Of a DNA stretch of 34,917 bases, positions 1-34,917 are shown piece by piece. Source of the stretch: a virus; IMG/VR virus record IMGVR_UViG_3300044858_003969, positions 1-34,917 of that record; one strand, 5' to 3'. Within the stretch, counting starts at the first letter, position 1, and each line of letters begins with the position of its first letter. The notes under the pieces are model-generated. The model saw only the letters and a program-made list of their open reading frames with translations. It was not told where the DNA came from and did no database searches. The translations under genes were made by a program, and so were the position numbers.

Positions 1-127
1 TCGATGGTCATATGGCTTTTCGGATGATGGTCGTGAGGTTGTCGGCCCACTCGGCAAGGGTGGCTTCGATGGTTTTCTGCGGTTGGCCGTGCAGCCGGGT
101 GGCGAGGGTCTTGGGCATGACTTCGAG
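1..127. repeat. Terminal direct repeat, left copy
   Basis: The first 127 bases are identical to the last 127. This shows that the contig closes into a circle of 34,790 bp. The repeat lies in the 3' end of the small terminase gene and the start of the methyltransferase gene. An exact 127-base overlap is what a k=127 de Bruijn assembly leaves on a circular molecule, so it is most likely an assembly overlap and not a packaged terminal redundancy. Confidence 0.95.
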
Positions 128-664
128 CATCTGCTTGGCGGTGATGTGCGGGCGGCTCGTGATGTCGCGCGCTTCGTCGTAGAAAAGGGTGATGGCTTCC
201 TGGCGTTGCCAGTCTCGGAAATCCTTCTCGGCCTTGATGCGGTTGTTCCTGGAGGCGATGTAGATTTGGTTTGCCTTGCGGATGTCTTCGACCGAGCCGC
301 CGTTGCGCTTGCATATGACTAGTTCGTTGTAGCCGACCTTCTCGGCAAGGCGGGCGCGGCGGAGGGATTGGCGCGGCGTGTTGTCTTCGTCGTCCGGCTC
401 GGGTGCGCTGTCGTGGACCGGCGGTGGTGGAGGAACTGGCAGAGGCTCGGCAGGCTCCGGCACTCTCGGAGGTTCAGCGACCTTTGAGAGTTTCGGCGCC
501 GGTGGCGGTGTGCCGCGTTGCCCACGCTTGGCGCGCGGCGGTGCGTTCGATTCGCGCCAAGCCTGGGCGGCGTCCACGCTGGTCGTGGGCATGCCTTTCT
601 TGACGAGGCGGGAGACGACCGACTTGTCGATGCCGAGGCTGTTGCTTAATTCCGTGATGCCCAC
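8..664 (-). CDS. Terminase small subunit, Nu1-like
   Basis: A 218-residue protein from a GTG start. Residues 1-40 form a helix-turn-helix (GITELSNSLGIDKSVVSRLV) followed by a GMP turn and a DAAQAW segment, the layout of the DNA-binding domain of lambda gpNu1. A long proline-rich linker follows (about 40-95), then a charged helical C-terminal half likely to contact the large subunit. Such subunits bind cos or pac and recruit the packaging motor. Its stop overlaps the start of the methyltransferase by ATGA across the contig junction, and the large terminase follows that gene. No Shine-Dalgarno is visible at the GTG. The N-terminal match and position are strong; the C-terminal role is inferred. 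Confidence 0.75.
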   Translation of the reverse strand: MGITELSNSLGIDKSVVSRLVKKGMPTTSVDAAQAWRESNAPPRAKRGQRGTPPPAPKLSKVAEPPRVPEPAEPLPVPPPPPVHDSAPEPDDEDNTPRQSLRRARLAEKVGYNELVICKRNGGSVEDIRKANQIYIASRNNRIKAEKDFRDWQRQEAITLFYDEARDITSRPHITAKQMLEVMPKTLATRLHGQPQKTIEATLAEWADNLTTIIRKAI

Positions 665-768
665 GGCTTGTGCAACGATGTCAAATTATGCAACGCTCAA
701 AAGAATGACGAGCGACTGGCAAACTGCGATGGTTGAATGGTTTCGGTAGGGTTCCCATGCCGCCCCCC
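665..768. other. Intergenic gap upstream of terS; candidate cos/pac
   Basis: This 104-base gap between the zinc-ribbon gene and the small terminase gene has no ORF. TGCAACG occurs twice, at 671-677 and 689-695, 18 bases apart. On the minus strand a GGGGCGGC block lies at 758-768, a string also present at the lambda cos nicking site, about 100 bases before terS, which is where lambda cos lies relative to Nu1. It may hold the packaging site and the terS promoter. Function is inferred from position only. Confidence 0.3.
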
Positions 769-999
769 TCATTCGGAGTCGGCCAGCTTCGCGTTGATGC
801 GTTCGATCCATTTGTCGTCCTGCCTTGGTTTCTTTCTCTTCTTCAATGGTTTGCGCTTGGGTTTGGATAGCCATGGGAATTTTGTTTCGTGCGCCTGTTC
901 AAGGGTTACGAACCGATGGCCTTTGGTGCATATCCTGCGCCTGTATCCGTCGCGGGTTGCAATGACTCGGGTGTCGGTGCCACAGGTCGGGCAGGTCAC
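769..999 (-). CDS. Small zinc-ribbon protein, NrdR-like N-terminal motif
   Basis: A 76-residue basic protein. The start is a GTG that overlaps the stop of the upstream gene as GTGA; longer versions of the frame would run inside that gene. The N-terminus has CPTCG at residues 3-7, then a TRDGYRRRIC stretch and GHRF, resembling the zinc ribbon of the regulator NrdR (CPxCG, RRRxC, RFxTxE). The fourth expected metal ligand appears to be His rather than Cys. The C-terminal half is lysine- and arginine-rich. A nucleic-acid-binding role is likely; a specific target cannot be named. It is the last gene of the early block before the terminase genes. Confidence 0.65.
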   Translation of the reverse strand: MTCPTCGTDTRVIATRDGYRRRICTKGHRFVTLEQAHETKFPWLSKPKRKPLKKRKKPRQDDKWIERINAKLADSE

Positions 1000-1424
1000 G
1001 CGAGGAGTTGGCGGATCCGTGCCGCTGTCGTCTCCATAGGTGTAAGGAGTTCGAGGGCGCGCTCGAGCCGTGCCTTGTCCCACTTGCCGATGTCGTCGGA
1101 CATCTTGCGCTCCCAAAGTTGGAACTTCTGACTCAGCCCCTCGATGGTGACGATCGCTGTGGTTTTGTCCGTAGGATTCAGCGTGGGCTTTTCGGCCGGC
1201 AATGACAGCCCGAGGTCCAGCTCGAGTTGGAGTTCCGTGTCCGCCATAAACTCCGCGCCCCACCGCTTGGTCGCATAGTCTCGGGATTGAGCCAGCCACT
1301 TGGATGCGGCGTGCTTGCAGGTCAATATGTCCTTATGGATCGCCATCCACTCCTCGCGGGTGGCGTCTGGGTTGATGGTCACGCCGCTGAGGGTGTATGT
1401 CTTTTGGTCGATGAGTTGTGTCAT
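996..1424 (-). CDS. Hypothetical protein in early block
   Basis: A 142-residue protein I do not recognise. It is mostly helical by appearance, with an acidic, leucine-rich middle (residues 60-80) and a C-terminal helix rich in Arg, Leu and Glu. Its start overlaps the previous gene's stop by ATGA, and its end overlaps the next start by GTGA, so it is probably translated by coupling. It lies between an HTH protein and a zinc-ribbon protein, which may suggest a regulatory or DNA-metabolism role. Confidence 0.65.
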   Translation of the reverse strand: MTQLIDQKTYTLSGVTINPDATREEWMAIHKDILTCKHAASKWLAQSRDYATKRWGAEFMADTELQLELDLGLSLPAEKPTLNPTDKTTAIVTIEGLSQKFQLWERKMSDDIGKWDKARLERALELLTPMETTAARIRQLLA

Positions 1425-1924
1425 GGTGTTGTGGTTTTGAGTGATGCTCTGTATCTGGCAATGGCTGCCGACTTGGCAGCCGTGTGTGGATCCGTGGCTT
1501 TCGCCCGGAAGGTTTCTCTGGAGGAATTCTTCTTGCGGAACTTTGTGCAGTCGAATGTGTCGCGCTTGCCGCTGAGGACATCGCGCACGCCGACCGTGTA
1601 ATGGCTCACGAGCGCCCTGGTGACGCCTAGCTCCCGAGCCACCTGAGCCTGCGACATCTTGCCGTTGAGCTGGTCCAGCCCAGCCGCGAACGCGATCGCG
1701 TTAGCCATGACCGGCAGGTTGTTCGTTTCGAGGAGAAGCCCGACGACCTTGCCGAGGGTCAACGCCTGCTGACGAACCTCGGCGGCTTGGAGCATCGAAA
1801 TGACTTTGCGAGCCACCGCGGGCGTGGTGCCGAGTTCATCGGCGAGGGTGTCTTCGGGGGTGTCGAGGTCGTAGTCGGGCATATAGGCAGGCTCGCCGTT
1901 TCTTGCGGTAAAGGTGTTATTCAT
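1421..1924 (-). CDS. Helix-turn-helix DNA-binding protein
   Basis: A 167-residue protein with the start at the ATG at 1924; a longer frame runs up into the previous gene. A clear helix-turn-helix occurs at about residues 91-112, with SQAQVARELGVTRALVSHY, of the type in sigma-region-4-like and RNA polymerase-associated phage regulators. The C-terminal part is basic (KFRKKNSSRETFRAKA). The gene sits at the end of the replication operon and before the terminase genes. In many phages this is the place of a late gene regulator, so a role in turning on packaging and structural genes is plausible but not shown. Confidence 0.7.
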   Translation of the reverse strand: MNNTFTARNGEPAYMPDYDLDTPEDTLADELGTTPAVARKVISMLQAAEVRQQALTLGKVVGLLLETNNLPVMANAIAFAAGLDQLNGKMSQAQVARELGVTRALVSHYTVGVRDVLSGKRDTFDCTKFRKKNSSRETFRAKATDPHTAAKSAAIARYRASLKTTTP

Positions 1925-2129
1925 GTGAATTGCCGTAGTTGAATCCCGAGCGTTGGCGTGAGGCCTCGATCTTCCGGCGTTCGGGGGTCTTGCTCCAAAA
2001 TCGATCACAGGCGGCGGACATCTCCTCGAGCATGTTGGCGAGCCAGGCTTCTCGGAACTCGCGGAAGCCTGCCACCTCTTGGACGATCTTGCCGTGTTTG
2101 CCGAATCGTGGCTTTTTGCGTTTGCTCAT
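1917..2129 (-). CDS. Small basic hypothetical protein
   Basis: A 70-residue protein starting with a very basic stretch (MSKRKKPRFGKHGK) and followed by helical sequence. The start overlaps the stop of the RuvC-like gene by ATGA. The end overlaps the start of the HTH gene by eight bases. I do not recognise a family. The tight packing supports it as a real gene of the replication operon. Confidence 0.6.
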   Translation of the reverse strand: MSKRKKPRFGKHGKIVQEVAGFREFREAWLANMLEEMSAACDRFWSKTPERRKIEASRQRSGFNYGNSHE

Positions 2130-2563
2130 GGCTTGGCCGTCCTCCGGTTGAACTCGGCGATGAGCAGCGCATCCGCTGTGGCGTGCGTGACCTTGAGGGT
2201 CGGGAAAAGCTCCTGCGCCCGGCGCTTGCTCACATTCTTGTCGCCCTTAGTGAGACACCCCATTGCCTTCTGCCATGCCTGCGGCCGCACGCGCTCGAAG
2301 GGCACCCGCAGCGCGGTCAGAACCGCTTGAAGGCGTCCATACCCCTCCCCGAAGGTGAAAGCCGATTTGACGCCCATCTGCGGCGAAGAATGGACTAATT
2401 CCAGCATGGCCCGAGGCTCAGCCAGCGAAATGGCATCGCTGATGAGGTCGATCAGGTCTCGGTCCGTCTCGGGCATTTTGTGCGCCCATGGGTCGCAGCC
2501 GAGGGTTGGGATGAATGCGATACCGCCGGACAGGCCGGGGTCTATGCCGATGTAGAGTTTCAT
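2126..2563 (-). CDS. RuvC-like Holliday junction resolvase
   Basis: A 145-residue RuvC-fold nuclease that would cut four-way junctions or branched DNA during replication and before packaging. The N-terminus has GIDPGLSGGIA with the first catalytic Asp at residue 8. A second acidic residue is in MLELV (Glu55), and the C-terminal HATADALLIA block supplies His127 and Asp131. The FGEGYGRLQA and RPQAWQKAMG segments are typical of phage RuvC-like proteins. It is shorter than cellular RuvC, as usual for phages. Start and stop are both coupled by ATGA overlaps, directly behind the helicase gene. Confidence 0.88.
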   Translation of the reverse strand: MKLYIGIDPGLSGGIAFIPTLGCDPWAHKMPETDRDLIDLISDAISLAEPRAMLELVHSSPQMGVKSAFTFGEGYGRLQAVLTALRVPFERVRPQAWQKAMGCLTKGDKNVSKRRAQELFPTLKVTHATADALLIAEFNRRTAKP

Positions 2564-3861
2564 TTGTTAGTTGTTTGATTGTCAGAGATTCGTTCGGAAA
2601 ATGTCGCCGTGGCTCCGTTCATTCGGACCGGCACGGCCCCGCCTCGCTCGCCGTCGCGGTTTTTGATGATGGTCAGGAATTGCTCCTCCGGCTGGCCTCC
2701 CACGAACCACACATGATCCGAGTGGTGACCGATGGCGCGGGACTCGCGGAGCTTCGGCGGGTTGTCGTCATTGAGTTGGGAGGCCGTCGCCACCGCGACA
2801 TTGAGATGCAGGGCCAGCGACTTGAGCCGCTTCGACACCTCCGAGACATGTTGCTCGCGTGTCTCATTGGATCCGAGCGCCCGGAGGTGAATCAGTTGGA
2901 TGTAATCCACCACGATCAGGTCGGCCTTGTCCTTCGCCACCAACTCCCTCGCCGCCCCATCGATCGCCTCCCACTCGGTCAGGTTGCTCTCGACCTCGAG
3001 CGGGTAGTGCGCCAGTTCCTGAGCGTAGGCCGTGAACTTGTTCGACATCCCCTGCGACTTCTCCCCTTCCCTGTTGCTCATCCGAAGAATCCCGACCGGA
3101 AACCCACACATGGCCGAAAGCATCCGCCCGACCACCTGAGTCGCCGGCATCTCGAGCGAGAAGACCGCCACGCGCTTGCCAGCCCTCAACGCATGGAGCG
3201 CCATTTGCAGGAGCATGATCGACTTGCCGCCCGATGTCGGCGCGGCCACGGTCAGGAGTTCCCCGCGCTTGAGGTGCGCCACGCGGTCCAGCGATCCGAT
3301 CCCCGAGCCAAAGGTCTCCACCGGCTCCGTCTTCTCCAGGTCGGCGATCAACCCGTCGATGAGTTGCTTCATGCCCACGCGGGGCGTCTCCTGCATGGCC
3401 GCCGCGCCGTTGAGCGCCTCCGCCACGGCAGCGATGTCGCCCTCCTGCCGGAGAAACCCCTCCTCCGCCTTGCGGATTGCGGCCAGCGCCGTGCGGTAAC
3501 GCCTCGCATCCATCAACGCCCCGCGATGCCATGCCGCCGTCCCCGAGTCGCCCGTTGGCATGACATCGTGCAGGTCATTGAGTTCGTGAGCACCGCCCGC
3601 CGCGTCGAGTTGACCCGTGGCTTCGAGTTGCGCCAGGACCGCCATGAAATCCGTTTTCACGCCGTCCTCGTGCAGCTTGCGGATCGTGCCGAGGATCAGT
3701 TTGTGCTTCTCGTAAAAAAACAAGTCCTCCGGCCAGCTCATCGCGTCCAGGTTGGCGAAATTCTGCATCAGGCACGAAATCGCCGCCCGTTCTGCCGGTT
3801 CGTTAAGAGGGATCGCCGCTTTCGGCATGATGGGAATGATTTTCTCCATGATTGCGTTCAT
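2560..3861 (-). CDS. Replicative DNA helicase, DnaB family
   Basis: A 433-residue DnaB-type helicase that would unwind the fork as a hexamer. The N-terminal helical domain (about 17-150) is followed by a linker and a RecA-like domain. The Walker A motif is APTSGGKS at 207-214, slightly unusual in starting with Ala; Walker B is LIVVDYIQL at 315-323; SQLND at 361-365 and KNRDGERG at 400-407 match DnaB motifs H4 and the arginine-finger region. Length fits phage DnaB proteins. The start at 3861 is supported by an ATGA overlap with the initiator-like gene. It probably works with that protein and the RuvC-like resolvase next to it. Confidence 0.93.
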   Translation of the reverse strand: MNAIMEKIIPIMPKAAIPLNEPAERAAISCLMQNFANLDAMSWPEDLFFYEKHKLILGTIRKLHEDGVKTDFMAVLAQLEATGQLDAAGGAHELNDLHDVMPTGDSGTAAWHRGALMDARRYRTALAAIRKAEEGFLRQEGDIAAVAEALNGAAAMQETPRVGMKQLIDGLIADLEKTEPVETFGSGIGSLDRVAHLKRGELLTVAAPTSGGKSIMLLQMALHALRAGKRVAVFSLEMPATQVVGRMLSAMCGFPVGILRMSNREGEKSQGMSNKFTAYAQELAHYPLEVESNLTEWEAIDGAARELVAKDKADLIVVDYIQLIHLRALGSNETREQHVSEVSKRLKSLALHLNVAVATASQLNDDNPPKLRESRAIGHHSDHVWFVGGQPEEQFLTIIKNRDGERGGAVPVRMNGATATFSERISDNQTTNK

Positions 3862-4316
3862 AGGGACATGGGGGCTGGCGTGCTGCCGTAGGCAGACGCC
3901 TTATTATTCTTCTCTTCTCTGGTTACAGATTTGTTACGCTTGTCCCGTAACTTTTCCGTAACGGCATCGTTGCCGCGTTTCTTGGCCATTCGCAGGGCCG
4001 CAAGTGCTCGGTCTTTAGAGGTTTGGCTGTTGTGCCGATCGAAGTTTACAAACTCGATTTTGTCGCCTTTCACAATCAACCAACCGCATTTTGCCATCGC
4101 TTCATCGAAGGTCGGCGTGTGCGTGATTTCGCGGATGATGCGCAGCGCCGTAACGCCCGTTACGCCGTCAGCGTAACAATTCCGTGACGCCCAAGCCCAC
4201 ACTTTGACGAGCTTCCCGACCACCGCATCCAGGTCTAATCCGGTGTGGTCGGCAATCGCCGCCACCTCGACCTTCTCGTGCAGGTGGTTCTCTACCTTAA
4301 TCCATTCTCCGGCCAT
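3858..4316 (-). CDS. Replication initiator/helicase-loader-like protein
   Basis: A 152-residue protein beginning MAGEWIKVENHLHEKVEV, the style of phage winged-helix replication proteins that precede dnaB. Residues 1-95 look like a compact winged-helix domain (VVGKLVKVWAWA, CGWLIVKGDKIEFVNF). The C-terminal third is basic and looks flexible. The gene ends with ATGA overlap into the helicase. Position and N-terminal pattern suggest that it binds the origin or loads DnaB; no ATPase motif is present, so it is not a DnaC-type loader. An origin inside this gene is possible but was not seen. Confidence 0.65.
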   Translation of the reverse strand: MAGEWIKVENHLHEKVEVAAIADHTGLDLDAVVGKLVKVWAWASRNCYADGVTGVTALRIIREITHTPTFDEAMAKCGWLIVKGDKIEFVNFDRHNSQTSKDRALAALRMAKKRGNDAVTEKLRDKRNKSVTREEKNNKASAYGSTPAPMSL

Positions 4317-4317
4317 G

Positions 4318-4587
4318 TTATTTTGTCTCCTTTATCAATTTGTTCTGTTCCCAGCGTTTCACCCGGCGCTCAAAGCTCTGCCACCGGATGTATTCCAACT
4401 CCCCCATGGCCCCATCGCGGTGCAGGAGGTCGGCAAACCAACCTCCCTGCGAGGCCATGCCCCACCCGCTGGTGTGGATGTGATGGCGGGATTCCAAAAC
4501 CTCCCTCGGCCAATCACGGAGGCGTTTGCGCCAGTAGCGGCGCCGCTGTTCGTTCGGGAGGGTTCCAAATAGGTCGAGCTGAGTCAT
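4318..4587 (-). CDS. Hypothetical protein, Trp/Arg-rich
   Basis: An 89-residue protein of unknown function starting MTQLDLFGTLPNEQRRRYW. It is rich in Trp and Arg, with HIHTSGWGMASQGGWFADLLHRDGAMGELEYIRW in two halves of the sequence, hinting at a small compact domain. Its start overlaps the previous stop by ATGA and it ends one base before the initiator-like gene. The LDLFG start resembles a clamp-binding-like peptide, but that is a weak resemblance. Confidence 0.6.
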   Translation of the reverse strand: MTQLDLFGTLPNEQRRRYWRKRLRDWPREVLESRHHIHTSGWGMASQGGWFADLLHRDGAMGELEYIRWQSFERRVKRWEQNKLIKETK

Positions 4588-4781
4588 TTCTTTCCCTTCA
4601 TTGTGTTTGCATTGCGCTCGATGTATTTCCGCACGCGCTCCATGTCCGCCTCAGCCTCCGCCTGTTCTGCCAGCGAGTAAGTGTGCCGGTAGTTCGGCAG
4701 CGGCTCCAGGCGTTGAATGCGCGGCCCGATCGGGCAGTCGTTCAAGCAAATAGAGAGGCGGAGGGAGAGGTCTTGGGTCAT
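4584..4781 (-). CDS. Small hypothetical protein
   Basis: A 65-residue protein from the ATG at 4781; the longer frame to 4838 would overlap a separate small gene. It has two Cys in ICLNDC, and an acidic to basic helical C-terminus (AEQAEAEADMERVRKYIERN) that could form a coiled coil. The end overlaps the next start by ATGA. Function unknown. Confidence 0.55.
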   Translation of the reverse strand: MTQDLSLRLSICLNDCPIGPRIQRLEPLPNYRHTYSLAEQAEAEADMERVRKYIERNANTMKGKK

Positions 4782-4782
4782 G

Positions 4783-4920
4783 TTAATCTTCCTTCTCCAT
4801 TGCGGAATAATACGCCTCGTATTCGGCGTAATCATCAAACCCTGCGGCCCTTGCTATGGCATCCATCCGCTCGGCCTCTTTTTCCATTTCCTCAAGTTGG
4901 TGTTGTTTAGTTGCGCCCAT
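4783..4920 (-). CDS. Small acidic hypothetical protein
   Basis: A 45-residue reading frame found by hand, ATG at 4920 to TAA at 4783. It begins MGATKQHQLEEMEKEAERMD and ends YYSAMEKED. It is strongly acidic and helical, with a tyrosine-rich GFDDYAEYEAYY stretch. It fits exactly between its neighbours, 11 bases after one and one base before the next, which supports it as real. Function unknown; small acidic early phage proteins often bind host proteins, but nothing here shows that. Confidence 0.5.
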   Translation of the reverse strand: MGATKQHQLEEMEKEAERMDAIARAAGFDDYAEYEAYYSAMEKED

Positions 4921-4931
4921 TGAATCGCCTT

Positions 4932-5390
4932 TCAAATCTTTGAATTCAGCAAGTGGTAGGCAACTTCCTCGGGAAGTTGAAAGCCTCGCCCTCTGATTGC
5001 GTAGAGAAACGAAACAAACTCAGCTTCAATTAAATATCCGCTTGATCCGATCTCACTGTTTAAGTGTGTCGCGCAAGCCGATTCAGCAATTCGGTTAATT
5101 GGTGAAATATCAAACTTCCAATTTGAGCAATCTTTTGGCCCCATGTATCTAACCACAAAGAACGGGATTTCTGCGCGGGTCGCTAAATACGAAAGCGCTC
5201 GGATTGTAGGGTGAACTCTTGAAACAGGCCGTGCTCTAAAGTTTTTATATTCAATAATGCCAGCCGGTTTCCCGTAGTCGTATTCGACCATCAGGAAATC
5301 CAAGTCCACAGCAGGACAATTTATTCCCCACTCCCTGTGGCGTTCGCTCAATGCTTGGTCTCTCCACCCTGTTCTTTCTTGAGTAGTCAT
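4932..5390 (-). CDS. Putative PD-(D/E)XK nuclease-fold protein
   Basis: A 152-residue protein. WGINCPAVDLDFLMVEYDYG is followed by GIIEYKNF: acidic residues at 29-31 and an ExK (Glu47, Lys49) on a predicted strand match the PD-(D/E)XK nuclease core. FFVVRYMG then gives another core strand. The gene has clearly lower GC than its neighbours and directly follows a DNA methyltransferase with an ATGA overlap. It could be a structure-specific or Hjc-like nuclease, or a partner of the methyltransferase in a restriction-modification pair. The fold is a motif-level inference and the cleavage target is unknown. Confidence 0.55.
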   Translation of the reverse strand: MTTQERTGWRDQALSERHREWGINCPAVDLDFLMVEYDYGKPAGIIEYKNFRARPVSRVHPTIRALSYLATRAEIPFFVVRYMGPKDCSNWKFDISPINRIAESACATHLNSEIGSSGYLIEAEFVSFLYAIRGRGFQLPEEVAYHLLNSKI

Positions 5391-6610
5391 TTTTTTAATT
5401 GTGAAAATGCTTGCAATGCACGGGCCTTTGCGGTTTCCGCATGAAACGGATCAATGTCGCATCCGACAAATCGACGGCCCAAAGCGAGAGCCGCAACCGC
5501 CGTTGTTCCGGCTCCAAGAAACGGATCGCAAATCAGGTCTCCTGGCTTGGTTAGCCGATCAACCAGATCGACCATTCCGCTCTCGGATTGGCCCCAACCG
5601 TGAAACCGCTTGTCGTTGTCGTTCACCTTACTTATGGCGACATCGCCAAACCATTCGTCTGCTTCACCGAATAACAGAATCGGCTTCCAGAATGTGTTGA
5701 CCTTCGCCTGCCATTGCTGCACCGCTTGGCCGCCTGGGGTCATGTAGGCAAGCGTCCACCGATATTTCAGGTGTTTGCTCATGGCCGCGTAGATTTGCGG
5801 CAGGTAGCTCTGCCCTGCCATGGCCGCAACCACCTTCACGCCAATTTTCGCGCAGTGCCTTGCCAGCTCTTCATAAAGCGGTAAAAACTCCTCTGGGTAG
5901 GGCGGGTCTGTTACAACCGCGTCAAGATGCTCAATGCCTTGGAATAAATCCGCCATCGAGCAAGCCCTGATGTCGCAGACGGACAGGAAGTCAGGAGTGC
6001 TTGCAATTTCCTCAACCGCGTCGCGGAGCTTTTGCTGCTTTTCTTCCCGCTTCTCTTCTTTAACGATGTCCTTATGCGCTTGGTTGATGCTAATTTCTCC
6101 GCTCGCCAGCTTGGCTTTAACTTGCGGAGTCGCTTTGGCTTCGATCTTTTTAACCTTGGCGACGGTGTCGTGTGAAACGCCTGCGATGGCGGCAATTTCA
6201 GCGCGGGTGTCTAGAGGTTGACTTTTTGCAGATTTCTGCAAAAGGTTATCATTCTGCGGCAAGTCTGTGCGCTTGCCTTGCTGACTGCGTTTCGCAATCG
6301 TATCCTCTAAGACAAGCACGAGTTTAGTGCGAATGTATGGCGGGAGATTTCGCCGACCGAATTGGTTACGAATAACCCACTCGATAGCGTGGGATCGATC
6401 ATCGAACACCATCTCCACAGTCTCAAACGGAAGGCCGTGCCGGGTGCAAATCTCGTGGCGATTGTGGCCGTCGATCAGAATGCCGTCCCACACCACCAGC
6501 GGGTCGCGGCACCCATCGCGCAGAATATTGGCTTCCAGTTGGCTGAGTTCGTCAGGCGCTAACGGGGGGATTAGCGCCTTGAACTCTGGGTCGATTATGA
6601 TCGTTTCCAT
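5387..6610 (-). CDS. ParB-like domain fused to beta-class DNA methyltransferase
   Basis: A 407-residue fusion. Residues 1-90 are a ParB/sulfiredoxin-like domain with IDGHNR at 46-51. An HTH follows at about 137-156 with a helical linker to 205. The methyltransferase part has the catalytic DPPY at 235-238 before the AdoMet-binding DPFLGAGTT at 362-370, the order of beta-class N6-adenine or N4-cytosine enzymes. It would methylate specific DNA sites; the target is not readable from sequence. Phages use such enzymes to evade restriction or to time events on their DNA. It lies between the SSB-like gene and a nuclease-like gene. A second enzyme with the same architecture is at 33632-34801. Confidence 0.88.
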   Translation of the reverse strand: METIIIDPEFKALIPPLAPDELSQLEANILRDGCRDPLVVWDGILIDGHNRHEICTRHGLPFETVEMVFDDRSHAIEWVIRNQFGRRNLPPYIRTKLVLVLEDTIAKRSQQGKRTDLPQNDNLLQKSAKSQPLDTRAEIAAIAGVSHDTVAKVKKIEAKATPQVKAKLASGEISINQAHKDIVKEEKREEKQQKLRDAVEEIASTPDFLSVCDIRACSMADLFQGIEHLDAVVTDPPYPEEFLPLYEELARHCAKIGVKVVAAMAGQSYLPQIYAAMSKHLKYRWTLAYMTPGGQAVQQWQAKVNTFWKPILLFGEADEWFGDVAISKVNDNDKRFHGWGQSESGMVDLVDRLTKPGDLICDPFLGAGTTAVAALALGRRFVGCDIDPFHAETAKARALQAFSQLKK

Positions 6611-6612
6611 GA

Positions 6613-7035
6613 TTAAAACGGAATGTCGTCCGTCTCTTTGGCGGGTTTAGCCTTCGGCGCGGGCGCCGAGGCTTTGGGTGAAACCCAGCTGTCAATCTCG
6701 TGGTATCCCGTGTCGTCATTGTGTTCGATGATCACCGTGCCGGTGCGCCCGACGAGGTGTTCCGGCTCTACGCTGGCGTCCTCGTTTGGGATGATGGCAA
6801 AGCCCAGCGCCTCGCGGATTTGGTCGATCTTCCAGGCCGACTTGGCGGTGAAAACCATGTTGTCGTAGATCGTCCCGCCGTTGCTGCCGTCGGGGAGTTT
6901 CACTCGGCACTTGAGGCGGATGTATTCGTTTCCGGTGCGGTCGCTGATCTTGAGTTCCGCGCCCTCGATCTCGACCTTGTGTTTTCCAGGCGTGATATGT
7001 GGCGCTTGGGGTTCCTGTTGTTTGTATGTTGGCAT
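6613..7035 (-). CDS. Single-stranded DNA-binding protein-like
   Basis: A 140-residue protein with a beta-rich body and a flexible Ala/Pro/Lys linker (about 118-133) that ends in DDIPF. That acidic tip with a final Phe is the hallmark of SSB proteins, used to dock repair and replication partners. Strands such as HKVEIEGAELKISD and EYIRLKCRVKLPDG suit an OB fold and recall phage SSB analogues of the DUF669 kind. It lies just downstream of the nuclease and Sak4-like genes, completing a phage recombination module. No Shine-Dalgarno is seen before the ATG. Confidence 0.78.
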   Translation of the reverse strand: MPTYKQQEPQAPHITPGKHKVEIEGAELKISDRTGNEYIRLKCRVKLPDGSNGGTIYDNMVFTAKSAWKIDQIREALGFAIIPNEDASVEPEHLVGRTGTVIIEHNDDTGYHEIDSWVSPKASAPAPKAKPAKETDDIPF

Positions 7036-7036
7036 A

Positions 7037-8044
7037 TTATTTTTTGGATTTGATTTGGCGCAGGGTGTTTATCGGTGCCCCTGCCTTCACCGCGGATTCA
7101 TCCACTTCCACACCGGCGTCGGCGCAGAACTGGCGAAATTTGTCGGCGCTCATCTTTCCGCCGAGGGCGAGGATGAGCGTCTCTTTGGAAACATTGGCGG
7201 AGGCCCGAGCGATGGCATCGGCCTCCACGAACTGACGGCCCGCGCCGGTCGTGACCTTCCAGCCCGGAATGTCCTCGCCAGCGGCGAGGCGTTCTTTCAG
7301 AGCATCGATGACCGGCTCGGCGATCTGCTTCTCGGCCAGCTTCCAGTTCGCGGCGAAGGCGGATAGCTCGACCGGATTGGCGAGGATTTGGTCGCGGATG
7401 TCGGAGAGCGCAAGGTCGGACTTGACCAGCGCCAAAGCCTCGGAGGATTGACGCACCAGAGCGCGGCACCCGTTTTGATGCGCACACCAACCGCAATACT
7501 CATTCGGCGTCGGCTCCGACAACCGGCTGCTGGCGTTTGCGATCACCGCCGAAACGGTCGCCTCGGCTTGCTCACGGGTGAAGGTGTAGGTGCGGCGGAG
7601 GCGTTGGTCCACATAGACGACATGAGCCGTCCACGAGTCGGCGAAATGCTCGTGCATGCAGGCCAGCGCATAGGCCGCGAGTTGCTGCCTGTAGTTCCGC
7701 ACTTGGCCCGTTTTTATGTCCGCCACCCACTGAGCCCGAACGCATACCGCATCAGCCGTTCCCGGCTTCGAAAGGCCAGGCACCTCCATGCCGAGATATT
7801 CCTCTCGCGTCTCGACATGGTAGCCGCCGGAGAGCGTGCGAAGTTCATCCACTCCCCACCGCGCCACCGCCTGATCTTCTGCGGTCAGCGCGTCGAAGGT
7901 CGTGGGATCATCAACCAAAAGCTCCCTGATAGCCTTGTCTAGAAGCGTCCCACGCTCGGCTGCTGGGCTGGTGCCGGGTGCGCCCGTAAACAGGGCGCAC
8001 TCGGCGAGTTTCGGCAGGGAGGAAGGGGAGATTTCCTTGATCAC
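7037..8044 (-). CDS. Cas4/RecB-like PD-(D/E)XK exonuclease
   Basis: A 335-residue nuclease of the RecB/Cas4-like (DUF2800-like) group. The core is visible as Asp98 in GTADAV, Asp109-x-Lys111 in VADIKTG and QLAAY at 121-125. Cys16 together with Cys184, Cys187 and Cys193 (EYCGWC, NGC) matches the four-cysteine iron-sulfur staple of Cas4 and AddB. The enzyme would resect DNA ends to single strands for annealing. It is coupled to the Sak4-like ATPase by an ATGA overlap and followed by the SSB-like gene, as in other phage recombination cassettes. Confidence 0.82.
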   Translation of the reverse strand: MIKEISPSSLPKLAECALFTGAPGTSPAAERGTLLDKAIRELLVDDPTTFDALTAEDQAVARWGVDELRTLSGGYHVETREEYLGMEVPGLSKPGTADAVCVRAQWVADIKTGQVRNYRQQLAAYALACMHEHFADSWTAHVVYVDQRLRRTYTFTREQAEATVSAVIANASSRLSEPTPNEYCGWCAHQNGCRALVRQSSEALALVKSDLALSDIRDQILANPVELSAFAANWKLAEKQIAEPVIDALKERLAAGEDIPGWKVTTGAGRQFVEADAIARASANVSKETLILALGGKMSADKFRQFCADAGVEVDESAVKAGAPINTLRQIKSKK

Positions 8045-8967
8045 GCTGCGACCTCCATTTGTGCCTTGGCCTTCGCCACTAGAGCGGCAGGCCGCGCCAC
8101 GATCTGCTGGCGCAGTTTCTCGCTGGCATCACGCCATGTCTGGCCCTCGGCGATGGATCCGTTGCTAACGAGGAAAAGGTTGACGACTTCCTCGTTGTCC
8201 TCGAGGACGGCCACCGACTCCCGGCCAATGATCTCCACGGCAGGCGCCGAGGTTTTGGGTGCAGGTTTGCCAAAGACATGCGAAACCGATTCCCACTCCA
8301 TAGGCAACTCCTCGGCCAAGCCCGAGCGGGTCTTCGCGTCGTAGGCTGCCGAATGGGTGGTCAGGATGATGCGTTCCTTGCCCCCGATGCCCTTGGCCTT
8401 GCCGTTTTCCTGAGAAACGGCTTTCGTTTTGAACCGGAAGAACCACAACTCATCCGCCCATTCCTTCACCAGCGGCGAGGACTGTTTGGAGAGCTTCAGC
8501 TCATATCGGTCGTATGCGGCGAGGATGTCCGGCGGCTCGGTGCGCTGAACCTTGGAATGCGCCAGGACAACCACATGTTTACCGGCGTCGATGAGCGCAT
8601 CCAAGGCGGTCAAAAACCGGCTGACCTTTTCCGCCGTCATCACCCAGCCCTTGCCGAATCCGAAATCCTCCACGGATTGCTTCTTGTTCGTAGCAAGGAG
8701 GTCTTCAACCGCCAACCGCTCCGCCCAATCGGCGCTGTCGATCACGATCGTCTCGTAGTCCGTCCGGCTGGCTTCTTGGATGCACTCGCCGAGTTCCTTC
8801 CAAGTCGAAACCGCCACACGGTCAACGGCGAGGTGGTTGCTGCCGCCCTCAATGTCGAGGAACAAGGGAGAAGGGAACTTGCTGGCGAAAGTGGTCTTTC
8901 CGACCGACTCCACCCCGTAAATGACCACCCGCTGTGGCCGCTGTTGTTTTCCTTTTACAATTTTCAT
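8041..8967 (-). CDS. Sak4-like RecA-fold ATPase (single-strand annealing)
   Basis: A 308-residue protein. Walker A is GVESVGKTT at 18-26, and ETIVIDSADW (about 72-81) gives Walker B. VVVLAHSKVQ is the sensor strand. This is the AAA_24/Sak4 type of phage ATPase, which is RecA-like and promotes annealing of single strands. The C-terminus is acidic to alanine-rich. It heads the recombination module, with the nuclease overlapping it by ATGA and the SSB-like gene after that. The 93-base gap upstream (8968-9060) has no ORF; it holds an imperfect GC-rich hairpin and an AC-rich leader, and is a candidate site for a promoter. Confidence 0.82.
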   Translation of the reverse strand: MKIVKGKQQRPQRVVIYGVESVGKTTFASKFPSPLFLDIEGGSNHLAVDRVAVSTWKELGECIQEASRTDYETIVIDSADWAERLAVEDLLATNKKQSVEDFGFGKGWVMTAEKVSRFLTALDALIDAGKHVVVLAHSKVQRTEPPDILAAYDRYELKLSKQSSPLVKEWADELWFFRFKTKAVSQENGKAKGIGGKERIILTTHSAAYDAKTRSGLAEELPMEWESVSHVFGKPAPKTSAPAVEIIGRESVAVLEDNEEVVNLFLVSNGSIAEGQTWRDASEKLRQQIVARPAALVAKAKAQMEVAA

Positions 8968-9060
8968 ATCACTCTGGTTGTTTGTTGTTTGGTCTGCGTT
9001 TTTTGGGATGCGCAGCCCCCCTTGGCCCCTGCGTCCCCCTTGGGGACTAGCGAGGCAAAA

Positions 9061-9207
9061 TCATTCTCGTGAGGGACTCACGGCGGCCGCTTGCCAAAGG
9101 AGTTCGAGCGTTGCCCACTGGCAGTGCTTGAAGCACTCCGAGCACACCGGCCCGAGGTCGTTATCCACCTGCTCGGCTTCGTGTTGGCAGACGGCGCACC
9201 TAGTCAT
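9061..9207 (-). CDS. Small CxxC zinc-finger-like protein
   Basis: A 48-residue protein from the ATG at 9207, which overlaps the end of the previous small gene (ATGACTAG). It has two CxxC pairs, CAVC at 4-7 and CSEC at 22-25, plus His28 and Cys29, a plausible zinc knuckle. A helix ending in Trp and Leu follows. A longer version of the frame extends into the previous gene and is not needed. Probably a small protein-binding or DNA-binding regulator; function unknown. Confidence 0.6.
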   Translation of the reverse strand: MTRCAVCQHEAEQVDNDLGPVCSECFKHCQWATLELLWQAAAVSPSRE

Positions 9208-9367
9208 CGAAGTCCTCAAGGTTTTGGGCGTCCCACTCAGCCCAGCGGTCTTCTTTCTCACGCAATTTGCGGAGCCGGTTGAGGATGTCCCGTTGCCCGA
9301 GGCAGTAAGAGGCGTAGCAACTGCCGAGGGTCACCAGTGCCAAGAGAAGGCCCGCCGTGGCGCTCAT
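9200..9367 (-). CDS. Small single-span membrane protein
   Basis: A 55-residue frame found by hand. It begins MSATAGLLLALVTLGSCYA, one hydrophobic segment at about 4-23, followed by a charged helical tail (LNRLRKLREKEDRWAEWD) facing the cytoplasm if the N-terminus is outside. GGAGG lies about eight bases before the ATG, one of the few good Shine-Dalgarno sites here. It overlaps the genes on both sides (ATGA at its start, eight bases at its end). Function unknown; a superinfection or membrane-directed role is possible. Confidence 0.55.
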   Translation of the reverse strand: MSATAGLLLALVTLGSCYASYCLGQRDILNRLRKLREKEDRWAEWDAQNLEDFDD

Positions 9368-9513
9368 CGCACAACCTCCACGCGGCTAGGGACGCCGCCG
9401 AATTGTTGAGCGAAACGCTCCCGAGCCTCGAAGGCCGAGAACGCCCAGAAATACTCCCCGACTTTGTGCCGAAGGAAATTCAGCCCCTCGCAGTGCCAGA
9501 GTCGCTTTTTCAT
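9364..9513 (-). CDS. Small aromatic-rich hypothetical protein
   Basis: A 49-residue frame found by hand, beginning MKKRLWHCEGLNFL and ending GVPSRVEVVR. It is rich in Phe, Trp and Arg and looks like a small soluble fold. Its ATG overlaps the upstream stop and its TGA overlaps the next ATG, both as ATGA. The exact coupling on both sides supports it. Function unknown. Confidence 0.5.
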   Translation of the reverse strand: MKKRLWHCEGLNFLRHKVGEYFWAFSAFEARERFAQQFGGVPSRVEVVR

Positions 9514-9617
9514 CGGGCGAGCCTCCATGCGATGACCGCCGCGATGGCGACCGGGCCGAATTTAAAAGCCGCGTCGATCGAGTAGCCGAGGCAACGGAGA
9601 AGAGTTTCGCAGTCCAT
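9510..9617 (-). CDS. Tiny membrane-like peptide
   Basis: A 35-residue frame found by hand, MDCETLLRCLGYSIDAAFKF followed by GPVAIAAVIAWRLAR. The second half is a short hydrophobic segment ending in Arg. Its ATG overlaps the end of the HTH gene as TGATG and its TGA overlaps the next ATG. It is at the limit of what can be called a gene, and rests on the perfect junctions. Confidence 0.42.
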   Translation of the reverse strand: MDCETLLRCLGYSIDAAFKFGPVAIAAVIAWRLAR

Positions 9618-9850
9618 CACGCGGCCCTCCTTTTGCGTGTTGGGACCGTCGTGCGGTTCGCGGTGGAGGCGTTCCTATAGCCCCACCAGTCGAGGAAGGA
9701 CTGGCGGACAATGTGCCAGCCACCGCACCGGCCGCGTGGCATCGTCGCCGCAAATTCGCCGCGCCGGATATATTCACGAATGGATCGGCTTGAAAAACCG
9801 GAGAGGCGCTGAGCCTCCGCCATGTCTATGAAAGTCTCGGAGAGGTTCAT
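9617..9850 (-). CDS. HTH/excisionase-like DNA-binding protein
   Basis: A 77-residue protein. Residues 8-60 match the MerR-like winged HTH of excisionases and small phage regulators: MAEAQRLSGFSSRSIREYI, then RRGEF and a GGWHIVRQSFLDWW recognition and wing region. The basic C-terminus is RKRR. The start overlaps the stop of the RHH gene by ATGA. As the second gene of the early operon and about 720 bases from the integrase gene, it may act as Xis, bending attP DNA, or as an early regulator. Confidence 0.72.
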   Translation of the reverse strand: MNLSETFIDMAEAQRLSGFSSRSIREYIRRGEFAATMPRGRCGGWHIVRQSFLDWWGYRNASTANRTTVPTRKRRAA

Positions 9851-10014
9851 GCTGCCTCCTTCTCGAGCTTCTCGATGAGTAGATGACGAACGAACCCGCT
9901 AAGGCTCATTCCGCGTTGATAAGCGTGCTTGCGCGCTTGGTTGATCAGTTGTGGCGGGAGTGAGATCCCCGCCGCTTTTGCTTTTTTGTTCTCCGGGACT
10001 GGTCTGTTAGCCAT
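9847..10014 (-). CDS. Ribbon-helix-helix regulator, first gene of the early operon
   Basis: A 55-residue protein from the ATG at 10014. AAGISLPPQLINQARKHA followed by SLSGFVRHLLIEKL is a ribbon-helix-helix fold of the Arc/Mnt/CopG type: a beta strand that reads the DNA, then two helices. It is related to the RHH protein encoded divergently at 10120. A perfect palindrome at 10019-10037 ends five bases before its start, so it or its paralogue probably controls this gene. The frame upstream of 10014 would cross the palindrome, so the internal ATG is preferred. In phage P22, Arc and Mnt are RHH repressors in a comparable immunity circuit. Confidence 0.75.
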   Translation of the reverse strand: MANRPVPENKKAKAAGISLPPQLINQARKHAYQRGMSLSGFVRHLLIEKLEKEAA

Positions 10015-10018
10015 GCGC

Positions 10019-10037
10019 CAACAATTGCTAATTGTTG
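10019..10037. promoter_or_regulatory. Palindromic operator candidate O1
   Basis: CAACAATTGCTAATTGTTG is a perfect inverted repeat with 8-base arms and a 3-base centre. It lies directly before the start of the minus-strand RHH gene, over the place of its ribosome entry or promoter end. Its AATTG half-site recurs at 10082-10092. Confidence 0.65.
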
Positions 10038-10056
10038 ACGCATTCAAAGAAAAAAA

Positions 10057-10072
10057 TGGGGTGATCACCCCA
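10057..10072. promoter_or_regulatory. Palindromic operator candidate O2
   Basis: TGGGGTGATCACCCCA is a perfect 16-base palindrome midway between the two divergent RHH genes. It has a different sequence from O1, so it may bind another protein, such as the HTH protein or the other RHH paralogue. Confidence 0.6.
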
Positions 10073-10081
10073 ATGGCTAAA

Positions 10082-10111
10082 AATTGACAATTATTAGAGT
10101 GGTGATATTTT
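10082..10111 (+). promoter_or_regulatory. Candidate plus-strand promoter with overlapping palindrome
   Basis: TTGACA at 10084-10089 is a consensus -35 box; TATTTT at 10106-10111 after 16 bases is a fair -10. The -35 box is inside a small palindrome, AATTGACAATT (10082-10092), sharing the AATTG half-site of O1. Transcription would start only a few bases before the ATG at 10120, giving a very short or leaderless mRNA. A regulator bound here would block the plus-strand RHH gene. Confidence 0.45.
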
Positions 10112-10119
10112 CTATTGAC

Positions 10120-10449
10120 ATGAATCCGAAAAAACCGATTTCGCGCAAATCCAAGAGCGCGGGAATCTCGCTAGAGCCTGATCTAATCAAGCGCTCCAAG
10201 GATTTCGCGGACAAGAATGGATTCGGCAGTTTGTCGAATTGGGCGCGTTTTTTACTCACGCAAGAACTCCGTAGGGCGGATGGAAATCCGAGCTACAAGC
10301 TCGAAGAAATCGGCAAACCAAACGCCGAAAAGAACGGTTCAAAGGGAAAAGTCCAGTCGGGTGTTGGTGTAGTGATCGAGCCGGGATCCGAAACTTCCGC
10401 TTCTGGTCACTCAATTCACGCAAAGAAAAACTCCCAGAAGACTGGATAG
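10120..10449 (+). CDS. Ribbon-helix-helix regulator (plus strand), candidate repressor
   Basis: A 109-residue protein and the only plus-strand gene. Residues 9-48 are an RHH domain (SAGISLEPDLIKRSKDFA, SLSNWARFLLTQEL) clearly related to the divergent minus-strand RHH. A longer, low-complexity C-terminus rich in Lys, Ser and Gly follows and has no recognised domain. The ATG at 10120 is preferred over an upstream TTG that sits in the likely -35 box. As a lone divergent gene facing the early operon and pointing towards integrase, it is the best candidate for the lysogeny repressor. No classical CI-like repressor was found. Confidence 0.7.
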   Translation: MNPKKPISRKSKSAGISLEPDLIKRSKDFADKNGFGSLSNWARFLLTQELRRADGNPSYKLEEIGKPNAEKNGSKGKVQSGVGVVIEPGSETSASGHSIHAKKNSQKTG

Positions 10450-10568
10450 GGCAGGTTCACGATTTAACGCAAGACCAAGACACCCAAATGCCCGTCATGC
10501 TCTGGCCCGATTTGCTGGGGGGGGGGTAAAAGACTGATTATTATCTCTTTACTCTACCCTTGCGTAGC
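10450..10568. other. Convergent gap with poly-G tract and weak hairpin
   Basis: This 119-base gap lies between the plus-strand RHH gene and the end of the integrase gene. It has a run of ten G at 10517-10526. Next to it, GGGTA and AAAGA on the minus strand can pair with TCTTTTACCC with a four-base bulge, a possible weak terminator for integrase. No ORF was seen. Confidence 0.4.
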
Positions 10569-11588
10569 CTAAACCCTCCACCACGCCCGCCAGTCCGCTT
10601 TGCGAGACGGCACCGCGTAGGTTTTGAGAACCAGAGCCGTCGAGGAATGCCCGAGCTGATGCGCGGTCTTGCCAGCATCCTGGCACCGTCCTAGATGGTA
10701 AGTGGCGTAAGAGTGCCGAAGGGCGTTCTCGGGCAGCATGGCCCACGGCACCAAGCCCGCCTCATTCAAACGCTCGATCAAAGCCTCACGCTCCCGATAA
10801 AGCCGGAGAGATTTCGCCGGCACGATCAGGCCAGATTTTCCTTTAAAGAAATCCTTCCGCTTTTTCATCGGCTCCGTGAAATCCACGATGCGTTCCGGCA
10901 GGCCGGAGGATTGTTTCGAGACCTCCCGCCGAACCTCGATCTGGCCGGTCTTGGGATCGACATCCTCCCACCTCATGCGATGGACCTCGATGGACCGCAG
11001 GCCCGCAAACGCACCCAGCAAAAACCAAGCGCGCAAAGCATCCGACATCTCCGCATCCAGAATCGCCCGGAGTTCCTTCGCCGAGATCAGGGACCGCTTC
11101 GACTCCGCCTCCGGCGCAACCACCCGGCGAAATGGATTCCGATCCAGCAACTCCATGTCCACGCACCACCGAAAAAAACCAGAGGCATATCGATGCCACC
11201 CCGCCCGCGTCGTCGGCGCGCCTTGGATCTTCGCAAACACCCGAGCCGCCTGCATCGGCGTGACCGCCGCCACCGCGCCAGGGAATGCATCCAAAAGCTC
11301 TCCGCAAATCTTTTCCAATTTGTCCCTGTGCCGCTCCGAAGCCCCCGCCTTAGAGGCGATGTAATCCCGAATCGCCGACTTCATCGACATGCCCCTCGCC
11401 TGCTCCTCCGCGAGCGAGTCGGTCCCACCTTTCTGAAGTTTCTCCAGCAACCCCGGCCCCGCCGCCCAAGCCTCGGCCTCGGTCCGGTAAAACCGGCGAA
11501 TGCGACGGCCAAAAATTTTCTGCGGGATCGTCAGCTTCCAAGGCGTCGAAGGCCGCTGCGGGTAAGGTGTCACAAGAAAGGCGCTCAT
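10569..11588 (-). CDS. Tyrosine recombinase integrase
   Basis: A 339-residue integrase for site-specific insertion at a host tRNA-Leu. Residues 1-50 are an arm-binding-like domain, about 68-155 a core-binding SAM-like domain, and about 160-339 the catalytic domain. The catalytic residues are Arg198 (AGLRSIEVHRM), Arg291 (NALRHSYATY, with Asn replacing the usual first His of HxxR), His314 (LGHSS) and Tyr324 (KTYAV). The ATG at 11588 is preferred over a TTG 14 codons upstream, which would place three repeated arm-like sites inside the gene. attP lies directly upstream. The C-terminal style resembles integrases that I associate with Verrucomicrobiota, which is only a weak host clue. Confidence 0.93.
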   Translation of the reverse strand: MSAFLVTPYPQRPSTPWKLTIPQKIFGRRIRRFYRTEAEAWAAGPGLLEKLQKGGTDSLAEEQARGMSMKSAIRDYIASKAGASERHRDKLEKICGELLDAFPGAVAAVTPMQAARVFAKIQGAPTTRAGWHRYASGFFRWCVDMELLDRNPFRRVVAPEAESKRSLISAKELRAILDAEMSDALRAWFLLGAFAGLRSIEVHRMRWEDVDPKTGQIEVRREVSKQSSGLPERIVDFTEPMKKRKDFFKGKSGLIVPAKSLRLYREREALIERLNEAGLVPWAMLPENALRHSYATYHLGRCQDAGKTAHQLGHSSTALVLKTYAVPSRKADWRAWWRV

Positions 11589-11590
11589 GC

Positions 11591-11620
11591 TGTTGCCCAG
11601 ACTTGTTGCCCGTGTTGCCC
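11591..11620. repeat. Arm-type integrase site candidates, left (three TGTTGCCC)
   Basis: TGTTGCCC occurs at 11591-11598, 11604-11611 and 11613-11620, just upstream of the integrase start. The same octamer occurs twice on the other side of the attP core. Direct repeats on both sides of a core are the usual pattern of integrase arm-type sites. Their place before int could also let integrase control its own expression. Confidence 0.65.
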
Positions 11621-11730
11621 AGAATCGCAACTATTTTCTTCCAGTAGCCGCCAATAGCCGCCCGTTGTTTCAAGAAGCCAACCGCCCGCCGAGCCGCATA
11701 AGACCTAGCTCAAATCGTCACAAAGCACTC

Positions 11731-11784
11731 TGCCGGCGGCGGGACTCGAACCCGCACTCCGCTTTCGCGAAAACGGATTTTAAG
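11731..11784 (-). other. attP core: 3' part of tRNA-Leu(TAA)
   Basis: On the minus strand, this stretch reads as a leucine tRNA from its anticodon loop (anticodon TAA at 11780-11782) through the anticodon 3' stem, a long variable arm, the T arm (GCGGGTTCGAGTCCCGC) and the acceptor strand CGCCGGC plus A. The 5' half of a tRNA is missing, and the bases beyond 11784 do not restore the anticodon stem, so this is not a working tRNA. On integration it would rebuild the 3' end of the host gene. It lies between the amidase and integrase genes. Confidence 0.88.
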
Positions 11785-11822
11785 TCGCTTTCTTGGGTTT
11801 GTTTTTCAATGACTTACGGGAG

Positions 11823-11840
11823 TGTTGCCCGTTGTTGCCC
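11823..11840. repeat. Arm-type integrase site candidates, right (two TGTTGCCC)
   Basis: TGTTGCCC occurs at 11823-11830 and 11833-11840, ten bases apart, on the far side of the attP core and touching the amidase stop codon. Same octamer and same direction as the three left copies. Confidence 0.62.
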
Positions 11841-12448
11841 TAAAGAACTTTATTGAGAGCCGCTAGGAGGGCGGCGTGGGCGGCTGGGGAGCAGTCGTTT
11901 TTGCGGCCGGGGGCGATGTCGGCGTGGCGGAGGATGTTTGCGAGGGGAATGTTGTTTTCGCGGAGGATGGGGAGGAGGTATTCGACGGCGGAGAGAAGGG
12001 CGTCTTCGCTCAAGGGCGTTTGGTAGGTGTCGCCTTCCCAGGCCATGCCGATGGAGAAGCTGTTGACATCTTTTCGGCCTTGCCACGAGCTGACCCCGGC
12101 GTGCCAGGTTCGCTGGGTGGGGAGGGCGAGGGCGGTGCGTTTGCCGTTTCGGGCGATTATGCAGTGGTAGGAGACTTTGCTGACGGGATCGCAGCACCAG
12201 GAGACGCTGCCCGCGTAGGCTCCGCTCGTGTGATGCACGATGATGTGGGTGGGCTTGATGACGCGACCCGCTGAAATGTTGGGGGTCCGCTTGTTGGTCT
12301 GCTGATAAAACTTTGGCTCGGGCTTGAGGAGGCCGGAGGTTTTGGCGGGGGAGGTTTTGGGTGGCTTCGCGGGCTTCGGCTCAGGCGCGGGCGCGGGGGA
12401 TTGTGCCGGCTTGGGCAACATGAAAAAGCGGGCGAGGAGCGAGAGCAT
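11840..12448 (-). CDS. N-acetylmuramoyl-L-alanine amidase (endolysin)
   Basis: A 202-residue Amidase_2/PGRP-type endolysin that cleaves the bond between MurNAc and L-Ala in peptidoglycan. Zinc ligands are seen at His72 (IIVHHTSG), His175 (LRHADIAPG) and Cys186 (NDCSP), the T7 lysozyme pattern. The WHAG and FSIGMAWEG blocks are typical. A hydrophobic start (LSLLARFFM) and a Pro/Ala/Lys-rich linker (about 12-45) precede the domain, so it may be membrane-tethered or exported by a signal-arrest-release way, which is not certain. The ATG at 12448 overlaps the lipoprotein stop as TGATG. Confidence 0.9.
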   Translation of the reverse strand: MLSLLARFFMLPKPAQSPAPAPEPKPAKPPKTSPAKTSGLLKPEPKFYQQTNKRTPNISAGRVIKPTHIIVHHTSGAYAGSVSWCCDPVSKVSYHCIIARNGKRTALALPTQRTWHAGVSSWQGRKDVNSFSIGMAWEGDTYQTPLSEDALLSAVEYLLPILRENNIPLANILRHADIAPGRKNDCSPAAHAALLAALNKVL

Positions 12449-12699
12449 CACTTGTCTTTCAGCGCGGGGATGGATTTCTGGAATTCGCCGAATGCGTTCC
12501 AGAGGTCGCGATTCGCGGCTTCGCTTTCGGTCAGGCGTGGCTCAAAGCGGACCGTTGCGCGGATGTGAAGCGTGCCAGCTTCACCGATGCGGTCGCCGAA
12601 AGGAGGCATCGGAACGGCCACGCACGAGGTCAGGAAGGCCATTGCGAGGAAGAGCCAGCCGAGGATCATCAACACGGCGGCGACTTGCTTGGGAGTCAT
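12448..12699 (-). CDS. Small lipoprotein, o-spanin candidate
   Basis: An 83-residue protein with a signal peptide (VLMILGWLFLAMAFLTSC) that ends in a lipobox, LTSC, with Cys26 as the lipid-modified residue. The mature part is short and soluble. In a lysis cassette between holin-like and amidase genes this fits an outer-membrane spanin subunit, with a possible inner partner at 12895-13164. The start overlaps the previous stop by ATGA. The lipobox is clear; the spanin role is inferred. Confidence 0.65.
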   Translation of the reverse strand: MTPKQVAAVLMILGWLFLAMAFLTSCVAVPMPPFGDRIGEAGTLHIRATVRFEPRLTESEAANRDLWNAFGEFQKSIPALKDK

Positions 12700-12869
12700 T
12701 TTCCTTTTCGGAAAATGTTGATCGTGCCGACTAGGCCGAGGCCGGCGGCGATGATCTGGTTTTGAAGTTCGGGCTCGATCTTCACCCCGAGGGCGACGGC
12801 GACCAGGATCAGGCCGCGCCATGTGCTGTTTTCGCTGAGACGATCGAGGACAAAGAGGATTGCTTTCAT
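12696..12869 (-). CDS. Holin candidate
   Basis: A 57-residue protein from the ATG at 12869. It has an amphipathic N-terminus, two hydrophobic segments (about 19-30, LILVAVALGVKI, and 36-51, IIAAGLGLVGTINIF) and a basic end RKGK. This matches small phage holins in which WRGLI..ALG and AGLGLVG..N.FRK recur. It would permeabilise the inner membrane for lysis. It overlaps the lipoprotein gene by ATGA. Confidence 0.7.
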   Translation of the reverse strand: MKAILFVLDRLSENSTWRGLILVAVALGVKIEPELQNQIIAAGLGLVGTINIFRKGK

Positions 12870-12894
12870 TGCTTCGCGGCTGGGTGTCAAAGGC

Positions 12895-13164
12895 TCACGG
12901 GCGGTTGGCGAGGATTTGCTCGATCCGCTTGGTGCGTTCGTCGATGCGGGCCAATGTCTCGGCTCGGTCGGCGGCGACGGCTTCGATTTTTTGCAAGCGG
13001 GCTTCCTGCTTTTCGTTTTCGATCTCCACGCGGGTGACTTTTTCGGGGAGAATCCACCAAGCCTGGCTGATCGAAAATATCGTGGCGACGAGCGCCAGCG
13101 CGGCGATGGCCTCCCCGATGGAGAGGCGCACGCCGGGGCGATTGCGGACGGTTTCGGTAGACAT
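12895..13164 (-). CDS. Membrane protein with coiled coil, i-spanin or second holin candidate
   Basis: An 89-residue protein with one membrane span (about 18-39, EAIAALALVATIFSISQAWWIL) followed by a long charged coiled coil (43-85). N-terminus inside, coiled coil in the periplasm would fit an inner-membrane spanin; XhlA-type lysis proteins are an alternative. It starts within the stop of the tail gene as TAATG. The lysis block order is this gene, holin, lipoprotein, amidase. Confidence 0.62.
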   Translation of the reverse strand: MSTETVRNRPGVRLSIGEAIAALALVATIFSISQAWWILPEKVTRVEIENEKQEARLQKIEAVAADRAETLARIDERTKRIEQILANRP

Positions 13165-14324
13165 TAGCTATTCGCCTGGGCTAAAAGATTCCCCACAATC
13201 GCAGTCGTCGCCACATTGGCGAGGCGCTCGGTGTTGAGGGCGTCGGTCTTAGCCTTGATCGCGGTGATGTCGCTGTTGGCTGGCGCAGTGTAGGCCGAAC
13301 CGGCGAGGCGGGTGCTCACGGCTTGGTCGACTCGGGCCAACTCGACCGAAAGCTCGGAGCGGACTGCCGTGGCCACGGTGGCGGCGCTTGGGGCTGTTGC
13401 GCCGCTGACCGGGGCGTCGAGGCGAGCGAGTTCGGTGGCGAGTTCCACGCGCACCTCGTCGGCGATGGCGGCTGCGCTTGGGACGGTTGGCGCATTAGTG
13501 AGGGTCGTGACGGTCGCCAAGGTGCCGGATGGCGCGAGGCGTGAGCTGATGGCGGCGTCGATGCGGCCGAGTTCGACCGAGAGCTCGGTGCGGACTTGGG
13601 CGGCGATTTCGGATTCGGTCGGCACATCGGGCGAGTTGGTCAATGTTGTGACCGTGCCTCCGGTGATCTCTTTGGTGCTGGCGCTCCACACGGCGCTTGC
13701 CACGGAGGCCGCGCTCGGAGCGGAATCGGTGGGGATGCTGTCGATTTTTCCACCGACGCGCTCGAGGTCGGCGCGGACTGCGGCGACGAGCGAGACTTCG
13801 GAGAGGTTGGTGTTACCGATGGCTCCGACGATGGCATTGAGGACGGCTTGGCCGTCTGCCTCGTTGAGGAGCGATCCTTCGACTGCGGTGGCGATTTGCG
13901 CGGTGGTCGGGATGTCCGAGACTGCTGCGGGCGAGGCCGGGATGTTGTCGGTTTTGGCCTTGATGGCGGTGATGTCCGAGTTCGCTGGGGCGGTGTAGCT
14001 GCTGGATGGCAGGCGCGTGCTGGTCGCGGCGTCGAGGTTTTCGACTCCTGCGCGGCCGAGAACCCACAGCGAGGGGATGTGCTGGGCGTCTACGGTGGAG
14101 TCGCTGGTTTTGAAGATGGCGGCGTATTCGCCTTCCGAGGAATTGTTGGAGGTGAGCGTGTAGGAATACAGCCCGCCGCCGAGGGCGGTGGCGCTGCCTG
14201 CGGTCACGATCTGCGTGCCGCTTGGATTGTAGATGTCGATTGTGACGGTGAGGCCGGTTTTGCCTTGTTTCGACGCTGTGAAAAACGCCAAGAACTTTAC
14301 GGAGGTGGAGACTTGTTCGAGCAT
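13164..14324 (-). CDS. Repeat-rich tail fibre/tip protein
   Basis: A 386-residue protein. The N-terminal 90 residues form a beta-rich domain (LTVTIDIYNPSGTQIV). The rest is built of alternating repeats of the kinds TRLxxSxYTAPANSDITAIKA and ELSVELxRIDxAVSxRL. At DNA level one repeat is seen at 13252-13316 and again at 13957-14022. Such A/S/T-rich repeats form trimeric shafts in phage fibres. The start at 14324 has an ACCACCACC leader and no Shine-Dalgarno. It is the last structural gene before lysis. The receptor role is inferred. Confidence 0.68.
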   Translation of the reverse strand: MLEQVSTSVKFLAFFTASKQGKTGLTVTIDIYNPSGTQIVTAGSATALGGGLYSYTLTSNNSSEGEYAAIFKTSDSTVDAQHIPSLWVLGRAGVENLDAATSTRLPSSSYTAPANSDITAIKAKTDNIPASPAAVSDIPTTAQIATAVEGSLLNEADGQAVLNAIVGAIGNTNLSEVSLVAAVRADLERVGGKIDSIPTDSAPSAASVASAVWSASTKEITGGTVTTLTNSPDVPTESEIAAQVRTELSVELGRIDAAISSRLAPSGTLATVTTLTNAPTVPSAAAIADEVRVELATELARLDAPVSGATAPSAATVATAVRSELSVELARVDQAVSTRLAGSAYTAPANSDITAIKAKTDALNTERLANVATTAIVGNLLAQANS

Positions 14325-14338
14325 GGGTGGTGGTGGGT

Positions 14339-14653
14339 TTAGATTTCTTCGGGTTGCGGGAGTAGTGGCAGGACGGCAGCCATGGGGAGGACTTCGACGA
14401 GCGGGAAAAGCTCGGCGGGGAGATGCGCGAACCCGCCGGAGTAAAGCCCGCCGGGGCCGACTTCGGTCAGCAAATCCGCGCAGAGCATTTTGCGGCCATC
14501 GACGAGATCGACGGGCGAGGCGACATGGCGCGGGTTGCCATGCTCGGCTTGGACGGCGGCGAGTTGCGCGGCAAGTTCGAAGCTGAAAACAAGCGCGAGG
14601 TCTTTTGCGGTCTCGTAGCTCACGGGCTGTTGGATGAGGTCGGCGAGTGTCAT
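14339..14653 (-). CDS. Hypothetical tail-region protein
   Basis: A 104-residue protein I do not recognise. It is leucine-rich and nearly neutral, with two halves (an N-terminal helical part and a C-terminal LPAELFPLVEVLPMAAVLPL part). The start overlaps the stop of the previous fibre gene by ATGA. It may be a fibre assembly chaperone, as small genes between fibre genes often are, but nothing in the sequence shows it. Confidence 0.6.
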   Translation of the reverse strand: MTLADLIQQPVSYETAKDLALVFSFELAAQLAAVQAEHGNPRHVASPVDLVDGRKMLCADLLTEVGPGGLYSGGFAHLPAELFPLVEVLPMAAVLPLLPQPEEI

Positions 14654-15441
14654 GGGATGGCGGCGGCGAGCGCGGTCATGAGGTTGGATACACGGGTGTC
14701 GAGGGCGGCGAGGTCGAGGTGTTCTCCGATGGAGTAAAAAGATAAGCGGCCGTCCGAATAATTGCCTGTTGTTCCGCGCCTATAAATGTCAATAAATAAA
14801 GAGGGAGGGGGTTCCGATGCGCGTGAAACACTTCCGCTCGAAGAATTATATCTAATCTGTATATTTGCAGAATTGTTTCTTGAAGCTGCAAAAAGCCCTG
14901 TATTTAAAGAAGGATTTGCAACTAATGATGACTGCCCGTTGAGCCTAAAAAAATGACCGCTCGGGCTTGAACCTAGCTGCGTTGTGGCAGAGCTAGTAGC
15001 TATTCCTAAAATAAATCTATCGACAGTTCGAGTTGGAATTTGAGTGTAAAAGCCTGCCACATGCTTGTTGTTTTGCGGATCAACAGCGTTGTTTCTGTTA
15101 GAGTTCAAATATTTAGTTGTGCCGTTGCCTTTCAAACCATCGCGTCGGCTGTAATCGCTAGAAACAAAATTAAAATTAGTGGGCGCGGTTCCCACCAAGG
15201 GGATCAGCGCACCGGAGAGCGTGCGGGCTCCAGCCACAATGCACGAGGATTTGATCGCGCTCCAGATCCCGTCCTGTTTTAATCCTTTAAAAAATTGGTC
15301 GTAAGCAGACTTGACGCCATCTTCCAACGCTTGGCCGTCTGCGGTCTCGACGGCGGCGATATACGCCAACGCATCAGGATCAGGCGGCAAAATCGTCGGC
15401 ACGCGGAGGGGGGAGAGTTGGCCGTAGAGAGGGCTAAGCAT
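14650..15441 (-). CDS. Tail fibre/receptor-type protein
   Basis: A 263-residue protein. The N-terminal third is helical (ALAYIAAVETADGQALEDGV) followed by a long beta-rich domain with many Asn, Ser and Gly (about 75-235), of the look of lectin-like or concanavalin-fold tail proteins. The beta part has distinctly lower GC than flanking genes, suggesting import by exchange. The start overlaps the stop of the 126-residue gene by eight bases. Binding of a host surface sugar is a reasonable guess. Confidence 0.62.
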   Translation of the reverse strand: MLSPLYGQLSPLRVPTILPPDPDALAYIAAVETADGQALEDGVKSAYDQFFKGLKQDGIWSAIKSSCIVAGARTLSGALIPLVGTAPTNFNFVSSDYSRRDGLKGNGTTKYLNSNRNNAVDPQNNKHVAGFYTQIPTRTVDRFILGIATSSATTQLGSSPSGHFFRLNGQSSLVANPSLNTGLFAASRNNSANIQIRYNSSSGSVSRASEPPPSLFIDIYRRGTTGNYSDGRLSFYSIGEHLDLAALDTRVSNLMTALAAAIP

Positions 15442-15814
15442 AATTCAAATTCCCCTTGTTTGACCACGCGCCGGTGGCGGAGGCTTCTTGGGATGTTGTT
15501 CCTGCGGCGTTGAAGATGGTGCGGGAGATTTCCCAGTTCGGGCTGTCATACACCGAGCCGGAGGATGGGAAGTCCGCGTAGAGGAGGAAGCCGAGGAAGG
15601 TGGTGGTGCCGTCGGCAGAGAGGTCGAAGGCCCAGACGCGGTCGGGGGCGTCTTTGGTGCCGGCCAATTTATACACCTCTCCCGTGCTTGGGTTGCGCGA
15701 GTAGATGCGTCGGTCGGCGTGGTTCACGCAAATCTCGCCAAGGGCGAGCTGCGAGGTCGTCGGTATGGCTGAGGCTTGGACCGACTTTTTCGGAATGATG
15801 GTTGGATTTGGCAT
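15434..15814 (-). CDS. Short modular tail protein (Mtd_N-like plus shared C-domain)
   Basis: A 126-residue protein. Residues 1-50 (LALGEICVNHADRRIYSR) look like the Mtd N-terminal domain found at the start of many fibre proteins. From about residue 60 to the end it carries a beta domain (WAFDLSADGTTTF, FNAAG, GAWSN) that is repeated at the end of the 418-residue fibre at 17072-18328. It starts MPNP, as do the 297-residue fibre and the capsid protein. It may be an adaptor or small tail-tip subunit. Confidence 0.65.
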   Translation of the reverse strand: MPNPTIIPKKSVQASAIPTTSQLALGEICVNHADRRIYSRNPSTGEVYKLAGTKDAPDRVWAFDLSADGTTTFLGFLLYADFPSSGSVYDSPNWEISRTIFNAAGTTSQEASATGAWSNKGNLNYA

Positions 15815-15844
15815 GGGCCTTTTTTTATTCAGCGGAGATTTTTA

Positions 15845-15889
15845 ACTCCCCCGCTTGGCGAGGCGGCATGGGCCGCCCCGCCGGGGAGT
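15845..15889. other. Strong GC-rich hairpin between fibre genes
   Basis: ACTCCCC (15845-15851) pairs with GGGGAGT (15883-15889), GGCG (57-60) with CGCC (79-82), and GGCGGC (62-67) with GCCGCC (72-77), around an ATGG loop. There is no T tract on either strand, so it is not a standard terminator. It could protect mRNA ends or tune expression of the downstream gene. Confidence 0.6.
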
Positions 15890-15899
15890 GGTTGCGGTC

Positions 15900-16793
15900 T
15901 TAGTAAGTTCCGCCGTCGATGCTGGCCTCGAGGCTGTCCAGGCGTGCGTCGAGCGCGTCGTCTGCACTGGCGCGGGCTGTTGCCTCTGCCGTGATATTCG
16001 TCTGCAAGCTGGTGTCGGCAGAAGCGCGGGTGGTGGCTTCGGCTGTGATGTTCGACTGCAGAGTCGTGTCAGCGCTGGCGCGGGTTGTCGCCTCGGCGGT
16101 GATGTTCGACTGAAGGGTCGTGTCGGCGGCTGCGCGTGCGGACTCTTCGGTGTTGATGTCGGCCTCTGCTGCGGTGACGCGGGAGGCGAGGGCTGTCGCG
16201 GCGGACTCAACGGTGTCGATGCGGCCACCGAGGGCGGTGTCGGCATTCGTGCGGTTCGTGACTTCGGCTGCGAGAGCGGCGTTGTTCGAGGTGACATACC
16301 CGGCAAAGGCTGTGTCGTTAGTCGTGTCGACCGAATTGATCAATGTGACGATCTCGGCGAAGCTGTCCTTGTCGGCATCAGCGGCGGAGAGAATCGCATC
16401 GATGCGGCCTTTTTCCGTGGCGATCTTGCCGTCGAGGGTTGTGTCCGCTGCGGAACGAGCGGATGCTTCGGAGGTGACAGCGGCGGCGCGGTCGATGATC
16501 TCTTGAGCGAGGTTTGCGGCTACAACGCCTTCGGCTGCGGTGGCGCGGCTGATCTCGGAATTGAGGTTGCTGGTGAGGGTCGAATCCGCTGCGGAGCGAA
16601 GCGAAGCCTCGGCTGCTACGGCGTCAGAAACGAAGGTCTTCTTTGCGAAGATGTGCTCGCCGCCGATTGGCAGGACGCCTTCGGCTGTGCCGATGAAAAA
16701 TGACTTGTTTGTGGAGTCGAAGGCTACTTCCCCGACTTGAAGCGACACCGGCGAACCGGAACCGCGCTTGATGCGAATGATAGGATTGGGCAT
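15900..16793 (-). CDS. Coiled-coil tail fibre with Mtd_N-like head
   Basis: A 297-residue protein. Residues 1-45 (IIRIKRGSGSPVSLQVGEVA, FFIG) match the Mtd N-terminal fold. Residues 60-280 are almost pure coiled coil built of related units with pattern AxxxRxxADxxLxxxI; the last three are 18-residue repeats that are nearly identical. The end (LDSLEASIDGG) is a short cap. This would form a long trimeric fibre. The leader upstream of its ATG is AC-rich (CCAACCACCACC) with no Shine-Dalgarno. Confidence 0.75.
   Translation of the reverse strand: MPNPIIRIKRGSGSPVSLQVGEVAFDSTNKSFFIGTAEGVLPIGGEHIFAKKTFVSDAVAAEASLRSAADSTLTSNLNSEISRATAAEGVVAANLAQEIIDRAAAVTSEASARSAADTTLDGKIATEKGRIDAILSAADADKDSFAEIVTLINSVDTTNDTAFAGYVTSNNAALAAEVTNRTNADTALGGRIDTVESAATALASRVTAAEADINTEESARAAADTTLQSNITAEATTRASADTTLQSNITAEATTRASADTSLQTNITAEATARASADDALDARLDSLEASIDGGTY
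15960..16121. repeat. Three 54-bp tandem repeats in fibre gene
   Basis: Each unit encodes TTLQSNITAEATTRASAD or a near copy, in residues 225-278 of the fibre. The units are similar at DNA level too, so they arose by tandem duplication. Copy number could change by recombination and alter fibre length. Confidence 0.8.
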
Positions 16794-16847
16794 GGCTAAT
16801 TAGGTGTTGGTGGTGGTTGGTTGGGCTGTTCGTGGGTGGGTGAGTTG

Positions 16848-17075
16848 TCAAAAATTGCCCGCGTCGATGATCGGGATCATGAGTGCGTAGGCGCTCGCGG
16901 AGGGTGACCAGCGGTAGGGCATGCCTTCGTCGAGGGCCATGTAGAGGCGGTCGGGTTTCCCGATGCTCGGAAAGCTCGAGCGGCTGGGGTATTCGACGAT
17001 GACGGCGGGGAGCGTGAGATCGAACGAGGAGAGGTCGAGCGTCTGGGTTAGGTTGCTTTCGGTGATCTTTGTCAT
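16848..17075 (-). CDS. Small tail-region protein
   Basis: A 75-residue protein from the ATG at 17075, which overlaps the stop of the 418-residue fibre as ATGA. It is beta-rich (LSSFDLTLPAVIVEYPSRS, YRWSPSASAYALMIPI). No family recognised. It sits between two fibre genes and may be a fibre cap or assembly protein. Confidence 0.58.
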   Translation of the reverse strand: MTKITESNLTQTLDLSSFDLTLPAVIVEYPSRSSFPSIGKPDRLYMALDEGMPYRWSPSASAYALMIPIIDAGNF

Positions 17076-18328
17076 GCGTAGACGAGAGTCTCCCGGTTGG
17101 CCCACGAGCCGACGGCGGTGGCGGTGGCGAGGATTTGGCCTGCGGCGTTGAGGGTGGATCGCTTGACGGTCCAGGTGGTGGCGGTCTCGGGCAGGGCTGG
17201 CGCGGAGGGGCGGTCGGCGTTTAGGAGGCGTCCGCTGTAGGTGGTCAGGCCGTTGGCGCTGATGTCGAATGCGTAGATGTAGAGCGTGGGATCGATCGGC
17301 GGCTGGACGGTGCGGAGGCCGAGGGCGGTGCAGGAGATCTGCATTCCGACGGCGGGCGCGGAGTCGAAGGTGATCGTGCCGGTGGCTTCCGAAACGAGGT
17401 AGTCGGTGGTGGGGGTTTGCGTGACGCCGTTCAAAGCCACGAGGACATGCTCGGGGTCGCTGCTGACTAGGCCGTCGATTGGGAAGGTGGTCGTGGCGCC
17501 GTCGCCGATGCGGACGGTGGTGTTGATTTGCAGGCCGGGTGCGCTGGAAATGATGTAGCTCGAAAGGCCGGTGATCTCGGTGGCGGCGTGGGTGTGGACC
17601 GTGTCGGCTTTTGAGAGATCGACCCAGAGCTTGAATGCGGGCGAGGTCGATGGATCGAAGACAGCCCAGTAGCTGCCAGGCGGTGGATAGCCGGGATTTG
17701 GCTCGCCGATGCGGATGTAGAGTTCGCCGTTGAAGGTGACGACTTGTCCTGGGAAATAGTCGGCTCCGTTGTTGTAGGCACCTTGGTAATCGACTGGCTC
17801 AGGCTGGAGGGCGGTGTCGGCCTTGGCTCCTTGGGCGGCGGTGGCTTTGCCGTCGATCTGGGTCTGGAGGGTGTTGATCGCGGCGGCTGCTTCGGCAATC
17901 GAATCAAGCGCGGCAGGGTCCAGATTCGCGGTTAGATAATCGATCCGCGTCGAGAGCGCGGCATCTCCTGCGATGCGTGCATTTTGCTCCGTCGTGAGAT
18001 CGGCGCTGCGGGCGATGGTTGCCGCGAGGCGGGCGTCGGGCAGCGTGCCGGTGGTGAGGAGCGAGGCATCGATGGTCGGCGGCGCGGCGGCGACGACGGC
18101 GGCCGCGAAGTCGGTGATCTTTGTGGAAAGGTGAGGCTCGGGCGGGAACTCGGTGGGCTTGCCGGTGATGCTGTCCCAATCGGTGGCAAGCGGCGTGACG
18201 GTGCCGGTCGAGTCGATGGTGGCGAAGTCCCCGTTGGGCAGGAGATAGAGTCGGCGGCCGTGGTCGGGCTTTTGCGGAGCCTGCGGGTCGATGCCGAAAT
18301 TTATGAATCGGACGAGTTGCTGGCTCAT
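17072..18328 (-). CDS. Large modular tail fibre protein
   Basis: A 418-residue protein from the ATG at 18328. The N-terminal region includes DWDSITGKPTEF, an ITGKP motif common in phage fibres. A helical region (about 75-155) follows, then YQGAYNNGADYFPGQVV and GELYI at about 165-205, like a carbohydrate-binding module of the chitin-binding kind, then beta-rich parts. The last 70 residues are related to the C-terminal domain of the 126-residue protein at 15434-15814. Likely a baseplate or receptor-binding fibre. It overlaps the previous gene by ATGA. Confidence 0.72.
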   Translation of the reverse strand: MSQQLVRFINFGIDPQAPQKPDHGRRLYLLPNGDFATIDSTGTVTPLATDWDSITGKPTEFPPEPHLSTKITDFAAAVVAAAPPTIDASLLTTGTLPDARLAATIARSADLTTEQNARIAGDAALSTRIDYLTANLDPAALDSIAEAAAAINTLQTQIDGKATAAQGAKADTALQPEPVDYQGAYNNGADYFPGQVVTFNGELYIRIGEPNPGYPPPGSYWAVFDPSTSPAFKLWVDLSKADTVHTHAATEITGLSSYIISSAPGLQINTTVRIGDGATTTFPIDGLVSSDPEHVLVALNGVTQTPTTDYLVSEATGTITFDSAPAVGMQISCTALGLRTVQPPIDPTLYIYAFDISANGLTTYSGRLLNADRPSAPALPETATTWTVKRSTLNAAGQILATATAVGSWANRETLVYA

Positions 18329-18873
18329 GGCGCGGTCGGGGCTGGCATGAATCCGATGCCTGCGGAGGTGTTGAATGCAGCGATGGCCTGCGCGGTGCGC
18401 AGGGGCGTCATCCATTTGGTGTTATCGGTTCCGGCTTCGGCTTCGGCTTGGGTGGCTTTGCCGTCGGGGAGGCTTTGCGGAGTCTGCTCGTCGCCAAGGA
18501 TGACGGAGTTTTGAATCTCGACTTGCAGGGTCGCGGTGCGGAGGGCTTGCGTGGGGGCGGTCCACTTCACCTCCAGGAAGGCGGCGATGCTGGCTGGATC
18601 GGAGGAGAATGCGGCCTCGACCGGCAATGTATTCAGATCGAGAATTGTTTGGCCGGGCGCCGCTAGAGCGAGAAAGTTAGAGTCGGAGAAGGAGGACTTG
18701 AGGGCGACGGTGGTCTGGGTGCCGAGGATGGGATCGACGGCCACGCCGTTCTCGACAAACACGACCTCGATTGGCACCTGGTCGCGGCGCTTGAGGACGA
18801 GCGTCTGGAGCGCGACATTCGACGCGGCGGACTTCACGAACCGCCGGTTTTTTGAGTCTAGGAAAAGTTTCAT
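18325..18873 (-). CDS. Tail protein, upper-collar/baseplate type
   Basis: A 182-residue protein from the ATG at 18873 (MKLFLDSKNRRF). The N-terminal half has VLKRRDQVPIEVVFVENG, beta strands usual in phage minor tail proteins. Near residue 145 QAEAEAGTDNTKWMTPLRT is a motif common near the ends of tail fibre proteins. The C-terminal part links by ATGA to the large fibre, so it may anchor the fibre on the tail tip. Confidence 0.62.
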   Translation of the reverse strand: MKLFLDSKNRRFVKSAASNVALQTLVLKRRDQVPIEVVFVENGVAVDPILGTQTTVALKSSFSDSNFLALAAPGQTILDLNTLPVEAAFSSDPASIAAFLEVKWTAPTQALRTATLQVEIQNSVILGDEQTPQSLPDGKATQAEAEAGTDNTKWMTPLRTAQAIAAFNTSAGIGFMPAPTAP

Positions 18874-18918
18874 GCCGCTCGAGGAGCGGCGGACTGTCAA
18901 ATCGGGAGGACTTCCGAG

Positions 18919-19200
18919 CTATTGCTGGAGCGGTTCGGAGACTGGTTCCCATTTGCCAAGGGGACAGCGCTCGGTTGCCATTCGCAACTTCGCCCATGTC
19001 GAGCACCCGCACTTGCGGCAGCGGCCGGTGTTGTTCAGCGCTTTCGCATCCCACTCGGGGCACGCTTTGCACATTGCTTCGCGGGTGGCAAGTGCTTCGG
19101 GTGGGGTGGTCGCAAGGCCTGCGCGAGCGAAATTAAAAGCGGAGCTTCCGAATTTAGCTAATGTGCGAGCACGAAAATCAATGATATGTTGTGGTATCAC
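18919..19200 (-). CDS. Cys-rich zinc-binding tail-region protein
   Basis: A 93-residue protein. The GTG at 19200 overlaps the stop of the previous gene as GTGA; longer versions of the frame run inside that gene. The first 40 residues are hydrophobic to basic. Then comes MCKACPEW, RCRKCGCS and ERCPLGKW, which gives a CxxC, CxxCxC, C pattern, likely one zinc site or more. This kind of small zinc protein is common next to tail tip genes of phages. It might help fold or cap the Cys-rich protein encoded just before it. Confidence 0.65.
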   Translation of the reverse strand: MIPQHIIDFRARTLAKFGSSAFNFARAGLATTPPEALATREAMCKACPEWDAKALNNTGRCRKCGCSTWAKLRMATERCPLGKWEPVSEPLQQ

Positions 19201-19667
19201 GAAAAGACAAAAGTTGGAGGAGTGACATCTGGGCCAAATCCAAAATTTTCCGTATGTGCAGTAAATTCGACTCCATTTATTGTATACGCGACATCTGCAC
19301 AGGTTATTGGGAACGGAGCGTCGGTTGGGCAACATAACTCGGCAGGCCCGCTAGCCATTGTATTCTCGAAATTATCAGCCCCGAATGAAAAGCAATTTGT
19401 TAATGCCGACAGCGCGCAAGTATAAAAGGTTGCATCTGGAAATTCTCCAATCTGAAAAACGGCAAAAAATCCTCCGCCGCTTGCGTTAAAAGTTGTCGGC
19501 GAAGCCCCATTACAAGTGCCAGTTGTTGCATTTCTCATCGTTTGCAATAGGTCTCCACTTATAGCCGTATCGCACCCGCACCCCCCACAACACGCGCACT
19601 CGACAGCGCGAAGGCCGCCGCCGGTTTTGATTTTGATGGCTCCGGAGGATGTGCGGCCGAGGGTCAT
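19197..19667 (-). CDS. Cys-rich tail-region protein
   Basis: A 156-residue protein. ECACCGGCGC near residue 23 and further Cys at about 51, 83, 91, 112, 113 and 122 give an unusually Cys-rich protein, likely disulfide- or metal-stabilised. The body is beta-rich and Thr/Phe/Ala-rich. GC is lower than in the flanking genes. No family recognised. Position between the tape measure and the fibres suggests a tail tip or baseplate part. Confidence 0.6.
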   Translation of the reverse strand: MTLGRTSSGAIKIKTGGGLRAVECACCGGCGCDTAISGDLLQTMRNATTGTCNGASPTTFNASGGGFFAVFQIGEFPDATFYTCALSALTNCFSFGADNFENTMASGPAELCCPTDAPFPITCADVAYTINGVEFTAHTENFGFGPDVTPPTFVFS

Positions 19668-19679
19668 TTTTTGAAGTCA

Positions 19680-19714
19680 GAAGGATGAAGGATGAAGGAT
19701 GAAGGATGAAAAAT
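19680..19714. repeat. Tandem heptamer GAAGGAT
   Basis: GAAGGAT is repeated four times from 19680 to 19707 and followed by a degenerate copy GAAAAAT. It lies in the 83-base gap between the 90-residue and 156-residue genes. A second set of near repeats (TTTCCGGT, TCAGGTTTCCGG) follows at 19717-19745. Looks like a short intergenic repeat of host type. Confidence 0.85.
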
Positions 19715-19750
19715 CTTTCCGGTTTCCGGTCTCAGGTTTCCGGTTTTGCA

Positions 19751-20023
19751 TCAGCATTCCTCCGTGGCGATCCATTCGAGAGAGCCGTTTACCGCGCCGA
19801 GAACATGGGTGCCGCTGCCCGGCACGGCGGGGATGCGGAGTCTTCGACCTACATGCCCACCAGGGCCACTTGTTTTTTCGACAAGAGAGGGGTCCACATC
19901 AAGCGCCACATAAAAAAAATTTTTGTCTAAATCTGACCCTTTTAAAGAATAAGGATAGCCGCCAGATGCTGGGTTTTTTGCAGTCTTGGCAAGAGCCTCA
20001 AAATTTACCGGGATATTTATCAT
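19751..20023 (-). CDS. Small tail-region protein
   Basis: A 90-residue protein starting directly after the TAG of the previous gene (TAGATG). It begins MINIPVNFEALAKTAKNPAS and is mixed alpha/beta. No family recognised. It sits just after the tape measure block and may be a minor tail protein. Confidence 0.6.
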   Translation of the reverse strand: MINIPVNFEALAKTAKNPASGGYPYSLKGSDLDKNFFYVALDVDPSLVEKTSGPGGHVGRRLRIPAVPGSGTHVLGAVNGSLEWIATEEC

Positions 20024-20656
20024 CTAGTTAGGAATGGCGACAAAAGTAGCCTCAGCGACCATTTCAAAAATGAACTCTATTTCCTCTAAACTGCCATAAG
20101 AATTTAAAGATATATTACTTATGTAGTGTCTTTTAACTATTGGAGTGCTTGAAGGCCAAGAGAAGTCGCCACCAGGGTTATATCCAATAGACCCTATTAC
20201 ATCAGCTAGGTTAATTTGGGTAACTGGAGTGCCATTGTAATTGTAAATATTCATTACTGGCATTACAGGCACATTCGTATCTCCAACATTTCTAGTAATT
20301 TTGCAAGCTGCAGATTCAAAGATAAGTCCGACTCTATCGCCGAATACAGTAACATTCCCGTGCGTAAAAAGGGTTCTCACCCTATCAGGGTTTAGGTTTA
20401 TTTTTATTTCCTGCGCGTTAGAACTCCACAACCCGTAACCGGTGGCCGTGATGCGCTCGAAGCCCGAGGTGTCTTTTGAAATTGTGGGGTCTGGAAAAAT
20501 ATCAATATCCCCGATTGAGGTCGGAATGTTGGTGGGAATGGCGGCAGAGCCCATGGGGCGAACCCACTCAGCTGTTGCATTTAAAAGGCCGCTTTTGAAT
20601 TTGTTCTCGGTGACGCTTTGTAAAAACAGGTTGCTTCCGGTGGAGTAGATCGTCAT
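20024..20656 (-). CDS. Minor tail protein candidate
   Basis: A 210-residue beta-rich protein of low GC content compared with its neighbours. It follows the tape measure by four bases, the place of distal tail or minor tail proteins in siphoviruses. It includes VRPMGSAAIPTNIPTS and VFGDRVGLIFESAACKI. No catalytic motif was seen. Distal tail protein is a position-based suggestion. Confidence 0.6.
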   Translation of the reverse strand: MTIYSTGSNLFLQSVTENKFKSGLLNATAEWVRPMGSAAIPTNIPTSIGDIDIFPDPTISKDTSGFERITATGYGLWSSNAQEIKINLNPDRVRTLFTHGNVTVFGDRVGLIFESAACKITRNVGDTNVPVMPVMNIYNYNGTPVTQINLADVIGSIGYNPGGDFSWPSSTPIVKRHYISNISLNSYGSLEEIEFIFEMVAEATFVAIPN

Positions 20657-20659
20657 GGC

Positions 20660-23600
20660 TTAAACGGCGAGGGCTGGGGTGGGGAGTTTGCGGTTGAGTT
20701 CGCTCATGAGGTTTTTAATTTCAGTGACGAGCCCGGTGAGGCCGGAGGTGCCGCCCTCGCTGCCACCGCCACTGCCGGAGCCGTCGAGGTTCATCGTGAT
20801 CGGCTCGGCGAGGGCGGTGCGGATGGCGGCGATGGAGTCGGCGGCGTCGAGGGTGAGCTTGATGGCTCCGGCGGAGAAGGCCGAGAGGGTTTCTTTTAGC
20901 GGGTTTGTGTCGCCATCGAGGGGGACGGTGGCGGTCTTGGTGGAGAGGTCGGCGATCTTTTTCTCAGCGGTGCTCGTGTCGGCGTCGGCGGTGATGGTGG
21001 CTTTTTTGCCGTTCGCGTTAAGGATGGCGTCGAGGGCTTCCTTGGCGGCTTCGGCGTCTTTCACTCCGAGAGATTCCACGATCATCTGGGTGCGTTTTTC
21101 CCCGACGACGCCGTCGAGGGCGTCTTGGAGTTCATCCATCTTTTCGAAACCTTGAGTCTCGAGGAGGGCTTTAGCGGTCTTGGTTCCGGCGAAGCTGTCG
21201 AGCTTTACCATGGCGCGGTCGATGTCGGTCTCTCCGGTGATCTGGAGGGCGAGCAGCTTCTGCGCTTCGGTGGGGATGCCTTCGAGGTTGGCTTTCACTT
21301 CTTCCAGGCTGCGGGCGCCAAGGGTCTCGAAACTGGCTTGGAAGTTCTTGTTGATCGTCTCCATGTTTTGGAGCGTGGCAAAGGCTTCGTTGATGTTGTC
21401 CTTGCCCGTAATCTCCAAGGCGACGGCGATGGCTTTCGGGTTGGAGTTTGCGGAGATTTCTGCTAGGAGGTCTTTCCAGCGTGTGTCGTCCACCGTGGTG
21501 GTGATGGTGACGACGGCCTCTTTGTTGCCGATGCCAGCGGCGGCGTTTTTGGCGTTGACCATGTTGGTCGCGAGGCGTTCGGCTTCCTTGGCGTTGTTTC
21601 CGACGAGCGGCAAGTATTCTGCCGTCAGCTTTGCGATCTCTTTTTCATTATCCAGTTTCTGCTTTTGCGCTTCGAGAGACTTGACCAATTCCTCGTTGCC
21701 GCTGGCCTTGGCGGTGTTGATTTGGGTTTCAAGTTCGATGAGGGCGACAGCGTTGGCTCTCTCGGTGGCGGCGGCGGCTTCGGCGTCGGCCTTGATTTTG
21801 GCACGCTCCTCTTTTTCTTTTTCGAGTTGCTCGGTGGACTTGGCGCGCTCGGCGTTGGTGGCGCCGACTCGCGTGGCGATTTCGGCCTCGATGTCGGCGA
21901 CTTTTTGGGCCTGTTCTCCGGTATTGAAAAACTCGGTGTTTGCTTCGGAGAGGTTTTCTTTAAAACGATCGACGCTCCCCGCGAGATTGGTGCCGATGTC
22001 TTCGGCAGCGAGTTCGGCGGCGATGGGGATGCGTTGCAGGGCGAGTTCGGCGGAGGTGGCTCCGGCCTCGGCGCTCTGTTTTAGGCTTTCGGCCATGCCG
22101 GAAAACATTGGCCCCATGCCTGCAAAAGTGTCGGCGAGAGACCCGGCGACTTTTTCTTTCACATATCCGGCGACGAAATCGAAAGCCGACTTGATGACCA
22201 TGAGCGTGGGGCCATCAGAGCGGAAAACATTGGCGATGATTTCGGCGACGGTATCAAAGGCGGCCGAGAAAATGTTGATGATCGAGTTGCCGGTCTGCAT
22301 GACCTGGAGTTTTGCGGACTCGAAGAAGGCTTTGAATGCAAGGCCGAGTTCGCCGACTGAAATGGCATCCACGGCGCTCTGAAATCCCGACATGGCTTTC
22401 TCGCCGCCGAGGAAGGCGTCGGCGAGGTTTTGGCCGATCTTGGCGGCGTCGATGCGGGAGAGGGCCGAGGTGATGGCGTCGATCGCGGGGAGGGCTTTGT
22501 CGAGGATGCCGGCGGCGAAGTCTCGGACTTTTTCGCCGATGGTTTTGAATCGGTCACCGACGGCGTCGAAGGTGGCGTTGCGGCGGTCCATGATCTCGGC
22601 CATGGAGCCGACGGTGTCGCGGGCTTCGCCGAGTTCGCCTTCGAGATTGGTAAGGAGGGGCAGGAGTTCGGCACCGGATTTGCCAAAGACTCCCATGGCG
22701 GCTGCTGCGCGCTTGGTGGGGTCGTCAATCGAGTTGATGCCGGAGGAGAGGATTTTAAATTGCTCGGTGGGGAGCTTGCCTTCGAGTTCGTCCACGGAGA
22801 CGCCCATGGCGGCGAAGGCATTGGCGGCGGTGCCGGAGCCATCGCGGGCGTCCTCGATGTTCTTCTGCATCTTGGCGATCGAGGAGCCGACTTTCTCCGC
22901 GCCGATGCCGGAATTGTCGAAAGCACGCTCGAGGACGAGGAGCTTGCCTGCGGTCTCGCCGGTGGAGGCGGAGAGGTCGGAGAGGCGGCCGCCGAGGTCG
23001 AGGGCGTCGGTGAAACCTTGGATCGTTCCGCGCACGGCGGCGAAGGCGGAATCAAGGACTGCGGTGAAGGCTTTGGCAGCGACTTGCCCAAGGCCGACGC
23101 CAGCAACAAACTTTCCAAACCCCATGCCGCTCTGCTCGCCCATTTTCTCGCTCTTGTTCCCGGCGTCTTGGATGTCCTTGCCGATCTCTTCGACTTGCGG
23201 GGATGCGGCAGCGAGCTTGGCGTCGGCTTTGCCTACAGCCTTCTCGAAGGTTTCCATCGAGATTCGGCCTTCAGAAAGATGCTTTTGGAGTTCTTCGACT
23301 TCTTGGTTGTAGATTTCCGTCGCGGAGCGGTTGGCTTTCGTGATGGCCTCGGCTTTTTTCTGTTCTTCCGATAGTGCCTTTGTTTCCTGCTCGGCTTTTT
23401 TAAGGGAGGCTTCGAGTTCTTCGTTGGCGCGCTTGGCTTCTTCGGTTTGCGGGGTCGCGGCTTTGAGCGCGGCCTCGGCTTTATCTATGGCGGAGGCATA
23501 GGTTTTTTGAGAGATCGCCCCGGCATCGAGGAGCTTTTGCAGCTCATCCACGGTGTCGCTGTAAACCTCAATCGCAGTCCGATTGGATTTGGTGACGGCC

Positions 23601-23845
23601 TCGGCTCGGCGAGTTTGATCTTCAAGTTCTTTGAAGCTCTTTGCCGCTTCGCTGACTTCGCCGCCGAGCTTTGCGAAAATGCCTTCGGCCGTTTTGATCT
23701 CCCGCATCTTTTGCGAGATTTCTTGAAAGGACAGGGTGCCGCTATCGACCTCGCCTTGCAGCGAAACCATCTGGTCTTGGATGGTCTTTAAGGTCTTCTC
23801 GAGCCCGACATCCTTGGCTCCGAATTCTACTGAGACATCGGCCAT
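20660..23845 (-). CDS. Tail tape measure protein
   Basis: A 1,061-residue protein, the longest in the genome. It is dominated by coiled coil, has a hydrophobic Gly/Ala segment (about 237-268) and ends in repeated helical units with TETDIDRAM-like and GVKDAEAAKEAL-like pieces. A ~55-residue block at 79-133 is duplicated at 163-217 (DNA 23447-23611 and 23195-23359). Length fixes the tail length; at about 0.15 nm per residue this gives a tail near 160 nm, a family-based rule. It lies after the chaperone genes with frameshift, the usual siphovirus order. Confidence 0.92.
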   Translation of the reverse strand: MADVSVEFGAKDVGLEKTLKTIQDQMVSLQGEVDSGTLSFQEISQKMREIKTAEGIFAKLGGEVSEAAKSFKELEDQTRRAEAVTKSNRTAIEVYSDTVDELQKLLDAGAISQKTYASAIDKAEAALKAATPQTEEAKRANEELEASLKKAEQETKALSEEQKKAEAITKANRSATEIYNQEVEELQKHLSEGRISMETFEKAVGKADAKLAAASPQVEEIGKDIQDAGNKSEKMGEQSGMGFGKFVAGVGLGQVAAKAFTAVLDSAFAAVRGTIQGFTDALDLGGRLSDLSASTGETAGKLLVLERAFDNSGIGAEKVGSSIAKMQKNIEDARDGSGTAANAFAAMGVSVDELEGKLPTEQFKILSSGINSIDDPTKRAAAAMGVFGKSGAELLPLLTNLEGELGEARDTVGSMAEIMDRRNATFDAVGDRFKTIGEKVRDFAAGILDKALPAIDAITSALSRIDAAKIGQNLADAFLGGEKAMSGFQSAVDAISVGELGLAFKAFFESAKLQVMQTGNSIINIFSAAFDTVAEIIANVFRSDGPTLMVIKSAFDFVAGYVKEKVAGSLADTFAGMGPMFSGMAESLKQSAEAGATSAELALQRIPIAAELAAEDIGTNLAGSVDRFKENLSEANTEFFNTGEQAQKVADIEAEIATRVGATNAERAKSTEQLEKEKEERAKIKADAEAAAATERANAVALIELETQINTAKASGNEELVKSLEAQKQKLDNEKEIAKLTAEYLPLVGNNAKEAERLATNMVNAKNAAAGIGNKEAVVTITTTVDDTRWKDLLAEISANSNPKAIAVALEITGKDNINEAFATLQNMETINKNFQASFETLGARSLEEVKANLEGIPTEAQKLLALQITGETDIDRAMVKLDSFAGTKTAKALLETQGFEKMDELQDALDGVVGEKRTQMIVESLGVKDAEAAKEALDAILNANGKKATITADADTSTAEKKIADLSTKTATVPLDGDTNPLKETLSAFSAGAIKLTLDAADSIAAIRTALAEPITMNLDGSGSGGGSEGGTSGLTGLVTEIKNLMSELNRKLPTPALAV

Positions 23846-23849
23846 GGCG

Positions 23850-24665
23850 TTACGCGGCCTCCTGGAGTTTGAGTTTTCTCTTTTTCAAAATCGTCTCCAT
23901 TTGCTTTTTCATTTTGCCAGCGACGATTGAGAGCCCTTGGAGTTTTTCGGTTTCGCGGAGAACCTTGTCGGCATATCGGCAGGTGTTTGTCAGAACGACG
24001 GTGGGAGAAAAGATGTTACCCGTGCGGTCTTCGACCGTGCCGAAATTGTAATCTCCAAGATGCCGCGTGACCCATCCGGGAATATCTCGAGTCATTGATC
24101 CAGAGACGACTTTTTTCAGCTGCTTGGCGCAAGCTGCCCAACCGGATTTGGCTAAGCCTGACTTGGCTTGTTGGGATTTCACATAGTCCGAAAGCGTGGT
24201 GTCTGGGACGAAATATTTATCCACAAACTTCCATCGCCCTATGTTTCGCGTGCCACTGCCTGCGCTGGACATCCTGCCGTTTTGAAAAGCTCCCTTGTGG
24301 ATTTGGCGTAAGGTTGCAGCGGTAGCGCCATCAAGAAAGTGCGCGGTGTCGGTGCCATAGACGGTGCCGTCTTTTTTTACAAAAAGCCGGATATTTCCTG
24401 TCTTATATCTCTCGTAATTTGAAGCTACGAAAGCCGTGAGTGTAGAAAAGATGCCGTATCGTTTTTTCCCGCCAAGCAGGTCGCGGGCGATGGCTGCTTT
24501 GCCTACTTTGTCGTCTTTACCGAATGGCTGAGTGCGGCGGGCAAATTCGACACACAGAAGCCGAGCATTCATGTGGACGGCGTCGGGGATCGTGGTCTCA
24601 CGAATCGTCGCGTAGTCTTTCATGATCTGCTCGAACTTGAGGTTTTCGAATTTGATTTTGGGCAT
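23850..24665 (-). CDS. Hypothetical protein between chaperone and tape measure
   Basis: A 271-residue basic protein I do not recognise. It has lower GC content than the tape measure gene after it. Seen parts: an N-terminal helical region with MNARLLCVEFARRTQPF, a middle with TAFVASNYERYKTGNIRLFV and DTAHFLDGATAATL, and a Lys-rich C-terminus. The style (FARRTQPFG, VASNYERYKTGNIRLFVKKDG) recalls phage proteins of minor tail or morphogenesis type. In most siphoviruses the tape measure follows the frameshifted chaperone directly, so this gene is an insertion in the usual order. Confidence 0.65.
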   Translation of the reverse strand: MPKIKFENLKFEQIMKDYATIRETTIPDAVHMNARLLCVEFARRTQPFGKDDKVGKAAIARDLLGGKKRYGIFSTLTAFVASNYERYKTGNIRLFVKKDGTVYGTDTAHFLDGATAATLRQIHKGAFQNGRMSSAGSGTRNIGRWKFVDKYFVPDTTLSDYVKSQQAKSGLAKSGWAACAKQLKKVVSGSMTRDIPGWVTRHLGDYNFGTVEDRTGNIFSPTVVLTNTCRYADKVLRETEKLQGLSIVAGKMKKQMETILKKRKLKLQEAA

Positions 24666-24666
24666 C

Positions 24667-25301
24667 TCAGGTCAGGTTCTCGAAAGCGGCTTCTATCGCT
24701 GCGAGGGAGTCAAAATCGGTGGCGCGGTTGTTTCGTCCCCAGACTCGTTTGCGCCCGTGCGCGAAGTCGTCGGCGTGGAGGATTTGAAGGCCGGCCGCGA
24801 ACGGGAGGTCTTCGAGGATTTCGCGGAAGCCCCAGCCGGTGGTCTTGGCGATGCGGTAGACATAGCTCGCGAGCCAGCCGGGGCTGTTTAGTTTCCCGCC
24901 GAATCCTTCGCGCCTGGCTGGCTGGAATAGCTGGCGAAGTATTCGTTGGTGCGCTCGAGGCACAGGCTTTGGAGGTCGGCGATTTCTTGGGCGGAGGGAG
25001 ATTGCTTTTCCATCCAATCATCGACGGCAGCGGCGAATCGGGGGAAGTCATTCACGACGGCGCGGACGGAGGATTTCGGCGCGCCATGGATGAAGCCGAA
25101 TCCGCTTGCTCGCCACATGATGTCCATGTCGGTGGCAAGGATTTTGCAGCGCTGCATCCATGAGATTTCGAGCGCGGCGGTGGGGCGGAGTTCCCAGCGG
25201 GAGAATTTTTGCGGGCCACTTGTCATGGCTTGCTCGCGGAGGACTTCGTCGTCAGTTTCGAGGGTTTCGTTCGTGGTGGATTTGTCGTTGTTTTTTTTCA
25301 T
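24667..25301 (-). CDS. Tail assembly chaperone, -1 frameshift product (gpGT-like)
   Basis: Reading through the GGGAAAC site with a -1 shift joins the 137-residue upstream frame to a 74-residue extension without a start codon of its own (LNSPGWLASYVYRIAKTTGW to ENLT), giving 211 residues. The extension has the GWLASYVYRIAKTTGWGF style of phage gpT parts. In lambda both gpG and gpGT are needed to fold the tape measure protein before tail polymerisation, with GT binding the tail tube protein. Position upstream of the tape measure fits. Confidence 0.82.
24888..25301 (-). CDS. Tail assembly chaperone, short form (gpG-like)
   Basis: The 137-residue in-frame product ending at TAA 24888-24890. It starts at the ATG at 25301, which overlaps the previous stop by ATGA; the longer frame to 25505 is inside the upstream gene. 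It has an acidic N-terminus (NETLETDDEVLREQ) and a helical C-terminus ending SQPGAKDSAGN. The final three codons carry the slippery heptamer, so both forms are made from one gene. Confidence 0.82.
   Translation of the reverse strand: MKKNNDKSTTNETLETDDEVLREQAMTSGPQKFSRWELRPTAALEISWMQRCKILATDMDIMWRASGFGFIHGAPKSSVRAVVNDFPRFAAAVDDWMEKQSPSAQEIADLQSLCLERTNEYFASYSSQPGAKDSAGN
24891..24897 (-). promoter_or_regulatory. Slippery heptamer GGGAAAC for -1 frameshift
   Basis: On the minus strand the frame reads G GGA AAC TAA, a canonical X XXY YYZ heptamer directly before the stop codon. Slipping back one base opens the 74-codon extension. The lambda G/GT site is GGGAAAG. A short CAGC-GCTG hairpin and a GCTCGCGAGC palindrome lie just after it and might stimulate it. 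Confidence 0.85.
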
Positions 25302-25702
25302 AGAAATTTGGCGAAGCGCTTCTTGTCGGCTTCGGTGGCGTTCTCGGAGATCGAGACGATTTTCCCGTTGCGCTCGAAAACGAGTTGGCGCGGGGTGGCT
25401 TTGACGACACTGACGAGGGTGTCTCGGTTGCGGAGGGCGGCGATGAGGTAGGCGACCGGGTGCTCGGGGTTTTTCTCTAAGAAAATGTCGGCATCGCGGA
25501 ACCACTCCATGACCTGGTTGGCCTGCTGGCCGCTGGTGGGATGGTTGGCGAGGAAGTGGAAGACGGTCGTTTCGTCGCCGGAATCGCGGCGGATGCGCGT
25601 GGCGGGAGCGGCGGGGTTCTCAGGTTCGAAGCCGAGCGTCAGGAGGATCGTGGCGAGCTTGAGGTCGCGGGTGCTGAAAACTGCCAGTGGTTTTGTCGTC
25701 AT
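25298..25702 (-). CDS. Hypothetical tail-assembly-region protein
   Basis: A 134-residue protein: FSTRDLKLATILLTLGFEPE, FHFLANHP, then MEWFRDADIF and HPVAYLIAALRNRDTLVSVV. It looks like a small alpha/beta fold. It lies between the likely tail tube gene and the chaperone and overlaps the chaperone start by ATGA. No known function; a minor tail protein or chaperone is likely by position. Confidence 0.6.
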   Translation of the reverse strand: MTTKPLAVFSTRDLKLATILLTLGFEPENPAAPATRIRRDSGDETTVFHFLANHPTSGQQANQVMEWFRDADIFLEKNPEHPVAYLIAALRNRDTLVSVVKATPRQLVFERNGKIVSISENATEADKKRFAKFL

Positions 25703-25714
25703 TTTTCGTAGGGA

Positions 25715-25744
25715 GCCCGGCGCGGTGAATCACACGCGCCGGGC
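25715..25744. other. Perfect 10-bp stem hairpin after tail tube gene
   Basis: GCCCGGCGCG (25715-25724) and CGCGCCGGGC (25735-25744) form a perfect stem with a ten-base loop. It lies in the 55-base gap between the likely tail tube gene and the next gene. On the minus strand it is followed by TCCCT, not by a long T run, so it may be a weak terminator or an mRNA-stabilising hairpin. Confidence 0.7.
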
Positions 25745-25757
25745 GCTGGGTGCGGGC

Positions 25758-26126
25758 TTAGGAAGCAGACATCGAGGTCTGGTAAGAGCGGGCGGTTAGA
25801 GAGACGGTCTCGAACTGCTCGGCGGCGAAGTTGCTCGTGAGGCCGGTGACGATGGTTGTCGCTCCGAGATCCACGGAGCCTGGCATGGTGATGGTCAACG
25901 CGCTGCCGACCGAAGCGGAGAAGGTGCCGGTGCGCATGCCCTCGATTGAGATTTCTTGGATGGGCTCAGCGACCGCCACGGCGACAACGCCGCCTTGGTC
26001 GTCTTTGACCTCGGAGAGTGCGGCGGTTTCGTTGACGGAAAAGCTAGTGACGATAAGCCCTGTGACATCGGGCGTGCCGTATTCGGCGGAGCTGACTGCG
26101 GATGAGCGATAGAGTGTGGCGGCCAT
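25758..26126 (-). CDS. Major tail (tube) protein candidate
   Basis: A 122-residue beta-rich protein (VTGLIVTSFSVNETAALSEV, ITMPGSVDLGATTIVTGLTS) of the style of phage tail tube proteins. It has its own AC-rich leader (CCACCACCACC) before the ATG and is followed by a strong hairpin, as expected for a highly expressed gene. Position fits: after the tail terminator candidate and before the tail chaperone. It is short for a tube protein, so a related tail gene is possible. Confidence 0.65.
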   Translation of the reverse strand: MAATLYRSSAVSSAEYGTPDVTGLIVTSFSVNETAALSEVKDDQGGVVAVAVAEPIQEISIEGMRTGTFSASVGSALTITMPGSVDLGATTIVTGLTSNFAAEQFETVSLTARSYQTSMSAS

Positions 26127-26178
26127 GGTGGTGGTGGAGTTGGGTTGGTGGTTGCGGGTTTCGGAAGGGAGGCGCGTG

Positions 26179-26586
26179 TCAAATGCCGGAGGTCGTGAAC
26201 GCGAAACTCAGCGCGGCGGTGGTGACCCACCGGCCGTCGGATTGCGTGTCATCGACCGAGCGGAGGTCGGCGCCGGCGAGGGTCAGGTCGGGCTCGAAGG
26301 CGTCGGCGAGATCGGCGGCGGAAAGGAGGGAGGAGCGGAGGGATTCGGCGAGCGCGGCGTGCGCTTCGAGCGAGCCTTCGATGACGGAGGGAGTGACCAG
26401 CACGATGCTCGCGGTGGCTTTGTAGAAGCCACGGGCGACGGCTTCGGTGGATTCGCACCCGGCGAGGAGGACGGGCTGGTCCTGCGGGATTGTGTCGGCG
26501 CTCTGGCCGGTGTGGACGGGGATGCCGTCAAAGGCGGGTTGGCTGCGGAGCCACGCGGCGAGGGAGGTTTCGACCGGGATGTTCAC
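26179..26586 (-). CDS. Tail terminator/completion protein candidate
   Basis: A 135-residue protein beginning MNIPVETSLAAWLRSQPAF. The middle has YKATASIVLVTPSVIEGSLEAHAALAESL, a strand then helix often seen in tail terminators of the gpU kind. It lies between the head-tail joining candidate and the likely tail tube gene, the normal place. Assignment is mainly by position and style. Confidence 0.58.
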   Translation of the reverse strand: MNIPVETSLAAWLRSQPAFDGIPVHTGQSADTIPQDQPVLLAGCESTEAVARGFYKATASIVLVTPSVIEGSLEAHAALAESLRSSLLSAADLADAFEPDLTLAGADLRSVDDTQSDGRWVTTAALSFAFTTSGI

Positions 26587-26903
26587 GCGGCACCTCCTGG
26601 CGACATGGTGGCGAGGTATTCGCCGGGGGCGTGGGTCTCGCTGACTTGGCTGATGAAATAGGTCTTGGCGCTGAAGGTGACGGCTTCGCCTCGGCGCGGT
26701 GGCGATTGCAGGTCGGCGGCTAGGAAGCGGATCGAAAACTCGCCGCCTTGGCGGAGTCCGCCGGTCTCGAGGTCGAGGCCGATGGAGACGGGGGCGAGGC
26801 AGACGACGATTTCAGCCTGGCGAAATTTGACCGTGGTGCCGTGCGCGGTTTGGCGCAGTTGCGCGGAGCGGAGAGCGAGGGCGTTGCGAGCGGTGGGCGA
26901 CAC
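26583..26903 (-). CDS. Head-tail joining protein candidate
   Basis: A 106-residue protein with a GTG start at 26903. It is beta-rich: TTVKFRQAEIVVCLAPVSI, then VTFSAKTYFISQVSETHAPG near the end. Phage attachment proteins of the lambda FII kind have this length, end and place after the capsid gene. It overlaps the next gene by ATGA. Its start comes after a terminator and a host-like repeat, so it probably has its own promoter or is read by leak-through. Confidence 0.55.
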   Translation of the reverse strand: MSPTARNALALRSAQLRQTAHGTTVKFRQAEIVVCLAPVSIGLDLETGGLRQGGEFSIRFLAADLQSPPRRGEAVTFSAKTYFISQVSETHAPGEYLATMSPGGAA

Positions 26904-26915
26904 GACACTGGGGCC

Positions 26916-26960
26916 GTGTCAAAAGATTTGCTCTCACGGAGGCGCGGGGACACGGAGGGA
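26916..26960. repeat. Host-like intergenic repeat, copy 1
   Basis: GTGTCAAAAG followed by CTCTCACGGAGGCGCGGGGACACGGAGGG (split here at 26931). It is similar to the copy at 30773-30817. Repeats of the CACGGAGGCACGGAG type are widespread between genes in several bacterial phyla, including PVC bacteria, so this may have come from the host. Lies directly next to the capsid terminator. Confidence 0.6.
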
Positions 26961-27006
26961 AAAAAAAGAAAAGCCCCCGGCAGGAGTGAGACTGCCGAGG
27001 GCTTTT
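26960..27006 (-). terminator. Intrinsic terminator after the major capsid gene
   Basis: On the minus strand, 36 bases after the capsid stop: AAAAGCCC, one mismatch, CGGCAG, an eight-base loop, CTGCCG, GGGCTTTT, then C and eight T. Stem 26969-27006, T run opposite 26960-26967. This is a textbook Rho-independent terminator. It would end or reduce transcription after the capsid gene, so that capsid is made in excess over tail genes. Confidence 0.92.
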
Positions 27007-27042
27007 GCGGGCGAGGAGCGCGGTGCGGGCGCTTTGCGGGAA

Positions 27043-27891
27043 TTAGTCTGGGATGATGAGGGCCATCGTGCCAGCGGTGAGGCCAGCGGCTGCGCCGAAC
27101 ATCACTTCAAGCGATGCGATGAGCGAGCGGGTGCTCTTGTCCGAATACACATTGTAAGAGACGGTCAGGCCGATCTGGTCGAGCGTGACGCTGTCGCTGA
27201 CGAGGTAGTCGTTGTCGGCGAGGGCTGGAACGCCTGCGGCCATGACGAGCGCTTCTGGCGAGCACGCGAAGCCTTTGAGGCCTGCTTCTCCGCCGAACGC
27301 TGTGGCGTAGTGGACGCCGTTTTCAAATCCGTAAGCGCCGTCGCCGAGATTGAGGGCGGTAGTGCTGGTCGGGATGAGGTTCGAGTAGATGACGGGAGAG
27401 ACCACGAGGCCTTTGCGCATCGACTTGTGGACGCCTGCCCAGAGTTTGGGAAGGTCGCCGGAGGTCGCGGTGATCGCGCTCTCAGCGGATTCCACGACAG
27501 CCGCGCCGAAGTTGGCAACGGTCACGGGAGTTGTGGCGAGGGTCCAGATTTTGTCGGCGATCGCGTCGACATTGATCTGGATGAGGCGCTCCAAGCGGTG
27601 CGCGCTCTGGAGGTCGCTGTAAGCGAGGCCGAAGGGCTGATAGATGTGGTCGAGGACGACGCTGGCTTTTCCGAGGGTCGTGCCGCCGATCGAGTTGAAG
27701 GTGGTGGGGTTCACCGATGTGGACGCAGTCGCGGAAGCAATTGGCACATGGATGGTGTCCTTTGGCTTCTTAACTTCCGAGCTGAAGTCGGAGGCGAAGA
27801 GGTTGAGCGCGGAGAGGCGCTTGCTGAGGACGGTTTTTGTCTGGGCGGCGATGGAGTCCGCAACCAGGGCTGAATCGATTGTATTGGGCAT
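27043..27891 (-). CDS. Major capsid protein
   Basis: A 282-residue protein of the HK97-fold kind, like small P22-type or lambda-gpE-position coats: SALNLFASDFSSEVKKPKDT, LERLIQINVDAIADKIWTLA, and a strand-rich C-terminal part with YNVYSDKSTRSLIASLEVMFGAAAG. It follows the protease-scaffold gene by 36 bases and is followed by a strong terminator. The leader has AAGGAG about 25 bases upstream, too far to be a normal Shine-Dalgarno, then ACCACCACCACC directly before the ATG. Capsid identity rests on place, size and style. Confidence 0.82.
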   Translation of the reverse strand: MPNTIDSALVADSIAAQTKTVLSKRLSALNLFASDFSSEVKKPKDTIHVPIASATASTSVNPTTFNSIGGTTLGKASVVLDHIYQPFGLAYSDLQSAHRLERLIQINVDAIADKIWTLATTPVTVANFGAAVVESAESAITATSGDLPKLWAGVHKSMRKGLVVSPVIYSNLIPTSTTALNLGDGAYGFENGVHYATAFGGEAGLKGFACSPEALVMAAGVPALADNDYLVSDSVTLDQIGLTVSYNVYSDKSTRSLIASLEVMFGAAAGLTAGTMALIIPD

Positions 27892-27927
27892 TTTGGTGGT
27901 GGTGGTTTGGTTGGTTTCTCCTTGGCC

Positions 27928-29019
27928 TTATGCCTTGGAAATTTTGGAACGGTGCTGCCAGATGGCGGCTTTGTGTTTCTCGAAGAGGGCCGAGGCGGTT
28001 TTGCGGTCTCCGGCTTCCACGGCGGCGATGTATTCGGCGACGGGGTCGGAGGCTTCGGGGCTGGCGTTGTCGATGACTGGGACGACGCGGGCGGCGGAGA
28101 GGCCGAGGCTGCGCTCGAGGCGTTGCAGGGCTTCGCGCTCGGTGTCGAGTTGGGCCTTGTAGCTGCGGGCTTCGGCGAGGGCGCCGTCGCGCTCGGCGAG
28201 GGCGGCGTTGTATTTGGCAAGGATCTGGTCGGCGGCGGCGATCTTGGCGACGGGGGTCTCGATGACTTCGGGCTCGGGGGTGGGCTCGGCTTCGAGGACG
28301 GGCTCGGCGGCGGGCTCGGCGGCCGGGGCTTCGACAACTTCGGGGGCGTTTTCGCTGACGACGGTGTCGAGGATTTCGACCTCGGGCTCGGCGGCGGGTT
28401 GGGTTTCGGCTTGGCTCTGCATAGATTTTGCCTTGGCGAAGGTGTCAAATCTCTCCCTGAGTTGGGCGGGGGTTGCGGTGGCCGCGGCAGCGACGCCTTC
28501 CTCGATGGCGTCGGCGAATCCGAGGGCGACGGCTTCTACGGCATCAAGCCAGGTTTCGGCGTCCATCATCTCGGCGATGCGGTCGGCCTCCATGCCTGTT
28601 TTCCGCACATAGGCGTTGCGGAGGGAGTCTTTGAGTTTGTCGAGGAGGTCGGCTTCGCGGCGTAGCTGGTCGCTGTCTCCCATGCTGACGGTCCACGGGT
28701 TGTGGATCATGAGGAGAGCGTTGTCGGCGATGTAGACGGGAGCGCCGGCCATGGCGATGACCGAGGCCATGCTGGCTGCGAGCGCGTCGATGTGGACGGT
28801 CAGACCGCCTTGGTGCCGCCGGAGGGCGTTATAAATGGCCGTTCCCTCAACCACGGACCCACCGGGCGAGTTGATGCGAAGGTGGATGTGCTGGCCGTCG
28901 AGCTTGCCGAGGTCGGCGAGGAACTCTTTTGACCCTGCGCCAAAAGCACCGACTTCATCGTAGAGGTGAATCGTTGCCGTGCCGTCGTTGGATTTTTCCA
29001 ATGCATAGAATTTGATCAT
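27928..29019 (-). CDS. ClpP-like capsid maturation protease with scaffold tail
   Basis: A 363-residue protein from the ATG at 29019, coupled by ATGA to the portal gene. Residues 1-200 are a ClpP-type serine protease: NSPGGSVVEG at 50-59, catalytic Ser83 in ALAASMAS and His106 in LLMIHNPW. Residues 210-270 are rich in Glu, Pro and Ala, followed by a helical, coiled-coil-like end with a basic tip. This is the lambda gpC/Nu3 design, where the scaffold is part of the protease. A shorter internal scaffold start, such as the MQSQAET Met near 200, is possible. Confidence 0.88.
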   Translation of the reverse strand: MIKFYALEKSNDGTATIHLYDEVGAFGAGSKEFLADLGKLDGQHIHLRINSPGGSVVEGTAIYNALRRHQGGLTVHIDALAASMASVIAMAGAPVYIADNALLMIHNPWTVSMGDSDQLRREADLLDKLKDSLRNAYVRKTGMEADRIAEMMDAETWLDAVEAVALGFADAIEEGVAAAATATPAQLRERFDTFAKAKSMQSQAETQPAAEPEVEILDTVVSENAPEVVEAPAAEPAAEPVLEAEPTPEPEVIETPVAKIAAADQILAKYNAALAERDGALAEARSYKAQLDTEREALQRLERSLGLSAARVVPVIDNASPEASDPVAEYIAAVEAGDRKTASALFEKHKAAIWQHRSKISKA

Positions 29020-30470
29020 GGTGTGGGTTGGGTTGGTTGGGTGAGAGCTTCGGCTTGGGCGGGGAAGACATCGCCGAGGTTGAGTCCGAGGGATTCGCAT
29101 TTTTCTTTGCGGCGAATGTAGGCGCTGAGGATGTCGTCCTCTTCGGCTTCGGCATCGAGGCCGTGGAGGTTGCAATAGCGCTCCCAGCTCATGTAACCGG
29201 AGTCGAGAAGCTGGGCGTAAAGCCTGCCATCTCTGCCATTATCGACCGTAATTTTTCGCGGGGCGACGAACTCACAGCGCCACCAATCATCTCCAGGGTA
29301 GGGCAAACGCCCGGCTTGGATTTCTTGGTAGATCCAGAATTTCCAGAGCGGCCGGCAGAATTGATCGATCAGCATTTGCTGGAGCCGCTCGAGGAAGTTT
29401 TGGGCGACTTCGAGGAGGCCGCGAAATTCGGTGCCTGCGCTGCCGACGAAGATCATGAGTGCCTCGGGCGGGAGGCCCATGCCTCGGGCGATCTCGCCCA
29501 TGATGGTGCGGATGAATGGCTCGAAGGCTCCGGCAGGGTGTTCGTTTTTGAAGGATTGGATGGACTCGCCGGGCTTGAGGCGCGGGATGAGCGTGCCGTT
29601 GTAGAGGGCTTCGGTGCTGATCTCTTCGCCGTTGGGGCCGGTGATCATTTTGCCTGCGCCTAAGCCGATCTTTTGGGCTTCGTTGCTGGTGACGACAAAT
29701 CCGATCTGGGCGCCTGCTTTGGCGGATCCTTTTTCGTAGGCGAGATATTCGACAAGGTCGTGGCAGTTGGTGATCGCGTTATGCAGCCACGAGACTCCAC
29801 GGGGGTATCCTGCCCGGCGGATGTGCCGGAAGTGCAGCATGTCGGCGGCTGGGACATCTTGAAATTTTCCAGAGGCCCGGTCGGTAATGACGCGATAGCT
29901 GACGGGGGCGTTGAAGCGGTCGAGAAGAACGCCGTCGAAAGCGCGCTCGTTGCTGTTGGCCGTGGATCCGACCGCCTCGGCGCCGATGAATCGGACGCGG
30001 GTGCCGCCTGCTTGGGTGGAAAGAAATTGCGCGAAGAAATCGCCGTCGCAGGCGACTTGGCGGAGGATGAGAGATTGCGCACCGTAGAAATTCACCTGGG
30101 CGCTGGCATCGAAAGCCCACGCATCACCGCAAGCGCGGTCTTCGAAGGCGCGCTCGGCTTGGCGGTTCCATGCGGTGTCGGAGGTGCGGGCCTTGGGGAC
30201 GATGCCGGTTCCGACGGCGCGCTGGGCGAGGTGTTCGATGAGATAGGAGGCGGTGCCGAAATTGTTGTAGAGCCAGCGGGCGCGCTGCATGAGCTCCATG
30301 CGAGTCCGTGGCGCGAGTTCGCGCTTGGGCTCGTAGGTATTCATGACAATCAAGCTCCGCTCGCGGGAGTGCTCGGCACCTTCAAAGGCCGCTGCTTGGG
30401 GGTCTCTGCGCGGTCGGCCGGCACCGGGGCGCGGACCACCCCAACTTGATTTCTTGATTTTCGGAGCCAT
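29016..30470 (-). CDS. Portal protein, lambda GpB family
   Basis: A 484-residue portal from the ATG at 30470. Core motifs are those of the lambda portal family: RARWLYNNFGTASYLIEHLA, VACDGDFFAQF, VPAADMLHFRHIRRAGYPRG, and PFIRTIMGEIARGMGLPPEAL. Twelve copies form the head vertex ring through which DNA enters. The N-terminus has GGPRPGAGRPRRDP, a GRP-hook piece which also occurs in a small gene upstream. It is longer by about 7 codons if a TTG at 30491 is used, which would overlap the previous stop. Confidence 0.92.
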   Translation of the reverse strand: MAPKIKKSSWGGPRPGAGRPRRDPQAAAFEGAEHSRERSLIVMNTYEPKRELAPRTRMELMQRARWLYNNFGTASYLIEHLAQRAVGTGIVPKARTSDTAWNRQAERAFEDRACGDAWAFDASAQVNFYGAQSLILRQVACDGDFFAQFLSTQAGGTRVRFIGAEAVGSTANSNERAFDGVLLDRFNAPVSYRVITDRASGKFQDVPAADMLHFRHIRRAGYPRGVSWLHNAITNCHDLVEYLAYEKGSAKAGAQIGFVVTSNEAQKIGLGAGKMITGPNGEEISTEALYNGTLIPRLKPGESIQSFKNEHPAGAFEPFIRTIMGEIARGMGLPPEALMIFVGSAGTEFRGLLEVAQNFLERLQQMLIDQFCRPLWKFWIYQEIQAGRLPYPGDDWWRCEFVAPRKITVDNGRDGRLYAQLLDSGYMSWERYCNLHGLDAEAEEDDILSAYIRRKEKCESLGLNLGDVFPAQAEALTQPTQPTP

Positions 30471-30487
30471 TGACTCCGAGGGCCGTG

Positions 30488-30760
30488 TCAAACGGGGGTC
30501 GTGAAAAACGAGCGGTCGAGCACCGTGCAGAGTTGCCGGCCGTTAGGCTCGGAGAGAATTTCTTCGAGGGCTTGGAGGAGGAGCCATTTTGGAAAGGAGA
30601 CCTGTCCGCTTGAGGCGGTGCCGTCGCCGCTGATGGATGTGATCGTGACTTCTTCGGAGGCGGAGAGAAACGCCGCGTCGGCGAGCGCTTGGAGTTCGGC
30701 GGTGGTCTTGGTGCGGCGGAGGTAGGATTTGACGCCGCTGATTTTGTCGAGGTCGGTCAC
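30488..30760 (-). CDS. gpW-position small head protein candidate
   Basis: A 90-residue protein from a GTG at 30760: MTDLDKISGVKSYLRRTKTT followed by helical sequence, VTITSISGDGTASSGQVSFP and LLLQALEEIL. Helix, beta hairpin, helix is also the design of lambda gpW, the head-tail joiner encoded between terminase and portal. The place is the same, but I saw no direct sequence match. Confidence 0.5.
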   Translation of the reverse strand: MTDLDKISGVKSYLRRTKTTAELQALADAAFLSASEEVTITSISGDGTASSGQVSFPKWLLLQALEEILSEPNGRQLCTVLDRSFFTTPV

Positions 30761-30772
30761 GCCTCGGCGGGC

Positions 30773-30817
30773 GTGTCAAAAGGGGTATCTCCCGCAGAGG
30801 CGCGGAGACGCAAGGGG
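30773..30817. repeat. Host-like intergenic repeat, copy 2
   Basis: GTGTCAAAAGG, then ATCTCCCGCAGAGGCGCGGAGACGCAAGGG from about 30787. It shares the opening GTGTCAAAA and the GAGGCGCGG-GAC body with the copy at 26916-26960. It is in the 84-base gap upstream of the gpW-position gene. Confidence 0.6.
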
Positions 30818-30844
30818 GCGAACTGTCAAGGATTCCTTGTCAGT

Positions 30845-31033
30845 TCAGATTTTCGACTCGATATATTTCCCGCGTGATTGGTCGCCTCGGGCGCGGTCGA
30901 GCTTTGCCCATGATTCGGGCTGCATGGAGACGCTGCGCGTGACGGCTGTCCGGCCTTTGGCGTTTTTTGATTTCGCTCCTTTGGGGCGGCCCGATCCTTT
31001 GCGCGGGCCGCCGTGGGTGGTGGGTTTTTTCAT
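30845..31033 (-). CDS. Small basic protein with AT-hook-like and RHH-like parts
   Basis: A 62-residue protein from the ATG at 31033 (ATGA overlap with the previous gene). The N-terminus is GGPRKGSGRPKGAKSK, an AT-hook-like GRP core in Lys/Arg context. The second half, RSVSMQPESWAKLDRARG then SRGKYIESKI, looks like a ribbon-helix-helix. It may bind DNA and regulate the structural operon. The GGPRxGxGRP piece is shared with the N-terminus of the portal protein. Confidence 0.62.
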   Translation of the reverse strand: MKKPTTHGGPRKGSGRPKGAKSKNAKGRTAVTRSVSMQPESWAKLDRARGDQSRGKYIESKI

Positions 31034-31317
31034 TCTATGTCCCTCTGGAGATCGTTGATTATTTCGGCGGCCCATTGAGCGGCCACAGCGTCGATGTCAT
31101 TGGCGTCAGTGCATTCATAGCCTCCGACCCCCTCCTCGAGGTCGAGAAGGATTCGATCCTCTGGATAGATGTTAGTGAGTGCTGATCCGTAGGTGATGCG
31201 ACCGCTGTCGCCATCCATGAGGATCGCGGGGTTGTGGGGTTTGGCAACGCCGTTTTCGGCAATGTCGCGGATAGCGGCTGCGAGTGCATTAGTTAATTGG
31301 TCGAGTTGGATTTTCAT
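31030..31317 (-). CDS. Small acidic hypothetical protein
   Basis: A 95-residue acidic protein, MKIQLDQLTNALAAAIRDIA, with a beta-rich middle and a C-terminal helix WAAEIINDLQRDIE. ATGA overlaps link it to the genes on both sides. No family recognised. It is in a low-GC stretch downstream of the large terminase. Confidence 0.58.
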   Translation of the reverse strand: MKIQLDQLTNALAAAIRDIAENGVAKPHNPAILMDGDSGRITYGSALTNIYPEDRILLDLEEGVGGYECTDANDIDAVAAQWAAEIINDLQRDIE

Positions 31318-31472
31318 TTTTTTAAGCGGGTGGATTTGAGGTTGTGGGCGATGAGGATTTGTTCGGATTTTTGGAGGGCAAGGGCTAAGTCTTCAAGCGT
31401 GCTTTTCAGTTCTTTGCCGAGGATCACAAGGCAGGCCAGCGAATTGTAGAGGCTTCGGTCGTTGGTTTTCAT
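31314..31472 (-). CDS. Small helical hypothetical protein
   Basis: A 52-residue frame found by hand, ATG at 31472 to TGA at 31314: MKTNDRSLYNSLACLVILGK followed by a Leu-rich helix and a basic end. Its stop overlaps the next ATG (ATGA). The leader CCACCAACCAAAACGAAA before the ATG comes directly after a tRNA T-arm-like hairpin. Function unknown. Confidence 0.55.
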   Translation of the reverse strand: MKTNDRSLYNSLACLVILGKELKSTLEDLALALQKSEQILIAHNLKSTRLKK

Positions 31473-31480
31473 TTTCGTTT

Positions 31481-31511
31481 TGGTTGGTGGCGCGGGGATC
31501 GAACCCGCGCC
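31481..31511 (-). other. tRNA T-arm/acceptor mimic ending in CCA
   Basis: On the minus strand, GGCGCGGG-TTCGATC-CCCGCGCC is an 8-bp stem with a seven-base loop identical in style to a tRNA T arm, followed by ACCA and then ACCA. Reading it as a tRNA end gives acceptor GCCACCA, A73 and CCA. The upstream bases do not make D and anticodon arms (upstream there is a coding end), so it is not a full tRNA. It may be a relic of a tRNA or tmRNA end, a processing signal or an unusual hairpin. Confidence 0.6.
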
Positions 31512-31519
31512 GGGTGGGG

Positions 31520-31744
31520 TTAGGCGGCAAAGTGGGCGGGGCTAAAGGTGGCGTTTGAGCCGCCATGCTTGGCGTCGCGGGCAATCTTTAGTGATCCACG
31601 AACATTGTCCTCATGGCGCAGCCACGCGGTATGGCTTGGTTCATACTGGTCAAATGTGTAGCAGTTGCCTTTTGTAATTACTCCGCCGGGATTCCCGTTA
31701 AAGTCGTAGGCGAAGAGGTTAGTGATGCGTTCTGATTGGTTCAT
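31520..31744 (-). CDS. Small hypothetical protein downstream of terL
   Basis: A 74-residue protein from the ATG at 31744: MNQSERITNLFAYDFNGNPG, then GNCYTFDQYEPSHTAWLRHE. The frame continues upstream to 31813, but those codons are in an AC-rich leader (CAAAAACCAAAACGACAAA), so the internal ATG is preferred. It ends nine bases before the T-arm-like hairpin. Low GC. Function unknown. Confidence 0.55.
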   Translation of the reverse strand: MNQSERITNLFAYDFNGNPGGVITKGNCYTFDQYEPSHTAWLRHEDNVRGSLKIARDAKHGGSNATFSPAHFAA

Positions 31745-31931
31745 TTTGTCGTTTTGGTTTTTGGTTTTTGTCTCCGCCGTGGTGGCTTCGATCTGGGATG
31801 ACAATCTCACCAACTTGATTTCTCGTCAACAACTTTTTTTCAAGAAAATGAAAATAATTTTGAAGGCTTGCGGAGCCGCTTAAAACCTAGCTCGGCGGGC
31901 GGGGGTCGTTTCGGTGAGCGCACCGAGATGA
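31745..31931. other. AT-rich gap downstream of terL
   Basis: A 187-base gap with no convincing gene. On the minus strand it has TTGACG followed after 17 bases by GATTGT, a weak promoter-like pair, and AC-rich bases before the next gene. It could hold the promoter of the head genes. A GGCTCCGC-type hairpin near 31867-31882 is followed by T-rich DNA and might be a weak terminator. Both are tentative. Confidence 0.35.
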
Positions 31932-33635
31932 TCAGTTTTTCAAGATGTGCCAGGCGACATGGCAGAGTTTCACGGCGTCCATGTAGTGATCCTGCGCCAC
32001 GGATTTCCAGACGAACTCTTGGCCGGTGGCGGTCTTGCGGGGCACGAGGCGCTGGCCGCTCATACCGCGAAGGAAGTCCTCGGTGGTGTCGCGTGGGATG
32101 GCGAGCGGGGGCTTGCCGTTGCGGATGCGGTCAATGAAGAGTTCGGTTTTGATGGCGTGGTCGACGAAGGTGTAGAGCACGACGCCGGGGAAGTCGTCGA
32201 TGACGGTGCGCCCGATGCGGCTGCCGAAGGTGGCGCCGGAGCCTTTGGCGGCGTGCCAGAATCCGGCGCTGACTTGGCAGGCGGTGTAAACGCGGAAGGT
32301 GGCGAAGCCGGAATCCATGAGGCCGCACTCGGGGCGGACTTCCTGCCCGCTGGGTGTGCGGTAGATGCGGCGGGGCGAGTCGGCGAGGAGGTCTTCGATG
32401 GTGAGCGTGGTGCCGTAGTCGAGGACATAGCTCTGGCCGTTGGCGTCGAAGGCGACCGTGGTCCAGTGCTGTTTGTCTTGGCCGATGTCGGCGCAGGTGA
32501 CGATGTGCGCTGGCTCGATCGGGCAGGTGCCGCGCGTGTAGTCGCCGCGCAGGCTGAGAATGTTGGCGTCGCCGATGCTGGTCTCGACCTGCTCCCACGG
32601 CATGGCCATCGTGCTGTTCGTGAAATCTTGGAGGCCGTTGAGCGTGTCCTTGTCGCGGAGGAATTTCACGGCGAGCGCGCCGAAGGTGCAGGAGCGCCAC
32701 GGCGCGTAGAGGGAATTAAGGTGGAAGCTGCGAAAGCCGCGCTGGGCGCTGGCGTTTGTGGCCTGCCATTTGCCGTCTTGGAGGGCTTCGATCTTCTGGC
32801 CGTCGTTCCACTCGCCTCCGCACCGCTGGCAAATGTAGCGCGCGGATTCTTCGACGCGGGCCATGTTCCACTTGCCGGCCACTTTCGCGTCGGTGTCCCA
32901 CTTCACCTGTTCCCACAAAAGCTCGATGCGCTCGTGGCAGTGCGGGCACTCGAGCATGAATTTTTCCTGCGTGCCTTTCTGGTATTCCTGCCAGATCGCG
33001 CCGTCGGGCGTGGTGGGCGTGCTGGTCTTGACGCGAAGCGCGCCGACGAAGGACTTGGTGCGGTTCTCTGCGAGGAAAAGCGCGGAGGTTTCTTGGTCGG
33101 TCTCGCGGGCGAATTTGTCCACCTCGTCCATGAGCAGGAGACCAGCGGGGCGGCTGGCGAGGTTCGCCGGGGAGTTGCTGCCGACGAAGACGAGCGAGCA
33201 CCGCGAAAAATGCTGCTCGAGGTTTTTGAATCGGTGCCGGTCCGCTGGCTTCTGAGCGGCGAGCGTGGCGCTGTCGTCGAATAGCGGGAGCCAGCGGGTT
33301 TCGGAGAACGATCGGGCGAGGCCTTCGGTGGGCATGACCCACACGACCGGCTGCGGCTTGTTGACGATGCGCCAGGCGGTGCCTGCTTGCACCATCGTGG
33401 TCTTACCGGTCTGCGTGCCGAATACGAGCACGAGGTCAGAAACATCGACATCGCCGAAGCACTCGAGCGGCTCGCGGAGGTAAGGCGTGAGGCGTGTCGA
33501 AAATGCTCCGGGCATCTGCGTTTGCCGCTCGCTCAATATCACTTCGTCAGCGCACCACTCGGTGACGGTGCGCCGGTCAATCGGTGCGTAGATCGAGCGC
33601 AGGTGTTCGCGTAGGGCTTCGGCGGCGGGAGTCAT
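31932..33635 (-). CDS. Terminase large subunit, GpA family
   Basis: A 567-residue packaging ATPase-nuclease from the ATG at 33635 (ATGA overlap with the methyltransferase). Walker A is GTQTGKTT at 73-80; Walker B is LLLMDEVDKF from 166. Cys pairs in LECPHCHERI and RYICQRCGGEW make a zinc-like site usual in GpA proteins. CADIGQDKQHW is the first nuclease-domain acidic motif. GpA-type enzymes cut at cos sites in lambda, which suggests cohesive-end packaging here, but no cos is proved. Confidence 0.94.
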   Translation of the reverse strand: MTPAAEALREHLRSIYAPIDRRTVTEWCADEVILSERQTQMPGAFSTRLTPYLREPLECFGDVDVSDLVLVFGTQTGKTTMVQAGTAWRIVNKPQPVVWVMPTEGLARSFSETRWLPLFDDSATLAAQKPADRHRFKNLEQHFSRCSLVFVGSNSPANLASRPAGLLLMDEVDKFARETDQETSALFLAENRTKSFVGALRVKTSTPTTPDGAIWQEYQKGTQEKFMLECPHCHERIELLWEQVKWDTDAKVAGKWNMARVEESARYICQRCGGEWNDGQKIEALQDGKWQATNASAQRGFRSFHLNSLYAPWRSCTFGALAVKFLRDKDTLNGLQDFTNSTMAMPWEQVETSIGDANILSLRGDYTRGTCPIEPAHIVTCADIGQDKQHWTTVAFDANGQSYVLDYGTTLTIEDLLADSPRRIYRTPSGQEVRPECGLMDSGFATFRVYTACQVSAGFWHAAKGSGATFGSRIGRTVIDDFPGVVLYTFVDHAIKTELFIDRIRNGKPPLAIPRDTTEDFLRGMSGQRLVPRKTATGQEFVWKSVAQDHYMDAVKLCHVAWHILKN

Positions 33636-34801
33636 GCGAGGCGCTTGGGTTCTTTGCCGGTGGCATCGACCCATCGCTGGATCGCCACGGCGACATAGGC
33701 GGGGCTGATCTCAATGGCGCGGCATTTGCGACCAAGCTGCTCGCAGGCGATGATGGTTGTGCCGGAGCCGGAGAAGGGTTCGTAAAAAATCGCGCCAGGA
33801 TTGAATGAAAGCCTTTCAATGAACCAGCACCACAATTTCACAGGCTTAGGGCATGGATGGTCAATGTCGCCAGAATTTGCTGGCGTATTCATATCCACTG
33901 CATCTGGTCTCCCGCCGTTGCCTGTCGCCAAAGACGGACACTTGCCGTAACATAAAAATGGTTGCCAGCAATTAAAACCCCAAGACGAACGCAGTTGACC
34001 ACCACCGTAAAACCAACACATCACCCAATCTGCCTCAGGATAAATCCAAGCGTTAGTCACACCGGGCGAAAATACGACGGCTTTGCAAATTTTTCTGGCA
34101 ATCGGCAACCAACCTTTCGCTAACTTTTCAAGATTCGCCCGTGAATCGTCGTGCTGGTCATAATTATTTTTCCCGCTTTCTTTGCCTTTCCCTAATCCGT
34201 ATGGCGGGTCTGTCAGGCAAACATCAGCATTCTCCCCACCCATCACCCGATCCACATCCTCCTTCTTCGTGCTATCCCCGCACAGCAACCGATGGTCGCC
34301 AAGCTCCCAAAGCTGCCCAGGCTCGACGCCCCACTTGGCGCGGAGTTCTTCGGCCTTGTCGATCTGCGGCTCGGCGTCGGCGTCCGAGGTTTCGGGTTCG
34401 TCCGCCATGTCGAGGTCGGCGAGGTCTTCAGCGCCGAATCCGATCTCGGCAACATCGACATCAAGAGCGGCGAGATCCGCCAGCTCGAGCTTCAGCATTT
34501 CCTCATCCCACCCGCCGCCGATCTCGGCGAGGCGGTTGTCGGCGAGGATGTAGGCTCGGCGCTGCGTGTCGGTGAGGTGGCCGAGGCGGATGCAGGGGAC
34601 GGTCTCGAGGGCGAGGGATTGAGCGGCGAGCACGCGGCCGTGACCGGCGATGATGCCGTTGTCCTTGTCGATCAAGACGGGGTTGGTGAAGCCGAATTCT
34701 TTTATACTTCCGCACAACTTTGAGATTTGAGCAGCGTCGTGCTTTTTCGCATTTCTGGCATAGGGGATGAGGTCGGAGGTTTTGAGGTGTTCGATGGTCA
34801 T
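33632..34801 (-). CDS. ParB-like domain fused to beta-class DNA methyltransferase (terminase-linked)
   Basis: A 389-residue protein from the ATG at 34801, which overlaps the small terminase stop across the contig junction. IIAGHGR at 50-56 marks a ParB-like N-domain. An acidic stretch (about 100-155) links it to a methyltransferase with LTDPPYG (DPPY 198-201) and then YEPFSGSGTT (341-349), beta class. It likely methylates adenine N6 or cytosine N4. It lies exactly between the small and large terminase genes, with ATGA overlaps on both sides. The middle part has lower GC. The start at 34840 would run into the small terminase. Confidence 0.9.
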   Translation of the reverse strand: MTIEHLKTSDLIPYARNAKKHDAAQISKLCGSIKEFGFTNPVLIDKDNGIIAGHGRVLAAQSLALETVPCIRLGHLTDTQRRAYILADNRLAEIGGGWDEEMLKLELADLAALDVDVAEIGFGAEDLADLDMADEPETSDADAEPQIDKAEELRAKWGVEPGQLWELGDHRLLCGDSTKKEDVDRVMGGENADVCLTDPPYGLGKGKESGKNNYDQHDDSRANLEKLAKGWLPIARKICKAVVFSPGVTNAWIYPEADWVMCWFYGGGQLRSSWGFNCWQPFLCYGKCPSLATGNGGRPDAVDMNTPANSGDIDHPCPKPVKLWCWFIERLSFNPGAIFYEPFSGSGTTIIACEQLGRKCRAIEISPAYVAVAIQRWVDATGKEPKRLA

Positions 34802-34917
34802 ATGGCTTTTCGGATGATGGTCGTGAGGTTGTCGGCCCACTCGGCAAGGGTGGCTTCGATGGTTTTCTGCGGTTGGCCGTGCAGCCGGGTGGCGAGGGTC
34901 TTGGGCATGACTTCGAG
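34791..34917. repeat. Terminal direct repeat, right copy
   Basis: Identical to bases 1-127. Together they show that the contig is circular. Annotation of the small terminase (ending at 8) and the methyltransferase (starting at 34801) must be read across this join. Confidence 0.95.

Follow-up and report, generated by a model that had tools for sequence, protein, structure and literature searches.

A probable phage attachment site with a tRNA-Leu(TAA) core and five direct octamers, and a candidate two-residue code for octamer recognition by the adjacent integrase

Arm sites set the direction and specificity of phage integration and are unknown for most integrases. In the phage genome analysed here (hereafter the window, the whole stretch of 34,917 nucleotides), positions 11591–11840 occupy the gap between the integrase and endolysin genes, both located on the minus strand. 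They can be assigned with high confidence to the attP of a temperate Verrucomicrobiota phage, composed of a tRNA-Leu(TAA) core and five octamers that would act as arm-type sites of the integrase. The elements of this region are as follows:

11731..11786, minus strand: attP core of 56 b, the 3' part of tRNA-Leu(TAA) from the anticodon stem-loop to the acceptor end
11778..11784, minus strand: anticodon loop CTTAAAA, probably the 7-b overlap region in which crossover takes place
11591..11598, minus strand: right-arm octamer 1, GGGCAACA in the direction of the integrase gene, 2 b before the integrase ATG
11604..11611, minus strand: right-arm octamer 2
11613..11620, minus strand: right-arm octamer 3
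11823..11830, minus strand: left-arm octamer 4
11833..11840, minus strand: left-arm octamer 5, the last base of which is the end of the endolysin ORF

Read on the plus strand, the octamer is the word TGTTGCCC, starting at 11591, 11604 and 11613 as well as at 11823 and 11833 and pointing in one direction throughout. The original observation of three plus two equally oriented copies around the core was thereby confirmed, and putative direct-repeat arm sites (two left, three right) flank the tRNA-targeting core on both sides. Seven copies of TGTTGCCC are found in the whole window compared to 1.39 expected from dinucleotide shuffles, none of which (0/100) reached seven, and in 60 simulations with matched composition the densest cluster per 250 b contained two copies. 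A chance origin of the cluster was ruled out by these shuffles and simulations. Two more octamers lie outside the attP on the minus strand (12413–12420 and 19327–19334), with a chance expectation of about 1.4 per window. Neither TGTTGCCC nor GGGCAACA was matched as an arm motif in the literature searched. The first and the last 127 b of the window are identical, which shows that the assembly closed into a circle and that the site represents an intact attP rather than a prophage end.

The genes relevant for recombination at this site, and the ORF at its far border, are:

10569..11588, minus strand: tyrosine integrase of 339 aa (ATG at 11586–11588), PHROG 1 integrase, lambda Int fold
11385..11588, minus strand: predicted N-terminal arm-binding domain of the integrase, three strands and a helix
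11496..11504, minus strand: codons of R29 (11502–11504), I30 and R31 (11496–11498), which covary with octamer bases 3 and 4–5
9617..9850, minus strand: small excisionase-like protein, candidate directionality factor (phrog_66, E 9.5e-5)
11840..12451, minus strand: endolysin/amidase ORF bordering the attP opposite the integrase

Among 15 members of the integrase family, R198, K225, R291 and Y324 are invariant, while the catalytic HxxR motif carries Asn288 instead of His in all 15; some members of the family lack the second catalytic H/W. PF00589 matches 29/29 members, with the window integrase just below the curated cutoff. The best full-length fold match of the integrase is lambda Int. In the AF2 prediction, the N-terminal domain consists of strands 5–8, 17–21 and 30–34 followed by a helix (residues 37–54), with pLDDT values mostly above 80. 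A comparison of this domain with the Pfam arm-binding families gave no match, and a search of the domain alone against solved structures yielded nothing clear, the best match (Z 4.7) being an AP2 domain. The arm domains of lambda and Tn916 were not among the fold matches listed for it, which excludes neither.

The genome also encodes a terminase, a portal protein, a tape measure protein, a helicase, a Sak4-like annealing protein and the small excisionase-like protein, a gene set expected of a temperate tailed phage. No DNA-level relative was present in the phage collection, where a protein search retrieved integrases at only 19–34% identity. Two proteins of the window (5387–6610 and 33632–34840) combine ParB-like with DNA methyltransferase matches. 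Adjacent heptamer repeats, GAAGGAT and TTTCCGG with 4.4 copies each, are situated between ORFs at 19680–19746, and a 54-b tandem repeat (15960–16159) and a GGGCTCGG-rich stretch (28270–28400) are each located inside a long ORF.

Comparison with related elements revealed that the octamers, whose absence from relatives with the same integrase would have spoken against arm sites, are retained. In close relatives (integrases 86–96% identical), four to five exact copies were found in 57/57 contigs covering both arms; the spacing between two octamers varies by no more than 4 b, and the octamers and the core rank with the most strongly conserved stretches of the region. Relatives with 46–73% integrase identity also keep these octamers. 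Divergent members display other words, namely GGACAACA, GAACAACA, GGACAAT, GGGCTACA, GGGCCACA, GGGTAACA, TGGCACAA, TTGGCACT and TGCCACAA. For 24 divergent members, chosen as representatives below 80% identity, an exact tandem octamer is present at the integrase start in 21 (shuffles: 0.155, maximum 2). Moreover, in 18 of the 19 members with an attP-type arrangement the far arm repeats the octamer of the near arm; swapping arms between elements gave a mean of 6.2 matching pairs, and 18 was reached in 0/5000 permutations. This agreement implies that both arms are rewritten together. The core, by comparison, varies separately: GGGCAACA occurs with Leu(TAA) as well as Leu(CAA) cores, GGACAACA with Ser(CGA) as well as Leu(TAA) cores, and two members at the same tRNA-Arg(ACG) carry different octamers. 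Judged from these sequences, the octamer follows the integrase and is independent of the tRNA used.

Similar arrangements were observed elsewhere. In five contigs (L069, L074, L128, L139 and L181), a remote integrase (22% identical) is preceded by three copies of GGGCAACA, and TGTTGCCA is found twice beyond a different tRNA-like core. Unrelated integrases (L267, L266, L272, L273, L274) likewise show an exact tandem 8-mer at their start (TAGTTACC, CATGCACA, TGGCAACA and others), a set which includes the Akkermansia phages Chambord and Moulinsart. Many matches of a triple-octamer scan proved to be simple tandem repeats within coding regions and were discarded; the matches in G134, G250 and G359 were likewise discarded, judged by their regular period. 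Viral scans starting from L222 and L217 gave no useful relatives, and a scan with the Arg clade mostly returned the Ser group again.

The variation among octamers is mirrored by two residues in the N-terminal domain of the integrase. In all 109 unique loci (109/109), the residue at position 29 agrees with octamer base 3, Arg occurring with G (85 loci) and Lys with A (24 loci). Residue 31 agrees with bases 4–5 in 104/104 loci, where Arg is found with CA (94 loci) and Lys with TA, CT or CC (10 loci). The remote integrase of L069, 22% identical in its C-terminal part, has the sequence GKRYR and is likewise associated with GGGCAACA. About 20 loci missed by the start-codon rule were inspected by hand and are outside the 109-locus count; in this later set 21 loci were concordant (R29 with G, octamer TTGGCACT), and L428 is an exception, combining R29 with base C. 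The proposal derived from these data is a β-strand code in which residue 29 sets base 3 and residue 31 sets bases 4–5, with both arms rewritten together and independently of the tRNA; we consider it about as likely as not. As read from the alignments, R29 would appear to specify G and K29 to specify A, while R31 would appear to specify CA and K31 to specify TA, CT or CC.

Residues 29 and 31 may instead be lineage markers only, which follow the octamer through shared ancestry or through joint transfer of attP and N-terminal domain and take no part in recognition; we regard this as a real, if somewhat doubtful, possibility. On the tree of the catalytic part only three changes of residue 29 and four of residue 31 were counted, all concordant with the octamer but not numerous enough to give a significant sign test (p 0.5), and, since the arm sites adjoin the N-terminal domain, both could move as one block. 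Such a joint transfer, however, would itself suggest co-function, and the change crosses clades (L218 versus L221, L222 and L224). Moreover, across 32 representatives (90% identity), column 29 stands alone among the two-state columns in predicting base 3 without error; column 266 is also error-free, but has eight residue types. Bases 4–5 are predicted best by column 31. Both residues are placed at i and i+2 on the predicted third strand of the domain, an arrangement that speaks against mere descent.

It is very improbable that the octamers bind excisionase or another phage protein in place of the integrase N-terminal domain. The genome does contain an Xis-like gene, and Xis sites are likewise direct repeats in att regions; the octamer bases, however, track single residues of the integrase N-terminal domain. 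The Xis-like gene of the window is located downstream of the integrase gene, unlike the arrangement in L352 (1240–1500) and relatives such as L367, where a small Xis-like ORF (MKGTITVKEAAELTG...) is found between the right-arm octamers and the integrase gene.

There is similarly little to recommend the view that the octamers serve as operators of the integrase gene, recognized by a repressor or by the integrase itself, and are not recombination arm sites. Three of them are located within about 35 b upstream of the integrase ATG, and autoregulation through binding to arm sites is known from KplE1-type prophages (PMC2951348). The remaining two, however, are located on the other side of the core, at a distance of about 240 b from the start codon, and vary together with the near ones; furthermore, no sigma-70-type promoter was detected in 11550–11900. 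Autoregulation is in any case compatible with arm function, and integrase autorepression has been proposed for arrangements of a tRNA followed by the integrase gene (PMC2951348). Given the position of three octamers at the start of its gene, the integrase may also repress its own synthesis.

The octamers are very probably integrase arm sites, in line with the original reading of the region as an attP with arm repeats, which is supported by their retention in relatives and by the adjacency to tRNA genes; the assignment of the integrase as the binding protein is based on the covariation.

The match between the attP core and host tRNA genes runs from GACTTAAAA, the anticodon stem-loop, to the acceptor end. 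This confirms the extent originally described, with a length of 56 b instead of 54. A functional phage tRNA was ruled out by the missing 5' half, and a captured or decaying tRNA gene used as such by the phage is exceedingly improbable, because, despite the near identity of 56 b to host tRNA genes, ARAGORN detected no complete tRNA in the window and an identically truncated core is found between arm repeats in all relatives. Rfam gave a chance match only. The best full-length matches of the core are tRNA-Leu(TAA) genes of Verrucomicrobiota (55/56, one mismatch) in the order that includes the metagenome-assembled genome (MAG) G302. A 45-b part of the core matches exactly in one GTDB genome, a Spartobacteria MAG of the same order, where it is situated inside an intact tRNA-Leu(taa). 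On the basis of the tRNA-Leu(TAA) matches, the host very probably belongs to this order of Verrucomicrobiota, and probably to the Spartobacteria group.

For the expected insertion next to a tRNA-Leu(TAA) gene, host genes with one mismatch exist; no close relative of the window was found in the integrated state, and the exact attB is therefore inferred from the 55-of-56 match. As to insertion at other sites, all examined members with at least 59% identity contain a tRNA-Leu(TAA) core, whereas more distant ones contain the cores of other tRNAs or are situated next to those tRNAs.

The integrated form, an intact tRNA followed by the integrase gene with a copy of the core at the far end, was observed in relatives only. 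Relatives of the integrase with 36–56% identity are present in six genomes out of 213 from the order of G302, and no further ones emerged at high score from 387 sampled genomes of the phylum. At seven loci an intact tRNA (Ser, Arg or Leu) directly precedes the integrase gene in the predicted orientation, including L220, where tRNA-Leu(TAA) is followed by a broken integrase gene; the bacterial genomes show the order intact tRNA, tandem octamer, integrase gene. One bacterial genome, G095 (L216, L220–L225), contains at least six integrases of the family, two of them broken, at tRNA-Ser, Leu(TAA), Leu(TAG), Arg(ACG) and Arg(TCT).

G302 itself contains an attP with a tRNA-Ser core, whose exact 58-b partner is part of an intact tRNA-Ser(cga) on another contig. 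MAG G436 has an integrase that is about 50% identical; its contig C78 displays the core, the right arm and the integrase gene, while contig C411 runs from the left arm (TGGCACAG twice) through the same core into bacterial chromosome, where it encodes a protein that we take, from its sequence, to be DnaN-like. Both contigs agree over about 62 b and diverge exactly at the 3' end of the tRNA. C411 is the expected junction of left arm, core and bacterial chromosome (attR-type). G436 and G036 each have a dnaN gene in the vicinity of tRNA-Leu(CAA); however, the relative orientation differs between the two, and synteny of the junction is therefore not claimed. The far att end was not found for G171:C2 and the G095 contigs, which are too short or have a second core that is only 75% alike.

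The following mechanism can be envisaged. Upon integration, the host tRNA-Leu(TAA) gene would have its 3' end replaced by the core, with the crossover probably taking place within the anticodon loop. The N-terminal β-sheet domain of the neighbouring tyrosine integrase would bind the five direct GGGCAACA octamers, two left and three right, and octamer bases 3 and 4–5 would be read by residues 29 and 31 of one β-strand. By analogy to lambda (PMC4880445), the N-terminal domain may grip an octamer while the rest of the molecule grips a core half-site, so that one integrase could bridge arm and core sites simultaneously. After integration, the rebuilt tRNA would be followed by the right arm and the integrase gene, with the left arm at the other junction. 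The small Xis-like protein may favour excision.

The attB of lambda is not a tRNA, and the lambda arm sites differ in sequence from the octamers. Nevertheless, lambda Int, a heterobivalent integrase (PMC4880445; PDB 1z1b, 1z1g), shares with the window integrase an N-terminal arm-binding domain, which is predicted here, and the overall fold. Mycobacteriophage Pixie (Cluster K; PMC3203893) has the same attP layout, with a tRNA core and two plus three direct arm sites beside the integrase gene, but differs in integrase, arm sequence, tRNA (tRNA-Lys) and an extra inverted site, and few sequences were compared there. In its relatives CrimD and Anaya, base changes in the arm sites are paired with N-terminal residues 17 and 19 (PMC3203893), which are also spaced i and i+2, like residues 29 and 31; the idea of a code is thus not without precedent. 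The 283-b attP of ICEMlSym(R7A), a conjugative element and not a phage, likewise has five arm (P) sites next to the integrase gene (intS), of different consensus (TGKTGGTATC) and all reported to be needed for efficient integration (PMC11963761). For the IntF/IntB prophages of Oenococcus oeni, with direct repeats of another sequence (two and four on the two arms), coevolution of arm repeats with the integrase N-terminus was proposed, single residues not being assigned (PMC8074189). The architecture of the attP is thus already known from lambda, Pixie and ICEMlSym, and the two-residue code is the new, testable part.

The integrase family provides about nine naturally occurring octamer variants together with the matching integrases. 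Arm sequence, tRNA target and integrase residues differ among them with enough independence for a directly testable code to be proposed, and two named residues, 29 and 31, are available for swapping. In addition, the tRNA cores link numerous unassigned phages from metagenomes to Verrucomicrobiota. If the code holds true, arm sites and cross-reactivity between phages would be predictable from sequence alone.
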